Shown: one piece after another, positions 1 through 64,000 of the stretch
Numbering within the stretch: position 1 is the stretch's first letter
Layout: the number at the start of each line of letters is the position of its first letter
From: Lachnospiraceae bacterium
GTDB taxonomy: Bacteria; Bacillota; Clostridia; Lachnospirales; Lachnospiraceae
Length of the DNA stretch: 64,000 bases
Direction of reading: 5' to 3'
Assembly (NCBI GenBank): GCA_017517305.1
Contig: JAFWZV010000015.1
Coordinates: 62,001 to 126,000, forward strand
Notes under the pieces: generated by a model
The model's database searches: none
Seen by the model: only the letters and a program-made list of their open reading frames with translations
Told to the model about the DNA's origin: nothing
Program-made: the position numbers and the translations under genes

Positions 1-172
1 ACTGAGGACATAAACATTCTACATCCTCATTAGAATACATGGTTTCATAGGCGTATTTTGTTTCATTTCCACAGCATTCGCAAATAAGACTTTGTCCTTC
101 TTTTGCTTCGTAGAAAATGTTCATATCCCATACATTAGGGTGATATTTGAAATGTGGTTTGTTGTGTTTCAT
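1..172 (-). CDS. CbrC-family (UPF0167) immunity-like protein, 3' end cut by window edge
   Basis: Translating the minus strand from the ATG at 172-170 gives an open frame that runs off the window. It starts MKHNKPHFKYHPNVWDMNIF and continues through an ICECCGNETKY segment. The early FKYHP motif and the following CxxC pair are the signature of CbrC/UPF0167 proteins, which were first linked to colicin E2 tolerance. Members often sit next to nuclease toxins as immunity proteins. It begins 15 bp after the stop of an LHH nuclease remnant, the usual toxin-then-immunity order. Only about 57 residues are visible. The family call comes from motif recognition, and the immunity role is inferred from context. 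Confidence 0.62.
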   Translation of the reverse strand, partial: MKHNKPHFKYHPNVWDMNIFYEAKEGQSLICECCGNETKYAYETMYSNEDVECLCPQ

Positions 173-186
173 GTTATTACCTCAGG

Positions 187-510
187 TTAGTTGTAGTAGG
201 TTGCCATTGCTTTCCAAAATTCTTTGCAGGTTTTGTCAAATGATTCTCTGTCTATCTCAGAAGATTGTTTATAACCATGCAAAGATGCATTATGATGCTC
301 TGTAGATGTCAGAATAGCTAATGTACCGTCATTTTCTTGGCCGATATGATGCAACTCATATCTTTTTCCTGTAGTATCAAATGGTGCGTTACCATTCATC
401 ATTAATTCCCTATTTGTTTTCCCATTTGCACTAGGTGCAACATACTTTACATAATATTTCTTTTTACCATTAATACATTCTTTATCATTCCCAATCCAGC
501 ATAAAACTCT
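187..510 (-). pseudogene. Remnant of a polymorphic toxin: LHH-type HNH/Endo VII nuclease C-terminal domain
   Basis: The open frame runs from the stop at 513-511 to the stop at 187. It reads through KYVAPSANGKTNRELM and then RYELHHIGQ, which carries the LHH motif of the HNH/Endonuclease VII toxin superfamily, and a later STEHH. Only the toxin tip is left: there is no delivery or pretoxin domain. The first methionine (402) lies inside the conserved domain start, so a 71-residue product from it would be incomplete. Its 5' part overlaps the 3' end of the upstream HNH gene in another frame, which marks a recombination junction at about 450-510. The CbrC-type immunity gene follows. It is best read as an orphaned toxin tip left when the defence island arrived. 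Translation is uncertain. Confidence 0.66.
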
Positions 511-1073
511 TCATTATCTTTACATTGTTCTTGTAACCCGATTATATTTAACAATAAATAATCCAGTCTATGTAATTCCGAACCCAACCGAATCTTGTCA
601 TAAAAATCTTTAATATACTGATCTTCTTTATATTCATCGTTTATACAAATATTATAATTATCGTCTCTAATAAATGTATTTTTTATTCCCTCTCCATCTG
701 GATATAATTCATCAAAATAATTCTCCTCAATCCAAAAGGAACTTTTGTTATGATTACAATCATGACACGCCAGAATTAAATTTTCAATATATCCCGCATC
801 TTTCTTCGATTTAAACTTTGGTGCCTTTTCATATAAAAAATGGTCTATTTCAAATTCATTTTTCTTTATTAAATCGACAGATACTCCACAATATGCACAT
901 TTCCCATTATATACCTTTAAAAAATCTAACTTGAATTTTTCCGAATTATCACTAATGTAAGTATGCATATCTTGTGCATATGGATGTTCATCTTTTACCA
1001 AAGCTTCGACTTTTTTCTTCTTCTCTTTAACGTCAATTAATACTGGACAATACTTGGTTCTTCTGTAATCCAT
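447..1073 (-). CDS. HNH endonuclease, last gene of a kinase/receiver/HNH cassette
   Basis: This is a 208-residue HNH nuclease. It has a first zinc-binding pair C59/C62 (CAYC), a catalytic D77-H78 (EIDH), N98 in ENLILAC, a second pair C103/C106, and N107 and K110 in CNHNK. It therefore looks catalytically intact. The N-terminal 50 residues are charged and helical and have no recognised domain. The start has a GGAAGG ribosome-binding site 7 bp upstream and follows the receiver gene's stop by 3 bp, so the genes are translationally linked. The likely role is the DNA-cutting effector controlled by the two upstream signalling proteins. The last 20 or so residues overlap an LHH toxin remnant in another frame, so the natural C-terminus may have been altered. 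It could also be a Septu PtuB-like nuclease, but the usual ATPase partner is absent. Confidence 0.78.
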   Translation of the reverse strand: MDYRRTKYCPVLIDVKEKKKKVEALVKDEHPYAQDMHTYISDNSEKFKLDFLKVYNGKCAYCGVSVDLIKKNEFEIDHFLYEKAPKFKSKKDAGYIENLILACHDCNHNKSSFWIEENYFDELYPDGEGIKNTFIRDDNYNICINDEYKEDQYIKDFYDKIRLGSELHRLDYLLLNIIGLQEQCKDNEEFYAGLGMIKNVLMVKRNIM

Positions 1074-1076
1074 ATT

Positions 1077-1670
1077 TTAACCTTCCACTTTCTCTTGCAA
1101 CTCACGAAACATCCTAATCACATCATCAATATCATTTTTAGTTAATTCGTCAAATCTGCCTTGTCCATTTATTGAATTAACTATTTTTTCTACCATTACC
1201 TTTTCCCAACTTGTATTTTTCTCCATTTCGGATGCGATTTTACGCACCTCAAAAATATTTCTTACAGCCTGTTCTAACAACTCTGGTAATTTATCATCAT
1301 AGTACTCTTCTGGGAATTTTCCGCATTTAGGATCATATTTGGAAACTGTTTCGTAATCCTTGTCAACTTCATTTTGTGTTATAACAATAACCTCTATGAA
1401 TGGAAAATACTTTTTTAATATAATTTTGAATTCTTCTCCTGTAAATTTACCGGTCGTAGCATTTCTATTTTCAAACAGTCTAGAATCTATAAATATTATA
1501 TTTGCCGTTTTTACATCTGGATTATTAATTAAACTTTCATAACCTTCATCTGGATTAAATTTAATATCTGAATATTCAAAATTGCAGGTATGACTTTGAT
1601 ACTTGTCTAAATATTTCGCCAAAGCAGGTTCTGGATTGTCATCTATATATATTATTTTCAAAGTAGACAT
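1077..1670 (-). CDS. Response-regulator receiver-domain protein, defence associated
   Basis: This 197-residue protein has a CheY-like receiver fold. The acidic pair is D10/D11 (YIDD), the phospho-acceptor candidate is D62 (FIDSR), the switch residue is T98 (VIVIT) and the lysine is K118. The region from residue 15 to 55 is longer than in ordinary receivers, and the K118 loop reads CGKFPE rather than KP. After residue 125 there is a helical tail with no DNA-binding domain. The start codon shares TAATG with the upstream kinase stop and has an AGGAGG site. It is probably the phosphorylation partner of the upstream protein and passes the signal to the HNH nuclease. Direct contact with either is inference. 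Confidence 0.72.
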   Translation of the reverse strand: MSTLKIIYIDDNPEPALAKYLDKYQSHTCNFEYSDIKFNPDEGYESLINNPDVKTANIIFIDSRLFENRNATTGKFTGEEFKIILKKYFPFIEVIVITQNEVDKDYETVSKYDPKCGKFPEEYYDDKLPELLEQAVRNIFEVRKIASEMEKNTSWEKVMVEKIVNSINGQGRFDELTKNDIDDVIRMFRELQEKVEG

Positions 1671-3805
1671 TATAATTTCCCTCCTATTGTAAATTCAATG
1701 GAAAATCCATCTTCTCCTTCTATTTTTTGAATTTCTCCACCTGACATTATACAGGTATTGTTCACAATCCACATACCCAATCCATGTCCATTTGTTCTTG
1801 TTGTTTCATGCACTTCTAATATTTTTCTAGGATCCGTTTTATACTTATCATCAAGTCCCTTTCCATTGTCACTATACTTAATTTTAAGAAATCCATTCGA
1901 TTCACTTGCTTTAATTGTGATAAGCAATTTTTGTGTATTATCATTTTGCTGTACACTATTTAAAATTAAATTATCCATAATAACTTGTAACATATCTTCC
2001 GAAATCTGATAAATAATATCTTCATCCATCAATATTTCAACAGAAAGCCATGCATAATCTCTTTCCCACACCTGTTTATTAATAGATAATATATCAGCAA
2101 CACTTTGAAATTTCGTTTCAAATTGCTTTTTCTCAACCTCTTCCAGCATTGTGTCCATAAATGTTATTAGTTTCTTTCCAACCTCATCATTATTTTTTAG
2201 CAAATACGGAACATTCTTATATGACTTGCGAGTGTTTTCTATAGAATTAAGTTCTTCCCACATTCCATATTCCTTCAATGCATCTACGATATTGTTATAG
2301 CTTTCAAAAATAGCATTTCTGTCATTCTTCATTTCGTGTGCAATTGAAGATGCCTTCAATCCTGTTGTCGCAAGCACATTTAAAATACGTACATCGTACT
2401 TGTATCTTGCCTCTACAGCTTCTTTATCTTTTTGATACTGTTTTCCTTCCTTTTTATATCCTTTAAGCTCTGCTGCCAACTGTTTTGCTTCATCCTTTGT
2501 AAATTCACTTACTGATGAAGGTTTACTAATCACTCGATCAGATACCGGTGTTGCCTTTTGTTCCTCCTGTTGATTCTTTACATTAATTTTTCTAATAATG
2601 CTCTGTCTGTATCTTTCAAACTCTTTAATTCCAATCAATATAATTTCAACAAATAATTGGTAATATATATTCTCATCTAACCCTTGTCTATTTGCCATAT
2701 CTTGAAGAACTGAATTTTCTCGTTTATCAATCAAAACAAAGCCTGCCATTTGGTTCTCTCTCACACGCCATGCTCCTGTTGGATGCGAAGCTGCTGCTGG
2801 TGATTTTCTTGATCTTTTACCTAATCCAAGCCAGTCTTTCTTTCCTTCATATGAAGATATACTGAACGCATTTCTGTATAATATTACTCCGCTCTCTACA
2901 CTATCCGGAGTATCCAAGTATTTGTACATAAATTTGTCTTTATCTTCATTTGAAGAAGTTAAATTAAAAAAGAAATTTGCCGAAAAATCGCCCAACTCTT
3001 TTATAACAGAATCAATATCACCATCAATTAGCTCTACAAGTTCAGTTCCTTTTAGTTCCTTAATTATATCCGTCTTTATTTCATATTTTTTTATATCAAT
3101 AGCAGGACAGTACTTCAAAGCATCACCTTCAAATTCATCTGAATTTACTATTGTTGTCAAAATACCATCACTGTATTTTAAAACAATATTACTTCTGCAA
3201 TTAATTCCCGCTTGAGCTTCTGGAAAATGTGGCGGAACAACCTTATCATATTCATCAGCAATAATTCTAATCTCCATAGAAGTATCGTGATAAGTTTTCT
3301 TCAAATAATTACGTAAATTTTCTATACGCTTTTTATTCCATTTTTCTCTTAGACCTACTATAGTTATGTCTGTTCCCTTCTCGCGAACAACATCATTTTT
3401 TTCCAAAACAGAAGTATTCCAATCCGTTCTCCATATCACCCCTATTGAATCTGTTTTTTGAGATTTCATACATACGCTTCGCCCTAATCTCGACAACGCA
3501 AACCTTCCAACCCCCTTGGAACCTGCTTGTATTCTCTTTTTATTATTTTCATCAACTATTTCATAATCTTTGCCACTTTTCCCAATATGCATCCAATGCG
3601 CTTTTATATCTTCTTCATCCATTCCAATACCATTATCAATAAACTGTAACTCGTCATTCTTAAATATAATTTTTAGATTTAGTGCATTTGCATCGTATGC
3701 ATTTTTTACTAATTCAAGAATTGCTGCCTCATCCGTAGAAAAATTTTGCACACCTAATAATTCAGCAATTGTGCTATCCTCAATAACATATTTCAATTCT
3801 TCCAT
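1670..3805 (-). CDS. Double GHKL ATPase: MORC/MutL/Hsp90-type N-terminus fused to a histidine-kinase core
   Basis: This 711-residue protein has two GHKL ATPase modules. The N-terminal one is of the Hsp90/MutL/MORC kind, with an N-box at 31-39 (ELVKNAYDA), DNGIGM at 57-62 and GSKGVGRFAL at 95-104. A transducer-like region follows, then a lysine-rich coiled coil at about 440-470. The C-terminal module is a sensor-kinase core with an H-box around H490 (SIAHEMKND), an N-box near 612 (DNLILNS), DNGKGL near 646 and GHGLGMWIV near 673. There are no membrane segments, so it is cytosolic. The ATG at 3805 was chosen over an upstream GTG (3814) because AGGAGG lies 8 bp before it. MORC/MutL-like ATPases are a known feature of restriction loci. 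Here the N-terminal ATPase may sense DNA or infection and the kinase half may phosphorylate the next gene's receiver. Confidence 0.78.
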   Translation of the reverse strand: MEELKYVIEDSTIAELLGVQNFSTDEAAILELVKNAYDANALNLKIIFKNDELQFIDNGIGMDEEDIKAHWMHIGKSGKDYEIVDENNKKRIQAGSKGVGRFALSRLGRSVCMKSQKTDSIGVIWRTDWNTSVLEKNDVVREKGTDITIVGLREKWNKKRIENLRNYLKKTYHDTSMEIRIIADEYDKVVPPHFPEAQAGINCRSNIVLKYSDGILTTIVNSDEFEGDALKYCPAIDIKKYEIKTDIIKELKGTELVELIDGDIDSVIKELGDFSANFFFNLTSSNEDKDKFMYKYLDTPDSVESGVILYRNAFSISSYEGKKDWLGLGKRSRKSPAAASHPTGAWRVRENQMAGFVLIDKRENSVLQDMANRQGLDENIYYQLFVEIILIGIKEFERYRQSIIRKINVKNQQEEQKATPVSDRVISKPSSVSEFTKDEAKQLAAELKGYKKEGKQYQKDKEAVEARYKYDVRILNVLATTGLKASSIAHEMKNDRNAIFESYNNIVDALKEYGMWEELNSIENTRKSYKNVPYLLKNNDEVGKKLITFMDTMLEEVEKKQFETKFQSVADILSINKQVWERDYAWLSVEILMDEDIIYQISEDMLQVIMDNLILNSVQQNDNTQKLLITIKASESNGFLKIKYSDNGKGLDDKYKTDPRKILEVHETTRTNGHGLGMWIVNNTCIMSGGEIQKIEGEDGFSIEFTIGGKL

Positions 3806-3817
3806 AAGTTGCACCTC

Positions 3818-5233
3818 CTAAAACATATAATTTTCAACATCCTTTGACGTAATTCTCACCGATTTACCGCTTATAGGTATACCAACTTTTAAAACATACT
3901 CTTTAAATTCATCACTTCTAAGTATTTCGATTGCTTCTGCCAATGTATATTCATTATTATCTTCCTTTTCCACAATATACATTCCTGCATACGGTATACA
4001 TTCTTGTTCTAACTCATATACATCTACACCATTTGTCACAACCGTTGAAATTAAAAGTTTCTGGCTATTCAAACCACTTAGTGCTTGCGAACGCCCATAC
4101 TCATACCATTTAGCATTATTATCACTTTGTCTTTTATCTAACTCGTCACGAAACTTATTGAGATATGCTGTTGCTTCAGGATATAAACGTTCAAACTCAC
4201 CGTCAGCAAAACGCACCAGTCCATTCTCATCATACGAATACGGAAATATTATTTTCTCATGTTTTTCGTATCTTAATGTCCTCGGTGTCTCGGTACTTCT
4301 AACCACTGCTCTTTCAATAGTATGATTATCACAAACATAACCATTGTCCACTTCGGTATATGCCCCGTCCGGCAATACATATGCTTTATTCAACAATGTT
4401 GCCACAACATGTGACACCTTAAAATAATCTCCAAAACGATGTTGTCCTTCTTCGTTCTCTTCTGTAAAAAACCACTTTTCTTCTAAGCCAGCAATTGGTA
4501 TATCCAGTTTAGTTTCCATACCCATATCCTGATAGTGTAAAATATCCTGTTGACGCTGTTTATCCAACACCATTATAGATGATTTAACTAAGGCCTTATC
4601 AAATATCTTAACTTGTTTGTAATCCTTTATTTTTGAAATATAAGGACTCATAAAAACTCTTAAATTATGCCCATACACAGTCTTATAAATACTACTTGGT
4701 ATAAGATAAGACATCTTTCCATTATTTGCTAATGACTTAATACTTTTCTCTATAAACGCATAGCAATAATCAAATTTCCCTTTAACACATGTCGTAAAAC
4801 TATTTTTAACAAATGTCTGCTCATCCTCTTTCAATTCACTATACGTTATATATGGGGGATTACCTACAATATATTGAAACTTTATTGCGGTATTCCATTT
4901 CAAATAATCGGCATTAAAAACTTTCCAATCAACATTGCCAATATTATTACTCTTCAATACTTCATCTAAATTTTCGATACATTTATCATACTGTTCTTTA
5001 TCAATCTCGATTCCGTATACATCTCTTGCTAATCCGTTTTTTATCTTTGTTCTAGACAATCCGTTTGCACGGCAATCATCAATATACCTTTGAACTACAG
5101 CAACCAGGATATTGCCATCGCCGCAGGAATTCTCTAGTATTTTTTTTCCATATAAATTATGGGTATATCCCACACTATCTAGTAATTCTCTTACATAATT
5201 TTCAGGCGTAAACACCTGGCACTTCTTGTTCAT
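3818..5233 (-). CDS. Eco57I/TaqI-like N6-adenine DNA methyltransferase
   Basis: This 471-residue class I methyltransferase has motif X (QVFTP, 6-10), a divergent SAM-binding motif I ENSCGDGN (34-41, in place of the usual DPACGSG), and catalytic motif IV NPPY at 125-128. The NPPY motif indicates N6-adenine methylation. The C-terminal half, about 200 to 471, resembles the target-recognition region of Eco57I-like enzymes. The ATG at 5233 places MNKKCQVFTP at the family's normal start. A GTG at 5266 would add 11 residues and overlap the upstream gene by 14 bp. It sits between an Mrr-type nuclease and the GHKL cassette. It may protect the host from one of these or mark DNA for them. It is distinct from HsdM, so the locus has two adenine methylases. 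Confidence 0.8.
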   Translation of the reverse strand: MNKKCQVFTPENYVRELLDSVGYTHNLYGKKILENSCGDGNILVAVVQRYIDDCRANGLSRTKIKNGLARDVYGIEIDKEQYDKCIENLDEVLKSNNIGNVDWKVFNADYLKWNTAIKFQYIVGNPPYITYSELKEDEQTFVKNSFTTCVKGKFDYCYAFIEKSIKSLANNGKMSYLIPSSIYKTVYGHNLRVFMSPYISKIKDYKQVKIFDKALVKSSIMVLDKQRQQDILHYQDMGMETKLDIPIAGLEEKWFFTEENEEGQHRFGDYFKVSHVVATLLNKAYVLPDGAYTEVDNGYVCDNHTIERAVVRSTETPRTLRYEKHEKIIFPYSYDENGLVRFADGEFERLYPEATAYLNKFRDELDKRQSDNNAKWYEYGRSQALSGLNSQKLLISTVVTNGVDVYELEQECIPYAGMYIVEKEDNNEYTLAEAIEILRSDEFKEYVLKVGIPISGKSVRITSKDVENYMF

Positions 5234-5252
5234 AGCTATCTCTTCACTTTCT

Positions 5253-6278
5253 CTATTCTTCCTCACTCAATATCCATATCTGCTTGAGTGGTATTTCTGC
5301 CTTAATGGCAGGACTTAACTTCTCGTAATTATCAAACAATTCCTTAATAACATCCGTAGAATCCCAAAGACGAATTTTGAAGAACTGATTACCTTCTTCT
5401 CTTGCAACACTATCTTTAAATCCATTCCACGATACAAGCAAACCATATTCAGCTTGTACATTATTCATCACACCGCCCAATTGATCCAATGTCGGTCTAT
5501 CCACAGGTGCATCTTGCGTCTTTACCTGCACACAAATCTTAGGAGAACCGAATCCCATTTCTCCACCGGAAGCCAACAAATCTTTTCCTCCATCAGCTCC
5601 TTGTTTGCTATGATATACAGTAAATCCTTTAGCCTTCAAAATCTCTTCGATTAAGCTTTCCATTTTATAACCTTTAAACTTCTGGATAATATACTTAGCA
5701 ATAGCATCCTGAATAGCCTCTTCTAAATTGGTTGAAGAATCTGCTTGTGTATCATCTGCTTCTGGAAATACAGAATTTGACACTCCCAGAACCTTCCAAT
5801 CATTTGCTTCCATTGTTTTAATTCTATTTTCGGCATCATTTCTTGTAATTTTACACACAGTCATAAACGCACCGAATGAATACAACATATCTTGGTCAAA
5901 ATTGTTTCTTGGAATATCTTTTGCAAACCAATCGATACTTCTGTAATGGTAGTACGGATTACCATTATTAGCATCATATGTATACTCGCCGGTAACTTTA
6001 CCAATATGAATTGTACTTGTCCGCTTACTTGGCAAAACAATCCAGTCACCGATTTTCATACGATGAGCAATAGGATAAATCTGAGATTCCCAGTTTTTTA
6101 ATGTGTTTATCTTCTCAGAAGGATACAACTCTTGTAATTTCTGCAAATGAGCTGCTCTATCTTTATAATCTTTCAAGTTGATTTTTAAATCATGCCATGT
6201 AAGATAAATCTTATTATCTGTTAAAAACTTTTCCTCGTATTCGCCATTCTTTCCAGCTCTAAATAACCAAATACTCAT
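5253..6278 (-). CDS. Mrr-type restriction endonuclease with N-terminal base-sensing-like domain
   Basis: This 341-residue protein has two parts. Residues 1-150 are rich in aromatic residues and strands (WLFRAG, then GDWIVLP) and resemble the PUA/EVE-like modules found on modification-sensing nucleases. Residues 200-300 form an Mrr_cat restriction domain with D229 and D233 in GADGGKDLL, and Q251-V-K253 as the (D/E/Q)xK motif. The start has GGAGG 7 bp upstream. Mrr enzymes usually cut methylated or otherwise modified DNA. Its position directly before an adenine methylase could instead mean it cuts unmodified sites and is paired with that enzyme. The N-terminal assignment is less certain than the nuclease call. 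Confidence 0.75.
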   Translation of the reverse strand: MSIWLFRAGKNGEYEEKFLTDNKIYLTWHDLKINLKDYKDRAAHLQKLQELYPSEKINTLKNWESQIYPIAHRMKIGDWIVLPSKRTSTIHIGKVTGEYTYDANNGNPYYHYRSIDWFAKDIPRNNFDQDMLYSFGAFMTVCKITRNDAENRIKTMEANDWKVLGVSNSVFPEADDTQADSSTNLEEAIQDAIAKYIIQKFKGYKMESLIEEILKAKGFTVYHSKQGADGGKDLLASGGEMGFGSPKICVQVKTQDAPVDRPTLDQLGGVMNNVQAEYGLLVSWNGFKDSVAREEGNQFFKIRLWDSTDVIKELFDNYEKLSPAIKAEIPLKQIWILSEEE

Positions 6279-6296
6279 CTTATACCTCCAATCGCA

Positions 6297-9200
6297 TTAC
6301 GCCACTTCTTTATACCTAGTAAATATATACTCATAAATTCTCTGTCGATATGTAGAAATACTCAATTCATCATAACTTTCTGGCAATTCTTTCCACAAAG
6401 TATCACGTATCAAATTATCTATTTCAGCTTTTGTCTCCTGCTTATCTGTCCAATGGTCAAGCTCAGCAATCTTGGTCTTTACCTTGTTCAATAATTCCAC
6501 TGCAACTTTCTTAATGGCTTTAATATCTTCCTTCGACAAATTCTCAGAGAACAACATATCATACAAAGATAATTCTTCATCACTTGAAAACCCTTCACGA
6601 ACATAACGTTGTTCTTCTTGACTCATGCTGTTCGCTAAATTCATAAGTTCCACAAAAGTCTTTTCTATGTTGGCTCTATCCTGTTCACTATTATATTCCT
6701 CAATAATTTGACGATAACGCTCATAGTAATCAACTCGGTTAGGATTTGCCTTTAGCATAGAAGCAAGACGTTCCTGTATAAGTTCATCCAATTCCACTAT
6801 CATTAAATTTCTCTTTTTAGCCTTGGCAAACTCTCTCTTTAGCAAATCAAAATCTATTTTACTGATATCAAAACGTTTTGATGCATCACCGCTTGACTGT
6901 TGGTCAACTTGTATATATTCTCCTATGATACCATTAATTTGAACCATCAATTCCGTGTTATCAATATATTTTCTCTTTTTTCTTAATTCCTCACATATTG
7001 CTATGATTGCATCTTTATATGATCTCTCCTTAGCAGAAATATCATTTCTAGCAAGATACTTCATAAGTCGACTCAATTCATTCCCATAAGTCATAAATTG
7101 TTTCTTTGTCTCTCTACTTTCAGAAACAGCATTTGCTCCTTCTTGCAACAATGCAAGTTTAGAAAAGTCCTTAGCTTCAACTAATTCTTTTAAAGAGAAG
7201 TCATAACTTTCAAGAAAAGAATCAGTCACTTCAATTACTTCCACAACCCTTGTAATCAATTCACCCTTATCAACAGTTGGATCCGTTTCTCCACCGTTAT
7301 TTGCCGTATAATCAGCCAGCGCTTTTCTTAAGGCCTTTACGATTCCTATGTAGTCAACAATTAACCCGTTACTCTTTCCCTCTGCAACTCTATTTGCTCT
7401 TGCTATTGTCTGCATTAATGTATGTGCTTTTAATGGTTTATCCAGATACAAACAAGACAAGCACTTTACATCGAAACCAGTAAGCCACATCGCACATACA
7501 AATACGATTCTCAAAGGATTTTCTTTATCCTTAAACTCTTTATCTAACTCTCGTTTTTCTATCTTCATACGATGAGGTGTTATATCAAGATTCCACTTTT
7601 TAAATGTCTGGATTTCATTCTGCTCCTGACTAATAACCACAGCCATTTCAGTTTCCTTCATCCACTTAATCTTTCTATCCAGTTCTTGTGCTTCTTGCTG
7701 TGATGCTGTTTTGCGCTGACTCTCCAATACCTGTATTTCCTGCTCCCAATATTCTTTTACAAAATTATACATACGAACGCAAGTTACCTTATTAAGGCAC
7801 ACAAACATAGCCTTACCACTTGTCCACAAGTCTGAGTAATGCTCTACAAAATCCTTTGCCACAGAACACAAACGTGGTTCTGCTGTCAGCAAATGTATCT
7901 CTTTTGCAAATTCATGCTCAAGCTTTTCTTGCTGTGTTGCATCCAAATCTGCTGCTTCGATTGCATCTAAAATCTTATCCGTAATATCCGGATTCTTGAT
8001 ATCTAATATCTTCTCGCCTCTATTTTCATAATAAAGCGGAACCGTAGCACCATCATCTACCGCTCTCTTAAAATCATATACAGAGATATAGCCACCAAAG
8101 GTACGCTCCGTAATATTATCATTTGAAAGCAACGGCGTTCCCGTAAATCCAATTCTTGCTGCTGTCGGCAACAATGCAACCATATTATCAGCAAACACAC
8201 CATATTGGCTTCTATGTGCCTCATCTGACATAATAATAATATCGTGATCAGGATAAATGGGTTCATCTACCTTTTGGTTAAATTTTTGTATCAATGTAAA
8301 AATAAAACTTGGATTACCTTTTAATTTCTTTATTAAATCACTTCCGCTAGTTGCCATAAACTGTGCCGCTTTTGTCTTTCCAAGCAAACCACAGTTTTCA
8401 AATGTATCACTAATCTGAATATTTAATTCTTCTCTGTCTGTAAGCACAACAATAGTCGGAGAACCAGCAAATTTTCTACGAATCTTCTGTGAAAGAAAGA
8501 CCATAGAATAACTCTTTCCTGAACCTTGTGTATGCCAAAACACACCCAACTTACCATCATTCAGTTTTCTAGCCTCATAGGCTTTTACTGCTTCATTTAC
8601 ACCAAGATACTGATGATTCCTTGCCAAAATTTTTACTGTCTTACCGCCAGAATGATCATACAAAATAAAGTTCTCCAACAAGTCAAGAAAATTTGCTTTA
8701 TTGCAAATACCTCGAAGCATTGTTTCCAATGCAACACTTCCACTTTCCTGCTCATTCAGACGTTTCCACTCATGGAAGAATTCATATTTACTTCCCAAAG
8801 TACCAACTTTTGCCTCCGTACCATTGGAAAGCATTAAAAACGCATTATAATAAAATAAATGTGGAATGGTATCCAAATAATCTGTATAGTTATTAGTATA
8901 TGCGTCCTGCACATCAACAGTATTCTTTTTCAACTCAACAAATAAAAGTGGAATACCATTTACAAAGCCAACAATATCGGTTCGACGGCGGTATAAATCA
9001 CCATGAATCTTTAACTCCTTTATTGCCAAGAAATGATTTCTTTCTTCATCATAAGGATGCTCAAAATCAATGACCATAGCCTTTTTCTCTTCACTCTGAC
9101 CATTAGGTTTCTTTACTGTTACTGGTATACCATCGCGAATCATTGAATACTTCTCTTCATTTATCTGCATAAGTGAAGCTGTAGACATATGATACTCAAA

Positions 9201-9434
9201 TTTCTTCTGTGCCTCTTCCACCTGTGTATCTGTTATCCATGGATTTAAAACACGGAGTGCTTTCTGAAAATAGCGCACCAAAAGAATATCCTTATATGAC
9301 TTTCTTCCAAAGGTGCTATTGTCGCCCAAAACTTCTGTATTATAAGCAAACTCAACCTGCCAGCCAAGTTCCTGCTCAAGGAGGTGCCCTGAACTTTCTT
9401 GTACTAATATGTTTTCTGAATATTCGTAGCTCAT
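6297..9434 (-). CDS. hsdR: Type I restriction enzyme R subunit
   Basis: HsdR is the DNA-translocating and cutting subunit of the type I complex with HsdM and HsdS. The 1045-residue protein has a PD-(D/E)xK nuclease near the N-terminus (D153 and VELKK at 166-170), Walker A TQGSGKS at 302-308, a DEAH box, a TGTPL motif and helicase motif VI QTIARANR. The C-terminal third is helical and probably contacts HsdM. The ATG at 9434 was chosen over an upstream one at 9473 because AAAGGAGG lies 7 bp before it. The length fits the family. No frameshift or lost motif was seen, so it should be active. Confidence 0.93.
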   Translation of the reverse strand: MSYEYSENILVQESSGHLLEQELGWQVEFAYNTEVLGDNSTFGRKSYKDILLVRYFQKALRVLNPWITDTQVEEAQKKFEYHMSTASLMQINEEKYSMIRDGIPVTVKKPNGQSEEKKAMVIDFEHPYDEERNHFLAIKELKIHGDLYRRRTDIVGFVNGIPLLFVELKKNTVDVQDAYTNNYTDYLDTIPHLFYYNAFLMLSNGTEAKVGTLGSKYEFFHEWKRLNEQESGSVALETMLRGICNKANFLDLLENFILYDHSGGKTVKILARNHQYLGVNEAVKAYEARKLNDGKLGVFWHTQGSGKSYSMVFLSQKIRRKFAGSPTIVVLTDREELNIQISDTFENCGLLGKTKAAQFMATSGSDLIKKLKGNPSFIFTLIQKFNQKVDEPIYPDHDIIIMSDEAHRSQYGVFADNMVALLPTAARIGFTGTPLLSNDNITERTFGGYISVYDFKRAVDDGATVPLYYENRGEKILDIKNPDITDKILDAIEAADLDATQQEKLEHEFAKEIHLLTAEPRLCSVAKDFVEHYSDLWTSGKAMFVCLNKVTCVRMYNFVKEYWEQEIQVLESQRKTASQQEAQELDRKIKWMKETEMAVVISQEQNEIQTFKKWNLDITPHRMKIEKRELDKEFKDKENPLRIVFVCAMWLTGFDVKCLSCLYLDKPLKAHTLMQTIARANRVAEGKSNGLIVDYIGIVKALRKALADYTANNGGETDPTVDKGELITRVVEVIEVTDSFLESYDFSLKELVEAKDFSKLALLQEGANAVSESRETKKQFMTYGNELSRLMKYLARNDISAKERSYKDAIIAICEELRKKRKYIDNTELMVQINGIIGEYIQVDQQSSGDASKRFDISKIDFDLLKREFAKAKKRNLMIVELDELIQERLASMLKANPNRVDYYERYRQIIEEYNSEQDRANIEKTFVELMNLANSMSQEEQRYVREGFSSDEELSLYDMLFSENLSKEDIKAIKKVAVELLNKVKTKIAELDHWTDKQETKAEIDNLIRDTLWKELPESYDELSISTYRQRIYEYIFTRYKEVA

Positions 9435-9481
9435 GAAATTTACCTCCTTTTTAATAACATATTTCCATAGCATTCATCTTT

Positions 9482-10723
9482 CTATTCGTTGATTTTTCTC
9501 AAAACATCTTCAACTCTCTTTTTTCTTTCCACATTGTCTATTTCTAATTTTGAAAGCAACCACATCTGGTAGATATCATCATAATAATCTTCGACTTCCT
9601 TAGGAGAAAGAGTACTAATATATGGGTTATCACTATTATTATGCCGAACAAATTTTTGTAACATTTGAAACAGATTACTTGCAAGTGTTTTATTTATTCC
9701 ATTTAACTTGCTTCTCTGAGGTTCAATATCATCAGCAAGGTATTTTAGAATTGTTTTCTTCTTTTGTAAATCACCTTTTGTTTGTTTATGTATAAACGCC
9801 TTGACATCATATGCTAATGTTTCATCAACTAATTCTGCAACAGCAATTACGGTAGGATCTTTATCCACAAAAATCGTTATCTCATCTCTTTTTGCCGCAA
9901 TTAAACCGAGCTCATCCATACACCCTTCTACTGTTCGGTATAACTCATCTTTAAGATATTCTGACTCATCGTCCAAAGATATACTTGCGTATTTCCATAA
10001 ATGATCACACAAAGTGACAACATATTCACAATATGAAATCAATTCCTGCACTGTTGTTGATTCATTCGGTGGGTTAAACTTGAAACCGTATGTATCATTA
10101 AAATCATCTAGACTTAGTGCACGATTCTTGAAACTATCAGGAAAAGATGGAATATTACCATCAATTAGATAAATTAGTGGTGTGACGCATGGTCCAATAT
10201 ACTCTGCCGAATTAAACAAAAACCAAATACGGGCATATTCTCTAGCAACATTGAATTTTCGTCCCTTTATGACATCGTACATGTTTGAACGCACTGCTGA
10301 ACTTACTATTTCCTTATCTTCCTTTTCAGACATATTGTCATTGTTATTAGGTGCTTGAGCATCCGTTGAAAAAAGTTCCTGAATTGTTGCTTCGGCATCC
10401 GGAGCAATTTCAAACAGTAATCCTCGTAACTTTGCCCTCATTGTTTTCAAATTATCTTTAAGAGAATCCACATCTATATACTCATAGGTAAAACCCACAT
10501 CTTTAATATAATTGTACATACTTACACCCCAATTTTTAATTTGGTTTTGATATGTACCATCCAACTCTCGGTGAAATTCCTTCAACTGTTCAAAATCATC
10601 TGTTGTAACCGCTAATTCAATCTTTTTTATATCTGTTAAAATTTTTTTAATTTGACCTTCTTGTTTGCATTGCCTCGGATTTTTAATTCCAGCTAAATCA
10701 TCATAATTTGGTCTTTTCACCAT
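9482..10723 (-). CDS. Unrecognised 413-residue protein inserted between hsdS and hsdR
   Basis: I do not recognise this protein. It has no signal peptide or membrane segment. Residues 1-110 are lysine-rich and helical, followed by a low-complexity stretch at 120-140 (Gln, Pro, Asn, Asp, Glu). The rest looks mostly helical, with some aromatic-rich patches (ARIWFLF, YYDDIYQMW). It starts 3 bp after the HsdS stop and ends about 48 bp before the HsdR start, so it belongs to the type I transcript. Extra genes between hsdS and hsdR are often accessory defence factors such as Rlo or anti-codon-nuclease-like proteins, but none of their motifs is visible here. Confidence 0.72.
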   Translation of the reverse strand: MVKRPNYDDLAGIKNPRQCKQEGQIKKILTDIKKIELAVTTDDFEQLKEFHRELDGTYQNQIKNWGVSMYNYIKDVGFTYEYIDVDSLKDNLKTMRAKLRGLLFEIAPDAEATIQELFSTDAQAPNNNDNMSEKEDKEIVSSAVRSNMYDVIKGRKFNVAREYARIWFLFNSAEYIGPCVTPLIYLIDGNIPSFPDSFKNRALSLDDFNDTYGFKFNPPNESTTVQELISYCEYVVTLCDHLWKYASISLDDESEYLKDELYRTVEGCMDELGLIAAKRDEITIFVDKDPTVIAVAELVDETLAYDVKAFIHKQTKGDLQKKKTILKYLADDIEPQRSKLNGINKTLASNLFQMLQKFVRHNNSDNPYISTLSPKEVEDYYDDIYQMWLLSKLEIDNVERKKRVEDVLRKINE

Positions 10724-10726
10724 ATT

Positions 10727-11926
10727 CTACACCTCAATTTCCCCGCTCATCAGTTTTGGCAATAAACGGTCACGGGCTTGTACAAGTTTATTATTGCTTA
10801 CACTTAACGAATATATCTTTTTAAATATAGGTTCGCAAAAGTTAAAATACGATTTACACAAATCTTCTGTCGGATATAAAACTTCCAAATTTCCGAATTT
10901 TGTTTTATTTACATTAGTCATTGTTGCACCATTGCTACCCACGCCTTCAAGAAGTGCCTTTAAACGTTTCATTGTGGAATACACATAATATAAATCCTGC
11001 TCATTATTTAATATAATAGAATTTATCTGTTGATTTGTTTGACAATGCTCAATTGCTATATTCACAAGACCCACTGTAGCAATACACGAAACCATAATTC
11101 CATTTTTAGGAATGAATTTATTTCTCTGCGTATTAGCTCCCTCTGTAGTAAGAGTAACTTCTGTTGTTATTGGATATACACAACCATGCATATCTGGTAT
11201 CTTTACAAAAGGAATGTTTCCTCCATAATATTGTTCTTTATCGGTAGAAGGTGTCTTCCCTGTAATAATATCACCAAATTCAGAAATTCTTTGTTTCTTC
11301 CACCCCTCCGGCACGCCATCGACAATCGCCACATCTTCATGGCCTGGAAAGCACAAATCCACAAACCATTCTTTGTACAAACGCTGCGCCGTTTCCTCTA
11401 GAAGCTTGATTTGCTTCTGATTATTTTCAATCAAATCATCATAAACAGATAATATACCAACAATTTTATCCTGTATCTCTATAGGGGGGGCCGGAAATTT
11501 TATGGTTGAAAGTTTTTTCCAAGACAAATTATCTTGTGCTGTACCTTGCGATATTTTTTGGCAATCCCGCTGCAAAATATCAAATGCATATTTGACAAAT
11601 TTAACATTTGATACCCCTTCAAATGGAACAAAGCCCATAATACTGTCTGGAAAACACGCATCCATACCCAATATTGCTGTATCAGCAATATTGGCAGCTA
11701 TTGTAATACATAAAGTTCCTTTTTTCCAAAGTTTGCTCTGTTCCAATCCTCGTTCATTATAAGTTTCTGTATATTCTGTCAGATACAACTCTGCCGCCTT
11801 TACATCTGCTGTTTGTACAAAAGGATACTTTCCTCCAAATAACACTTTGTCATTTCTTGGTCGATGTTTCGAGCGACCTCTAGATATATTTCCCAATTTA
11901 TCTAATGTTACATATTCCCAACTCAT
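10727..11926 (-). CDS. hsdS: Type I restriction enzyme specificity (S) subunit
   Basis: HsdS chooses the DNA target for the type I complex. The 399-residue protein has the normal two-fold layout: target-recognition domain 1 (about 1-150), a conserved spacer helix (IKFPAPPIEIQDKIVGILS, then NNQKQIKLLEETAQRLYKEW), target-recognition domain 2 (about 205-350) and a second conserved helix ending DRLLPKLMSGEIEV. The start overlaps the hsdM stop by 4 bp (ATGA). Both halves look intact and no inverted second copy or recombinase lies nearby, so phase-variable shuffling is not indicated. The target site cannot be read from the sequence. Confidence 0.92.
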   Translation of the reverse strand: MSWEYVTLDKLGNISRGRSKHRPRNDKVLFGGKYPFVQTADVKAAELYLTEYTETYNERGLEQSKLWKKGTLCITIAANIADTAILGMDACFPDSIMGFVPFEGVSNVKFVKYAFDILQRDCQKISQGTAQDNLSWKKLSTIKFPAPPIEIQDKIVGILSVYDDLIENNQKQIKLLEETAQRLYKEWFVDLCFPGHEDVAIVDGVPEGWKKQRISEFGDIITGKTPSTDKEQYYGGNIPFVKIPDMHGCVYPITTEVTLTTEGANTQRNKFIPKNGIMVSCIATVGLVNIAIEHCQTNQQINSIILNNEQDLYYVYSTMKRLKALLEGVGSNGATMTNVNKTKFGNLEVLYPTEDLCKSYFNFCEPIFKKIYSLSVSNNKLVQARDRLLPKLMSGEIEV

Positions 11927-13803
11927 AATCCCATCTCCTTCAAATTTTTAGAGATGGTATCCAGCAACTCATTGCTCTCAACTTGTAATGTCAACAACTC
12001 CCTATGAATCTCTGTCATTCTTTCTTCAAAATCAACACCATCATCTTCTACCGGCGCTACTCCAACGTATGCTCCGGGTGTCAATGACCACCCTTTTTCT
12101 TCTATAGTTTCAACATCTGCAATTTTACATAGACCAAGTATATTGTCATACTCACCTTCACTAAATTTACTATAAAGCCAATTTGCCTCTTTTACTACTG
12201 ACAATATTTCATCCAACCATAAAAGATACTCATCCCATTTTATCTGTTCTGCCTTCTTCTTACGATTTTCACAAGCATCAATACACTCTTTCGCATATTT
12301 TCGTTTAGCAACAATATGTTCTTTAAGTAAACACTTCAAATCCCCAAAATCACTATATTGAATTAATATATCATCAAGTTCCTTATCCGTTGATTCACTC
12401 ACATATTTATAAATCCTATCTTTATACTCATTAATCAACTCTTTGTATTTTTCAATTTCACCACGATATAGCCACACAATAGCATTTATATTTTTTAATT
12501 GCCACTCAGACCATTCATTTCGTGTTTTATCAACTTCAGTATAGTAATTTCTTGCATCAATAAATAAAACTTTATTCTTTATATTATCTTTTTTTCCTTT
12601 ATCAATAAACCACAATGAACAAGGAAGGGATTTTTTTGATGTGTAGAAAAATTTGTTTGCAACGCTAATAATCACATCCATATGACCAGTTTTAACAAGG
12701 CTTTCCCGAATATCTTTGTCCTTGTATTGACTATCTGTAGCAGATGCTGCCATAACAAATCCTGCTCTTCCGCCTTCTTTTAAGTAACTATAAAAATATG
12801 ATATCCATAAATAATTTGCGTTACTTACCTCTTTTTTATCATTCACAGATGGCATACCGAAAGGCAAACGACCTGCATTTTCCGCAGATTCAGCCTTTAC
12901 TTTATCCACATTGAATGGTGGATTTGCCATTACATAATCACAACAACCGTTAAGATTATGCGCATCATTATAGAATGTATTGGCTTCATCTCCTGATTTA
13001 ATTTTTCCAGTTAACCCATGTACAGCCATATTCATAAGGCATAACTGTGCATTATATTCCGTTTTTTCCTGACCATAAAAGGTCATTGTTTTATTGGCGT
13101 TCATACCTTTTTGGTTTACAAAATCTCCCGTTTGAACAAACATACCACCAGAACCACAAGCAGGGTCAAGCAGAATACCTGATTTAGGCTCAAGAATATT
13201 CACAATCGTCTTTACCAATGATTTCGGTGTAAAAAATACACCATCATCCGAAGCTACCTGTGGTGCAAACTTATTAAGGAAGAATTCATAAATCTGACCT
13301 ATAACATCCCCACCTACTTCATCGAGCAAATTATTGTTAAATATACGCAACAATTCACCTAAAAGTTCATCAGAAAAATCCATATAACTTTTAGGCAATA
13401 CACCTATCAATTGTTCACTTTGCTGTTCTACAAGCTCCATTGCATTATTTACAACCTCACCCAAACTATTCATAGGTTGTCCTACAACATTCTTAAGTCC
13501 TAATGAAGCTACATTTTCCGGCAAATTTACAAGCCATTCATACTGTGATTCTTTTGGAAGAAATAATGCACTTTTCGCAGCAAAATCACCTGCTTCTACC
13601 GGCATCTGACGACCATTACGCATAGGTCTGTTTTTTAATATTTCTTCCTCAACCATTTTGTATCTGCTATATGCATATCTCAAAAATAGCAATCCCAATA
13701 CTGGCATGCAATATTGGTTAGATGTAAGCTTTGAGCCTGCTCTAAGCAAATCTGCTGACTCCCACAAGTCTGCTTCAAGTTTCTTAATACTCTTGTAATC
13801 CAT
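11923..13803 (-). CDS. hsdM: Type I restriction-modification methyltransferase subunit
   Basis: HsdM is the SAM-dependent N6-adenine methylase of the type I system. The protein has an N-terminal helical HsdM domain (1-160), a VFFTPKSLV segment, motif I DPACGSGG at 213-220 and motif IV NPPF at 294-297. At 626 residues it is about 100 longer than classic HsdM. The extra length is a charged helical region at about 430-560, seen in some Firmicute relatives. It is the first gene of the island. A GAGG-type site lies about 10 bp upstream of the ATG and a strong promoter lies further up. Confidence 0.92.
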   Translation of the reverse strand: MDYKSIKKLEADLWESADLLRAGSKLTSNQYCMPVLGLLFLRYAYSRYKMVEEEILKNRPMRNGRQMPVEAGDFAAKSALFLPKESQYEWLVNLPENVASLGLKNVVGQPMNSLGEVVNNAMELVEQQSEQLIGVLPKSYMDFSDELLGELLRIFNNNLLDEVGGDVIGQIYEFFLNKFAPQVASDDGVFFTPKSLVKTIVNILEPKSGILLDPACGSGGMFVQTGDFVNQKGMNANKTMTFYGQEKTEYNAQLCLMNMAVHGLTGKIKSGDEANTFYNDAHNLNGCCDYVMANPPFNVDKVKAESAENAGRLPFGMPSVNDKKEVSNANYLWISYFYSYLKEGGRAGFVMAASATDSQYKDKDIRESLVKTGHMDVIISVANKFFYTSKKSLPCSLWFIDKGKKDNIKNKVLFIDARNYYTEVDKTRNEWSEWQLKNINAIVWLYRGEIEKYKELINEYKDRIYKYVSESTDKELDDILIQYSDFGDLKCLLKEHIVAKRKYAKECIDACENRKKKAEQIKWDEYLLWLDEILSVVKEANWLYSKFSEGEYDNILGLCKIADVETIEEKGWSLTPGAYVGVAPVEDDGVDFEERMTEIHRELLTLQVESNELLDTISKNLKEMGL

Positions 13804-13850
13804 ATGTCAATATCCTCTTTTTTGTTTTTATGTAAAAATATCCATTGAAC

Positions 13851-13879
13851 ATTATAATATTTTATTATTTTTTTTTCAA
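13851..13879 (-). promoter_or_regulatory. Sigma-A-type promoter of the defence operon
   Basis: On the minus strand, TTGAAA (13879-13874) and TATAAT (13856-13851) are separated by 17 bp. This places the transcription start about 40 bp before the hsdM start codon. The downstream genes are separated by gaps of 50 bp or less with no visible terminator, so this may drive the whole island down to the HNH gene. Confidence 0.62.
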
Positions 13880-13937
13880 TTATTAACGAAGTTTTATTCT
13901 AATATTCCTTAACCTATATCATTCTCCGCCATCGGCG

Positions 13938-13983
13938 AGTAAAAGATGCGGTGCCCCTTGTGGGGGCCTGAGCATCTTTTACT
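13938..13983. terminator. Strong hairpin between the transketolase genes and the defence operon
   Basis: GAGTAAAAGATGC pairs perfectly with GCATCTTTTACTC around a G/C-rich inner stem. It sits just upstream of the defence promoter and could insulate it from transcription entering from the pentose-phosphate genes. There is no clean T-run, so terminator activity is inferred. Confidence 0.45.
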
Positions 13984-14065
13984 CCAAGGCCTCCACCAAA
14001 GAAGTACGCCCTACATCCCAAGCCAGTAACCTCGCCACACCACCATCATGCCTTTAGGCATGACA

Positions 14066-14398
14066 TGATTGCTTACCCCACAGGTGCTGTATCTGTGGGT
14101 CAAAGACATAAAACGGCACCTAAATTATGGTGTGTACTCAATAATCTTGTGGAGGGCATTTAGAGTTTCTTGACTTCGGCTTAGTAAAACTAGCCACGGG
14201 ATGACAGGACGTCAGACCGAGCGCCAACTGAGCCACGGATGGCGAATTTGGCGCGGTGGCGGTAGCATACCACTATGTAAATCCGAAGTCTTAGAAACTC
14301 TTATGCCTGGAGCACCAATTATTGAGTGCACACCATATTGGTGCCTCAAAAAAGAAAGGCCCCACAGATATACCACCTGTGGGACCGTAAGCAATCAT
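14066..14398. repeat. Large nested imperfect palindrome (about 330 bp) after the transketolase stop
   Basis: Three arm pairs face each other around one centre: 14068-14099 with 14361-14395 (both containing CCCACAG...CTGTGGG), 14115-14146 with 14314-14346, and 14161-14179 with 14283-14301. The arms are about 80 percent identical as inverted copies. The centre has a further GCGCCAA/TTGGCGC stem near 14221-14254. It begins about 22 bp after the tktC stop codon. It encodes no convincing protein. It could be a non-autonomous palindromic element or a structured 3' RNA; the two cannot be separated from sequence alone. Positions 13984-14065 hold only one small hairpin (TCATGCC/GGCATGA). Confidence 0.66.
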
Positions 14399-14419
14399 AC
14401 TTATAAAGTTGTTGGGAAA

Positions 14420-15355
14420 CTAAAGCGCCGCCTTCACCTGCTTGTAAATTCCCTCTGCATCAAGCTCGTACTTCTTAAGAAGCTCCTTTGCAGGACCTGA
14501 CTCACCGAACACATCCTTAACACCGATACGTGTAACCTTAACAGGATGATTCTCAGCAACACACTCAGACACTGCACTTCCAAGACCACCGATAATAGAA
14601 TGCTCCTCAACAGTGAAGATTCTGCCAGTAGACTTAGCTGCCTCGATAACGATATCCTTATCCAAAGGCTTGATAGTGTGAATATTGATAACCTGTGCGC
14701 TGATGCCATCTGCTTCAAGCATCTCAGCAGCCTTAAGAGACTCTGACACAGGAAGACCAGTTGCGATAATAGTAAGGTCAGTACCCTTTCTTAACTCCAC
14801 ACCCTTGCCGATTTCGAACTTGTAAGTAGCCTCATCATTGATAGTAGGCACTGCAAGCCTACCAAAACGAAGGTAGCAAGGACCATAATACTCGAAAGCT
14901 GCCTTAACAGCCGCGCGAGCCTCAACATCATCAGCTGGGTTGATAACAACCATACCTGGGATAGTTCTCATAAGAGCGATATCCTCGTTACACTGATGAG
15001 TTGCGCCATCCTCACCTACAGAAATACCTGCGTGAGTTGCGCCAATCTTAACATTAAGCTTTGGATAACCAATAGCATTTCTAACCTGCTCAAAAGCACG
15101 ACCTGCTGCAAACATTGCAAAAGAACTTGCAAATGGTACGAAACCAGCTGTTGACATACCAGCAGCTATACCCATCATATTTGCCTCAGCGATACCACAG
15201 TCAATGTGTCTGTCTGGAAATGCATTTCTGAACTTAATAGTCTTGGTAGCCTCTGCAAGGTCTGCATCTAAAACAACAAGATTATCATGCTCCTTACCAA
15301 GCTCAACCAACGCATTACCATAGCTGTCTCTAGTTGCGATCATATCTCCTAACAT
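14420..15355 (-). CDS. Transketolase, C-terminal (pyrimidine-binding) subunit
   Basis: This 311-residue protein is the second half of a split transketolase, which moves two-carbon units between sugar phosphates using thiamine diphosphate. It contains the pyrimidine-binding domain (about 8-170, with DADLAEATK and GIAEANMMGIAAG, whose Glu activates the cofactor) and the C-terminal transketolase domain (about 190-305, with TVEEHSIIGGLGSAV). The start lies inside the N-subunit gene with a 7 bp overlap and an AGGTG site, so the halves are made together. Split transketolases are common in clostridia and archaea. It is the last gene of the pentose-phosphate group. Confidence 0.93.
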   Translation of the reverse strand: MLGDMIATRDSYGNALVELGKEHDNLVVLDADLAEATKTIKFRNAFPDRHIDCGIAEANMMGIAAGMSTAGFVPFASSFAMFAAGRAFEQVRNAIGYPKLNVKIGATHAGISVGEDGATHQCNEDIALMRTIPGMVVINPADDVEARAAVKAAFEYYGPCYLRFGRLAVPTINDEATYKFEIGKGVELRKGTDLTIIATGLPVSESLKAAEMLEADGISAQVINIHTIKPLDKDIVIEAAKSTGRIFTVEEHSIIGGLGSAVSECVAENHPVKVTRIGVKDVFGESGPAKELLKKYELDAEGIYKQVKAAL

Positions 15356-16179
15356 AATGCGTCACCTACCTTTCTTAAGTCCTCCATAGCGATAGCATAC
15401 TCCTCATCATTTGGAGCCTTTCCATGCCAGCCAGCCTTGTTCTCCATAAATGAAACATCCTTGCCCTTAATGGTCTTAGCAATAATAGCTGTTGGCATAC
15501 CCTTAGTAGCCTTCGCCTCAGCAAAAGCCTTATCTATCTCATCGAAATCATTACCATTAATATTAATAACATGGAAATTAAACGCCTTAAACTTCTCATC
15601 TATAGGGTAAGGTGAGCAAACATCTGCCACCGAACCATCAATCTGAAGGTTGTTGTTATCCACGATAACTACAAGATTGTCAAGCTTTCTATGTCCTGCG
15701 AACATAGCTGCCTCCCAAATCTGCCCCTCCTGAATCTCACCGTCACCACATAAGCAGTAAGTGCGGTAATCCTTGCCACTCATCTTAGCTGCAAGAGCCA
15801 TACCAACTGCAGTTGAAAGACCCTGACCAAGAGAACCTGATGACATATCAACACCAGGGATGTGCTTCATATCAGGATGACCCTGAAGGTAAGAACCTGT
15901 ATGTCTTAAAGTCTTAAGATCTTCCACTGGGAAATAACCTCTATTAGCAAGCACTGAGTAAAGACCCGGTGCAGTGTGACCCTTTGAGAGAACGAATCTG
16001 TCTCTGTTTTCATCCTTAGGATTAGCTGGGTCAACATTCATCTCCTCAAAATAGAGATAAGTGAAAATATCTGCTGCTGAAAGAGAACCGCCTGGGTGTC
16101 CTGCCTTTGCACTGTGTACACCAGTAACAATACCCTTACGAACCTCTACAGCTTTTTTCTGAAGCTCTAATTTGTTCAT
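15349..16179 (-). CDS. Transketolase, N-terminal (diphosphate-binding) subunit
   Basis: This 276-residue subunit carries the thiamine diphosphate-binding motif, starting at GDGEIQEGQIWEAA and ending VIVDNNN, and the substrate histidines in KAGHPGG and SKGHTAPG. It needs the C-subunit encoded by the next, overlapping gene. Together they convert xylulose 5-phosphate and ribose 5-phosphate to glyceraldehyde 3-phosphate and sedoheptulose 7-phosphate. This fits the ribose uptake genes upstream. A perfect cre-like palindrome about 100 bp upstream suggests carbon-source control. Confidence 0.94.
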   Translation of the reverse strand: MNKLELQKKAVEVRKGIVTGVHSAKAGHPGGSLSAADIFTYLYFEEMNVDPANPKDENRDRFVLSKGHTAPGLYSVLANRGYFPVEDLKTLRHTGSYLQGHPDMKHIPGVDMSSGSLGQGLSTAVGMALAAKMSGKDYRTYCLCGDGEIQEGQIWEAAMFAGHRKLDNLVVIVDNNNLQIDGSVADVCSPYPIDEKFKAFNFHVININGNDFDEIDKAFAEAKATKGMPTAIIAKTIKGKDVSFMENKAGWHGKAPNDEEYAIAMEDLRKVGDALC

Positions 16180-16275
16180 AGCGTTACCATAGTCCTTTCG
16201 TTAAAGTTTACTTTATCAACTGAAAATCATTATACTACAACTTTTCTAAAATTCCTACACCTTTTTTACAAAAGT

Positions 16276-16289
16276 TGTAAGCGCTTACA
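16276..16289. promoter_or_regulatory. Catabolite-responsive element (cre)-like operator
   Basis: TGTAAGCGCTTACA is a perfect 14 bp palindrome that fits the CcpA cre consensus TGWNANCGNTNWCA. It lies about 97 bp upstream of the transketolase N-subunit start. A CcpA or other LacI-family protein probably binds here. It differs from the RbsR operators. Confidence 0.6.
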
Positions 16290-16370
16290 TTCCCCTATTC
16301 CCCACAAGGTTATACATCCCTCTTCCAGTAGGATTACTTGCAAAATCAGTAGAGGGTTTGAATAACCTTC

Positions 16371-16581
16371 ATAGCAGCAAGACCGCATAAGTATCATATG
16401 TCCCCGTAGTCGACCATTTGCGAACGTCGGTCCTTAGCGATTAGGCTAGGGAAGGGTGGCTGGCTGAAAAGCATTTTCAAGCCAGCCACCCTTCCTAGCA
16501 TAGAGCTTAGTACCGCTACGTGAGCAACGAGTGCGAACGCGTCGACGAAGCGGGATATATGATACTTGCGGGCTGCTGCCC
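16371..16581. repeat. Imperfect palindrome (about 210 bp) after the fsa stop codon
   Basis: Outer arms at about 16371-16402 and 16550-16581 pair as inverted copies (GCAGCAAGACCGCA... against ...TGCGGGCTGCTGC). The core at about 16450-16499 is a long near-perfect hairpin, GGAAGGGTGGCTGGCTGAAAA against TTTTCAAGCCAGCCACCCTTCC. It starts about 11 bp after the aldolase stop. No T-run or protein is evident. The layout matches the palindromes at 14.2 kb and 33.7 kb. The remaining spacer, 16290-16370, shows nothing further. Confidence 0.62.
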
Positions 16582-16591
16582 AGAATACTAT

Positions 16592-17251
16592 TTACGCCTC
16601 TTCTCCAAATACCGCAAGGTAATCCTGCTGGAACTTCTCAATACCCTGTGATGTAAGCGGATGCTTAGTCATCATCTCAATAACTGAGTAAGGCACAGTT
16701 GCAATATCAGCTCCTGCTATAGCACAGTCAGTAACGTGAATTGGGTTACGAACTGATGCACAGATAATCTCTGTCTCAAGCTGGTAGTTCTCAAATATAG
16801 TTACTATATCCTGGATAAGGTCAATACCTGTAGTTGAAATATCATCAAGTCTTCCAAGGAATGGTGATACATAAGTAGCACCTGCTCTAGCTGCAAGAAG
16901 AGCCTGAGCTGCAGTAAAGATAAGAGTAACATTAGTCTTAATACCCTCTGCTGCAAGAACCTTAACTGCCTTAAGCCCCTCAACTGTCATAGGAATCTTA
17001 ACTACCATGTTAGGGTGGATAGCCGCAATCTCTCTACCCTCTGCTATCATACCCTCTGCATCTACAGTTGTAGCCTTAACCTCTCCACTGATTGGACCAT
17101 CTACGATGGTTGTAATCTCCTTGATTACCTCGTTGAAATCTCTTCCTTCCTTTGCAATAAGTGATGGGTTTGTAGTAACACCACAGATAACACCCATCTC
17201 ATTTGCCTTTCTAATATCATCCACATTAGCTGTATCTATAAAAAACTTCAT
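16592..17251 (-). CDS. fsa: Fructose-6-phosphate aldolase / TalC-type transaldolase
   Basis: This 219-residue short transaldolase-family enzyme begins [15 protein letters not shown] and has [18 protein letters not shown] with the Schiff-base lysine, and [11 protein letters not shown]. This short class includes fructose-6-phosphate aldolase and TalC transaldolase. Beside split transketolase and ribose genes, a transaldolase role in the non-oxidative pentose-phosphate pathway is more likely. The ATG at 17251 was chosen over one at 17281 because the conserved N-terminus starts there and AGGAAG lies 8-9 bp upstream. Confidence 0.88.
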
Positions 17252-17278
17252 TACGCCTACTTCCTTTCTATTATATTT

Positions 17279-17426
17279 CAAAACTCCTGCGGAGTTTTGT
17301 TATGCCGAATTTACATCAGCGTAGCTGATATATTTCCTATGTAAATTCGTGCACATCTACAACTTTTCTTTTACACACTCCCAGTCAGGAGCCGGAGTTT
17401 ACGCCCTCTGCATCCACTCAGAGGGC
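17279..17426. repeat. Cluster of three perfect hairpins between rbsK and fsa
   Basis: Three hairpins are visible: CAAAACTCC/GGAGTTTTG at 17279-17299; CGAATTTACAT/ATGTAAATTCG at 17306-17349 with an inner ATCAGC/GCTGAT; and GCCCTCTG/CAGAGGGC at 17403-17426. They may end or attenuate the rbs transcript before fsa, but none has a clear T-run on the coding strand. Confidence 0.45.
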
Positions 17427-17482
17427 CACCCCATACCCATTTACTGTTATATACCCAGATCCTAAGATCTTTATAACCTGTT

Positions 17483-18367
17483 TTACTTAAGTGCCTCCAT
17501 AACTTCCTTACGATAAGGAATTGATGGAACTGCACCCTCTCTTGTTACTGCGATGGACGAAGCCTTTGCGCTCATCTTCAAGATGTCCGGAATCTCCATA
17601 CCATCGATTATTCCTGCTAAGAAATATCCTGTAAATGTATCTCCAGCAGCTGTTGTATCCACAGCCTCAACCTTGAATATTGGCTGGTGGTATCTTACGT
17701 CCTTGTCTGCGTAGATTGCTCCGTCGCCACCTAAGGTAAGAACTATCTTAGCATTTGGATAAAGCTCTACAACCTTAGCGATTATGTCGTCTGGCTCGGT
17801 AAGACCAGTTATCTGTCCACCCTCTACCTCGTTCATAAGGAAGTAACTAATCTTGCTCATATCCACTGCATCAAGTCTTTCGTTAAATGGTGATGGATTA
17901 AGAGCAATCTGCATTCCCTTCTCGTAAGCCTTATCTACAATGTAAGGAATAAGATTTACCTCGTTCTGAAGAAGAAGGATATCTCCCTCATCAAAGTCAG
18001 CTATTACGCTATCTACATACTCTTCTGTAAGCTTCTCATTAGTTCCGCCATAGAGAAGTATACAATTCTGTGCACTCTTATCTATCTGGATGATAGCGTG
18101 TCCGGTCTTACCCTCCACCTTCTGGATGTACTTGGAATTAACTCCGTACTCGTCACAGGCCTGAAGAAATGCCTGACCATCCTTGCCTATCATTCCACCA
18201 TGGTACACATCTGCTCCAGCCTTAGCTAAAGCTATTGACTGGTTCATACCCTTACCACCAAGGAATATATTCATTCCATCGGTAGCCTGGGTTTCCCCAG
18301 GCTGCACGATGTGGTCTACATTATATACATGGTCCAAATTCATAGAACCTATATTTAAAACCTTCAT
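17483..18367 (-). CDS. rbsK: Ribokinase
   Basis: Ribokinase phosphorylates ribose to ribose 5-phosphate with ATP. The 294-residue PfkB-family protein has the N-terminal substrate motif (GSMNLDHV), the GGKGMNQ glycine motif, and the C-terminal signature DTTAAGDTFTGYF with the catalytic aspartate and anion hole. It is the last gene of rbsD-A-C-B-K, 12 bp after rbsB. The product feeds the transketolase and transaldolase encoded next. Confidence 0.94.
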   Translation of the reverse strand: MKVLNIGSMNLDHVYNVDHIVQPGETQATDGMNIFLGGKGMNQSIALAKAGADVYHGGMIGKDGQAFLQACDEYGVNSKYIQKVEGKTGHAIIQIDKSAQNCILLYGGTNEKLTEEYVDSVIADFDEGDILLLQNEVNLIPYIVDKAYEKGMQIALNPSPFNERLDAVDMSKISYFLMNEVEGGQITGLTEPDDIIAKVVELYPNAKIVLTLGGDGAIYADKDVRYHQPIFKVEAVDTTAAGDTFTGYFLAGIIDGMEIPDILKMSAKASSIAVTREGAVPSIPYRKEVMEALK

Positions 18368-18379
18368 ATATCATGCCTC

Positions 18380-20164
18380 CTACTGTGCATTGTCAATAGT
18401 AATAAGTGTTACCTCTACTGGAACTGAAGCTGGAATTGACTCACCATCAATAAGCTTCTTTGCATACTCTACTGATGTTGCTCCGATAAGGTCTGGCTGC
18501 TGTGCAATAGTTGCATCCATTCTGCCTTCCTTAATAGCTGCGATAGCGTCATCTGTTGCGTCAAAGCCTACGATTACTACGTCCTTACCTGCTCCTGAAA
18601 CTGCCTCAAGTGCTCCAAGTGCCATCTCATCATTTGCTGCGAATACACCCTGGATGTCTGGGTTAGCCTGGAGCATATTCTCCATAACTGTCATACCTTC
18701 AGTTCTGTCAAAGTTTGCTACCTGGCTTGCTACTACTGTAAGCTTTGAGTCTGCAATGTTGTGGAAGCCTGTTCCTCTGTCGATAGCTGCTGAAGCACCT
18801 GCTGTACCCTGAAGCTCTGCTACCTTAGCTCCCTCACCTAACTTGTCAACGATGTACTGTGTTGCAAGCTCTGCACCAAGTACATTGTCTGATGCTATCT
18901 GACAATCAATCTCTACACCATTTACTGCTCTATCTACTGCGATTACTCTAATTCCCTTTGCCTTAGCTGACTCTACAGCACCTGCTACTGCATCTGAATC
19001 AACTGGGTTTACTATAAGTACACTGATATCCTTTGAGCAAAGATCCTCGATATCACTAACCTGCTTAGTTACATCATCACCTGCATCTACTACTGTAAGT
19101 GTTACACCAAGCTCGTCAGCCTTAGCCTTAGCACCATCTACAAGTGTTACGAAGAATGGGTTATTCTGAGTTGATACTGATAAACCAATTCCACCATTTC
19201 CAACTATTTCTACTGGCGCCTTAGCATTAAATGTATCTACATTGTCAATTGTTACAAGTGTTACCTCCACAGGAATCTTAGCATCGATTGACTCACCGTT
19301 AATAAGCTTAACTGCATTTGCAATTGAAGTTGAACCGATAAGCTCTGGCTGCTGTGCAATTGTAGCTGCCATTCTTCCGTCTCTAATTGCTGCAAGAGCG
19401 TCATCTGTTGCGTCAAAGCCTACTACAAGAATGTTCTTGTTAGCACCTGAGATTGCCTCTACTGCACCAAGTGCCATCTCGTCATTTGCTGCAAAAACTG
19501 CCTGGATGTCTGGGTTAGCCTGGAGCATATTCTCCATAACTGTCATACCCTCAGTTCTGTCAAAGTTTGCTACCTGGCTAGCTACTACTGTAAGCTTAGC
19601 ATCTGCTACATTGTGGAAGCCCTGTCCTCTGTCGATAGCTGCTGATGCTCCTGCGATACCCTGAAGCTCTGCTACCTCAGCACCCTCGCCAAGTGTGTCT
19701 ACGATAAACTGTGTTGCAAGCTCTGCACCTGCTACGTTATCTGATGCGATTTCACAGTCAACCTCTACACCGTTTACTGCTCTATCTACTGATATAACCT
19801 TAATTCCCTGATTCTTAGCTGCCTGAACTGCACCTGATACAGCATCTGAATCAACTGGGTTTACTATAAGTACTGATACTCCCTTAGATACAAGATCCTC
19901 GATGTCACTAACCTGCTTAGTTGCGTCATCACCAGCATCTACTACTGTAAGCTGTACGCCCTGCTTTCTTGCCTCAGCCTTTGCTCCCTCTACAAGTGAT
20001 ACGAAGAATGGGTTGTTCTGAGTTGATACTGATAAACCGATAGTTCCATTTGTTACCTTTTTCTTTGCATTGCTCTCACCGTCAATTGTAATTCTGCAGG
20101 CCGCAAGGCTAAGCATCATTACCAAGCATAACATGATTGCAACTATTTTCTTTATATTCTTCAT
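18380..20164 (-). CDS. rbsB: Ribose-binding lipoprotein with two tandem binding domains
   Basis: This protein captures ribose outside the cell for the RbsAC transporter. It has a lipoprotein signal (LSLAAC, Cys at about 23), then two complete periplasmic-binding domains in one chain, at about 40-318 and 320-594. Each repeats GLSVSTQNNPFF, VVDAGDD, LIVNPVDSDAV, ASAAIDRG, ANDEMALGA and VGFDATDDA. Ordinary RbsB is about 300 residues with one domain; this one is 594. The copies differ at many positions, so this is a real duplication. A short linker (TFNAKAPVEIVGNG) joins them. Both copies keep the sugar-contact motifs, so each may bind ligand. Confidence 0.92.
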   Translation of the reverse strand: MKNIKKIVAIMLCLVMMLSLAACRITIDGESNAKKKVTNGTIGLSVSTQNNPFFVSLVEGAKAEARKQGVQLTVVDAGDDATKQVSDIEDLVSKGVSVLIVNPVDSDAVSGAVQAAKNQGIKVISVDRAVNGVEVDCEIASDNVAGAELATQFIVDTLGEGAEVAELQGIAGASAAIDRGQGFHNVADAKLTVVASQVANFDRTEGMTVMENMLQANPDIQAVFAANDEMALGAVEAISGANKNILVVGFDATDDALAAIRDGRMAATIAQQPELIGSTSIANAVKLINGESIDAKIPVEVTLVTIDNVDTFNAKAPVEIVGNGGIGLSVSTQNNPFFVTLVDGAKAKADELGVTLTVVDAGDDVTKQVSDIEDLCSKDISVLIVNPVDSDAVAGAVESAKAKGIRVIAVDRAVNGVEIDCQIASDNVLGAELATQYIVDKLGEGAKVAELQGTAGASAAIDRGTGFHNIADSKLTVVASQVANFDRTEGMTVMENMLQANPDIQGVFAANDEMALGALEAVSGAGKDVVIVGFDATDDAIAAIKEGRMDATIAQQPDLIGATSVEYAKKLIDGESIPASVPVEVTLITIDNAQ

Positions 20165-20189
20165 GCTTTATACCTCCTAATCTTATGGA

Positions 20190-21179
20190 TTATCTCTTAC
20201 GGTCTGATAATACTGCTACAAGGATAACGATTGCCTTGATAACTTCCTGATAGTATGATGAGATACCTAAGATGTTCAAACCATTATTAAGTACTGCAAT
20301 GATAAGTACACCTGCGAAGGTTCCCATGATTCTACCACGTCCACCGCTCATACTTGTTCCACCAAGTGCAACTGCTGCGATAGCGTCAAGCTCGAAGCCT
20401 GAACCCATAGTTGGCTGAGCTGAATCAAGTCTTGAAATCATCATGATACCTGCAAGAGCAGACATAAAGCCTGAGATTGCGTATACTGAAATCTTTGTCT
20501 TAGTTACATTAACACCTACAAGCTTTGCACACTTTGCATTAGAGCCTGTAGCATAGATTCTTCTACCAAATGTAGTCTTAGTAAGAATGAAGTAGAAGAT
20601 TACAAGTGCAAGTACAAATATAATTACAGGGATTGGAATTGAAAACCATGGATTTGCCGCTGGTCCAAACTCTAAGTTACCCTTACCAAGTGTCTTGAAG
20701 AAGAATGCTCCACCCTCTGACTCACAGCTATCTGCAAGTCTTGAAATAGGCATTGCATTTGTAATAATCTTTGCAAGACCTCTGTATGCTGTCATTGTTA
20801 TAAGTGTTGCTATGAATGGCTGAAGTCTTCCGATTGTTACAAGTACACCACTTACTACACCAAGAACTACACCAAGGATAAGTGATACGATAACTGCAAA
20901 TACCGGATTTACTCCATTTACAAGCATCTCTGCACAGATGATTGCACTAAGTGCATATGTTGAACCTACTGAAAGGTCGATACCATCTGAAAGGATTACG
21001 CAGGTCATACCAAATGCGATAAGTCCGTTAAAGGATGCCTGTCTTAAAAGGTTTAAGAAGTTGTCAGCTGTTCTAAACTCTGGGCTGATACAACTAATTA
21101 CAATTACTAATAATACTAATGCTATATATGCGCCATTTTCACCTATTAGGGCGCCAATACTCTTTTTGCTCTTCTCCAT
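20190..21179 (-). CDS. rbsC: Ribose ABC transporter permease
   Basis: This 329-residue integral membrane protein of the BPD_transp_2 family has about eight to ten hydrophobic segments. It shows the family motifs ILSDGIDLSVG near the N-terminus and AVALGGTSMSGGRG near the C-terminus, the latter in the loop that contacts the RbsA ATPase. It forms the membrane channel for ribose. Its start overlaps the rbsA stop by one base, so translation is coupled. Confidence 0.93.
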   Translation of the reverse strand: MEKSKKSIGALIGENGAYIALVLLVIVISCISPEFRTADNFLNLLRQASFNGLIAFGMTCVILSDGIDLSVGSTYALSAIICAEMLVNGVNPVFAVIVSLILGVVLGVVSGVLVTIGRLQPFIATLITMTAYRGLAKIITNAMPISRLADSCESEGGAFFFKTLGKGNLEFGPAANPWFSIPIPVIIFVLALVIFYFILTKTTFGRRIYATGSNAKCAKLVGVNVTKTKISVYAISGFMSALAGIMMISRLDSAQPTMGSGFELDAIAAVALGGTSMSGGRGRIMGTFAGVLIIAVLNNGLNILGISSYYQEVIKAIVILVAVLSDRKR

Positions 21180-22663
21180 TATAAACTACCTCCTGTCGCT
21201 AATGTCATAATCTTTGCCTGGTCAGCAGTCTCGCCATCCAGGATTCCTCTTACTTCACCCTCACGAACTACCATGATTCTATCACTCATTCCAAGAACCT
21301 CTGGAAGCTCTGATGAAACCATTATTACTGCAACTCCCTTAGCTGCTAAATCATTGATTACGTTATAGATTTCCTTCTTTGCTCCGATATCTACACCACG
21401 TGTAGGCTCATCTAAGATAAGTATCTTAGGATTTGTAGCTACCCATTTAGCTAAAACTACCTTCTGCTGATTACCACCTGATAGATTGTTACACTCATGC
21501 CATGGTCCAAAGCACTTTACCCTAAAGTCCTCGATTCCCTTCTTAACAAGCTCCTGCTGCTTAGTCTTGTTAAGCACATTGTGGTTAGACACTCTGTCAA
21601 GGTTAGCTATCTCAATGTTCTCAGCTATACTCTTCTCCAGGAGGAGTCCCTCTGTCTTTCTATCCTCTGTTATGAATCCAATGCCTGCTGCTATAGCCTG
21701 TCTAGGATTCTTAATTGTTACCTCTTCACCATCGATGAATATCTTGCCTGAGTCCTTCTTAAGGTTACCGAAGATTGCCTGCATAATCTCAGTTCTTCCT
21801 GCACCCATAAGTCCTGCAACTCCAAGAACTTCACCAGCTTTAACCGAGAAGTTAACGTCGTGGAAAAGCTTTCCACTTGTAAGCCCTTCAACTCTAAGCA
21901 CCTCACCGCCGATTTCTACGTCTCTTGATGGGAAACGCTCACCGATTTCACGACCGATCATCATCTGAACTACATCATCCATAGTAAGGTCCTTAATCTC
22001 CTTAGTATCGATGTACTGACCATCTCTAAGAATTGTAATTCTGTCACAAAGTGCGAATATTTCTTCCATTCTGTGAGAAATGTATACGATGGATACGCCC
22101 TTTTCTCTAAGTGAATTGATAACCTTGAAAAGTCCCTCAGTCTCACTCTCAGTAAGAGCTGCTGTAGGCTCGTCCATGATGATTACCTTTGCATCCACCA
22201 TAAGTGCCTTACAGATTTCCACCATCTGCTGCTGTCCTACGGAAAGGTCGCTCATAACAGCGTCTACTGGAATATTCACTCCAACCTTATCCATAACCTC
22301 TTTTGCCTTAGCCTTCATAGCCTTCATGTCGCACACACCAAACTTCTTGGTAATTTCCTTGCCCATGAATAAGTTTTCTACCACAGTAAGGTCAAAAAGT
22401 ACATTTAACTCCTGATATATAAATACGATTCCGGCCTTTTCAGCCTCCTGTGGAGTCTTGTAGGACACCTCTTCCCCATCTACAATAACGGTTCCGCTAT
22501 CCTTTGTGTAAACTCCTGTTAATATCTTCATCAAGGTTGATTTTCCTGCACCATTTTCGCCCATAAGTGCATGAACCTCACCATCCTTTAAAAGGAAGCC
22601 GGCATCCTTAAGTACCTGATTACTTCCGAAGGATTTGTTGATGCCCTTCATCTCAATATTCAT
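21179..22663 (-). CDS. rbsA: Ribose ABC transporter ATP-binding protein, two ATPase domains
   Basis: This 494-residue protein has two fused ABC ATPase halves, as usual for sugar importers of the RbsA/MglA group. Half one (about 1-230) has Walker A GENGAGKST, signature LSVGQQQMVEI and Walker B IIMDEPTAAL. Half two (about 245-494) has a degenerate Walker A (GLMGAGRTE), signature LSGGNQQKVVLAKW and Walker B LILDEPTRGVD. AGGAGG lies 8 bp before the start. It powers ribose import with RbsB and RbsC. Confidence 0.93.
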   Translation of the reverse strand: MNIEMKGINKSFGSNQVLKDAGFLLKDGEVHALMGENGAGKSTLMKILTGVYTKDSGTVIVDGEEVSYKTPQEAEKAGIVFIYQELNVLFDLTVVENLFMGKEITKKFGVCDMKAMKAKAKEVMDKVGVNIPVDAVMSDLSVGQQQMVEICKALMVDAKVIIMDEPTAALTESETEGLFKVINSLREKGVSIVYISHRMEEIFALCDRITILRDGQYIDTKEIKDLTMDDVVQMMIGREIGERFPSRDVEIGGEVLRVEGLTSGKLFHDVNFSVKAGEVLGVAGLMGAGRTEIMQAIFGNLKKDSGKIFIDGEEVTIKNPRQAIAAGIGFITEDRKTEGLLLEKSIAENIEIANLDRVSNHNVLNKTKQQELVKKGIEDFRVKCFGPWHECNNLSGGNQQKVVLAKWVATNPKILILDEPTRGVDIGAKKEIYNVINDLAAKGVAVIMVSSELPEVLGMSDRIMVVREGEVRGILDGETADQAKIMTLATGGSL

Positions 22664-22684
22664 CTCCTATGCCTCCTTCCCACT

Positions 22685-23089
22685 TTATGCGAATATACAT
22701 CCGCTCTGCAAAATAATGTTGGCGTATGGAGTAGTCTCTCCTGTTCTAATAACCGCCTTACAATCCTTTGTCTGTGCCTTAAGCTCTGTATGAGGTACAT
22801 ATTCCACCTCAACACCCTCGCCCTCAAACAACTCTTCAATCTCCTTGAGAACCTTCTTGTTCTGCTCCTTAATCTCCGTAGCCAGAACAATTTTCTCAAT
22901 CTTCATGTCTTCCTTCACAACCTTTAATGTATCCATAAAGGTTGGAACTCCGAACATAAGCGCCAAATCAATTCTCTCCACCTCATCCGGTATAGGCAAT
23001 CCGCAATCTCCTATACAGATTGTGTCGGTGTGTCCCATGTAGGAGAGAACTCTTGATATGTCGCTGTTCAAGATTCCTGCTTTTTTCAT
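22685..23089 (-). CDS. rbsD: D-ribose pyranase
   Basis: RbsD interconverts the pyranose and furanose forms of ribose so that ribokinase can use it. The 134-residue protein starts [22 protein letters not shown], with the catalytic histidine in GHTD, and has GDCGLPIP and the C-terminal [12 protein letters not shown]. The ATG at 23089 was chosen over 23116 because AGGAGG lies 9 bp upstream. It is the first gene of the rbs operon, downstream of an RbsR-type operator. Confidence 0.93.
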
Positions 23090-23156
23090 GTTACATACCC
23101 TCCTTTTATTCATCACTTCACATTTATCTTATACATCAGGTGACCAACCCGATTTA

Positions 23157-23172
23157 TGAAACCCGTTTCAAA
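23157..23172. promoter_or_regulatory. RbsR operator in front of rbsD
   Basis: TGAAACCCGTTTCAAA has the central-CG palindrome typical of LacI/GalR operators. The same 16 bases occur upstream of rbsR. It lies about 70 bp before the rbsD start, where bound RbsR would block the operon when ribose is absent. Confidence 0.72.
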
Positions 23173-23175
23173 CTG

Positions 23176-23240
23176 TTTCTTAGAAAACTCCTTCCCAAAG
23201 ACTTCTTGCAAAAATCTTATCTGAGGAGTTTTCTTAGAAA
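23176..23240 (-). terminator. Long hairpin between rbsR and rbsD
   Basis: About 17 bp at each end pair almost perfectly (TTTCTTAGAAAACTCCT against AGGAGTTTTCTTAGAAA, imperfect at one base) around a loop of about 30 bases. It follows the rbsR stop by 26 bp and sits next to the rbsD operator. It probably separates the regulator transcript from the operon. A T-run is weak. Confidence 0.5.
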
Positions 23241-23266
23241 TATATAAAAATATTATAAGGATCTTA

Positions 23267-24241
23267 TTATCTAGTGGTTTCTCTCTCCACCAGCTTTGCT
23301 TCATATATGTACTCTTGCTTTGTGCTCTCATCCCTAAAGATGATTAGCTCTGCTGCCTTAGCGCCTATTTCCTCAACAGGCTGGCTTATGGTTGTAAGAG
23401 CTGGTGTCATCAGCTTTGAAAGTGCAATATCATCAAAGCCTATTAGCTTTACCTGCTTAGGTACCTGTATGTTATTTCTAATAAGTACCTTGTAGGCGGA
23501 TATGGCAACCATATCATTACATGCAATAATGCCATCTACATCCTTATATTCTTCAAGAAGCTTCTCCGTTACTCTCATGCCCTCGTTAAAATCATAGGCA
23601 CATTCCATGGTCTGCTCCTTAATGCCCTTCTCCTGACAAATATCTTTATAGCCCTGATATCTATCCTTTGCACTAGATATCTCCTGTGGTCCCTTGATAC
23701 AAACTATATTTTTGCAACCACAGCTTATAAGATGCTCTGCTGCCATTCTTCCACCCTGATAGTGATTGCAATGAACGTATTTTAAGGCATCACTACCACT
23801 AAAGCTTCTATCTGTTACTATAACCGGAATATTACACTTAGCTGTATATTCCCTTATCTCATCATTACTGGTGGTAAGAATTATTCCGTCCGCATTCATG
23901 GACATGAGCATCTGCATAGCCGCTCTCTCTTTTTCCACATTAGAGCCTGTGTTGCAGAGAACTAATCTATATCCATGCTTGTCAGCCTTTCTCTCAATGG
24001 CTCCTGCTAATTGTGCAAAGAATGGATTTTCTATACTTGGTAAAATCAGTCCGATTAGCTTAGCAGATTTCTTAAACAGGGATCTTGCCACCTCATTTGG
24101 AACAAAACCCGTCTCCTCTATAGCCTCTAATACTCGTCTTTTCTTCTGTTCATCAACCTTTGCTGTGCCGTTCATAACTCTGGATACTGTTGCTGGTGAT
24201 ACCTGGGCTAACTTAGCAACCTCTCTAATACTAGCCATCAT
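23267..24241 (-). CDS. rbsR: LacI-family transcriptional regulator of the ribose operon
   Basis: This 324-residue LacI-type repressor has an N-terminal helix-turn-helix (SIREVAKLAQVSPATVSRVMNG), the hinge helix (PNEVARSLFKKS) and a periplasmic-binding-like sensor domain (about 60-320). It starts ATGATG after AAGGGGG; the second ATG (24238) is equally plausible. It lies directly upstream of rbsDACBK. Identical palindromes occur in front of rbsD and itself, so it probably represses both and is released by ribose or ribose phosphate. Confidence 0.88.
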   Translation of the reverse strand: MMASIREVAKLAQVSPATVSRVMNGTAKVDEQKKRRVLEAIEETGFVPNEVARSLFKKSAKLIGLILPSIENPFFAQLAGAIERKADKHGYRLVLCNTGSNVEKERAAMQMLMSMNADGIILTTSNDEIREYTAKCNIPVIVTDRSFSGSDALKYVHCNHYQGGRMAAEHLISCGCKNIVCIKGPQEISSAKDRYQGYKDICQEKGIKEQTMECAYDFNEGMRVTEKLLEEYKDVDGIIACNDMVAISAYKVLIRNNIQVPKQVKLIGFDDIALSKLMTPALTTISQPVEEIGAKAAELIIFRDESTKQEYIYEAKLVERETTR

Positions 24242-24324
24242 GTAACCCCCTTTCTACATTCTGTCTAACACTCTAGTTGCATTTCCTTAGGCTACAGTTC
24301 TTGTAGTCTTGTTACTTTTTCTTG

Positions 24325-24340
24325 TGAAACCCGTTTCAAA
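24325..24340. promoter_or_regulatory. RbsR autoregulatory operator
   Basis: TGAAACCCGTTTCAAA is identical to the site before rbsD. It lies just downstream of the -10 box of the rbsR promoter, a placement expected for self-repression. Confidence 0.7.
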
Positions 24341-24349
24341 TCTGTTTTC

Positions 24350-24377
24350 ATTATAACATTTTACGAGGGATTGTCAA
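24350..24377 (-). promoter_or_regulatory. Sigma-A promoter of rbsR
   Basis: On the minus strand, a consensus TTGACA (24377-24372) and TATAAT (24355-24350) are separated by 16 bp. The operator follows after 9 bp. Confidence 0.72.
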
Positions 24378-24451
24378 TTGTATGTAGCAAATTTATTTGT
24401 ATAATGTGGTTTTTTATCGATTTTTTACAATTCTTTTTGTGCATAATGTAC

Positions 24452-24490
24452 AAAGCAAAAGGCAAGTAAGTATAATTCTTACCTGCCTTC
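24452..24490 (-). terminator. Intrinsic terminator after the 185-residue membrane protein
   Basis: AAGGCAGGTAAG pairs with CTTACTTGCCTT on the minus strand, followed by TTTGCTTTG. It lies 30 bp after the stop at 24520. Confidence 0.62.
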
Positions 24491-24519
24491 TGTATTTTTT
24501 ATTATATTTGGGGATTATA

Positions 24520-25077
24520 CTATTTCACTTTTTCCAGTATCAGATAATTCCCATCCTCTTCAAAGATTACGGTATCATCTTCCTCATTATAAGTAAATGT
24601 TACTGATTCTCTTCCATTCTTCAAAATGATTTTGTTTCCATCAATTTCTACATCAACTTCCCCTTCATCCTTCATATAGCTATAATCCATTTTGAGATAT
24701 CCCTTTTTACCATTTATCTCAAGTTCCATTTCAATGGTCAAACCTGACAACTGTTCTAGCTGTTCAACGGTAATTCTTTGACCTTGAACCTCCACTATAG
24801 CTAGCTCATACTTTCCATCGTAAGGGCCACCTAAACCTTTAACAAAAAATATAATTGCTCCTATGAGGATTGCTACAACTGCTATTACACCAATAAATCC
24901 TCCTATAGATGTATTTGATTTCTTAACAGTTCCATCATTATAGCCTGTATAAGTACTAGTTATCTTATAAGGCTCCTCCTCACCTATACTGCCAAATAAG
25001 CTGTCATTTGGATTTGGACGATTATCATCCTCATAAGCAAATTTGGAATTCTCAGTTGTGTCGTTCTTTAGTTCCAT
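24520..25077 (-). CDS. Single-pass membrane protein of unknown function
   Basis: I do not recognise a family. The 185-residue protein has an acidic N-terminal segment (1-55), one hydrophobic helix at about 58-80 (GFIGVIAVVAILIGAIIFF) and a C-terminal strand-rich domain (85-185) with repeated short beta motifs (GYLKMDYSYM, VDVEIDGNKIILKNG). The last part resembles small lipocalin-like domains attached to membrane anchors in Lachnospiraceae. The C-terminal domain is probably outside the cell. It stands alone, ends at its own terminator and is not linked to RbsR or CopA. Confidence 0.7.
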   Translation of the reverse strand: MELKNDTTENSKFAYEDDNRPNPNDSLFGSIGEEEPYKITSTYTGYNDGTVKKSNTSIGGFIGVIAVVAILIGAIIFFVKGLGGPYDGKYELAIVEVQGQRITVEQLEQLSGLTIEMELEINGKKGYLKMDYSYMKDEGEVDVEIDGNKIILKNGRESVTFTYNEEDDTVIFEEDGNYLILEKVK

Positions 25078-25192
25078 ATATTCTCCTCCATAGTATTATT
25101 TGTTATATAATACATTCTTTAGTTCAAAATTAAAATACCTTTTTTGCTATATTACAAGTTTTATTGTGGCAAATTCTCCACTAAGGCAAAAT

Positions 25193-25418
25193 TTAATTAA
25201 TTGAAATCACCTTATAATCCTGAGCCTCTATGGCTTTTGCAAGCTCCTCATCACTTATTTCAGCATTTAGTTTAACTATTGCCTCATCCTTCTCATGACT
25301 TACAATAGCCTCATCCACCTGCTCAAAGGCCTCAAGAGTCTTCTTAACTCTTGCCTCACAGTGTCCACACATCATTCCTTCAATCTTCATTATCTTTTCC
25401 ATGGTAACATCTCCTTTT
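25193..25418 (-). other. copZ: Internal ribosome-binding site and start for a free CopZ-like protein
   Basis: Inside copA and in the same frame, AAAAGGAG lies 8 bp before ATG (25402-25400). The product would be 69 residues, MEKIMKIEGMMCGHCEARV onward, the size and sequence of a stand-alone CopZ copper chaperone with a GMMCGHC site. Seen: the strong site and the domain boundary exactly at the ATG. Inferred: that ribosomes use it, making both a fused and a free chaperone. Confidence 0.55.
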
Positions 25419-28006
25419 TCAATATTTTCTTCTGTGTCATTAGCACCTTCATCTACATTCACCATAGCATTTTTAACTACGTTATCTACTTCAACACTAT
25501 CTGCATCAACATTATTTACATCATCATTATCTACATCCACATTACCTATATCAACATCATCTATATCAACTCTATCTTTATCAACCTTATCCATATCAAC
25601 AACAGTTTCCTCTATAACTTCTTCTATAGTATCTTCTACAGTATCTTCTGTCACCAAGCTCACATATTTCTTATCTGGAGAAAGCTCCTTGTCCTTATTA
25701 GTGCTATGCACCTTAAACAAGTTCAGTCTAAGAGCGTTGGTCACTACACAGAAGCTGGATAAGCTCATGGCCGCTGCACCTATCATAGGATTTAGCAAAA
25801 GTCCTGTGAGGTAATACCAGGCACCTGCTGCCACAGGTATTCCTATAATGTTGTAAATAAATGCCCAGAACAAATTCTCCTTTATGTTCTTAAATACCTG
25901 ACGACTAAGTCTTATGGACGCAGCTACGTCTATTAGACTACTCTTCATCAAAACAACATCTGCAGCATCTATAGCTATATCTGTTCCGGCACCTATGGCA
26001 ATTCCTATATCTGCTCTAGTAAGTGCTGGAGCATCATTAATTCCATCTCCCACCATAGCTACCTTGTTGGTATCGCTCATAAACTCTCTAATAACCTTCT
26101 CCTTGCCTTCAGGAAGAACTCCAGCTATTACCTGATTCACTCCAACCTGATTACCTATAGCCTGAGCAGTTACCTCATTGTCCCCTGTAAGCATAACCAC
26201 ATGTATGCCCATATTTTGAAGTTGCTTTATGGCTTCTATACTATCTGACTTTATTACATCTGCAACTGCTATAATTCCAAGTAAGCTCTCGTCACAGCTA
26301 AAATATAGTGGTGTCTTCCCTTGTGCTGAAAGCTCTGTAGCCATATTCCTCATCTCCTGTGGAACTAAAGCCTTACCACTTATAAAATCGTAATTTCCTC
26401 CGTAAAGCTCCACCTGCTGATAGGTGGCTTTAAGACCATTTCCCGGCAACGCTTGGAAGCTCTCTACCTCTAATGGTTCTATACCTGCGCCAATCCCCTG
26501 ACTTATGGTTGTACAGTATTCAACCACTGCCTTAGCTAGTGGATGTTCACTTTTAACCTCTAAGCTAAGAGCCAGCTTAAGTAGCTCTTCCTCTTCAACA
26601 CCTGTAGCTGTCACTATATCTGTAACCTGAGGTTTGCCCATAGTTATGGTTCCTGTTTTATCTAATGCCACCACATTTACCTTTCCTGTCTCCTCTAAAG
26701 CTGTGGCAGTTTTAAATAGTATTCCGTTTTTGGCACCGACTCCATTTCCTACCATAATGGCTACAGGAGTGGCAAGTCCTAGAGCACAAGGACAGCTTAT
26801 TACAAGCACGGATATACCTCTAGCTAATGCAAAACCAAACTCTGCTCCAGTCAAAAGCCAAATCACTGTAGTAGCTAAGGCTATACCTATTACTATAGGA
26901 ACAAATACCCCTGACACCTTATCTGCCAGCTTGGCAATAGGTGCCTTTGTTGCAGCGGCGTCACTGACCATCTTAATAATCTGAGAAAGGGTTGTATCCT
27001 GCCCAACTCTTGTGGCACGACACTTTATAAAGCCTGACTGGTTAATGGTTGCTGCAGATACAGCGCTTCCCTCCTGCTTATCCACAGGAATGCTCTCACC
27101 AGTGAGGGCAGCCTCATCCACAGCACTGCTTCCCTCTATAACCACACCGTCCACTGGTATGTTTTCACCTGGACGGACCAGGAATATATCCTCTACCACA
27201 AGCTGCTCTATAGGTATCTCCATTTCCTCTCCATCTCTAATAACCGTAGCAGCTTTAGGTGCCAGCTTCATAAGACTCTTTATGGCATCTGTGGTCTTAC
27301 CCTTAGAATAAGCCTCTAACATTTTACCTAGAGTTATAAGGGCCAAAATCATAGCCGCCGACTCAAAATATAAATCATGCATATATGAGTGAGCCATCTC
27401 AAGCTTTCCAGCTATCACATAGTGACTCATGGCAAATAAACTATACACGCTATACACAAATGAAGCCCCTGATCCTAGAGCCACCAATGTATCCATATTA
27501 GGAGCCTTATGAATTATGCCTTTGAAGCCATTTACAAAAAACTTCTGATTAATTAGCATTATTGTTGAGGATAGGATTAACTGAATAAGACCTATGGCTA
27601 TGCAATTATCTGCTATAATATCTGGTAATACCCATCCCCACATAAGATGCCCCATTGACACATACATAAGTGGTATTAAAAGTATTATAGATGCTATGAA
27701 TCTTCTTCTAAGCACTGGTGTCTCTCTATCCTTCAGTGCTTCCTCCATGCCTTCTATTATCTCATTGCCTCTGGCAATTCTCTCATCAGATATTTCTCTC
27801 TCATTAATCCCTGATTTGCTGGCTCCATAGCCTGCATCAGTCACTGCCTTAATTATATCATCACTGGTAGCATTTCCCTCTACCATCATAGAATTCGTTA
27901 GCAGGCTAACACTGACACTTTCTACACCTTCAACAGCTCCTACAGCCTTCTCAACTCTGGCACTGCAGGCAGCACAGCTCATGCCTGTTACATTATATTT
28001 TTCCAT
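25193..28006 (-). CDS. copA: Copper-exporting P1B-type ATPase with C-terminal CopZ-like domain
   Basis: CopA pumps Cu(I) out of the cytoplasm. The 937-residue protein has an N-terminal heavy-metal domain (GMSCAAC, Cys 11 and 14), eight expected membrane helices, the CPC metal site (SCPCALG), DKTGTIT with the phosphorylated aspartate, the HP motif (SEHPLAKA) and GDGINDAPAL. Typical relatives end at LRLNLF. Here about 80 acidic, repetitive residues follow, then a second complete metal-binding domain (MMCGHC) like the chaperone CopZ. The start at 28006 (MEKYNVTG) fits the family; an upstream GTG at 28021 adds five residues. The C-terminal domain has its own ribosome-binding site. Confidence 0.92.
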   Translation of the reverse strand: MEKYNVTGMSCAACSARVEKAVGAVEGVESVSVSLLTNSMMVEGNATSDDIIKAVTDAGYGASKSGINEREISDERIARGNEIIEGMEEALKDRETPVLRRRFIASIILLIPLMYVSMGHLMWGWVLPDIIADNCIAIGLIQLILSSTIMLINQKFFVNGFKGIIHKAPNMDTLVALGSGASFVYSVYSLFAMSHYVIAGKLEMAHSYMHDLYFESAAMILALITLGKMLEAYSKGKTTDAIKSLMKLAPKAATVIRDGEEMEIPIEQLVVEDIFLVRPGENIPVDGVVIEGSSAVDEAALTGESIPVDKQEGSAVSAATINQSGFIKCRATRVGQDTTLSQIIKMVSDAAATKAPIAKLADKVSGVFVPIVIGIALATTVIWLLTGAEFGFALARGISVLVISCPCALGLATPVAIMVGNGVGAKNGILFKTATALEETGKVNVVALDKTGTITMGKPQVTDIVTATGVEEEELLKLALSLEVKSEHPLAKAVVEYCTTISQGIGAGIEPLEVESFQALPGNGLKATYQQVELYGGNYDFISGKALVPQEMRNMATELSAQGKTPLYFSCDESLLGIIAVADVIKSDSIEAIKQLQNMGIHVVMLTGDNEVTAQAIGNQVGVNQVIAGVLPEGKEKVIREFMSDTNKVAMVGDGINDAPALTRADIGIAIGAGTDIAIDAADVVLMKSSLIDVAASIRLSRQVFKNIKENLFWAFIYNIIGIPVAAGAWYYLTGLLLNPMIGAAAMSLSSFCVVTNALRLNLFKVHSTNKDKELSPDKKYVSLVTEDTVEDTIEEVIEETVVDMDKVDKDRVDIDDVDIGNVDVDNDDVNNVDADSVEVDNVVKNAMVNVDEGANDTEENIEKGDVTMEKIMKIEGMMCGHCEARVKKTLEAFEQVDEAIVSHEKDEAIVKLNAEISDEELAKAIEAQDYKVISIN
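25475..25603 (-). repeat. Degenerate Val-Asp repeat encoding the CopA-CopZ linker
   Basis: About 43 residues of short repeats such as DKVDKD, DIDDVDIG and DVDNDDV come from a degenerate 15-18 base DNA repeat (TATCTACATCAACAT-like on the plus strand). Slipped-strand growth of such DNA could have removed the copA stop and fused copZ. Confidence 0.6.
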
Positions 28007-28311
28007 ATCATTACCCGTCACAATAGGATGTGATTTCCTCTCTATGGTTTTGATTAGTTATAACTAACTTTCTTGCAATATAATAAACCTGTATGAGGTT
28101 TATTTCAAGTATTATGTTTCAGTAAATACTGGTAAATTTTCTCATATATTGTACTATATTTTTTGTGCATAAATATTGTATTTTTTTACATTTTGTGACA
28201 TAATATGTAAATAAGGTAACCAAAAGTTACCCCATTATGTCACAGGTTTATACCAATAGTATTAATTTGTGCTATAATGATTTTATATGAGACTAAAGAG
28301 GTATTGAATCT

Positions 28312-30252
28312 ATGGAGAAATTATTAGCATTTGATTTTTCTGCATTCCTTGTTATGTTTGTGCTTTTGTCCACAACCATTTCAAGACGTATGATTCATGG
28401 TAAGGAAAATAGAATTTTTCTTGCCACTTTGGCTTGCGCTTTTTTGACAACTGTATTCGATACCTGGAGTATAGTTCTTGATGTCTATGCAAAAGGCTCA
28501 CTTACTATAAAGTATATCTCCCATTCCCTTTATCTATTCTTCCATAGTTTAATGGTTGTTATCTATATTAGTTATATCATTTCATTAGCAGATATATGGC
28601 ATCGACTAAAGAGAAGTATTCTACATAAGATTTTACTTCCATTACCTATGATTATTGTTACTATTTTACTTATCAGTAATTTCTTTACCCACAAGGTATT
28701 TTACATGAATGCTGAGGGGCACTATACCAGAGGTACTCTATTCCCAATTATATATCTGGCAGGCTTTGCCTATGCAGTCTACGGAATTTTCTTTATTTGG
28801 GCGAATAAAATGGTGTTTAAGCGTAGCCGCTTCTGGGCTCTTATGTCTGTGTTTATATTAGTTTTTGCAGCTACATTTTTACAGATGTTTATGCCTGATG
28901 TGGTTATAGAGATGTTTGCTACCACCATAGGTCTTCTCTTCATATCTATGATAGTACAAAAGCCAGAAGAAAATATCGACCTTATTACTGGGCTTCAGAA
29001 TTCCAATGCTTACAGCATTGACATTAAGCGTAATTTCTATAATGAGAAGGTTTTCGACATTATTATGATTAATGTGGCAAACTTCCATTCCATCAGAGAT
29101 ATAATCGGCTTTGATGCAGCTAATGATTTACTTAAGGCTGTTGCAAACAAGCTTATTCAAGTCAACAAATCATCCAAGCTTAACTCTGACCTATACTACA
29201 TGGGCAAGGGCAAATTCAGACTTACCATTGACGAGGACAAGCGTGAGCGAAGCAACGAAATCGCTGAACAAATCAATTCAGCCCTTCAGAAAAATATAGA
29301 TGTTAACCATATCAATTTGAACCTGGTATGCTATGTATGTGTAACCAGATGTCCTTATGATGTAGACGACTACGAGATATTAATGCATTTTGGTGACAGA
29401 TTCCAGGACGATACGGAATATACAGGTAACATCTTCTTAGCAAGAGACTTATTCTCTCACGAAAGATATGATTTGTTTAATAAGTTAGATAGTATTATAG
29501 AAAATGCTATCACAAACCACAAATTCCAGGTTTACTATCAACCTATATACTCTACCAAGGAGCAAAGATTTAATTCTGCTGAGGCACTACTTAGACTTAA
29601 GGATGATACCTATGGTTTCATCCCTCCTGACGTATTTATCACAGCAGCAGAGAAAAGTGGAGCTATCCACAGAATCGGTGCCTTTGTATTAGAAGAGGTT
29701 TGTGAATTCATCGCAAGTCCTGACTTTGCCAAGCTTAACATTGATTACATAGAGATTAACCTTTCTGTACACCAGTGCATGCATGAGGATTTAGTACCTC
29801 AGGTGCTTGGTACATTAGAAAAATACAAGGTTAGTCCTGACAAGATTAATCTTGAAATTACAGAGACAGCAACCTCTAATCTTCACAGTGTAATGCTTAA
29901 GAATCTTAATGAGCTTACAGAAGCTGGTGTTAGCTTCTCCTTAGACGACTTTGGAACAGGTTACTCAAATATGCAAAGAGTTGCCTCTCTTCCACTTAAG
30001 ATAGTTAAGCTAGACAAAACCTTTGTTAATCACGAGGAAAATCCTAAGCTGTCTATAGTTCTTGAGAACACTGTTAAGATGATTAAGGATATGGATATGG
30101 AAATCGTGGCTGAGGGTATCGAGACAGAACAGCTGGTTACTCGATTTGCAGATATGGAGTGCGAATACATTCAGGGTTATTACTTCTCTAAGCCTATACC
30201 TAAGCATGACTTTATTGTGTTCATTACCAAACATCTTAATGCCAACAAATAA
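28312..30252 (+). CDS. Membrane c-di-GMP phosphodiesterase (degenerate GGDEF, intact EAL)
   Basis: This 646-residue protein breaks down, or responds to, cyclic di-GMP. About seven hydrophobic helices fill residues 10-220. A GGDEF-like domain follows (about 225-375), whose active-site loop reads MGKGKF, so it should not make c-di-GMP. The EAL domain (about 395-640) keeps AEALLRL, INLSVHQ, LEITET, DDFGTGYS, the lysine in IVKLDK, VAEGIE and QGYYFSKP, so it should cut c-di-GMP. It is the first plus-strand gene after copA. A TATAAT at 28273-28278 may be its -10 box. The dead GGDEF may bind GTP or c-di-GMP as a control site. Confidence 0.88.
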   Translation: MEKLLAFDFSAFLVMFVLLSTTISRRMIHGKENRIFLATLACAFLTTVFDTWSIVLDVYAKGSLTIKYISHSLYLFFHSLMVVIYISYIISLADIWHRLKRSILHKILLPLPMIIVTILLISNFFTHKVFYMNAEGHYTRGTLFPIIYLAGFAYAVYGIFFIWANKMVFKRSRFWALMSVFILVFAATFLQMFMPDVVIEMFATTIGLLFISMIVQKPEENIDLITGLQNSNAYSIDIKRNFYNEKVFDIIMINVANFHSIRDIIGFDAANDLLKAVANKLIQVNKSSKLNSDLYYMGKGKFRLTIDEDKRERSNEIAEQINSALQKNIDVNHINLNLVCYVCVTRCPYDVDDYEILMHFGDRFQDDTEYTGNIFLARDLFSHERYDLFNKLDSIIENAITNHKFQVYYQPIYSTKEQRFNSAEALLRLKDDTYGFIPPDVFITAAEKSGAIHRIGAFVLEEVCEFIASPDFAKLNIDYIEINLSVHQCMHEDLVPQVLGTLEKYKVSPDKINLEITETATSNLHSVMLKNLNELTEAGVSFSLDDFGTGYSNMQRVASLPLKIVKLDKTFVNHEENPKLSIVLENTVKMIKDMDMEIVAEGIETEQLVTRFADMECEYIQGYYFSKPIPKHDFIVFITKHLNANK

Positions 30253-30268
30253 ATAGACAAATATAACA

Positions 30269-30297
30269 AAAACTCATCTTAAAAGATGAGTTTTTTG
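30269..30297 (+). terminator. Intrinsic terminator after the EAL gene
   Basis: AAACTCATCTT pairs with AAGATGAGTTT and is followed by a run of T. It starts about 17 bp after the stop and separates the EAL gene from hydE. Confidence 0.8.
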
Positions 30298-30363
30298 TAT
30301 TTAACAATTCTTCACTTTTATGCTATGATATATCTTAATTTTAATACATTCTAAGGAGTGGCT

Positions 30364-31416
30364 ATGAGTCTGGATTTAACCACAACAATTGAACATCTAT
30401 ATTCAGGTACTCCTGTGTATAAAAATGAGCTAATTAACCTGTTAAAATGTGAAGATCCACAGATTATAGAGTTACTGAGAAGTAAAGCCAACTCTGTCAG
30501 ACAGGAAATCTACGGCACTGATGTGTACATTAGAGGCTTAATTGAATTTACAAACTACTGTAAAAACAATTGCTACTACTGTGGTATCCGAAGAGATAAT
30601 TTAGTTGCAACTAGATATAGATTGGCTCCAGAGGATATTTTAAGCTGCTGTGATGAGGGTTATAAGCTTGGTTTTAGAACCTTTGTATTGCAAGGTGGTG
30701 AAGACGGATTCTTTACCAGAGACAAAATCTGCCACATTGTAGCTTCTATCAAAGACAAATATCCTGACTGCGCATTAACCTTGTCTATAGGAGAATGGTC
30801 CAGAGCAGATTATCAGGCATTTTATAATGCTGGCGCCGATAGATATTTACTGCGACACGAAACTGCCTGCAAGGATCATTACAGTAAGCTTCACCCAGAA
30901 AATATGTGTCTTGATACCCGCAAGGAATGTCTGTTTAACCTAAAGGATATTGGTTTTCAGGTAGGTTCTGGATTTATGGTGGGTTCACCCTTCCAAACCT
31001 TAGATAACCTTGTGGAAGATATATTCTTTCTAGCTCAGTTAAAGCCTCATATGATAGGTATAGGCCCATATATAACTCACAAGGATACCCCTTTTAGGGA
31101 TAAGGAAAGTGGTTCCTTGGATATGACCTTAAAGCTAATTTCTATCTTACGACTTAGTCATCCTAAGGCACTTATTCCAGCCACCACTGCATTAGGAACC
31201 ATTCATCCTAATGGCAGAGAACTTGGTTTAAAAGCTGGAGCTAACGTAATTATGCCTAATCTATCTCCAGCAAGTGTAAGGGAAAAATATATGCTCTACG
31301 ACAACAAGCTTAGCACTGGCAAGGAAGCAGCTGAAGGATTAGATGAGCTTAAGAAATCTGTAGCTAAGGCTGGTTACAAGGTTGTAATTGACGTGGGACA
31401 TTCCAAGCTTATTTGA
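30364..31416 (+). CDS. hydE: [FeFe]-hydrogenase H-cluster maturase HydE (radical SAM)
   Basis: HydE is a radical-SAM enzyme that helps build the diiron part of the [FeFe]-hydrogenase active site. The 350-residue protein has the CxxxCxxC cluster motif (CKNNCYYC), FVLQGGEDGFF, LSIGEWS, YLLRHETA and the biotin-synthase-like barrel. The sequence is closer to HydE than to BioB or PylB. The ATG at 30364 was chosen over a GTG at 30358 because AAGGAG lies 5 bp before it. HydF and HydG are not in the window. The hydrogenase-like chemoreceptor 9 kb away may be one client. Confidence 0.86.
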   Translation: MSLDLTTTIEHLYSGTPVYKNELINLLKCEDPQIIELLRSKANSVRQEIYGTDVYIRGLIEFTNYCKNNCYYCGIRRDNLVATRYRLAPEDILSCCDEGYKLGFRTFVLQGGEDGFFTRDKICHIVASIKDKYPDCALTLSIGEWSRADYQAFYNAGADRYLLRHETACKDHYSKLHPENMCLDTRKECLFNLKDIGFQVGSGFMVGSPFQTLDNLVEDIFFLAQLKPHMIGIGPYITHKDTPFRDKESGSLDMTLKLISILRLSHPKALIPATTALGTIHPNGRELGLKAGANVIMPNLSPASVREKYMLYDNKLSTGKEAAEGLDELKKSVAKAGYKVVIDVGHSKLI

Positions 31417-31510
31417 CCTAAAACACCACAAGCTGGATGGCGTGATATACCACTGGCTAGATGATATAAAGATATCGTTGACTGTACAAAACAATATATA
31501 GGAGAACAAT

Positions 31511-32425
31511 ATGAATACAAGAGAGCTTCAAGAGGAAATAATTAAATTAAAGAAAGAAAAAAACATTTGCATCTTAGCCCACAGCTATCAGTCCAGACCT
31601 ATTGTGGAGATTGCTGACTATGTAGGCGATTCATTTCAGCTAAGCCAGATGGCAACCAAGGTGGATGCAGATACAGTTATTATGTGTGGAGTACGTTTTA
31701 TGGCTGAAACAGTTAAAATTCTCTCCCCTGAAAAAACTGTACTTATGCCAAATATTACTGCTGGATGTCCTATGGCAGAGCAGATGAGTCCAGAATATAT
31801 AGAGTCTGTAAAGAAGAAGCATCCAGAAGCAACAGTGGTTGCATACATTAACACCACTGCAGCTCTTAAAACAATCTGTGATGTGTGTGTTACCTCAGCC
31901 TCAGCTGTTAAGATAGTAAGTGAGCTTCCTGGTAAGGATATTCTGTTTATACCTGATTGCAACCTTGGAAGCTACGTAGCACACAAGGTTCCTGAGAAAA
32001 ATGTAATACTCTTAAATGGCGGTTGCCCTGTCCATGCGGCGATGACTGCGCAGGACGTAATTGAAGCTAAGAAGCTTCATCCAAACGCTCTCTTCCTGGT
32101 TCATCCTGAGTGTAAGCCAGAGGTTGTAGAGCAGGCTGATTTTGTAGGTTCTACCACCGCTATTATGAAGTTTGCACAGGAATCTGATGCAACAGAATTT
32201 ATCATAGGTACCGAGATTAGTATTGCAGAGCATCTTGCATGTGATTGTCCAGGTAAGCAGTTTTATCAGCTTTCATCAAGACTTTTGTGCAACGATATGA
32301 AGGCAACAACTCTTGTAGATTTGTACAATACATTACTTGATGGTACCGGCAAGGAAATCAATTTGGATAAAGACACCATAGTTAAGGCAAGAGTTTGTAT
32401 AGACAAGATGCTTGAGCTAGGGTAA
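31511..32425 (+). CDS. nadA: Quinolinate synthase A
   Basis: NadA condenses iminoaspartate with dihydroxyacetone phosphate to quinolinate in NAD synthesis, using a [4Fe-4S] cluster. The 304-residue protein has AHSYQ, GDSFQLSQ, the three cluster cysteines (AGCPMA, CDVC region, and CDCPGK) and the HPECKPEV motif. Length and motifs are typical. Its usual partners nadB and nadC are not adjacent. It is 95 bp after hydE on the same strand, so cotranscription is possible but not clear. Confidence 0.93.
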   Translation: MNTRELQEEIIKLKKEKNICILAHSYQSRPIVEIADYVGDSFQLSQMATKVDADTVIMCGVRFMAETVKILSPEKTVLMPNITAGCPMAEQMSPEYIESVKKKHPEATVVAYINTTAALKTICDVCVTSASAVKIVSELPGKDILFIPDCNLGSYVAHKVPEKNVILLNGGCPVHAAMTAQDVIEAKKLHPNALFLVHPECKPEVVEQADFVGSTTAIMKFAQESDATEFIIGTEISIAEHLACDCPGKQFYQLSSRLLCNDMKATTLVDLYNTLLDGTGKEINLDKDTIVKARVCIDKMLELG

Positions 32426-32507
32426 ATTATGAATTAAAATTATGTCAAAATACCTGGGATGCTACTACAGAAATGTTGCTTTATAATCCCAAAAAAGGAG
32501 AACAATT

Positions 32508-33581
32508 ATGTCCAAGAAAGCACTTATCGCCATGAGTGGCGGAGTAGACTCCAGCGTTGCCGCCTACCTGATGAAGGAACAAGGCTACAACTGTATCGGA
32601 GCTACTATGAAGCTTTTTCAAAATGAAGATATTGGACTTTCCAAGGAGCATAGCTGTTGCTCCATAGATGATGTGGAGGATGCAAGACGTGTAGCCTCCG
32701 CTCTTGATATGCCATTTTATGTGCTGAATTTCTCTGAGAATTTCAAGGAAAAGGTAGTAGACAAATTCGTCAGCTGTTACGAAAATGGCTTAACTCCAAA
32801 CCCTTGTATAGAATGCAACAGACATCTTAAGTTTGAGCACCTATACAACAAAGCCAGAGAACTTGGCTATGAATATGTGGTAACTGGTCACTACTCCAGA
32901 ATAAGCTACAATGAGACCACCAAAAGATATGAACTTAAAAAGGCTGCTGACCCTACCAAGGATCAAAGCTACGTACTTTACTCTATGACTCAGGAGCAGC
33001 TATCTCACACTCTGTTTCCTCTAGGTGAAATGTCCAAAGAACAGGTTAGAGAATTGGCCTCGTCCCAGAATTTTATCAATGCAAATAAGCATGACAGCCA
33101 GGACATATGTTTTGTGGTAAACGGAAAATACGCCGACTTTATAGAAAACTATACCGGCAAGAATTACCCAGAAGGCGACTTCGTTGACTTAGAGGGAAAT
33201 GTACTAGGACGCCACAAGGGAATTATCAGATATACCATAGGTCAAAGACGAGGTTTAGGACTATCCCTTAAGCAATCCATGTACGTGGTCAAGGTAGACC
33301 CAATAAGCAATACAGTCGTCCTAGGCTACAATGAGGATTTATTCACCACTACCCTACAGGCTAACAATGTAAACCTTATATCAATCCCTGAGATTGCAGG
33401 TGAACTAAGATGCAAGGCCAGACCAAGATATAACGCCAAGGAAGCATGGGCCACTGTAACTAAAATAGACCATGATACTATAAAGGTAGTCTTCGACGAG
33501 CCACAGCGCGCCATAACCAAAGGACAGGCAGTGGTACTCTACGACGAAGACCTAGTAATCGGCGGCGGAACCATAATATAA
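32508..33581 (+). CDS. mnmA: tRNA-specific 2-thiouridylase MnmA
   Basis: MnmA puts sulfur on uridine 34 of Lys, Glu and Gln tRNAs, stabilising decoding. The 357-residue protein has the PP-loop SGGVDSS near residue 10, the catalytic cysteine in NPCIECN, ATP-site GHYSR, KDQSYVLY, DSQDICFV with the second catalytic cysteine, and the C-terminal beta domain. AAAGGAG lies before the start. No cysteine desulfurase gene is next to it. Confidence 0.95.
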   Translation: MSKKALIAMSGGVDSSVAAYLMKEQGYNCIGATMKLFQNEDIGLSKEHSCCSIDDVEDARRVASALDMPFYVLNFSENFKEKVVDKFVSCYENGLTPNPCIECNRHLKFEHLYNKARELGYEYVVTGHYSRISYNETTKRYELKKAADPTKDQSYVLYSMTQEQLSHTLFPLGEMSKEQVRELASSQNFINANKHDSQDICFVVNGKYADFIENYTGKNYPEGDFVDLEGNVLGRHKGIIRYTIGQRRGLGLSLKQSMYVVKVDPISNTVVLGYNEDLFTTTLQANNVNLISIPEIAGELRCKARPRYNAKEAWATVTKIDHDTIKVVFDEPQRAITKGQAVVLYDEDLVIGGGTII

Positions 33582-33691
33582 AAGGAAAATCTGCAGAAAG
33601 TGCAAATACCAGAAGAATAAACACAGCAAAATAATTATAAAAAAGATTTAGAAAAAACAAATGCAGAAAGAATAGAATGAGAAAATAAAAT

Positions 33692-33817
33692 ACGAGGTTG
33701 TGCGCAATAATCTTCCTTCCGACCGCGACAGGGTAAAGCGGAGCTGACCGTTTTAAGTGTCAGCGAAGCTTTATCCCTAGGCAGGTCGGCCAATAAAGAA
33801 TATTCGCACAACCTCGT
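33692..33817. repeat. Imperfect palindrome (about 126 bp) between mnmA and ddh
   Basis: ACGAGGTTGTGCGCAATAAT pairs with ATTCGCACAACCTCGT at the ends, and CCGACCGCGACAGGGTAAAG pairs with CTTTATCCCTAGGCAGGTCGG inside. It ends 6 bp before the ddh stop on the opposite strand. It may terminate both convergent genes or be a member of the palindromic family seen at 14.2 and 16.5 kb. Confidence 0.62.
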
Positions 33818-33823
33818 CTGTAT

Positions 33824-34810
33824 TTATAGTAAAGCTTTTCTTAACTCTGCTCCGTCTACTGCGCTAAGGTATGCTGGCGGTATATCAAAGATTGTCTTAC
33901 AACCCTTCATACCCTCCTTCTTCATACGAACTGCAGCTCTGGCACAGGCTACTATTACAGAAGCTGTAAACTCAGGATTAGAATCAAGCTTTAGACTATA
34001 CTCGATAATATGAGTATTCTCACCATTCCAGCCTGTCTTTCCACTTCTAATTACAAAGCCACCATGTGGAATACCTGCATGATCACGCTGAAGCTCTTCC
34101 TCTGTAATAAATGTAACTGTTGTATCATAATCTGCAAAATAGTTAGGCATATTCTTAATCTCCGCCTCTATCTTAGCAAGATCTGCTCCTTCCTCAGCCA
34201 CAACATAGCATTCTCTAAGGTGCTTTTCTCTAGTTGTAAGCTCTGGATTAGCTCCACTTCTAACTGCCTCAAGTGCAGCATCTATTGGTACTGTGTACTG
34301 CTTTCCATTTGCAACACCCTCTACTCTACGAATTGCATCTGAATGTCCTTGGCTAACACCCTTACCCCAGAAGGTGTAATCCTTACCCTGTGGAAGAATA
34401 GCATTGCCATATAATCTGTTGATAGAAAACATTCCTGGATCCCAGCCTGCTGAGATAACTGCCACATTGCCATTCTCTGTAGCTGCTTTATCAACATTTT
34501 CAAAATGCTCTGGAATCTTAGCGTGAGTATCAAAGCTATCCACAACAGTAAAATATTTTGCATACTCCTTAGTCTGCTCTGGAAGATCAGTAGCACTTCC
34601 TCCACAAAGAATCATTACATCTATGTCATCCTTCATCTTAGGAGCATCATCTACGTGGTATACCTTTACTCCTTCAGTTAAAATCTTAACTGTATCAGGA
34701 TTTCTTCTGGTAAATACTGCTACTAGCTCCATGTCATCATTCTGCTTTAATGAGCACTCGATACCTCTTCCAAGATTACCGTAGCCCAAAATTCCAACTC
34801 TAGTTTTCAT
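33824..34810 (-). CDS. ddh: meso-Diaminopimelate D-dehydrogenase
   Basis: Ddh reversibly aminates tetrahydrodipicolinate to meso-diaminopimelate with NADPH, a one-step route to lysine and cell-wall precursor. The 328-residue protein starts MKTRVGILGYGNLGRGIE, a nucleotide-binding glycine motif, and has SFDTHAKIPEH, SAGWDPGMFSINRLY and FWGKGVSQGHSDAIRR, all typical of Ddh. The ATG at 34810 was chosen over 34885 because AGGAGG lies 7 bp upstream. It is an isolated gene. Confidence 0.94.
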   Translation of the reverse strand: MKTRVGILGYGNLGRGIECSLKQNDDMELVAVFTRRNPDTVKILTEGVKVYHVDDAPKMKDDIDVMILCGGSATDLPEQTKEYAKYFTVVDSFDTHAKIPEHFENVDKAATENGNVAVISAGWDPGMFSINRLYGNAILPQGKDYTFWGKGVSQGHSDAIRRVEGVANGKQYTVPIDAALEAVRSGANPELTTREKHLRECYVVAEEGADLAKIEAEIKNMPNYFADYDTTVTFITEEELQRDHAGIPHGGFVIRSGKTGWNGENTHIIEYSLKLDSNPEFTASVIVACARAAVRMKKEGMKGCKTIFDIPPAYLSAVDGAELRKALL

Positions 34811-34952
34811 GTTCTGTCCTCCTATATAATCAGCATATTTTTTGGTTAAAATGATAATCTCCTCCCAAAGAAAATCCTTTAACACTTTACCGCACTATAA
34901 TAGCACTAGGCTTAGGAGATGTCAAAGAGAAATATATTACGAAACACTATAT

Positions 34953-37565
34953 TTATTCTTCCTTTTTCCCAAACTCTCCGTATTCCTTCTTCTTAAGTAC
35001 CTTTTCTATCTCACTAAGTACCTTCTTATATGATACTATAAGTTCATTGTGATATTCTGTCACATAATCAAATTTTTCATCTTTTATAGCCATTTCATGA
35101 GATTTTGCTGTATCAGAAAGTCTGTCCGCTCCAATATTAGCAGCCGAACTCTTTAATGAATGAGCTTCTACCCCATATTTTTGGTAATCGCCATCTGTAA
35201 GAAGCTTTTCTAGGTGAACTACCTTTTGATTACCATCCACGTAAAATGTATTGATTAAATCTAGGTAGCTCTTTAAATCTCCATCATTACGCTTTACTGC
35301 TTCTCTTAGATTTATACCCTCCATAAAGATTCCAGCCAACTCGTCCTCTGATACCTTATCCTCTTGCACAAGCTGAGTGGAATACTTTTTCTTAGATGGA
35401 GCAATCCATTTTCCAAGAATTTCATGAAGCTGCACTCTCTCAAATGGCTTTGCCAAGAAATCCTGGAAGCCGTTGCTAAGGTACATTTCCTTTGCACCCT
35501 CTATAGCATTTGCAGTTAAGGCTATAACCACTGTGTTGTTGTTAAGCTCACTTTCTGAGCGTATTATACGTGTGGCCTCAACACCATCCATCTCTGGCAT
35601 CATATGATCCATAAGAATCATATCATACTGATTCTCCTTAGCTAATTCTATGGCTTTCTTGCCACTATCAGCCTCGTGAATATCAAACTTATATTCTGTC
35701 ATCATTTTAACAACAACCTTACGATTAATGATGTTATCATCCACAACAAGCACTCGAAGACCTTGGCACTCAAACATTCTCATATCCGTTTTCTTAAGTG
35801 CCTCTCTGGTAATCGGATTATCCTTAATGGTATCTCTTGTTACCACCTTCTGAATTATAACCACTGTAAAGGTTGTTCCCTTGCCATACTCACTTTCAAC
35901 CTGGATTTCACCATCCATAAGCTGAACAAGATTCTTTGTAATAGCTAGTCCAAGTCCAGTACCCTCCACCTTACGATTTATGTTCATATCAAGCTGCTGG
36001 AAGGACTCGTAAATATGATCTAAATCCTCTTCCTTAATACCAATACCCGTGTCCTTAACCTGAAAGCACATTCTGTAGTTCTCATCATCCAAGAATTCGC
36101 CCCAAGCCTTCAAGCTAACACTTCCCTGCCTAGTAAACTTTAAAGCATTATTGAGAAGGTTAATAAGCACCTGTCTTATCCTTCCTTCATCACCATTTAA
36201 CTGATAAGGCATATCCTGAGCTAGGTCTACATTCACCTTTAACCCTTTTTGCGCAGCGGCTACCTTAATCATGTTCAAGGTATCCTGTACAAGAATCTGC
36301 ACATAGTAATCACTATTAATAAGCTCCATCTTTCCTGCCTCAACCTTGGACAAGTCAAGAATATCATTGATTATACCCAAGAGATTAAGAGCAGCTGACT
36401 TTATATCGCAGGCAAAATCATACATCTTTCTACCACGACTCTCCTCGATAATAAGCTCACTTAAACCAACTATAGCATTCATAGGTGTTCTAATCTCATG
36501 GGACATGTTCGCCAAGAACTGAGTCTTTGCATGGTTAGCTGCCTCCGCCTTCTCTCTCATAAGATTAACACTCTTAATATATTTTACTGTATCTGTAACG
36601 TCAGTAAATAGTATAGTGTAACCACGAACATCACCATCAACATCCTTAAGTCTACTAATATGACCCTCATAATTTCTGCCATCTACTATAAATTCATTCT
36701 TGTCCTCCTCAACCAGAACCTGTAGAGGAAATTCTGATATTTCTCCAATAGTTTTATACTCTGATATCCCAGGAAAGACCTTTGCAGCAGTTTCATTATA
36801 ACTGATTACCTTGAAATACTCATCTAAGGTTATAACTCCATCATTCAATGCCTGAAGAACATTATTCGCCGCAGCCTTGGTAAGGTTGTAATCCTTACGA
36901 TTCCACACGAATATAGTCATTATAGAAAGCATAGTTGCCATAGTTACAGGGGTTGGATCATAGCTATTGAAGAAGCCCAAGGTATAAATTACGAATACTA
37001 AGAAGGCTATAAAGCTACCTCCAATTATCATAAATAGATTCCTTCGTTTTTTCTTCTCTTTTTCCTTTCTAACACTGTCAAACAAGGTCCATGCCACAAC
37101 TCCCCATGGAATTACTACTGCTATTATACAATGGAAGTAAAATAATGGTCCATATTCTAATACAAGACGATAATTAAAGTCTACCACCTCAAAATCTATA
37201 GACTTATAGAAAAATGTATGCATAGGTGTAGTCCATACCATTATTACGCCAACTAATGCAAAAATCAAAAGAGTTCGTTCAAAAAAACTTCTTTCCTTAC
37301 GTCCACAATAATGTCTTATGAACATCATATAAAAGATTGCAACCACAGAAGAGCCCAAATATTCAAATTTTACTGCAATCATAGCTTCTTCCTTAGTTTT
37401 CGAAAATAGTTCAAGAAGATAGCCTGAACTATGTACCAACTCAGCTATCATAAAATAACTAAGAAGCTTTTGACCATATGTAGCCTCTCCCCTAAACATT
37501 ACTATAAGCGAACTTAATACCATAAAGATAGAAAGCACGTGCATTGCAATCATAACATCAAACAT
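34953..37565 (-). CDS. Hybrid sensor histidine kinase (7TM-PAS-HisKA-HATPase-REC-HPt)
   Basis: This 870-residue membrane kinase has all phosphorelay steps in one chain. Seven hydrophobic helices (about 1-225) resemble the histidine-kinase 7TM sensor domain. A PAS domain follows (about 235-325), then HisKA with FLANMSHEIRTPMNAI, an ATPase domain with NLLNNALKFT, DTGIGI and GTGLGLAI, a receiver domain with VVDDN and LMDHMMPEMDG, and a C-terminal HPt domain with AHSLKSSAANIG. All phospho-residues are present. The final response regulator is not encoded next to it, so its target is unknown. The start has GGGAG 6 bp upstream. Confidence 0.92.
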   Translation of the reverse strand: MFDVMIAMHVLSIFMVLSSLIVMFRGEATYGQKLLSYFMIAELVHSSGYLLELFSKTKEEAMIAVKFEYLGSSVVAIFYMMFIRHYCGRKERSFFERTLLIFALVGVIMVWTTPMHTFFYKSIDFEVVDFNYRLVLEYGPLFYFHCIIAVVIPWGVVAWTLFDSVRKEKEKKKRRNLFMIIGGSFIAFLVFVIYTLGFFNSYDPTPVTMATMLSIMTIFVWNRKDYNLTKAAANNVLQALNDGVITLDEYFKVISYNETAAKVFPGISEYKTIGEISEFPLQVLVEEDKNEFIVDGRNYEGHISRLKDVDGDVRGYTILFTDVTDTVKYIKSVNLMREKAEAANHAKTQFLANMSHEIRTPMNAIVGLSELIIEESRGRKMYDFACDIKSAALNLLGIINDILDLSKVEAGKMELINSDYYVQILVQDTLNMIKVAAAQKGLKVNVDLAQDMPYQLNGDEGRIRQVLINLLNNALKFTRQGSVSLKAWGEFLDDENYRMCFQVKDTGIGIKEEDLDHIYESFQQLDMNINRKVEGTGLGLAITKNLVQLMDGEIQVESEYGKGTTFTVVIIQKVVTRDTIKDNPITREALKKTDMRMFECQGLRVLVVDDNIINRKVVVKMMTEYKFDIHEADSGKKAIELAKENQYDMILMDHMMPEMDGVEATRIIRSESELNNNTVVIALTANAIEGAKEMYLSNGFQDFLAKPFERVQLHEILGKWIAPSKKKYSTQLVQEDKVSEDELAGIFMEGINLREAVKRNDGDLKSYLDLINTFYVDGNQKVVHLEKLLTDGDYQKYGVEAHSLKSSAANIGADRLSDTAKSHEMAIKDEKFDYVTEYHNELIVSYKKVLSEIEKVLKKKEYGEFGKKEE

Positions 37566-37591
37566 AACAAACTCCCTTTATATAAACAACG

Positions 37592-37619
37592 AAAGGGGAA
37601 GAATTACTTCCCCTTTTTT
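37592..37619. terminator. Hairpin between mntP and the hybrid kinase gene
   Basis: AAGGGGAAG pairs with CTTCCCCTT with a T-run on the plus strand and a shorter one on the minus strand. It probably ends the mntP transcript before the kinase gene. Confidence 0.55.
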
Positions 37620-37717
37620 CATATCAGTAACCCAATAATATTATATCAAAAAATCGGATTATTACAATGTTTCTCAAGACTTTAAGAGTTACCTAAAGGT
37701 TACCTTTTTATCTATAG

Positions 37718-38278
37718 CTAACCTATTATTTCCAAGTGTTCTAATAGTATCTTTGCTCCAATGATTATTAGAACTATACCCCCTGCAATCTCAGCCTTTG
37801 ATTTGTATTTTGCTCCGAACACACTTCCTATCTTTACACCTATGGCAGATAGCATAAAAGTGATTACTCCAATAAATATTACAGACCACACTATTGATAC
37901 TCTAAGAAATGCAAAGGATACACCAACTGCTAAAGCATCTATACTAGTAGCCACCGCCAATACAAACATACACTTTGGATCCATGCAAGCATCCATCTCA
38001 TCCTCTTCCTGGGAGGCTTCCTTAATCATGCTTACACCAATTATAGCTAACAACACAAATGCAATCCAATGATCTACAGCCTCAATCCTATCTGCGAACA
38101 AGCTTCCAACAAAGTATCCTATAGCTGGCATAAGTGCCTGAAATCCACCAAACCAAAGTCCTGCTATTGCCATATGCTTCATTTTGATTTTACCAAGAGA
38201 TAATCCCTTGCATATGGATACTGCAAATGCATCCATAGCTAGTCCCACAGCAACTATAAATAGCTCTAATAATCCCAT
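37718..38278 (-). CDS. mntP: Manganese efflux pump MntP
   Basis: MntP exports Mn(II). The 186-residue protein has six hydrophobic helices arranged as two repeats, with the family motifs [15 protein letters not shown] at the N-terminus and [16 protein letters not shown] in the second half. The helix aspartates needed for transport are kept. GGAGG lies before the start. No riboswitch was seen on its own strand. It is divergent from a cation exchanger controlled by a manganese riboswitch, which supports a shared role in manganese homeostasis. Confidence 0.92.
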
Positions 38279-38481
38279 ATTATCCTCCGTATAAAGTGTA
38301 ATTAATCACTACCAAATTTCAAATCAATATTGACATCATACCAAATATATACAAAATCAACAAGCATATCTTACATCAAGAATTATTTACATTCTGTGTA
38401 CCTGTTTGTTATCCAAATCTTAACCAAATCTAAACCATCATAGAATTGAATTAAATGTCAAATTATGCTACCATTTTTCTT

Positions 38482-38565
38482 AGTAAGAAGGGAGTAGTAA
38501 GCGCATATTTATGCGTTGTAATGGTCGTCATCACGACTTGTTTTAGTCCGGTCATTACACTTACT
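38482..38565 (+). promoter_or_regulatory. yybP-ykoY manganese riboswitch controlling the cation exchanger
   Basis: The conserved aptamer parts are present in order: AGTAAG (P1), GGGAGTAG, a hairpin GCGCATA/TATGCGT, GTAATG (P2), CGTCATCACG, a short hairpin (GACT/AGTC), CCGG, CATTAC (P2') and CTTACT (P1'). This matches the two-legged yybP-ykoY fold, in which the GGGAGUAG and CGUCAU loops meet at the Mn(II) site. A terminator follows directly, so manganese binding should allow read-through into the exchanger gene. Confidence 0.88.
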
Positions 38566-38579
38566 TTCACGTATGTTAC

Positions 38580-38628
38580 GAGACTTTTACTGCATTATTT
38601 GTTGTGCAGAAAAGTCTTTATTTTTTTT
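38580..38628 (+). terminator. Riboswitch-controlled terminator
   Basis: AGACTTTTACTGCA pairs with TGTGCAGAAAAGTCT and is followed by a run of eight T bases. It lies between the manganese aptamer and the exchanger gene and is the expected expression platform. Confidence 0.85.
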
Positions 38629-38707
38629 GCCACAATGCTGAGCATACATGGATTCTGATATGCCAGCACAGTACACAAAATTATTATTTTAAAGGGAGGA
38701 CGTCATT

Positions 38708-39625
38708 ATGATGTACTTATTGTTGATTGTCGGCTTTGCTTTACTTGTAAAGGGTGCTGACATGTTCGTAGATGGTTCTTCATCCATCGCAGGAATCCTT
38801 AAGGTTCCATCACTTATTATCGGTCTTACAATTGTTGCTATGGGAACTAGTGCCCCCGAAGCATCAGTTAGTATCACTGCAGGTCTTGCAGGAAATGCAG
38901 ACATTTCTTTAGGAAATGTAGTTGGTTCAAATATCTTTAATGTTCTTATGGTTGTTGGCCTTTGTGCCATCATATTCCCAGCAGAAACTCCAAAGGATAT
39001 TATGAAGCGTGATGTATGGTGGAACATAGCAGCAAGTGTTGGCTTACTTGTCCTTATCATAGACGGAAAGCTTAGTCGCTTAGATGGTGTTATTTTGTTA
39101 ATAGCCTTTGTTACATATATCGGTATTATGATTAGAAGTGCGCTAAAGAATAGAGTGGAAGGAGATGACCAAGAAATTATGTCCCTTCCTAAAAGTATAA
39201 TCTTCGCAATCATAGGCTTAGCTATGATTATCGGCGGAGGCAACCTGGTAGTTAACAACGCCAAGGAAATTGCCATGGCTTGGGGTATGAGTGAGGCCTT
39301 AGTTGGTCTTACCATCGTAGCTATTGGTACTTCCCTTCCAGAGCTTGTGACCTCAGTTACAGCAGCCAAAAAGGGAGACTCTGGAATTTCTCTAGGTAAC
39401 GCAATCGGCTCAGACCTTTTCAATATTATGTTCATCCTTGGTATAGCAGCTGTACTTGCACCAATCACAGTTGCACCAGAGCTTATAATCGACACAATCA
39501 TCGTAATTGCAGTAGCAGTGCTTATCACTATCTTCTGTAAGACATCAACCAAAATCAATCGCGTAGAAGGTATCATCATGCTACTTGGATACATCATCTA
39601 CACAGCCTACATCATAATGAGATAA
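38708..39625 (+). CDS. CaCA-family cation exchanger (YrbG-like), probable Mn/Ca efflux
   Basis: This 305-residue membrane protein has ten hydrophobic segments in two inverted halves. Each half has an alpha-repeat: MGTSAPEASVS with GNVVGSNIFN in the first, and GTSLPELVTS with GNAIGSDLFN in the second. These acidic motifs bind the cation in Na/Ca exchangers. GGAGG lies 8 bp before ATGATG. The upstream manganese riboswitch points to manganese export, probably alongside calcium. The exact ions are inference. Confidence 0.88.
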   Translation: MMYLLLIVGFALLVKGADMFVDGSSSIAGILKVPSLIIGLTIVAMGTSAPEASVSITAGLAGNADISLGNVVGSNIFNVLMVVGLCAIIFPAETPKDIMKRDVWWNIAASVGLLVLIIDGKLSRLDGVILLIAFVTYIGIMIRSALKNRVEGDDQEIMSLPKSIIFAIIGLAMIIGGGNLVVNNAKEIAMAWGMSEALVGLTIVAIGTSLPELVTSVTAAKKGDSGISLGNAIGSDLFNIMFILGIAAVLAPITVAPELIIDTIIVIAVAVLITIFCKTSTKINRVEGIIMLLGYIIYTAYIIMR

Positions 39626-39661
39626 TCTACATTATCAAAAGCAGAAAAGGTAGTCAAACAT

Positions 39662-39702
39662 AATGAAAAGGAGATGCAAATTTTTTGCATCTCCTTTTCA
39701 TT
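39662..39702. terminator. Bidirectional terminator between convergent genes
   Basis: AATGAAAAGGAGATGCAAA pairs perfectly with TTTGCATCTCCTTTTCATT. It sits between the exchanger stop (39625) and the chemoreceptor stop (39724) and can serve both. Confidence 0.8.
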
Positions 39703-39723
39703 ATTACTTCTAAATAATATTGA

Positions 39724-41652
39724 TTACACTCCTGCCACAAGCTCGTCCATCATCTGCTTAATGTTACCAGCGATGTCCATTACGTTAGTGGAGGATGCTG
39801 CAATTTCCTCTGTTGAAGCTGCAAGGTTCTGTGTTCTGTCACAAACCTTTGCAACAACCTCGAGAAGGTTGTTAGCCTCTGCGTTAATTGCACGCATAGC
39901 CTTCTCTATCTTCTCCTGGCCTTGGTTAGAGCTTTCAACTGTTTCTCGTGAACTCTTAGCAAGATCGTTAATTTCTGTTGCTACTACCGCGAAGCCTCTA
40001 CCTGCCTCACCTGCACGAGCTGCCTCTATGGAAGCATTTAATGCAAGCAGGTTAGTCTTGGAGGATATAGCAACTACCTGATTATTGTTATCTCTAAGCT
40101 CTGAAAGGAGATCATAAATCTCTGTGAGTGAGGTTTCAAGGTTCTGGCAGAATTCTGTAACAGTCTGAATCTCCTCTGAGATACCAGTGCTTTCTGCTGC
40201 ATTAGAGTTATTTCCAGACTCCATATTCTCAACTGCCACATTAAGTCCTTCGAACTCAAGGTTAATGCTTTCAACGGCTGCCACAATACCAGCCTTCTGA
40301 GCGTTAATCTCATCCATAAGAACTGATATTTCAGCTCTCTCCTTATCAGCTAAATCCTTAATAAAGTGGATACAGTTTTCCTTAACATTAAAGCCATTAT
40401 GTATAGCTGTAGCCATCATCTTACAATTCTCGTATCCACAGCATGAACAGTCAATATGTCTCTTCTCATCTGTGTCCTTACCCATATCATCAAAGATTGC
40501 ATCAAGCTCCGCTCTAGATGGCTCCTCATACTTAACGCTCTGTGAACGATCAGTATATCTTCTAATAAAGTCATCAAGATTAAGGTTTTCAAACTGCTTA
40601 TTTAACCACTTTAATCTGTCCTCTGGCTTAAGCATCTTGCCCCAAGGATCCTTCTTAGCATCCTTAGTTACCTTCTTACGCTCCTCACGAATCTTAAGCA
40701 TCTCGTATAATGGATCCTCAGTTTCGTTCTTAAAGCTCTCTGTAGCTGTACCATAGAGACAGCCCTCACCACAGTTAAGTGCATCTATAAAGAGGTATGG
40801 GGTCATACTCTTTGCAATTCTGTCCTTATTCTTCTCAAGGTAGTGATACATATGCTTCTCACCCTCAACCTGACGGATAAGAACACTGTCACCACAGAAC
40901 CAGTAAACATTCTCCTTAAGTCCACCTGGCATAGGATAGATTGAACCAAGACCGTAATCAATCTCATCTGAGCAAGGAGCACCTGTAAGGTTGTTCTTTC
41001 TGATGTATTTCATAAGATGGTCAAAGGTAACATTATATGAAATATAACCGTCACAATTTGGATCATCAATTTCCATCTTCTTAGCAATACATGGACTAAT
41101 AAAGGCAAGCTTATCTGTAACTCCCATATACTTCTTAGCGTAAATAGCACCACACATCATAGGGCTATGAACAGGGAAAAGCTTTGGAATAAGCTCTGGT
41201 ATGTATCTCTCAATATAGCCAACTACTGCCGGACATGGCTGTGATATACCACCTGTAAAATTGTACTTAGTTACATAGTTAAGATATCCCCAAGTAGTGA
41301 TATCTGCCGCAAAGGAAATACTGATAATTCTATTAACTCCTGCTGCCTTAAGAGCACCAAGAACTCTCTCGTACTCGTTAGGATAATTTGCCTTAAAGGC
41401 AGGAGCTACAAGAATAGAAATTCTCTCTCCTCTTCTAAGGGCTTCGAAGAATGCTTCAGTGTCATCATTAAACTCTCTTGCATCATGCTTACACACATCA
41501 AAGCATGCACCACAGGCAACACACTTGTCACCATCTACCTGGATTTTTGAAATTCCGTCTTCCTCAACATAAATATTAGCTCCCATACAGCTACAGGTAC
41601 TGATACACTTGTTACATCCAACGCAATTGTCATTAGTATATACTAAAGACAT
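39724..41652 (-). CDS. [FeFe]-hydrogenase-like sensor fused to a methyl-accepting chemotaxis domain
   Basis: The 642-residue soluble protein has three main parts. Residues 5-60 hold two 4Fe-4S motifs ([11 protein letters not shown] and [11 protein letters not shown]). The region 75-380 is an [FeFe]-hydrogenase large-subunit domain with altered H-cluster motifs: QPCPAVV (for TSCCPxW), [10 protein letters not shown] (close to MPCxxKxxE) and [10 protein letters not shown] (for ExMxCxxGC). A further Fe-S motif follows near 405 (CSCCGYENC). The C-terminus (about 450-640) is a coiled coil ending in an MCP signalling tip ([20 protein letters not shown]). There is no membrane helix. It probably senses hydrogen or redox state and signals to CheA/CheW. 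The start at 41652 was chosen because AGGAGG precedes it. Confidence 0.87.
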
Positions 41653-41798
41653 ATAACCCCTCCTATCTTTTGTTATCACCGATAACATTATTTATATTTC
41701 ATAACTTTATCGTTATAAATTATCTAATTAAATTGTACTAATCTTCTACAAGCATCTTCCTTGTCTAAATATGCCTACAAGAAATTCCATACCGCTTA

Positions 41799-42626
41799 TT
41801 AGCACTGTTCAATAGCATCCATTAGCTCATCTAACCACTGGCCTTCAAAATCTTCTATAGCACCAGCATCCACCTGTTCTCTAAGCTTCTTCTCCATAGG
41901 CAGCTTAGCTACATGCTTAATCCCATAATTACTTGCCAATTCTTCAATATTGCTCTCACCGTAGATGTAATGCTTCTCCTGACATTTATCGCAGATAAAG
42001 TAGGACATATTTTCAACTATACCAACAATAGGTACGTTCATCATCTCCGCCATCTTAACTGCCTTCTCAACTATCATAGATACCAAATCCTGTGGTGAGG
42101 TAACAATCACTATTCCATCTATAGGAAGCGACTGAAATACTGTAAGCGGAACATCACCTGTTCCCGGTGGACAATCCACAAACATTATATCCACGTCCTG
42201 CCACATAACCTCACTCCAAAACTGTTTTACAGTTCCTGCAAGTATCGGTCCTCTCCATATAACAGGCTTGGTTTCATCATCTAGTAGCAGGTTAATAGAT
42301 ATCATCTCTATACCTGTTTTAGTTGCTACTGGAAATATAGCCTCATCAGTAACCAATGCCTTCTGGTCAATCTTAAAGGTCTTGGGTATAGATGGTCCTG
42401 TAATATCCGCATCTATTATAGCTGTCTCATTACCTCTTCTTCTGGAAAGTACTGAAAGTAGGGATGTAACCATGGACTTTCCTACGCCACCCTTACCACT
42501 AACTACAGCTATTACCTTCTTAATATTTGAAAACTGGTTTGCAGGAATCTCTAAGCTTTGAGCTGTTCTGTCCTTACAACCACTTACCTTACATGTCTCA
42601 CAATTATGTGTACAACCTTCACTCAT
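41799..42626 (-). CDS. mrp: Mrp/NBP35-type Fe-S cluster carrier ATPase
   Basis: This 275-residue ParA-like P-loop protein delivers iron-sulfur clusters. It has N-terminal cysteines (CTHNCETC), the deviant Walker A SGKGGVGKS, the Mrp signature DADITGPSIPK, DCPPGTGDVP, and a late CDKC pair for bridging clusters between monomers. The start at 42626 (MSEGCTHNC) was preferred to 42644 because AGAGG precedes it. It lies next to an Fe-S-rich hydrogenase-like sensor, a possible client. Confidence 0.88.
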   Translation of the reverse strand: MSEGCTHNCETCKVSGCKDRTAQSLEIPANQFSNIKKVIAVVSGKGGVGKSMVTSLLSVLSRRRGNETAIIDADITGPSIPKTFKIDQKALVTDEAIFPVATKTGIEMISINLLLDDETKPVIWRGPILAGTVKQFWSEVMWQDVDIMFVDCPPGTGDVPLTVFQSLPIDGIVIVTSPQDLVSMIVEKAVKMAEMMNVPIVGIVENMSYFICDKCQEKHYIYGESNIEELASNYGIKHVAKLPMEKKLREQVDAGAIEDFEGQWLDELMDAIEQC

Positions 42627-42743
42627 GTCTATACCTCTAGTCATATTATTTATATATCAAATAATAAATGTACGCCCTTATATTTTACACCTTTTGATAA
42701 AATTTATCAAGAAATATAGTGCAAAACACAGAAAAACGCAGAA

Positions 42744-42771
42744 AAAACCAGCTATTATAGCTGTTTTTTTC
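42744..42771 (-). terminator. Terminator after the G1P dehydrogenase-like gene
   Basis: ACAGCTA pairs with TAGCTGG on the minus strand and is followed by TTTTTT. It lies 12 bp after the stop at 42783. Confidence 0.7.
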
Positions 42772-42782
42772 ATAAATACCCC

Positions 42783-43835
42783 TTATTTCAATATTTCTTT
42801 TAATCTTTCATCAGTATAAAGCAATTCCTTGGCCATCTGTCTATACTTTTCCTCATGCAAATACACATGCCTGTGAGGTTTAATGGAAGGTGCCATATCT
42901 ATTGCCGCCTCATAGTCAGCTCTCTTAATATCCAGAGTTTTCACATAATCCCAGAAGCCTGTATCTGTAAATATCTTATCAACTCGAACATATCTATGGT
43001 CATGTACCTTAGCCATAATATATGTGGCAATTCCCACCTGCACTCCATGAAGCTGAGGATTCTCAAGCATCTTGTCTAAGGCATGGGAGATTAAATGCTC
43101 GCTTCCACTAGTAGGTGCTGAAGAGCCTGCAATTTCATTTGCCAGTCCACTCATAGCAAGAGAGTCAACTAACTCTCTTAAGAATAAATCCTCGTGTATA
43201 TCTGAAAATGGAGTTCTAACAAAGCTATTCACTGCCTTCTTAGCCACCATAACTGCAAAATCATTTACAGTTGTATAACCCATCTTATCCTCGTACTGCC
43301 AATCGTAAATGGCAGTAATCTTAGACACCAAATCACCTATTCCAGAATATAAGAATCTATCTGGCGCACTTTTAAGCACATCTGTGTCCACTATAATTCC
43401 ATAAGCAAGCTTGGCAGGAACTGAGTTTCTTCTACCATTGACAATAAGTGACGCAGAGGCCGATGCAAAGCCATCTGTAGAGGAAGAAGTAGGAACACTT
43501 ATAAATGGTAGCTTCCTAAGATATCCCATATACTTTGCCGCATCTATTACCTTTCCTCCTCCAATTCCAATCACAGCTTCTGTCTTCACATCTAGAGAAA
43601 AAGCAATATCTATTATGTGGTCTATATCCACAGTATCAAGCTCGCAATATTGAAGCACCTTCACCCCCGATTCCTCAAAGGACTTCATAACCTGACTACC
43701 AAACATGTCTATAAGTCCATTTCCAAAATACACCACCACATTATCTAAACCACAGTTTTTAAGATATGAACCGATATTCCCTAACACCCCACTGCCTATC
43801 TTAAGTATGGTTGGTATTCCTATCTGACTGCTCAT
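42783..43835 (-). CDS. Glycerol-1-phosphate dehydrogenase-like enzyme (EgsA/AraM family)
   Basis: This 350-residue iron-type alcohol-dehydrogenase-fold protein matches bacterial sn-glycerol-1-phosphate dehydrogenases. It has the nucleotide motif GIGGGKVIDAAKY, PTSSSTDGFASASASL, SGIGDLVSK, SGSEHLISHALD with a metal-binding histidine, and LHGVQVGIAT with another. It should reduce dihydroxyacetone phosphate to glycerol 1-phosphate using NAD(P)H and Zn or Ni. In bacteria the product's use is unclear. Other members of the fold act on glycerol or alcohols, so substrate is not certain. Confidence 0.82.
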   Translation of the reverse strand: MSSQIGIPTILKIGSGVLGNIGSYLKNCGLDNVVVYFGNGLIDMFGSQVMKSFEESGVKVLQYCELDTVDIDHIIDIAFSLDVKTEAVIGIGGGKVIDAAKYMGYLRKLPFISVPTSSSTDGFASASASLIVNGRRNSVPAKLAYGIIVDTDVLKSAPDRFLYSGIGDLVSKITAIYDWQYEDKMGYTTVNDFAVMVAKKAVNSFVRTPFSDIHEDLFLRELVDSLAMSGLANEIAGSSAPTSGSEHLISHALDKMLENPQLHGVQVGIATYIMAKVHDHRYVRVDKIFTDTGFWDYVKTLDIKRADYEAAIDMAPSIKPHRHVYLHEEKYRQMAKELLYTDERLKEILK

Positions 43836-43911
43836 ATTTTTCCTCCTCCAAATAATATATTAATTACATTTTCGCATTTTAATCCATGCTAATAGCTAAA
43901 CATTCTAAAAG

Positions 43912-43960
43912 CAAAAAACATAGAATAATATGGTTATTTTACCACATTATTCTATGTTTT
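43912..43960 (-). terminator. Terminator after the repeat-rich membrane protein
   Basis: ACATAGAATAATGTGG pairs with CCATATTATTCTATGT on the minus strand, followed by TTTTTTGCTTTT. It lies about 36 bp after the stop at 43996. Confidence 0.72.
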
Positions 43961-43995
43961 ATCAATTTATCTATATTATATTTATAAATAACTTA

Positions 43996-45438
43996 TTACT
44001 CTGTAAATCTGAATGTACCTTCCACATTAAGTCCTATGTTTGCCATGCTTTCCGGCATTTCAACTGCTACATAGTGAAGCTTTCCATCCTCAGTCTCAAA
44101 TGAGTAGGTAACCAGATAGAAATCTCCATAGGTAGCGTATACCTGATATGCCTCATATCCACCTATGGTAGCCATAGCAGATATAACCTCATCTGCTGTT
44201 CCATCTGCTGCCATAGTATCATATAAAGCACAAGCGTAGTCATAAGCTGATATGCCATTATCAAATACACACATTGTTATAATTGCACTTGTATCTGGGC
44301 TTGACATCTGGTAGTATGCCTCAGCAGCATCAATTCCACCTTCCTCATAAAAATTAATCCAGTCTGAAGGAACATCTACATAACCACACTGGCTATCACC
44401 CATAGCCTTAAGGTCGCCGTAGCCAAGATACATTGTTTCATCAATCTCTGATGAGCCTCCATTATTGCCAGATGGATTTGGATCCTCAGTACCTCCACTT
44501 TGACTAACTATCTGCACATCTACCTCTTGCATAACAGACAGATACCACATCTGATTATCAAGCTGGAATATGGTTCCTTCATAAACGTCTATAATCTCAT
44601 AAGTAACTCCATCAACTTCCTGAGTCATAGGCACCTGACAGCGATAGGACTTAACTGCAATTACATCTCTATCAGCTATATTCTCATCTACAACAGCCAT
44701 CTCACCGTTGAAATCATACTCTACAGTCATATATGAATAATGTACAACTACACTGTCAGCCTTAGCAACTGCAGTGTTATAGTTAGTCTCTGCTGCCTGC
44801 TCTGACTCGTAATGCTTTACATAGAAGCACTGATACATCATGTCTTTATCACAGTAATCAAAGGCCTCCCAGAAGCTTGGAAGTAAATCCTCATAATCCT
44901 CAAAGCCACCCTCATCCTCTACTGCAATTTCTGTGGTTGGCTCCTCTGTAGTAGTCTGTGTCTCTGTAGGTTCAGTATACTCTGTGGTTATCTCCTCAGT
45001 AGTCTTCTTCTCATCATCATTTCCAAATATTTTATCCTTAAATATGAGAAGTATTATTCCTGCTATAAGAGCTATTGCAGCTATTACTATACCAACTATA
45101 AGCCCTGTCTTTGATTTCTTAGGCTGTGGTGGTCTTCCTCCACCTGCTACTTGCTGATATCCCTGCATCATATTCTGCCCCATCTGAGCCTGTTGTGGGT
45201 AACCCTGACCGTAGCCCTGCTGGTTCATCTGACCCTGCTGTGGATATCCCTGACCGTAGCCTTGCTGGTTCATCTGTCCTTGCTGTGGATATCCCTGACC
45301 ATAGCCTTGCTGGTTCATCTGCCCCTGCTGTGGATATCCCTGACCGTAGCTCTGCTGATTCATCTGACCTTGCTGTGGATATCCCTGTGGCTGTCCACCC
45401 TGCACATATCCTTGCTGATTGTAATTTTGTTCTGACAT
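43996..45438 (-). CDS. Membrane-anchored protein with Gln/Gly/Tyr repeat N-terminus
   Basis: This 480-residue protein has a cytoplasmic low-complexity N-terminus built from the 15-residue unit YPQQGQMNQQGYGQG (residues 20-88), one membrane helix (about 113-133), a Thr/Glu-rich spacer (145-175) and an external region. The external part has two sections: 178-300, of unknown kind, and 335-480, a domain with CGYVDVPSDW and IGGYEAYQVY that also occurs in the lipoprotein at 59928-60587. The function is unknown. Repeat-plus-single-helix proteins of this kind are common in Lachnospiraceae and may organise at the membrane. Confidence 0.78.
   Translation of the reverse strand: MSEQNYNQQGYVQGGQPQGYPQQGQMNQQSYGQGYPQQGQMNQQGYGQGYPQQGQMNQQGYGQGYPQQGQMNQQGYGQGYPQQAQMGQNMMQGYQQVAGGGRPPQPKKSKTGLIVGIVIAAIALIAGIILLIFKDKIFGNDDEKKTTEEITTEYTEPTETQTTTEEPTTEIAVEDEGGFEDYEDLLPSFWEAFDYCDKDMMYQCFYVKHYESEQAAETNYNTAVAKADSVVVHYSYMTVEYDFNGEMAVVDENIADRDVIAVKSYRCQVPMTQEVDGVTYEIIDVYEGTIFQLDNQMWYLSVMQEVDVQIVSQSGGTEDPNPSGNNGGSSEIDETMYLGYGDLKAMGDSQCGYVDVPSDWINFYEEGGIDAAEAYYQMSSPDTSAIITMCVFDNGISAYDYACALYDTMAADGTADEVISAMATIGGYEAYQVYATYGDFYLVTYSFETEDGKLHYVAVEMPESMANIGLNVEGTFRFTE
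45175..45381 (-). repeat. 45-bp tandem coding repeat, four full copies plus a partial
   Basis: The 15-residue unit begins at residue 20 of the protein at 43996-45438. The copies are nearly identical at DNA level, so copy number may vary between strains. Being in-frame 45-mers, changes alter length without breaking the gene. Confidence 0.82.
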
Positions 45439-45542
45439 AGCTGTCCCCCTTATCTGACATTTTCATTAGTCCTTATTTTCATAAAATAAATATTATCATA
45501 CAATGTACGTTTCACCAACTCATTTTTATTGCAGAATTTTTA

Positions 45543-48146
45543 TCATTTTTTAAGCTTTCTTCCAAGCTGTATAAGAAAGGTTGGCACAAATGCCAGAATG
45601 ACTATTGCTTTAAGCTGTCCTATTCCTAATTCTGATATGACAAATAGCTTACCTAAAATCGGAATCACCAGCACAAGTCCCAACAGTAACACACCAACTC
45701 CAAATGCATACAAGCTCCACTTGTTGCTGGTAAAACCAACCTCAAAGATAATCTTCTCACTTCTACAATTAAAGCCATGTAAAAGTCTGGCTAATGTCAA
45801 TGTGGCAAAGGCCATCGTGCTTGCTGTCATAGCAGATTTTTCATATCCCATATAAAAGGCAACAATAGTCACAATGGCTATAGGCAGTGCATACATAACA
45901 AGCTTAGTAACAAAAGCTTTGGTCAAAAATCCCCGCTTCGGGTCTCTAGGCTTATTCTTAAGCAAGCTTCTATCTGTAGGCTCCATTCCAATGGCTAAAG
46001 CTGGAAGGGAATCTGTAAGCAAATTGATAAATAATAGGTGCACCGGCTCAAATGGTGTTGGTAATGCAAAGATAGAGCAAAACAATACCACAAATATAGC
46101 CGCCAGATTACCAGATAATAAAAACAAAATTGCATTTAATATATTTCTGTACACATTTCGTCCGTTTAGCACCGCCTTAATAATAGTTGCAAAGTTGTCA
46201 TCAGATAAAATCATAGCTGAGGCATCCTTAGAAACTTCAGTTCCTGTAATTCCCATAGCAACACCTATATCTGCCTTTTTAAGGGCTGGAGCATCGTTGA
46301 CTCCATCACCGGTCATGGCAACTATTCTGCCCTTATTCTGCCATGCATCTACTATACGAATTTTATTCTCAGGAGACACTCTAGCATAGACAGAAACCTT
46401 CTCTAAGATATCTGACAGCTCCCCATCTGTAAGATTATCCAGCTCCTGCCCTGTAAGCGCCAAATCTCCCTCTTCATATATACCTATTTGTCTGGCAATT
46501 GCTGTAGCAGTTACCTTGTGGTCACCTGTTATCATAACTGGCTTTATACCTGCCCTTTTTGCGTCAGCTACTGCCGCCATAGACTCCGGTCTTGGTGGGT
46601 CAACCATAGATGCAAGTCCTATGAAAGTGTAATTATTCTCCCCAGTAGTAATTAAGCTTTCTTCAGATGAAAGCTCTTTGTAAGCAAAGGCTAGTACTCT
46701 AAGACCACTTCTGGAAAACTCTTCATTTTGCTTTAGAATTTTCTCCTTATCCTGCTTAGTTATATCCCTTACACCCTGACTGGTCATAATCCTCACAGTT
46801 CTATCCAACAGAACATCCAAAGCACCCTTAGTAAATACAGTTGGTACTCCATGTACCAAATATTTGCTACTCATAAGCTTTCTATCTGAGTCAAATGGTA
46901 TCTCCTCAAGTCTCTCCATACTGTTACGAAAATACTCCTCATCGATTCCCTTTGCATCAAAGCAAGCCTCTCTGGCCATAGTAAGAAGACAGTACTCTGT
47001 AGGATCTCCGATTCCCTTTCCGTCCCTAAGTGAGGAATCATTGTTAAGCATTGCATTATATAAAAAGTATCTGTGAATTGATTTCCCCAAATCAAGCTCC
47101 ACAGGCATAATGCATTCTCCATCCATATAAAGCTCCTGAACAGTCATCTTGTTCTGAGTAAGGGTACCTGTCTTATCAGAGCATATAACTGACACTGAGC
47201 CTAAGGATTCCACTGCCTTTAGCTCCTTAATTATGGCGTTTTCCGTTGCCATCTTTCTGGTTCCCATAGCCTGAACTATGGTTACGATTGAGCTTAGCGC
47301 CTCCGGTATAGCTGCAACCGCCAGTGCTACTGCAAACATTAGCGAATCAAGAATAGGCTCCCCCTGCCATAATCTGATTCCAAATACAACGCCACTGATT
47401 ATCATTATGATAATAGCCAGCTTCTTGCCGAAATCATCTAAGCTTTTCTGTAGTGGCGTCTTCTTCTGACTTGTAAGATTCATAAGACGCGCAATCTTAC
47501 CCATCTCCGTATCCATTCCTGTAGCAGTAACCAAAACAGTAGCTCTGCCATAGGTTACAAGGCTTCCGGAGTACACCATATTTACTCTGTCTCCAAGAGG
47601 CATATCTTCCCAAATTTCTATGTCCTTCTTGTCAACATTTAAGGATTCTCCTGTAAGGGAGCTCTCATTCACCTGCAATGAATAGTTATTAATGATTCTT
47701 CCATCAGCCACAATCATATCTCCTGCCTCAAGAAGTACCAAATCCCCTTTAACTACATTCTTAGATTCAATCTCCCGCTTCACCCCATCACGAAGAACCT
47801 TTACGTGAGGTGAGGACAAGGCTTTAAGAGATTCCAATGATTTCTCAGCCTTAACATACTGCACAGTACCTAAGATTGAATTAAGTATTATAACAGCAAA
47901 TATTACTATGGTGCTCTCCACGTTCCCTGATATCATGGATATCACCGCTGCCACTATAAGAATAACAACCAATAGGTCTGCAAACTGTCCTAGAAATACA
48001 GACATCACACTTTTTCTCTTGGTTTCTTCTAGTACATTTTCCCCATCTGTCTTTAGCTTTTCAAGAGCACGCTTAGTAGTCAGGCCTGTTTTTGTATCGA
48101 TTCCACTAAGCAGCTCTTCTTTAGTAATCTGATAAGCTTCTCTCAT
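45543..48146 (-). CDS. P-type cation ATPase (PMCA/SERCA-like, YoaB type), manganese-riboswitch controlled
   Basis: This 867-residue P2-type ATPase has the N-terminal cation ATPase domain, the TGES actuator loop (SLTGESLNVDK), the helix-4 AIPEAL site, DKTGTLTQNKM with the phosphorylated aspartate, KGALDVLLDR, MITGDHKVTA and GDGVNDAPALK, and ten membrane helices. The family exports Ca(II) or Mn(II). The yybP-ykoY riboswitch upstream indicates manganese export here. The ATG at 48146 (MREAYQITKEELL) was chosen over 48176 because GGAG precedes it. Confidence 0.9.
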   Translation of the reverse strand: MREAYQITKEELLSGIDTKTGLTTKRALEKLKTDGENVLEETKRKSVMSVFLGQFADLLVVILIVAAVISMISGNVESTIVIFAVIILNSILGTVQYVKAEKSLESLKALSSPHVKVLRDGVKREIESKNVVKGDLVLLEAGDMIVADGRIINNYSLQVNESSLTGESLNVDKKDIEIWEDMPLGDRVNMVYSGSLVTYGRATVLVTATGMDTEMGKIARLMNLTSQKKTPLQKSLDDFGKKLAIIIMIISGVVFGIRLWQGEPILDSLMFAVALAVAAIPEALSSIVTIVQAMGTRKMATENAIIKELKAVESLGSVSVICSDKTGTLTQNKMTVQELYMDGECIMPVELDLGKSIHRYFLYNAMLNNDSSLRDGKGIGDPTEYCLLTMAREACFDAKGIDEEYFRNSMERLEEIPFDSDRKLMSSKYLVHGVPTVFTKGALDVLLDRTVRIMTSQGVRDITKQDKEKILKQNEEFSRSGLRVLAFAYKELSSEESLITTGENNYTFIGLASMVDPPRPESMAAVADAKRAGIKPVMITGDHKVTATAIARQIGIYEEGDLALTGQELDNLTDGELSDILEKVSVYARVSPENKIRIVDAWQNKGRIVAMTGDGVNDAPALKKADIGVAMGITGTEVSKDASAMILSDDNFATIIKAVLNGRNVYRNILNAILFLLSGNLAAIFVVLFCSIFALPTPFEPVHLLFINLLTDSLPALAIGMEPTDRSLLKNKPRDPKRGFLTKAFVTKLVMYALPIAIVTIVAFYMGYEKSAMTASTMAFATLTLARLLHGFNCRSEKIIFEVGFTSNKWSLYAFGVGVLLLGLVLVIPILGKLFVISELGIGQLKAIVILAFVPTFLIQLGRKLKK

Positions 48147-48171
48147 AAAACATTTCTCCTTCCTAACATAG

Positions 48172-48225
48172 AACAAAAAAGAAAAGACCTTTGGCGCACT
48201 TCAATCAAAGTACGCCAAAAGTCTT
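48172..48225 (-). terminator. Riboswitch-controlled terminator before the P-type ATPase
   Basis: AAGACTTTTGGCGTACTTTG pairs with CAAAGGTCTT through a long stem (48184-48225), followed by TTTTCTTTTTTG on the minus strand. It sits between the manganese aptamer and the ATPase start. Confidence 0.84.
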
Positions 48226-48249
48226 GTTTGATAATTTATTATACATTCT

Positions 48250-48337
48250 ATCACCCATTATCCGGTTCATATCCCTGAACGTGATGACGAATAACGGGAC
48301 ACACTCATGTGTGCAACTACTCCCTTTTGGGTTGAGA
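48250..48337 (-). promoter_or_regulatory. yybP-ykoY manganese riboswitch controlling the P-type ATPase
   Basis: On the minus strand the order is TCAACCC (P1), AAAAGGGAGTAG, a hairpin CACAC/GTGTG, TTAT (P2), CGTCATCACG, a hairpin TTCA/TGAA, CCGG, ATAAT (P2') and GGGTGA (P1'). These are the same conserved loops as in the aptamer at 38.5 kb. A strong terminator follows. A separate hairpin CTATGTT/AACATAG lies just upstream (48342-48370). Confidence 0.86.
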
Positions 48338-48458
48338 TTTGCTCTATGTTTTGCATATCTTAACATAGAATATGTATAAATGTAAATGAATATTCGGTGA
48401 AGATTTAGTAAAGGATTGTTGACATATCGTCACTATCCATCAACATTCTTCAAGCGTC

Positions 48459-49145
48459 TTATTCTCTCGACACTCCTATACAGGTTCCCACACATTCTAC
48501 CTCTTCTAAATCCTTTAGGATGATATCCTCTCTATGTCCTGCCACACATCTTAGGATATATTTTCCGTCCTCATCCATAAACTTTCGGATATATCCCACG
48601 CCGTCCCTAACGAAAACAGCACGCTCCCCATGGTCAGGGTATCTGTCTTCTATAAGTAGTATGTCACCCTTACAATATGCCGGTGCATAAGAATTACTAA
48701 CAATCTTTATAGCCACATAAGCATTAGGCTTTATAGTCTCAACCTCTATAACCTCGCTATCTGTGTAGGCAAAACCATGATTTACTCTACCTGATGGAAC
48801 AAGACATGGTATCTTGTGTTTATCAGTGTGTTCACGCTCATTCTTTGAAACTGTAGCCTCATGTCTTGCAGTAAGCGCTATAAGACTTTTTCCATGTCCA
48901 CCACAAAGTCTGTAATATTGTAGCAGTTTTCTCTCCTCTGCTGTATGCTGACACTGTCCCATAAGACAGTTAACACTAATTCCAAATGCATTGGCTATGG
49001 CCAGTACTGTGGATACCTTAGGATCATTAGTCTTTCCATAATAAATATTCTTCACTGTCTCCACAGGAAGATTAGCCATATCAGCCAGTTGCTGAATGGT
49101 AATATTCTTAGATATCATTATGTCTCTAACTCTAGTACAAAGCAT
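48459..49145 (-). CDS. XRE-type repressor with S24 (LexA-like) domain
   Basis: This 228-residue regulator has an N-terminal helix-turn-helix (about 5-62: ITIQQLADMANLPVETVKNIYYG) and a C-terminal S24 peptidase-like domain (about 120-225). The nucleophile serine is present in SNSYAPAYCKGD. The position of the usual general-base lysine reads IRKF, so the lysine appears replaced by arginine and self-cleavage may be lost or altered. AGGAGG lies 6 bp before the start. It is divergent from a Spo0A-domain gene with a shared palindromic control region, so it may control that gene and itself. Confidence 0.82.
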   Translation of the reverse strand: MLCTRVRDIMISKNITIQQLADMANLPVETVKNIYYGKTNDPKVSTVLAIANAFGISVNCLMGQCQHTAEERKLLQYYRLCGGHGKSLIALTARHEATVSKNEREHTDKHKIPCLVPSGRVNHGFAYTDSEVIEVETIKPNAYVAIKIVSNSYAPAYCKGDILLIEDRYPDHGERAVFVRDGVGYIRKFMDEDGKYILRCVAGHREDIILKDLEEVECVGTCIGVSRE

Positions 49146-49190
49146 AGCGTACCTCCTAAGTGTTCATTTTTGTGCTTATATGTTGACTGA

Positions 49191-49204
49191 TGTCAAACTT
49201 GACA
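49191..49204. promoter_or_regulatory. Palindromic operator candidate between divergent regulators
   Basis: TGTCAAACTTGACA is an inverted repeat (TGTCAA/TTGACA) in the intergenic region shared by the S24 repressor and the Spo0A-domain gene. TGTGACA at 49211-49217 may be a third half-site. TGTCAAA also resembles an imperfect Spo0A box (TGTCGAA). Confidence 0.45.
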
Positions 49205-49301
49205 TTTTATTGTGACATTTTTTTATCATAAAATGTTTTTTATAATATTTTCATTCTTCTTCCGACGTAATATGATTACATCACGAAAGGGGGAATCAAT
49301 C

Positions 49302-49664
49302 ATGATTCAAGGAGAAATGTGTGCTGTTCAGGTTGATGACATTCAGGATGTCCTACTTGATATAGGAATTCCATCTAGCCTACTAGGCTTTATGTACATC
49401 ACCTACGCGGAGCAGCTAGTGTTATCAGATCCAAGCTATATGAGAAAAATAACCAAGGGACTTTACAAGGATATTGCTGAGCAATTTAATTCTACACCTA
49501 CCAGAGTTGAGCGTTGTATCAGACACGCCATAGAGGTAGGATGTACTCAGGGCAATACTGAAAGCATCTACAGGTTATTTAGACACAGTGTAAATCCACT
49601 TAAGGGAACACCTACAAATGGTCAATTTATAGCAAGAGTTTATTATCACCTAGCCAACCGTTAA
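49302..49664 (+). CDS. Stand-alone Spo0A C-terminal DNA-binding domain protein
   Basis: Nearly the entire 120-residue protein aligns with the Spo0A DNA-binding domain: IGIPSSLLGFMYI, ITKGLYKDIAEQF, the recognition region TPTRVERCIRHAIEV and the end KGTPTNGQFIARV. There is no receiver domain, so it cannot be controlled by phosphorylation as Spo0A is. The ATG at 49302 follows AAAGGGGG. It may bind Spo0A boxes constitutively or compete with Spo0A. It is divergent from an S24 repressor that may control it. Confidence 0.84.
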   Translation: MIQGEMCAVQVDDIQDVLLDIGIPSSLLGFMYITYAEQLVLSDPSYMRKITKGLYKDIAEQFNSTPTRVERCIRHAIEVGCTQGNTESIYRLFRHSVNPLKGTPTNGQFIARVYYHLANR

Positions 49665-49670
49665 TACATA

Positions 49671-49716
49671 AAATAGAGAAGCTGTAATGAAATATCATTA
49701 TGGTTTCTCTATTTTA
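49671..49716 (+). terminator. Terminator after the Spo0A-domain gene
   Basis: AAATAGAGAA pairs with TTTCTCTATTT, followed by TT. It starts 7 bp after the stop. The next 200 bp (49720-49930) are AT-rich and hold nothing I can support. Confidence 0.7.
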
Positions 49717-49934
49717 TTGCATATTAATATTCAATGTCAGCAGTGACACAACATTCACCTTTTATGGAGTGAATTTTACAGTAGTAAACTTTTTTCGTCA
49801 ATACTTTTTATTTTTTAAACTATATTTTTTACTGTTTTTTTGCCTGAAACTTGTGATTCATTGGCAAAAATGTAGCTTTACTTGATTTTTTAATTATTTC
49901 TACAGTTTTCGACAAAAATCAAATAATACAACTA

Positions 49935-49964
49935 AAAGCACAGTTCTAAACCAGAACTGTGCTT
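49935..49964 (-). terminator. Terminator after the RNA methyltransferase gene
   Basis: AAAGCACAGTTCT pairs perfectly with AGAACTGTGCTTT, followed by a short T-run on the minus strand. It lies about 97 bp after the stop at 50061. The bases between (49965-50060) show no gene. Confidence 0.68.
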
Positions 49965-50060
49965 TATCTTAGAATACTAACTGACTACTTGTACAAATGT
50001 ATAAGCTCTGTAGTAATTTCTTTTTCATCAACCCATAACTCACATTATGACCTCTCTCCA

Positions 50061-51251
50061 CTATATTCTCTCCAAAAGCACAATTGATTCAATATGTTCA
50101 GTAAACGAGAACATATCGCACCCAACCATTCTCTCAACCTTATACTTACCACCCTTGGTCATGAACTTTAAATCCCTAGCCAAGGTATCCGGTCCGCAGG
50201 ATATATATACAACCCTCTTAGGGGCAAGCTTCATAACCGACGACATAAACGCCTGGTCACTTCCAGTTCTTGGAGGATCCATAAAAACAGCATCCACCTT
50301 GGCGCCCTGCTCCGCCATCTGTACCATAAATTTTCCAGCATCATTATTATAGAAGCTTATATTCTTACATCCATTCAGCTTGGCATTATTGATAGCATCA
50401 CGTACCGCTTCCTTATTAAGCTCTACGCCTATAACCTCCTTAGCCCTGTCGCTTGCAACCATACCGATGGTTCCGATACCACAGTAGGCATCTAGCACTA
50501 CTTCATCTCCAGTTAATCCTGCAAATTCTATAGCCTTCATATAAAGCTTTTCTGTTTGCTCAGGATTTACCTGATAGAAGCTGTTAGGAGATATTCTAAA
50601 ACGTTTACCACATAGTACATCCTCTATAAATCCCTTGCCGTACATTACATTATTCCTGTCGCCAAGAACCATACTGGTATGCTTTTGGTTAATGTTTTGT
50701 ACCACTGTAGTTATCTCAGGATGTATATTTCTTAGTGCCTTTACAAAGTTGTTCTTAGATGGAAATACCGGTGATGCCGTTACTAAAACCACCATTATCT
50801 GTCCCGTCTTTCTTGCAGTTCGAATCATGACATGTTTAAGAAGCCCATAGCCTGTATCCTCGTTATGAGTTGTTATCTTAAATGACCTGACTAAATCTCT
50901 AATAGTACTCATAATCCTAGTTGCCTGCTGGTCCTCTATAAAGCAGCTTGTAACAGGTAGAATATTATGAGTTCCTTCCTCGTAGGTTCCCGATATAATC
51001 TCTCCGGATTTTTTTCTCTTAAATGCAGCATTAACCTTATTCCTATAATGGTAAGGGTTATCTGAGCCTATTATCGGCTCCATCTCCCCAAATCCTCCTA
51101 AGAGCTTTCTAAGCTCTTTATCCTTTAAGGCAAGCTGCTCCTCATAGGTTTTGTCAATGTACTGACAACCACCGCATTTATTTGAAACGGGGCATTTGCT
51201 GTTACTTTTAAATTGTCTTTGCGCCTTTGTATTAGCATTTTGCTTCTTCAT
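50061..51251 (-). CDS. rlmD: RNA uracil-C5 methyltransferase, RlmD/RumA type
   Basis: This 396-residue SAM enzyme makes 5-methyluridine, most likely in 23S rRNA. It has a [4Fe-4S] motif near the N-terminus (CPVSNKCGGC plus a later cysteine), YRNKVNAAF, SFYQVNPEQTEKLY, motif I LDAYCGIGTIG, MDPPRTGS and the catalytic cysteine in YISCGPDTLARDL. The usual N-terminal TRAM domain is missing, as in many Firmicute relatives. Whether it modifies U1939, U747 or a tRNA cannot be told from sequence. Confidence 0.85.
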   Translation of the reverse strand: MKKQNANTKAQRQFKSNSKCPVSNKCGGCQYIDKTYEEQLALKDKELRKLLGGFGEMEPIIGSDNPYHYRNKVNAAFKRKKSGEIISGTYEEGTHNILPVTSCFIEDQQATRIMSTIRDLVRSFKITTHNEDTGYGLLKHVMIRTARKTGQIMVVLVTASPVFPSKNNFVKALRNIHPEITTVVQNINQKHTSMVLGDRNNVMYGKGFIEDVLCGKRFRISPNSFYQVNPEQTEKLYMKAIEFAGLTGDEVVLDAYCGIGTIGMVASDRAKEVIGVELNKEAVRDAINNAKLNGCKNISFYNNDAGKFMVQMAEQGAKVDAVFMDPPRTGSDQAFMSSVMKLAPKRVVYISCGPDTLARDLKFMTKGGKYKVERMVGCDMFSFTEHIESIVLLERI

Positions 51252-51371
51252 AATCTATCATTGCCCTTCCATATACTTTTTAAATTATAACACACTTTCA
51301 CAAATGTTTGATATAAATAATTATACTAAATCAATACTTTCCTATCGGTCTTTGTATAAAAATTATACTAA

Positions 51372-51420
51372 AAAAATTAAGGTCCTCCACTCAGGACACC
51401 GTCCCTTGTGAAAGACCTTT
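51372..51420 (-). terminator. Intrinsic terminator downstream of a small membrane protein gene
   Basis: AAGGTC and GACCTT close a stem with an inner GTCCT/AGGAC hairpin, followed on the minus strand by AATTTTTTTAG. It is the first terminator after the 46-codon gene at 51501-51641. Confidence 0.6.
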
Positions 51421-51500
51421 TGATGTGAAATATAAACTTTTTATCAATGAAATGCACTAGTGTCCTAGAACAAACCCATTCATTGCTACGCCGCTTACCG

Positions 51501-51641
51501 CTACATGATCGCTTCGCCGTACTTAGCCTTGCGATATATCTTCTTAATTATTGTTGCAAACATAACTCCCACTATCATAACTATAGAGCCAATGCCTACA
51601 AATGCCTCAACTACAAACATAATCCAAATTAATATATCCAC
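51501..51641 (-). CDS. Small membrane protein (46 residues), GTG start
   Basis: A perfect AGGAGG (51656-51651) lies 9 bp before GTG (51641). The frame runs 46 codons to TAG. The product begins MDILIWIMFVVEAFVGIGS, has one long hydrophobic helix (about 3-31) and ends in a basic tail (KKIYRKAKYGEAIM). This matches the many small single-helix membrane proteins of bacteria. I know no family. Support is the ribosome-binding site, the sensible membrane topology and the downstream terminator. Similar ORFs elsewhere would settle it. Confidence 0.58.
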   Translation of the reverse strand: MDILIWIMFVVEAFVGIGSIVMIVGVMFATIIKKIYRKAKYGEAIM

Positions 51642-51892
51642 CTTATTAATCCTCCTGTATATGTATATATATTAAATATTATTTCAATACAGTTCCTGAT
51701 TATAATAAATATGAGAAATATTTCTATGGGTTTTAGGGTTCCTTTACCGCGTCTTTGCCAAAACAATTTTTTCTTAACTAATTCTTAACCTGGCCCACAT
51801 AACTATACACCAAAATGCAGAAACACTAAACAGCAAAATTCATATTATTTCAAAATCATAGTACTTACCTCATCAATTCATATCAACAAAAA

Positions 51893-51921
51893 AGTGCTGT
51901 GAAATCCTCATTTCACAGCAC
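51893..51921 (-). terminator. Terminator overlapping the end of a small membrane protein gene
   Basis: GTGCTGTGAAAT pairs perfectly with ATTTCACAGCAC; the minus strand then reads TTTTTTGTTG. The last codons of the gene at 51908 lie in the stem. Confidence 0.78.
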
Positions 51922-52105
51922 CTGTATCTCTCCTAATCCATAGCTTGTATATTCCAATACCTACAAATACAGCCACCGCGGCACCCGTTCCTCTGGCCAA
52001 CCATACATTCATAGGTGTAGTCTCTAGGATTTTACATACAAATGTTCCAATCCCGGAAGCTATGATATAAAACAATATATATTTTATGGTAATCAAATAA
52101 TTCAT
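51908..52105 (-). CDS. Small membrane protein with two helices (up to 65 residues)
   Basis: The protein has two hydrophobic segments (about 6-24 and 38-56: GTGAAVAVFVGIGIYKLW) and a short basic tail. The function is unknown; the second segment resembles small phage or GtrA-like membrane proteins but not convincingly. The ATG at 52105 directly follows AGGAAGG, which is too close for normal initiation. A TTG three codons later (52096) has ideal spacing of 9 bp and is a good alternative start. It ends within its terminator stem. Confidence 0.6.
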   Translation of the reverse strand: MNYLITIKYILFYIIASGIGTFVCKILETTPMNVWLARGTGAAVAVFVGIGIYKLWIRRDTGAVK

Positions 52106-52187
52106 CCTTCCTGCATAGTATTTCCATTTACTATTATATGCAAATTGGGTATGAATTATTACTTATATTTAGTCGTAACAAAACACA

Positions 52188-52796
52188 CTACAAATTCGTG
52201 TGCTGTTTTTTTCTTCTAATATCGATAAAATCTATAAGTATTCTTACAGCTTCATCCACACCAATTCTACAAGCATTAATGGAAATATCATAGTTTCTAG
52301 AGTCTCCCCATTTTAATTCGCAATATGGATTGTGATACTTCTTTCTTCGCTTATCTCCAGCTTTCATAATTTCAGCTGCCTTCTTTTTATCACAGCCATG
52401 TTCCTTCATAAGACGACCTATCTTAGATTCCTCATCACCTAACACAAAGATAGATATAAGATTCTTGTTGTATTTTAGTATAGTCTCCGCACATCGACCT
52501 ACAACCACAAATGAATCTCCCTTATCTGCTTTTTTCTTAAGGTAATCAAATTGTAGCTGTGCTACATTATGCTCCGGTGAACTGTTCATACCCTTAACTG
52601 TTCTATATAATAATTTGTTATGATGTCCCTCATCATGTGGATGCAAATCATCATGCTTTAAGTTCTTTTCTCTGGCAATCTCCTCCAAGAGATTTCTATC
52701 GTACAGCTTAAGGTTATAATGCTCCGCTAATCTATCGGCTATCTCATGACCCCCACTGCCACATTCACGTCCTACTGATATAATAAGCTGCTCCAT
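52188..52796 (-). CDS. Cytidylate-kinase-like protein
   Basis: This 202-residue P-loop protein is of the cytidylate kinase-like family common in clostridia. It begins IISVGRECGSGGHEIADRLAE, where GRECGSGG acts as the nucleotide loop, and has YDRNLLEEIA, VVVGRCAETIL and the basic lid KAGDKRRKKYHNPYCELKWG. It differs from true Cmk in the first motif and in its shorter substrate domain, so the acceptor nucleotide is not known. GGGGGA lies before the start. Confidence 0.82.
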   Translation of the reverse strand: MEQLIISVGRECGSGGHEIADRLAEHYNLKLYDRNLLEEIAREKNLKHDDLHPHDEGHHNKLLYRTVKGMNSSPEHNVAQLQFDYLKKKADKGDSFVVVGRCAETILKYNKNLISIFVLGDEESKIGRLMKEHGCDKKKAAEIMKAGDKRRKKYHNPYCELKWGDSRNYDISINACRIGVDEAVRILIDFIDIRRKKQHTNL

Positions 52797-52948
52797 AGCT
52801 TCGTCCCCCTTATCTAATCTGCGTATTAAGATTTATTATCAATGTTAAATAATTTATAACCCACCTATAAGCTTATATATATTATATCAATGCTGAAATT
52901 TAAAGTCTACCAATTTATGTAAACTCACGCTTCAACTTTTGTATAATT

Positions 52949-54304
52949 TTATAGATATCTCAGGAATAAAATAAGGGTTGCAATAATTAATACTATCAAG
53001 GTCGCAGGCACCATTAGCTTACAGTATCTGCCCCACTTAATTATGTGTCCTTCCTTAGCTGCTGTTGCTATTCCAACAACATTTGCAGAAGCACCAATCG
53101 GTGTTGCACTACCTCCGATATCCGTACCAACAGCTAAAGTCCACGCAAGTACATCTAAGTCAACGCCTTGAGTAGTGGCAAGATTCTTAATTACAGGAAT
53201 CATAGTTGCAGCAAATGGAATATTATCTACAAACGCACTGGCAATAGCTGAAATCCAAAGAATTATTGCCACCATAAGATGCATATTTCCACCACAAAGC
53301 TTTCCTATAAATCCTGCAATTCCCTCTAGAATTCCAGTCTCCTCTAAGCCACCTACTACAACGAAAAGACCTATAAAGAAGAGTAAAGTCTTATAATCCA
53401 CATCCTTAAGTAGCTTAAAGGCTGACTTACCTGACGCAAGTAAGCTTAAAATAGCTACCAATGCACCTATAAATGCAACTGTAAGCCCTGTCTGAGCGTG
53501 AGTTACCAAAAGAACTATAGCGAGTAAAAATATTACTGTATTAACTCCAAAACCAACCTTGCTCTTAATGGCTGATTCAGGGCTAGGCAACGTAGACAAA
53601 TCTATCTCCTGGGTCTCTGCCAGCTTTAATTCCTTTCTGCAAACAAGGTAAAAATATGCAAGCACCATAACAAGGGCTACGGCAGCAATAATACCAGTAT
53701 TTTTAATAAAATCTGCAAAGGAATACCCCAGAGATGTTCCGATTATAATATTTGGCGGATCTCCACACATAGTTGCAGAACCACCTAAATTAGCACAAAA
53801 AACTTCAGCAAGTATCATAGATACAGGATTAAACTTAAGTAACTGTGAAAGCTCTATGGTTACTGCTGCTAAGAAAAGTATAACTGTGATGCTATCAATA
53901 AACATTGCAAGCACAAAGGAAAGCACCATAAATGTCATAAAAATAGGCACAACCTTATATTTAACCGCCTTAGCAATTCTCATACAAAGCCATCTAAAAA
54001 AGCCAACTTTAGCCATTCCCTCAACCATAACCATCATACCAGCTATAAAAATTATGGTGGCCCAGTTGATTCCACTACTCGACTCTGAATGCTCTCCTGC
54101 AGCATACCAAAATTCCAGAGAAAATATACTCTTTATGTTAAGAGTATCCATAACGGCCTTCATACTCTGCATTCCTATACCAAAAACTAAAATAAGCGTT
54201 AGTAATCCACTAGCCAATGTTATAATGTGTCTCTCAAAAACCTCAGTTACTATGAGAACGAACATAGCTATAAAAATCACTACCGCCAAAACCTGTGCTA
54301 ACAT
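52949..54304 (-). CDS. ArsB/NhaD-type ion transporter superfamily permease
   Basis: This 451-residue membrane protein has about 11-12 helices in two inverted halves. Each half has its own signature loop: GGSATMCGDPPNIIIG in the first and GGSATPIGASANVVG in the second, with FVDNIPFAATMIP between. These mark the ArsB/NhaD/SLC13 superfamily. It could be a sodium/proton antiporter, an arsenite exporter or an organic anion carrier. No ars genes are nearby, which makes NhaD-like or SLC13-like roles more likely. AGAGG precedes the start. Confidence 0.82.
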   Translation of the reverse strand: MLAQVLAVVIFIAMFVLIVTEVFERHIITLASGLLTLILVFGIGMQSMKAVMDTLNIKSIFSLEFWYAAGEHSESSSGINWATIIFIAGMMVMVEGMAKVGFFRWLCMRIAKAVKYKVVPIFMTFMVLSFVLAMFIDSITVILFLAAVTIELSQLLKFNPVSMILAEVFCANLGGSATMCGDPPNIIIGTSLGYSFADFIKNTGIIAAVALVMVLAYFYLVCRKELKLAETQEIDLSTLPSPESAIKSKVGFGVNTVIFLLAIVLLVTHAQTGLTVAFIGALVAILSLLASGKSAFKLLKDVDYKTLLFFIGLFVVVGGLEETGILEGIAGFIGKLCGGNMHLMVAIILWISAIASAFVDNIPFAATMIPVIKNLATTQGVDLDVLAWTLAVGTDIGGSATPIGASANVVGIATAAKEGHIIKWGRYCKLMVPATLIVLIIATLILFLRYL

Positions 54305-54448
54305 TTTTAAAACCTCTTTTCCCTCTAATAATTTTATCTTAGTGTTAAATTTATTCGCACAAGTTTGAATTATAGCACTTTTAAAAAATAAATCTAGTTT
54401 ATTTTTAAAATCTTTTACAAAATTATTGAAATCTTTACTTAAAATTAG

Positions 54449-54478
54449 CCGATAAAGATATAATCTCTATCGGCTTTG
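54449..54478 (-). terminator. Terminator after the toxin-like membrane protein
   Basis: AGCCGATA pairs with TATCGGCT, followed by AATTTTAAG on the minus strand. It lies 3 bp after the stop at 54481. Confidence 0.65.
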
Positions 54479-54480
54479 CC

Positions 54481-55047
54481 TTATTGTCTGTTAAAATAAT
54501 CTATACCTGCACTAGGTCTAAAATAAGTTCTAATATATCCATCAGTTGATACAACTACGAATTCATTAGTACTCTCAAGATAATAAATGTGATCTCCATC
54601 CTCTGCTTCTGTCTTGTACAAGCTATTAGGATCATTAATCACTCTGTTAGCTCCCGCAAGATATTCCTCCGCAGTTTCATAGTCAAATTCTGATCCATGC
54701 TTTGCAAAATGATCATCCAGGTTCTGTTGCTTTCTAAATTGGTATGTAGTTTCAACAAGCTGTGCTTCATCATCTGTAGTAGACTCTTCTGCTATCATTT
54801 CTGTATCCTCAGGGTCTGTTTCCACTGTGGTTGACTCTGTAGTTTGGGCTGTGGACTCCTCTACATTAGAAGCTTCTTCATCAACCCCATAATCTTCATT
54901 TTTGTAATTATCCTGGGATTCATAGCCGACACCTTCACCAGCGCCTGAGGAATCTTCATCTGATGCTGCCAGATAAAAATAACCACCTATTACAAATATT
55001 ATTATTGTAACAATTGATGCTATTAGTTTTTTAGTTTTATTATTCAT
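54481..55047 (-). CDS. Membrane-anchored protein with toxin-like (BECR RNase-type) C-terminal domain
   Basis: This 188-residue protein has an N-terminal membrane helix (about 8-28), an acidic Thr/Ser-rich spacer (30-98) and a compact C-terminal domain (100-188). That domain has LDDHFAKHGSEF, AEEYLAGANRV, EFVVVSTDGYIRTYFRP and a final YFNRQ. This pattern of an early HxxxHG, a YL-A segment and a late G-x-x-x-T-x-F-x-P is seen in barnase/EndoU/colicin E5-like toxin tips of polymorphic toxins. It overlaps the upstream EAL gene by 8 bp. No immunity gene follows. It may be a domesticated RNase-like or non-toxic domain. The toxin relation is pattern-based. Confidence 0.62.
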   Translation of the reverse strand: MNNKTKKLIASIVTIIIFVIGGYFYLAASDEDSSGAGEGVGYESQDNYKNEDYGVDEEASNVEESTAQTTESTTVETDPEDTEMIAEESTTDDEAQLVETTYQFRKQQNLDDHFAKHGSEFDYETAEEYLAGANRVINDPNSLYKTEAEDGDHIYYLESTNEFVVVSTDGYIRTYFRPSAGIDYFNRQ

Positions 55048-56317
55048 ATATTAGTTTCTCCTCAAATTCCTCTACTGGTAATGGCTTATCAAAATAATAT
55101 CCCTGAGCCATAAAGCAATTATTTCTCTTAATCATCTTCAACTGATCAAGGGTTTCCACTCCCTCAACTATACATTCAAAGCCCATATCAGAAGCTATAG
55201 CTATGATATGCTTCAGCATAGATTGACGTTTTTCATCGTATTTTTGGGTATCTGGCAGGTAGCTTCTATCAATCTTAAGCACCTCCCAAGGAGCCTCTCT
55301 AAGCATATTAAGAGAAGAATATCCTGTGCCAAAATCATCCACAGAGGAAGCTATTCCATTATCCCTAAGACCTACAACCAACCTCTTAATACTGTCAAAA
55401 TTCTGGTCCATTGTTGTCTCTGTAAGCTCAATCTCAATATACTCATGAGGAACATTATACCTATCAATTATCTCTAAAATATTACCCAATGTTTTCTGAT
55501 TTCTAAGATGGCGTCTAGATAAATTCACTGAAATTCTAACCACCTTTTTACCCTCATCAATCCATCTTCTTAAGTCCTTACATACCTGCTCTAGCATATA
55601 AAAGTCTAATTTACAAATAGCCTGACTCTTTTCATAAACTGGAATAAATTCCCCTGGAGATACTATCTCTCCCTTATGAACCCATCTACAAAGTGCTTCT
55701 GCACCTGTCATCATATAATTTTTAAGATTTACCTTAGGCTGATAGTATACCTTGAACTCCTTATTCTCTATGGCCTGACTAAACACATTGTGGATGTATT
55801 TTTCTCTTTCATCCTTTTCTTGTAATTCATGGTCATAAAACACAATATAGTCTAAAGCTACTGCATCCTTTGCAGTCTTAGCAGCCATAGATATAGCTTC
55901 CATAACATAGTATTTATCCACTACATCCTCCGGTATCATAAATATACCTGCACTTGCTGAAACGTATACAGTTTCCTCATCACTAACGTAAATATCCTGA
56001 CCCTTAAGATAATATCTTAATTCATCTAAGCTAGCCTTGTGAAAAAGAAGCACAAAATTATCTCCACCTAATCGACACAGTACATGATCAATTCCAACCT
56101 TAAGCTCCAAGCCATATAAAAACCTTTTCATAACTCTGGTTCCGTTGGCACGTCCCAACTGATCATTGACTACAGAAAAATTCTTAAGATTAAATCTGCA
56201 GGCGCCAAACAAGCCTATCTCACCGATTTCAATTAAATCATCTATGCAATTTAAGAAGTAATCCAGGCCATTAATCTCCAGCCTTTCATCCTCAGTATTA
56301 ACGGTATAGTCTATCAT
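55040..56317 (-). CDS. GGDEF-EAL cyclic-di-GMP protein, cytosolic
   Basis: This 425-residue protein has no membrane helix. A GGDEF-like domain (about 30-165) carries RLGGDNF; the motif is nearly canonical, but other parts of the active site are weak. The EAL domain (about 175-420) keeps GAEALCRW, VNLSRRH, LTETT, VDDFGTGYSS, KIDRSYL, VEGVET and QGYYFDKP, so it should degrade c-di-GMP. It starts 10 bp after a PocR-domain gene and overlaps the next gene, forming a three-gene unit. The PocR protein may control its activity. Confidence 0.87.
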   Translation of the reverse strand: MIDYTVNTEDERLEINGLDYFLNCIDDLIEIGEIGLFGACRFNLKNFSVVNDQLGRANGTRVMKRFLYGLELKVGIDHVLCRLGGDNFVLLFHKASLDELRYYLKGQDIYVSDEETVYVSASAGIFMIPEDVVDKYYVMEAISMAAKTAKDAVALDYIVFYDHELQEKDEREKYIHNVFSQAIENKEFKVYYQPKVNLKNYMMTGAEALCRWVHKGEIVSPGEFIPVYEKSQAICKLDFYMLEQVCKDLRRWIDEGKKVVRISVNLSRRHLRNQKTLGNILEIIDRYNVPHEYIEIELTETTMDQNFDSIKRLVVGLRDNGIASSVDDFGTGYSSLNMLREAPWEVLKIDRSYLPDTQKYDEKRQSMLKHIIAIASDMGFECIVEGVETLDQLKMIKRNNCFMAQGYYFDKPLPVEEFEEKLIYE

Positions 56318-56327
56318 TAGCTCCTCC

Positions 56328-57479
56328 TTAGACAGCCAACTGTGGTACAGCTATATCTACATGTACGTTGTTATCCTCATCTCTACTCATCTTAACCTCT
56401 GCGGATATCTGCTCAATAACATGTCTTAATAATCTAACCGCAATTAAAGATGCATCCTCTGGTTCATAAGCAAAATCTTCATTAAGCACATAATTAAGTA
56501 TCTTCTTTCCCTCATCACCAGGGATTTCTGAATTATAGTCTGTTATGGATATGCAAAGCATAGATGCATAGGATTTTTTCTTTACACTAAAATCCACATA
56601 TAATTTATCACTAGTTTTATATGTCAGGAAATAATGCAAAATTCTTACAATAAGCTGTCCTATTCTTCCTGCATCACCTAGAAGTTTTGCTGGCACATCA
56701 TCATCAATATTCATACGAAAATCTATCTCATCCTGATCTACCAATACAATAACCTGCTTATATATAACATCTCTTAAATCCTTAATCTTATAATTAGTCT
56801 CTCTAATCTCGATTCGTCCATCCAAATGCCTAATATAATCTACAACGTCTCTGACCTCCTTAGGCATCTTGGTCTGATCCATGTCATTATAGGACTCCAT
56901 TATAAAGTCTGCCTGAGCTCTAGCAGCAGTTTCCATTCTTCTGCTTTTTTGAAGAGCCATAAAATTGTGGTACGCCATTTCTGACAAACTACTAGCTATA
57001 CCCTCCAAGAATTTCGCCGCTTTTTCTACATCTTGAAACTCCAGCTGTCTTGCCTTGTTAGCCTCAGCAATAAAAATATCCGGATTAATTCCCAACTCCT
57101 TGGCTATGGCAGTCATCTTCTCTTCATCAATTTCTTCGGTTCTAACCTGTCCTCCAATAAAGCTTCCTATCATCTGTCCTTCAAGCATTATAGGCGCAGC
57201 AAAATCAGTAAGTCCTGCATGACAGCTATAAACTGTAGCGCGCTTATTCTCCAAAGTCATTACAGCTCCGTTCTTATCGCACTCCTCACATCTTCTACAG
57301 CCTAGTCTTGTAGTTCTTACTAAATTAGTACAAAAGTTAGTAAATCCACTACCTTCTGTGATAGGTATTCCATTTTCATCGGTTGTCAAAGCAGCCATAC
57401 CAGTATATCTGGAAAATTCATCCTGAATCTTCTGCAGTGCTTTGACATCCATCAAATCAACTAATCTTACGTCTTTCAT
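56328..57479 (-). CDS. PocR-domain sensor with degenerate histidine-kinase ATPase domain
   Basis: The 383-residue protein has an N-terminal PocR ligand-binding domain (about 5-175). It includes GCRRCEECDKNG with clustered cysteines and YSCHAGLTDFAAPI. PocR domains are thought to bind small hydrocarbons such as propanediol. A helical linker follows, then a domain like a kinase ATPase (about 225-380), where GDAGRIGQLIVRILHYFL takes the place of the N-box. The asparagine and glycine boxes are lost, so it is probably a pseudokinase. It likely signals to the GGDEF-EAL protein encoded 10 bp downstream. Confidence 0.8.
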   Translation of the reverse strand: MKDVRLVDLMDVKALQKIQDEFSRYTGMAALTTDENGIPITEGSGFTNFCTNLVRTTRLGCRRCEECDKNGAVMTLENKRATVYSCHAGLTDFAAPIMLEGQMIGSFIGGQVRTEEIDEEKMTAIAKELGINPDIFIAEANKARQLEFQDVEKAAKFLEGIASSLSEMAYHNFMALQKSRRMETAARAQADFIMESYNDMDQTKMPKEVRDVVDYIRHLDGRIEIRETNYKIKDLRDVIYKQVIVLVDQDEIDFRMNIDDDVPAKLLGDAGRIGQLIVRILHYFLTYKTSDKLYVDFSVKKKSYASMLCISITDYNSEIPGDEGKKILNYVLNEDFAYEPEDASLIAVRLLRHVIEQISAEVKMSRDEDNNVHVDIAVPQLAV

Positions 57480-57537
57480 AAAGCTTTCCCATCAGATAAT
57501 TCATTTGAAAATACAGTTTCACTAGCTACATTTTAAC

Positions 57538-57582
57538 AAAAAAAGAAGCCATACACAAGTATTCTTACGCATGACTTCTTTT
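57538..57582 (-). terminator. Terminator after the CmpX-like channel gene
   Basis: AAAAGAAGTCAT pairs with ATGGCTTCTTTT on the minus strand, followed by TTTGTT. It lies about 50 bp after the stop at 57634. Confidence 0.72.
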
Positions 57583-57633
57583 ACCTGTCCTCACTGAATA
57601 GACGGGAATTTATATAAGTGCTGAAAACTCAGC

Positions 57634-58833
57634 TTACTTATCCTCTTCCTTATCATCAAGCTTCTTCTCAAGCTTATCTAAGGTATTAGCTGCAAATGTA
57701 CGTCCACCTACACCAAATGCTATAGCAACTGCCACACAGATAGCTGCGATGATTAAAATAAATGTAGTCTCAACCATAGCACCTGCGATGCCTAACTGGC
57801 TTAAGCACATAAATGCTGTTACAACATAGATAGCAACCTTAGCTGTAAGAGCACCGCCCTTAGCATTAGGAGCCTTCTTAACAATTGCATTCTCAGCTGC
57901 ATTTGCTGCGAATAAACCAATAGCAAGAATGATGATTGTGCTGATTACTGCTGGTAAGTAAGCAATAACTGTTGCACCGATGTTATTAAGTATTGCAAGG
58001 TCAAGAACATTGATACCCTGAACGATGAAAATTACAACGATTACATACTTAACAACCTCACTTAAAATCTTAGAAAGATTAATGTTCTTCTCAGCATTTC
58101 CAGTAATCTTCTCGATTAATGTATCTGCTCCAACACCTGCAAGAAGGTTCTGAAGAAGTGTAGCTACAAGCTTAGCTATAAATACACCTATTGAAACGAT
58201 TACAATAGCACCAAGTACATTTGGAAGCATAGCAAATATAGTTGCTACGATTTCATTAGCTGGTCCTGAAATAGCTGCAATCTCAAGCTGATCTAAAGCT
58301 GAAGTAACAACTACTAATACAATAAGACCATATACAACGTTAGCGATTACATTTGAGAAAGAATTACCCTCAGTAGCTGTAATACCAGCCTTCTCCTGAA
58401 GAGTATCTACCTTAATTGCCTTAAGAACTGGAACAAGGAGTTCCTTTACAATCTTAGCTACGAAGATACCAACTACTACAATGATACCAGCTGCAATAAG
58501 CTTAGGGATGAACTCAAGGAATGAGTCAACCATATTAGTAATAGGAGCTGATACGCTCTGCATACCAATCTTGTCTAACACACCTGGTAAGAAAAGTAAA
58601 AATGTTACAAAGTAAGCAAGCTTAGCTACAAACTCAATAGAGCTGTTAGTTTCAGTGTCCTTCACACCTAACTTGCTCAAAAACGCCTCTGCGTTAATAG
58701 CTTTAAGAAGCTTAGTCACAAGCGACTTAACAATCTTAGCTGCCACGAATGCAATTATAAGAAGTACAATTGCAAAGATGAAATTTGGTACCTGATCAAG
58801 TAAATCCTGGAAAAATTCCTTTACTGAATCCAT
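57634..58833 (-). CDS. CmpX-like membrane protein with repeated TM_helix units
   Basis: This 399-residue protein is built from four similar units, each a hydrophobic helix of the mechanosensitive-channel TM_helix type followed by an amphipathic segment (for example IVGIFVAKIVKELLVPVLKA and IVSIGVFIAKLVATLLQNLL). It lacks the beta-domain of true MscS. CmpX-like members affect membrane tension responses or c-di-GMP signalling in other bacteria. The ATG at 58833 was chosen over one at 58962 because AGGAGG lies 8 bp upstream. Confidence 0.8.
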   Translation of the reverse strand: MDSVKEFFQDLLDQVPNFIFAIVLLIIAFVAAKIVKSLVTKLLKAINAEAFLSKLGVKDTETNSSIEFVAKLAYFVTFLLFLPGVLDKIGMQSVSAPITNMVDSFLEFIPKLIAAGIIVVVGIFVAKIVKELLVPVLKAIKVDTLQEKAGITATEGNSFSNVIANVVYGLIVLVVVTSALDQLEIAAISGPANEIVATIFAMLPNVLGAIVIVSIGVFIAKLVATLLQNLLAGVGADTLIEKITGNAEKNINLSKILSEVVKYVIVVIFIVQGINVLDLAILNNIGATVIAYLPAVISTIIILAIGLFAANAAENAIVKKAPNAKGGALTAKVAIYVVTAFMCLSQLGIAGAMVETTFILIIAAICVAVAIAFGVGGRTFAANTLDKLEKKLDDKEEDK

Positions 58834-58865
58834 TTGTAAACCCTCCTTGGTTAAATATAATATTT

Positions 58866-58967
58866 CGTGGTAAAAAAATTTGCCGATATATGTAATAACA
58901 GAATCGGAAATGTGCATGCATGTCATGGCACATAAAAACCACGCTATTATATATATCGGCAATTAAT
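58866..58967 (-). terminator. Large hairpin terminator after the SDR gene
   Basis: AATTGCCGATATATATAATA and TATTACATATATCGGCAAATT pair across about 90 bp, with an inner ATGTGC/GCACAT stem. On the minus strand the outer stem ends in ATTTTTTTACC. It lies 36 bp after the SDR stop and 30 bp before the CmpX-like gene. Confidence 0.66.
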
Positions 58968-59002
58968 TGACTTTAGTAAAGTTCTATTTGAAACTTTTTT
59001 AT

Positions 59003-59749
59003 TTAATATGGACTGGCAATCTCCTTTTCCGCCTTCTCCACTGCCTCTTCAATAGTCATTCCATGGAACATATCTGCTGCGAACCATCTTCCAGACTTCT
59101 TATCATCTACGAATGCACCTACAATAATTCCTGGAAGTGCACTTTCTGGTGAATTAGGTGCTGCAGGACCACCAAGGTCTGTTCTACACCAGCCTGGGTC
59201 TGCCAAGTTAATCATAACATTTGTGCCCTCATACTTTGAGCCCAAATCTCTAGTTACCTTATCAAGGGCTGCCTTACTTGCAGAGTAGCCTGCCTGCTGT
59301 GGGTCTAAGTTTATACCACTTGAGGTATTTACAATTCTACCAAAGCCTCGCTCCACCATCTGAGGGATGAAATGATAGCAAATCATCATAGGAGCCATGG
59401 TATTTACCTTAAAGCTTATATCATAATCCGACATAGGGGTTTTTAAGTATTCATCTCTATATGCTATCTGAAGCCCTGCATTGTTAAGAACTATATCCAC
59501 CTTCGTTCCCTTAGCATCAATTTCCTTAAGCATAGCCTCAACCTGCGCTAGGTCTGAAAGCTCTGATGCCACAGCATAAGCCTCTACACCAAAAGCCTTA
59601 ACCTCCTCTAACACCTTAGCTGAACTCTCTAAGTTTCTACTGTGAAGAATTAAGTTACAGCCTCTTTCCGCCATAAATTTTGCTGACAAATACCCAAGCC
59701 CTCTGCTTGCCCCTGTTACTAGAGCCCATTTACCTTTTACGTCTACCAT
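59003..59749 (-). CDS. Short-chain dehydrogenase/reductase
   Basis: This 248-residue Rossmann-fold oxidoreductase has the cofactor motif TGASRGLG, NNAG near residue 88, catalytic Ser in NTSSG and YSASK with the Tyr/Lys pair. It ends with a short tail unique to this group (GRWFAADMFHGMT). The N-terminal pattern SRN after strand two suggests NADP(H). The substrate is unknown. GGAGG 8 bp before the start lies inside the end of a broken epimerase gene. Confidence 0.88.
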   Translation of the reverse strand: MVDVKGKWALVTGASRGLGYLSAKFMAERGCNLILHSRNLESSAKVLEEVKAFGVEAYAVASELSDLAQVEAMLKEIDAKGTKVDIVLNNAGLQIAYRDEYLKTPMSDYDISFKVNTMAPMMICYHFIPQMVERGFGRIVNTSSGINLDPQQAGYSASKAALDKVTRDLGSKYEGTNVMINLADPGWCRTDLGGPAAPNSPESALPGIIVGAFVDDKKSGRWFAADMFHGMTIEEAVEKAEKEIASPY

Positions 59750-59751
59750 TT

Positions 59752-59994
59752 TTAATACCTCCGATTTTCATACTTCACAATTCTGCTAGTTTTATCCTTA
59801 AATAATCTATAATCCCTCTCCACATCCTCAACGTGAAATCCTATAAACTCACACACTGTATCAAAGCTTAATCCTTTTAACTTCTCTGCAACATCAGCTT
59901 CGTTCTTGATATCTGCAGTAATCTGTTTTACACCATCCGGCGTTGCCTCCGGCCTGTTGCCCCTGTTAAGAAGCCAAACCTCCCAGCGAAGCTT
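59752..59994 (-). pseudogene. Fragment of an NAD-dependent epimerase/dehydratase gene
   Basis: In the frame ending TAA at 59754-59752, the minus strand encodes WEVWLLNRGNRPE, then GVKQITADIKNEADVAEK, FDTVCEFIGF and VEDVERDYRLFKDKTS. This matches residues from about 25 to 105 of extended-SDR epimerases, whose usual text is LLNRG, GD, FD and VERDYRLF. The glycine-rich start and the catalytic Tyr/Lys region are missing. It has no start codon of its own and overlaps the lipoprotein's 3' end in another frame. A deletion must have fused the two. Confidence 0.72.
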
Positions 59995-60587
59995 TCCTCC
60001 ATTTTTATAATTATATCGCCTATAGCGTTTTCTTCTCCCTCTATCACTATGGTGTAGAACCTGTCTCCTGTAAATGTAACATAGGTGTATAAATAATAGT
60101 CATAATCCGCATAGCTTCCTGCTGGATAACAATCTATGGCCTTATAAAATGTATATCCTGATATCTCCACCTTTTCCGTGCTAATATGCCCTCCACCTTG
60201 AGACTCATGCTGCGCCACGTAGGATTCAACAATGTACTCTGCAGGCTCCTGACTATCATACTGCTTAGGATCATAGCCATAATTATTCTCTATAAGAGAG
60301 ACCATAGCATTACGCTCAGGACTAATTAACATAAGGGAATAGTTGCCCTCAAACTCATATTCATACTCTTCCTCTGTCCAGTTATAGGGAACTGATAAGT
60401 AGCCTGTTTTTTCACTTCCTCTGGTTGTCCAATAGGCTGAAGCATCAGGTGAAATCTCCTGTGTTACCTCAACATTGTCTTCTTTCGTAGATTCCTGTGA
60501 TTGCTCTGACAGGTCAGTTGTTTTATTACAACCTACTAGTAGTATAGCTATTAAAAAAAGTAATTGAAGCTTAATTATCTTTTTCAT
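59928..60587 (-). CDS. Lipoprotein of unknown function with altered C-terminus
   Basis: This 219-residue lipoprotein has the signal KKIIKLQLLFLIAILLVGC (Cys about 20), a spacer to about 48, then a domain with GYLSVPYNW, ISGYTFYKA and YTYVTFTGDRFYTIV. The same pattern occurs at the C-terminus of the protein at 43996-45438, where it ends in a TFRF-like strand. Here that strand is broken after MEESF, and the last 18 residues (GFLTGATGRRQRRMV) come from an out-of-frame epimerase remnant. The ATG at 60587 was chosen because GGAG precedes it. It overlaps the upstream gene by 17 bp. Confidence 0.72.
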   Translation of the reverse strand: MKKIIKLQLLFLIAILLVGCNKTTDLSEQSQESTKEDNVEVTQEISPDASAYWTTRGSEKTGYLSVPYNWTEEEYEYEFEGNYSLMLISPERNAMVSLIENNYGYDPKQYDSQEPAEYIVESYVAQHESQGGGHISTEKVEISGYTFYKAIDCYPAGSYADYDYYLYTYVTFTGDRFYTIVIEGEENAIGDIIIKMEESFAGRFGFLTGATGRRQRRMV

Positions 60588-61125
60588 TATTATTCTCCAA
60601 AGGTTCATCATTTAAAAAGTCATATTCGTCCTTAACTACATAACCCACTACTTTCTTAGGCTTCACTATTTTTTCCTTAGGCTCTATACCAAGGCTTGTC
60701 TTAACCGCCCTTATTATCAACACAATTATTACACCCTGTATAAAAGATGCTAAAACAATCCATCCACTAAGACTTTTAATAGCATCCGAATAACTTTTGT
60801 ATTCTGATAATATTTCTGGATTGTTAGGATTGTAGTACATATACTTACTCTCGCCTGGCTTTCTTTCACCAGATTCAACCTTAGTAATAGTTACACCATC
60901 TACTACATACTCGTATGTATTAGTATATAAAGTTAGTTTACTTTTTACTGTTCGGTAAGTACTTTTCTCTCTGTGAACACATTCTACTTTAACAGCCTCA
61001 AACTCCTCCACCTCTTCGTACAAAGACTTATGCTGTCCCAACACCCAACAACAGTGTACAAATACACCGATAACTGCCATCTGCAATATTATTACCAATG
61101 ATGCTAAAAATGTTTTATTATGCAT
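60571..61125 (-). CDS. DUF3592-like membrane protein
   Basis: This 184-residue protein has an N-terminal helix (about 7-28), an external strand-rich region (40-110) with YEYVVDGVTI and MYYNPNNPE, then a second helix (about 120-142) and a lysine-rich cytoplasmic tail. This order of helix, Y-x-Y-x-V-x-G, YNPxNP and helix is that of DUF3592 proteins, which have no known function. It is translationally linked to the lipoprotein that follows. Confidence 0.74.
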   Translation of the reverse strand: MHNKTFLASLVIILQMAVIGVFVHCCWVLGQHKSLYEEVEEFEAVKVECVHREKSTYRTVKSKLTLYTNTYEYVVDGVTITKVESGERKPGESKYMYYNPNNPEILSEYKSYSDAIKSLSGWIVLASFIQGVIIVLIIRAVKTSLGIEPKEKIVKPKKVVGYVVKDEYDFLNDEPLENNNEKDN

Positions 61126-61167
61126 TTCCCTTTTACCTCTCTCTCTTCCAAAACTTTATCCATTGCT

Positions 61168-62040
61168 TTAATTAAACTGACACAAGGTATAATAGTAGGA
61201 TGCACCCGCTATAGATGGAAATGGGATGTATACATTTAACACTCCGTTTTCATCCAAATACATAGGAAGGTCTGCAGTTGTGTCCTCCCTAGCTGGTTCC
61301 AGATAAAACTCTATTTCTTCTGGTTCTGTAATTCCAACACTATTTGCCATAGTCATAAAATGCTCCTCTTCCATTTTACAAGCCTCTTCCACAAATCCAT
61401 CAACAGTCATATTATTCATAGCAAGTAATTCCGTGTTAGTTACTTCCTTATCATTTTCAAAATCATAGGTATAAGCGTAATAATATTTACAATCATTTGG
61501 ATATGGTGCTATAGCTACTATTGCAACTATGTCTCCATACCGAAATACCTCATAGGTTAGGTTATAGCATATCAGCGAAAAACCTCCGTCCATATTTATA
61601 ACCTCTGTTTCAATTATCCTATATAGGTCAGCCTCTATCCTCTCATTCAATGCCTTTGCACTGTCAGAGGTAACATTAAACTGTGGTATCTGATAGTGAT
61701 ATGTGCCTGTGTTATCTACACTGTCTGTATACTCTCCAGACATATTAAGAAGCTCATTGATGTAAGGATTATCAGTTTCTTTAAGTTCATAAGCAACAAG
61801 TCTATCAGAATAATCAATAGCCTCAGTAGTTGCCTCAGCAGTTGTTGCGGATTCTGTTGTCATCTCTGATGTAGCCTCTGTGGTTGCTTCCGTAGCTTGC
61901 GTTGTAACCTCTGTGCTAGTTTGATTCGCCTCTGTTACTTCTTCCTTGGAAGCCTCTCTGTTTTTTCCTTCCTCTGATTTTCCACAAGCAGAAAGAGCCA
62001 GTAGTGATATCATCATAATTATTAAAAGTCTTTTCCTCAT
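61168..62040 (-). CDS. Lipoprotein with DUF3298/RsiV-like C-terminal domain
   Basis: This 290-residue lipoprotein has a signal with lipobox LSAC (Cys about 19), a Thr/Glu-rich linker of TEATTEAT type (about 38-75), and a C-terminal domain (80-290) with YHYQIPQFN, ALNERIEADL, YAYTYDFENDKEVTNTELL and the end GVLNVYIPFPSIAGASYYY. This resembles the DUF3298/RsiV external domain, which in some cases binds lysozyme. There is no sigma factor gene nearby. The ATG at 62040 follows GGAGG. Confidence 0.75.
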   Translation of the reverse strand: MRKRLLIIMMISLLALSACGKSEEGKNREASKEEVTEANQTSTEVTTQATEATTEATSEMTTESATTAEATTEAIDYSDRLVAYELKETDNPYINELLNMSGEYTDSVDNTGTYHYQIPQFNVTSDSAKALNERIEADLYRIIETEVINMDGGFSLICYNLTYEVFRYGDIVAIVAIAPYPNDCKYYYAYTYDFENDKEVTNTELLAMNNMTVDGFVEEACKMEEEHFMTMANSVGITEPEEIEFYLEPAREDTTADLPMYLDENGVLNVYIPFPSIAGASYYYTLCQFN

Positions 62041-62139
62041 ATTTACACCTCCAAAAAACATAAATCTATATAATAATTTTAGTTATTACAACAAATTAGT
62101 CAATATCTAATTATCCCTTTAGTTTCATGAAGATTTAAG

Positions 62140-62173
62140 AAAAAAGCAGGCAACCTCCCTCGGTTGCCTACTT
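62140..62173 (-). terminator. Terminator after the ABC permease gene
   Basis: GTAGGCAACC pairs with GGTTGCCTGC and is followed by TTTTTTC on the minus strand. It lies 28 bp after the stop at 62201. Confidence 0.82.
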
Positions 62174-62200
62174 GTATATAATCTCTTATTCACATTTCCC

Positions 62201-63307
62201 CTAAAACTCCGTTACATCCGCCTTGCACATCATCCTACCCTTGCTTAAAACAAGTGGTATAACTACTAGCAGGTCACAGAGTAAAAATCCCTTTATACCA
62301 AGGTCCGAGAAGTAAAGCAGATATCTTCCTGTTGGTATGTATAAAAGCTCATTGATAAGATAGGTAAATATTGAACTTATTCCAATTCCTATGGCACATG
62401 CCATCACATTCATACCGATTATCTCTGCTGCCACCTTGGTCTTTACCTCTCTCTTACTTCTGCCTAAAGCTCTATACACTCCAAACTCATAGATTCGCTT
62501 CATATACTGACCTGTTACAACTGAGTTAACAGTCACTGCAAGCACCACAGCTATAAGGATAACCACCGCATAGAATATTACAAAATATGCTCTGAACTGC
62601 TCGTCTATGCTCTCCTTAAAATGTCTTTTTAGCTCTACCTGTCTGTCTCCCAACATATTTGTTAGGTAAGCACGAAGCTCCTGCCCTTCCATGGTATCAC
62701 TATAAATATATGCTCTGGCATGATTTGCCTCATCATCCTCATATATGTAAAAGCTTGCAAATCCAGCATCTGGAATAATGGCGTCCACCGTCCACTCTGC
62801 GCTCAAATCCTCATCAAACTCAGGCCCTATCAAATCTCCAAGCTCTATGCCCTTATCCTTGGCAAACTCCTCGCTTAATACCACACTACGATTCTTACAG
62901 TTGGAGAAATCTCCTTTAATTCCAACATGGGAAAGAACAGCTTCCATATCCTCCACAGAATTAAAGGTATAAGAATCACCACCTATAGGAAGATTTAACA
63001 CTGAGTTATGAAGCATAGAAGAAAATCCTCGACCAGTTTTAGTTACACATTTTAGATTTTCATCTGCTTTCACTTCCTCTAAAAAGGACTGAAAGTCTTC
63101 TCCTGTTTCATCTATAGACAGATACTCTGCGGAAACCACCTTATCATTAAACTCTATCTCCGGCTCAAAGGTCCAGTACAGAGAGTAAATATAATTTCCC
63201 GCAATTAACATTCCCACTGTAAGAAACATCATAAACATAGCTATAAAGGCACGACCCTTATTCTCTCGTATATAATAAACTGACGAAAATGGTTTTATGT
63301 CCCTCAT
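62201..63307 (-). CDS. ABC transporter permease, FtsX/MacB type
   Basis: This 368-residue protein has one N-terminal helix (about 20-42), a large external domain (45-240) and three C-terminal helices (about 245-270, 300-325, 335-355). This is the MacB/FtsX layout of a half-transporter, which exports or acts on lipids, peptides or signals. The motif YRALGRSKREVK sits in the coupling loop after helix two. The ATG at 63307 follows AGAGG and starts 1 bp after the ATPase stop. Confidence 0.86.
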   Translation of the reverse strand: MRDIKPFSSVYYIRENKGRAFIAMFMMFLTVGMLIAGNYIYSLYWTFEPEIEFNDKVVSAEYLSIDETGEDFQSFLEEVKADENLKCVTKTGRGFSSMLHNSVLNLPIGGDSYTFNSVEDMEAVLSHVGIKGDFSNCKNRSVVLSEEFAKDKGIELGDLIGPEFDEDLSAEWTVDAIIPDAGFASFYIYEDDEANHARAYIYSDTMEGQELRAYLTNMLGDRQVELKRHFKESIDEQFRAYFVIFYAVVILIAVVLAVTVNSVVTGQYMKRIYEFGVYRALGRSKREVKTKVAAEIIGMNVMACAIGIGISSIFTYLINELLYIPTGRYLLYFSDLGIKGFLLCDLLVVIPLVLSKGRMMCKADVTEF

Positions 63308-63308
63308 A

Positions 63309-64000
63309 TTATTCCTCTCCTTCTTCCCTTTGGGATGCTGTTGTGACCTGGCTAAGCTTTCCATCCCACATCTCCACAGTCATATCCACATCACTAAGTA
63401 TTGACCTATCATGGGTTACAACTATTACTAATCTATCCTTGGAATATTTCTTAAGTATCTTCATAACATTAAATGCATTCTCATGATCAAGAGATGCTGT
63501 TGGCTCATCTGCAAATATAACTTTAGGGTCATTAATCATTGCCCTCGCTATAGCCACTCTCTGACACTGTCCACCGGAAAGCTTGGCAGGTTTCTTCTTA
63601 AACTCTCGCTCCTTTAAGCCTAAGGTCTTAAGATACTCTGCAGCCTTTTCTTTAATATCCTTAACATTTCCTGTACCTGCCACAGCTACATTGTCCATGG
63701 CATTCATATATGGAACTAAGTAGTGCTTCTGGAATATAAAGCCGAACTCATTTCTTCTTAGATTTTCTCTATCTTTATTAGAGAGAGTAGTAAGCTCTCT
63801 GTCATTGTAAACTATACTACCCTCAGTAGGGCTTTTTAGAGTGGACATACAGTACATAAGGGTACTCTTTCCACTTCCACTAGGCCCTATCACTCCAACC
63901 AGGCCTGTGTCCGGAAGCTTAAGGTTAAAGCCATCTAGGGCGTACATCTTCTCCTCTGTGTCCATATCGTATATCATGCTAATATCATTTATCTCAAACA
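63309..64000 (-). CDS. ABC transporter ATP-binding protein, LolD/MacB type (start at window edge)
   Basis: About 230 residues are visible, with Walker A GPSGSGKST, the Q-loop FIFQKHYLVPYM, signature LSGGQCQRVAIARA, Walker B VIFADEPTASLD and H-loop VVTHD. The tail, SQVTTASQREEGEE, overlaps the permease ribosome-binding site. The frame is open to the edge; TG at 64000-63999 followed by TTTGAGATAAATG suggests that the start ATG (MFEINDIS) begins one base outside the window. It powers the permease encoded next. Confidence 0.88.
   Translation of the reverse strand, partial: FEINDISMIYDMDTEEKMYALDGFNLKLPDTGLVGVIGPSGSGKSTLMYCMSTLKSPTEGSIVYNDRELTTLSNKDRENLRRNEFGFIFQKHYLVPYMNAMDNVAVAGTGNVKDIKEKAAEYLKTLGLKEREFKKKPAKLSGGQCQRVAIARAMINDPKVIFADEPTASLDHENAFNVMKILKKYSKDRLVIVVTHDRSILSDVDMTVEMWDGKLSQVTTASQREEGEE

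What the first reader, a model, noticed from the sequence alone, without database searches (positions are those of the whole stretch)
447..3805. Double-GHKL kinase / receiver / HNH nuclease cassette in a defence island
Seen: a soluble protein with two GHKL ATPases (MORC/MutL-like plus a full histidine-kinase core with its H-box), a receiver protein with its phospho-Asp, and an intact HNH nuclease. They are joined by TAATG and a 3 bp gap. Known: MORC/MutL-like ATPases occur in restriction loci, and phosphorelay-controlled immunity exists (Detocs), but Detocs uses a different sensor and effector. Inference: infection or DNA state sensed by the first ATPase drives His-Asp transfer that licenses the HNH nuclease.
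Basis: partly seen in the sequence, partly recalled or inferred. Interest (0 to 1): 0.72.

Follow-up and report, generated by a model that had tools for sequence, protein, structure and literature searches.

The report
Four-gene kinase-linked restriction-modification cassette
Next to a DNA-methylating enzyme, this bacterium carries a signalling kinase, its receiver and a DNA-cutting enzyme, and the same four genes travel together in many distant bacteria, so it looks like a DNA-defence system whose cutter may be switched on by a phosphate relay.

Summary
In detail: at 447-3805 (minus strand) lie a soluble kinase with two GHKL ATPase domains, a divergent receiver and an HNH nuclease, joined by TAATG and a 3 bp gap. 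Among 80 related genome loci, kinase-receiver-HNH are contiguous in 66 of the 69 with room to tell, and 63 of those 66 have an Eco57I-type MTase beside them; this window's type I and Mrr genes are not conserved. The kinase His is present in 82 of 82 aligned kinases, the receiver Asp in 84 of 84. Kinase, receiver and HNH co-evolve (distance correlations 0.91-0.96), while the MTase is repeatedly exchanged (0.31-0.35).

A kinase/receiver pair of this design was published in 2021 (HEF_HK/Response_reg_2, mostly beside C5 MTases), but this lineage does not match those profiles and separates from them in a tree; my searches of the held library showed no description of the quartet. Best reading: a restriction-modification system whose HNH nuclease is licensed by His-Asp phosphotransfer. 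The unit is well supported; relay and gating are inferred, and no function was tested. New variant of a known kind.

The parts
3818..5266 (-).
   Evidence: Pfam Eco57I E 1e-21 and N6_Mtase; PADLOC MTase_II E 6e-53; NPPY motif in the translation; an Eco57I-type MTase beside the trio in 63 of 66 loci
1670..3805 (-). Soluble double-GHKL histidine kinase: N-terminal paraMORC/MutL-like ATPase, H-box (H490), C-terminal HATPase_c; ORF opens at 3814, likely start 3805
   Evidence: Pfam; GHKL motifs and H-box conserved; phmmer to PMS2, HtpG and histidine kinases
1077..1670 (-). Divergent stand-alone receiver protein (D10, D11, D62, T98, K111) with a C-terminal tail of about 80 residues and no recognised output domain
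   Evidence: Profile-profile comparison; D62 in 84 of 84; no receiver family in Pfam
447..1073 (-). HNH nuclease (D77, H78, N98; Cys 59, 62, 103, 106), the presumed effector
   Evidence: Pfam HNH E 4e-7; H78 in 74 of 75, D77 and the four Cys in 75 of 75

Best explanation
A four-gene restriction-modification system under two-component control. The adenine MTase marks the host's own sites (inferred from family). The kinase's N-terminal paraMORC/MutL-like ATPase probably clamps or follows DNA and reports unmodified or invading DNA (inferred). That state drives autophosphorylation of H490 by the C-terminal GHKL domain and transfer to D62 of the stand-alone receiver (inferred from complete conservation of the sites), and the receiver, through protein contact rather than transcription since no DNA-binding domain was recognised in it, releases the HNH nuclease to cut foreign DNA (inferred). 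Shown here: the four genes form one conserved unit; the relay and nuclease active sites are kept; kinase, receiver and HNH evolve as one module while the MTase is exchanged.
For: Trio contiguous in 66 of 69 loci with at least 1600 nt downstream of the kinase; median gaps -1 and -8 nt. Eco57I-type MTase beside the trio in 63 of 66. Over 105 complete next-door genes outside the quartet no family recurs in more than 6. H490 82/82, D62 84/84, T/S98 84/84, K/R111 83/84, HNH H78 74/75. Distance correlations over 64 sets: kinase-receiver 0.962, kinase-HNH 0.938, receiver-HNH 0.911; with MTase 0.349, 0.307, 0.309. Quartets also on plasmids and on viral contigs.
Against: No biochemical or phage data. 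Conserved His and Asp could persist for other reasons. The only receiver-HNH fusion (L056) lacks the receiver tail and HNH head and comes from a metagenome contig whose kinase frame is also split, so I give it little weight. In L074 the trio stands without an adjacent MTase, and in L047 and L084 the neighbour is a type I HsdM. PADLOC gave the kinase only two weak type II REase matches (28-30 bits) and the receiver none.
Confidence: 0.5

Rival explanations
1. The GHKL domains and receiver act as an ATP-driven DNA clamp and scaffold that loads the HNH nuclease, as MutL does in mismatch repair, and no phosphate is transferred.
For: The N-terminal GHKL domain carries intact MutL/MORC-type motifs (E31 81/82, DxGxGM, GxKGxGR) and matches MutL/PMS2; Iyer 2008 proposed DNA looping for paraMORCs (PMC2292703, passages).
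Against: H490 (82/82), the kinase N and G boxes, and the receiver phosphorylation residues are conserved, which a scaffold would not need.
Confidence: 0.16
2. The kinase/receiver pair controls when the restriction enzyme or MTase is made or active (for example to avoid self-restriction after horizontal transfer), as the 2021 authors suggested in general terms, rather than licensing each attack.
For: Bellieny-Rabelo 2021 speculates on signalling that controls R-M systems (PMC8011034, discussion read).
Against: The receiver is about 200 aa with no recognised DNA-binding domain and sits between kinase and HNH; kinase, receiver and HNH co-evolve far more tightly with each other than with the MTase.
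Confidence: 0.14
3. The HNH nuclease is a suicide (abortive-infection) effector that damages host DNA after the relay fires; the MTase supplies the state that is monitored rather than protecting from cleavage.
For: Detocs, a defensive two-component system, degrades ATP and can lead to abortive infection (PMC11249213, passages).
Against: A DNA MTase of the restriction type is adjacent in 63 of 66 loci; no second receiver or buffer gene is seen in the conserved unit.
Confidence: 0.12
4. The trio is an accessory of type I R-M systems, as its place beside HsdMSR in this window might suggest.
For: HsdM/S/R and an Mrr protein lie upstream here; HsdM follows the trio in L047 and L084, follows the broken kinase of L068, and lies downstream of the trio in L038, which also has its own MTase.
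Against: An HsdR relative is found in only 4 of 80 loci.
Confidence: 0.04

Closest known systems
HEF_HK / Response_reg_2 two-component-like pair with paraMORC ATPase domain (Bellieny-Rabelo 2021, PMC8011034)
   Same: N-terminal HATPase_c_3, central H-box, C-terminal HATPase_c; soluble kinase; adjacent divergent receiver with Asp, acidic pair, Thr and Lys; next to DNA MTase and R-M genes.
   Different: Window kinase and receiver do not match PF19191/PF19192; 0 of 35 records behind my loci (34 of this family, one the Campylobacter C5 plasmid) have PF19192 over cut-off. Three true PF19192 loci that I examined have a C5 MTase, a kinase-like ORF of 991-1003 aa and a 555-617 aa regulator, and no match to my HNH, receiver or MTase models in the stretch fetched. 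The quartet kinases group apart from them.
paraMORC1 proteins of R-M operons (Iyer 2008, PMC2292703)
   Same: GHKL ATPase in R-M operons, noted there to co-occur with HNH endonucleases.
   Different: The passages that I read (12 of 14 places) describe no kinase core or phosphorelay; 'receiver' does not occur in the text.
Detocs (defensive two-component system)
   Same: A histidine kinase and receiver coupled to an immune effector.
   Different: Detocs has kinase DtcA, a buffer protein DtcB that absorbs phosphate, and response regulator DtcC (PMC11728103 passage); here one receiver, a separate HNH and a DNA MTase.
Type II R-M systems with Eco57I/TaqI-like adenine MTases
   Same: MTase adjacent to a nuclease; MTase distantly like M.TaqI and a 577-aa adenine MTase of known structure, 8cxz and 7lni, which I recall to be CamA.
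   Different: Nuclease accompanied by a conserved kinase and receiver; nuclease and MTase hardly co-evolve.

Membership tests
HEF_HK/Response_reg_2 pair (PF19191/PF19192) | Kinase matches PF19191 and receiver matches PF19192 | tested here: not met
   No match in own genome at E up to 10; window and three to four relatives of each protein scanned with Pfam at E up to 10; 0 of 35 records over the PF19192 cut-off; 1 of 35 over the PF19191 cut-off, in a 392-aa frame on contig C24 of the genome of L076 that I did not examine further. Positive control: 3 of 369 genomes over the PF19192 cut-off, and PF19191 matched both of the kinases beside them that were scanned.
HEF_HK/Response_reg_2 pair (PF19191/PF19192) | Architecture HATPase_c_3 + H-box + HATPase_c with adjacent receiver gene | tested here: met
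HEF_HK/Response_reg_2 pair (PF19191/PF19192) | Frequent C5-cytosine MTase partner | tested here: not met
   Partner is an Eco57I-type adenine MTase in 63 of 66 loci
Two-component system | Conserved H-box His, kinase N/G boxes, receiver Asp, acidic pair, Thr/Ser and Lys | tested here: met
   H490 82/82, D62 84/84, D10 82/83, T/S98 84/84, K/R111 83/84 (14 of these Arg)
Two-component system | Phosphotransfer from kinase to receiver | not testable with these tools
   Needs biochemistry
Receiver fold | Profile relation to canonical receivers | tested here: met
   Distant half 95.5% and E 1e-8; window half linked to it at 92.5%; directly only 46.9%. The fold itself was not predicted.
Type II restriction-modification | Adjacent DNA MTase and endonuclease genes | tested here: met
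   nuclease activity of the HNH is inferred from its motif
Type II restriction-modification | MTase and nuclease act on the same site | not testable with these tools
   Needs methylomes and cleavage assays; weak MTase-HNH co-evolution (0.309) makes this an open question
Detocs | Kinase, buffer protein and response-regulator effector genes | tested here: not met
   One receiver gene and a separate HNH in the conserved unit; definition from a PMC11728103 passage
Septu/retron PtuB HNH | Equivalog-level HNH match with PtuA-type ATPase neighbour | tested here: not met
   Best PADLOC PtuB match 37.5 bits; NCBIfam PtuB 15.6 bits against a cut-off of 150; the neighbour is a GHKL kinase

The most novel reading that the evidence does not exclude
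The kinase-receiver-HNH trio is a specificity-free, phosphorelay-licensed restriction engine that plugs into interchangeable adenine MTases: a paraMORC clamp reads whether DNA carries the partner's mark, and His-Asp phosphotransfer rather than direct site recognition by the nuclease decides when the HNH cuts. This would be a restriction system in which sensing, decision and cutting are split between a two-component pair and a swappable MTase.
Probability: 0.25. Interest if true: 0.85.

Novelty: new variant of a known kind. Interest (0 to 1): 0.62.

Why it matters
If right, bacteria control a DNA-cutting defence enzyme with a two-component phosphorelay, joining two textbook systems that are normally separate. 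It would also give a testable function to bacterial MORC-like ATPases, noted next to restriction genes in 2008, and to the kinase/receiver pair reported in 2021 without a known output. The exchange of MTases under a constant trio makes a sharp question testable: who reads the site, the MTase, the kinase clamp or the HNH?

Tried and rejected
Considered and set aside: that the trio belongs to the type I R-M operon of the window (HsdR relative in 4 of 80 loci by BLASTP within the flanks held, many of them short); that it is a member of PF19191/PF19192; that it is Detocs (no buffer gene in the unit); that phages are its main carriers (2 partial matches in 50,697 phage records; in IMG/VR a single-sequence scan found none; an alignment scan found 101 relatives of which the best 80 were kept, and 13 of these 80 carry kinase, receiver and HNH, 11 of the 13 with a MTase match, 3 of those weak at 21-31 bits).

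Led nowhere: repeats around the cassette show nothing that bears on it; promoter-like sites were at chance (70 against 66.1), terminator-like sites somewhat above it (10 against 5.2, sd 2.5), with none of the ten inside 447-3805. A phylum-wide search at E 1e-40 found only the window's own genome among 398, but only two candidates per genome were scored, so it is a weak measure of rarity. In the relatives search 7 of 145 genomes matched; 5 of them, own included, hold the quartet and two match only in part and have no receiver or HNH beside them.

Counts that I corrected. One search gave an MTase beside 64 of 66 trios. Pfam showed that the hits in L047 and L084 are type I HsdM, and that L065 has an Eco57I-type piece upstream that my distance rule missed because both genes are split there. 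The other 62 score 374 bits or more against my MTase model; in a Pfam scan of 65 MTases (those 62, L047, L084 and L068) 64 match Eco57I and only 3 HsdM_N, namely L047, L084 and L068. Corrected figure: 63 of 66; one of them (L071) lies downstream on the opposite strand. The 66 trios include L056 (receiver and HNH in one frame) and L065, both with a split kinase frame.

Rows dropped before counts: kinase conservation used 81 of 89 collected kinases (650 aa or more) plus the window; receiver conservation 83 of 89 plus the window, 36 of them picked by position and not by similarity, with L005, L056 and two truncated ones included; HNH conservation the 74 of 89 loci with a BLASTP match plus the window. 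The co-evolution test used 63 loci plus the window; L038, L056, L061, L064 and L065 were excluded beforehand, incomplete sets were dropped, near-identical copies were kept, and L047's HsdM was counted as its MTase. The 105 next-door genes are complete frames of 150-1300 aa from trio loci, with L026, L041, L042, L065, L068, L075, L079, L081 and L082 left out.
Full report
What is there. On the minus strand, reading 5' to 3', the window holds HsdM (11923-13803), HsdS (10727-11926), an unassigned 413-aa protein (9482-10723), HsdR (6297-9473), an Mrr-type protein that PADLOC calls PDC-S02 (5253-6278), an Eco57I-type adenine MTase (3818-5266), the double-GHKL kinase (ORF 1670-3814, likely start 3805), the receiver (1077-1670) and the HNH protein (447-1073). 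A 71-aa LHH-nuclease ORF follows at 187-402.

Is it a unit? I aligned nine diverse kinases and scanned a collection of one genome per species (84,980 species) with the one conserved motif that the tool chose; 569 stretches matched, 532 encode relatives, and the best 80 were kept. By record titles they include Bacillota, Pseudomonadota, Spirochaetota, Fusobacteriota, Actinomycetota, Bacteroidota, Campylobacterota and Gastranaerophilales (phylum names are my reading of the titles). In the 69 loci with at least 1600 nt after the kinase, the receiver and HNH follow directly in 66; the three exceptions have a kinase frame that is cut or split, and one of them (L061) still has both genes. At 90% kinase identity the 80 collapse to 70 clusters, with 57 of 60 testable representatives keeping the trio. 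An Eco57I-type MTase is next to 63 of the 66 trios, upstream of the kinase or downstream of the HNH; two more have a type I HsdM there and one (L074) has none. Genes outside the quartet do not recur: over 105 next-door genes the commonest PADLOC family is PbeA (6) and the commonest Pfam domains, helicase domains, occur in 6; an HsdR relative occurs in 4 of 80 loci and the Mrr protein in 1 of 80. The same quartet is annotated on plasmids of Bacteroides finegoldii, Salipiger and Deinococcus, where the receiver is called hypothetical, and my HMMs find it on an unannotated Ensifer plasmid. A Campylobacter plasmid has a related kinase, a longer response regulator and a cytosine MTase instead.

Are the parts intact? 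Among 82 aligned kinases (window included) the H-box His is 82 of 82, the Glu of the first GHKL domain's ELVKN motif 81 of 82, and the glycine motifs of both GHKL domains are near invariant. Among 84 receivers D62 is 84 of 84, T/S98 84 and K/R111 83 of 84; D10 is 82 of 83. Among 75 HNH proteins H78 is 74 and D77 and four Cys are 75 of 75. The receivers of 36 loci were chosen by position alone, so their Asp was not selected for. The receiver family is divergent: no receiver-family match for the window's, and weak Response_reg scores for two of the three quartet plasmid receivers scanned; profile-profile comparison ties it to canonical receivers through its distant half.

Who evolves with whom? 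Over 64 complete sets, pairwise distances of kinase, receiver and HNH correlate at 0.91-0.96, against 0.31-0.35 with the MTase (none of 2000 permutations reached any of these values). MTases fall into five types at 33% identity, L047's HsdM being one; the type changes 11 times on the kinase tree against a minimum of 4 and a shuffled mean of 19.8, so MTases are partly inherited and partly exchanged. Of 24 kinase pairs at 70% identity or more, 4 have different MTase types. The clearest case is Clostridium zeae (L021) against Acetobacterium paludosum (L022): kinase 79%, receiver 83%, HNH 72%, but MTase 20% identical, in the same upstream place. Conversely the window's MTase type occurs with kinases only 27-29% identical to the window's while its C-terminal half stays 38-47% identical. 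So the nuclease module is not tied to one MTase sequence. Either the exchanged MTases mark the same site, or the trio takes its specificity from its partner; sequence cannot decide.

How it most likely works. A MTase beside a conserved nuclease points to restriction-modification. The kinase and receiver, with the phosphotransfer residues kept and with tight co-evolution with the HNH but not the MTase, point to control of the nuclease. No output domain was recognised in the receiver, so contact with the HNH is more likely than transcription; one metagenome locus fuses receiver and HNH in frame (L056), but without the receiver tail and HNH head and in a contig whose kinase frame is split, so it may be a deletion or an assembly product. 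The signal, probably DNA state read by the MutL/MORC-like N-terminal domain, is inference. Six loci have a cut or split kinase that does not simply run off the contig: the MTase is split in L061 and L065, intact in L056, not found in L063 and L064 (L064's contig ends inside the receiver), and a HsdM follows in L068; I draw no conclusion from them.

Compared with what is known. Bellieny-Rabelo and colleagues described in 2021 a kinase/receiver pair with the same architecture near R-M genes, most often C5 MTases, and linked it to paraMORC ATPases (PMC8011034; abstract, introduction, results and discussion read, methods and supplements not). That paper pre-empts the idea of a paraMORC-type two-component pair in R-M loci and mentions HNH domains among neighbours. 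The window's proteins do not match its profiles. Of 35 records behind my loci (34 of this family, one the Campylobacter plasmid) none has PF19192 over cut-off and one has PF19191 over cut-off in a frame that I did not examine. The profiles do work on real members: three genomes of 369 in the class of the Rodentibacter genome, whose loci are a C5 MTase, an ORF of 991-1003 aa that matches my kinase model, and a regulator of 555-617 aa. In a tree of 86 kinases the 68 taken from quartet loci (L047 with its HsdM among them) fall in one group (support 0.999, midpoint-rooted) that excludes four C5-linked kinases and ten other viral ones and contains four further viral kinases with receiver and HNH beside them. 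Iyer 2008 noted paraMORC1 with HNH in R-M operons (PMC2292703, passages). Detocs has a different gene set (passages). In ten paper searches none of the listings or passages that I saw describes the quartet; the library lacks most subscription papers and all preprints, and I read only one paper at length.

Verdict. Observation confirmed and extended; interpretation partly supported. A real, widespread four-gene system for which I found no experimental study; new variant of a known kind. The phosphorelay-licensed nuclease is the most likely mechanism but has not been shown.

Noticed in passing
window 187-402 (-): A 71-aa ORF with an LHH-nuclease domain (PF14411, E 1e-21) lies directly downstream of the HNH gene; not examined in relatives.
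   Followed up: no
window 9482-10723 (-): A 413-aa protein between HsdS and HsdR matches nothing convincing in Pfam, NCBIfam or PADLOC; possibly an unrecognised accessory of this type I system.
   Followed up: no
L056 5214-6278: In-frame fusion of receiver and HNH in a Lachnospiraceae metagenome contig, missing the receiver's last part and the HNH's first part; the kinase before it is split between two frames.
   Followed up: partly
L047 10438-13253; L084 3995-5071; L068 8025-9620: Type I HsdM (in L047 also HsdS) stands where relatives of these loci have an Eco57I-type MTase; in L068 the kinase is cut short and receiver and HNH are missing.
   Followed up: partly
L160, L161, L162 and L005: The C5-linked class has long regulators whose C-terminal part shares an SPACD/TPSCD-like motif, seen by eye in L161, L162 and the Campylobacter plasmid L005; its output domain is unassigned.
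   Followed up: no
L177, L178, L181, L184, L187 (IMG/VR contigs): A further class on viral contigs: adenine-type MTase match, kinase of 773-797 aa and a weakly receiver-like protein of 382-410 aa without an HNH match.
   Followed up: no
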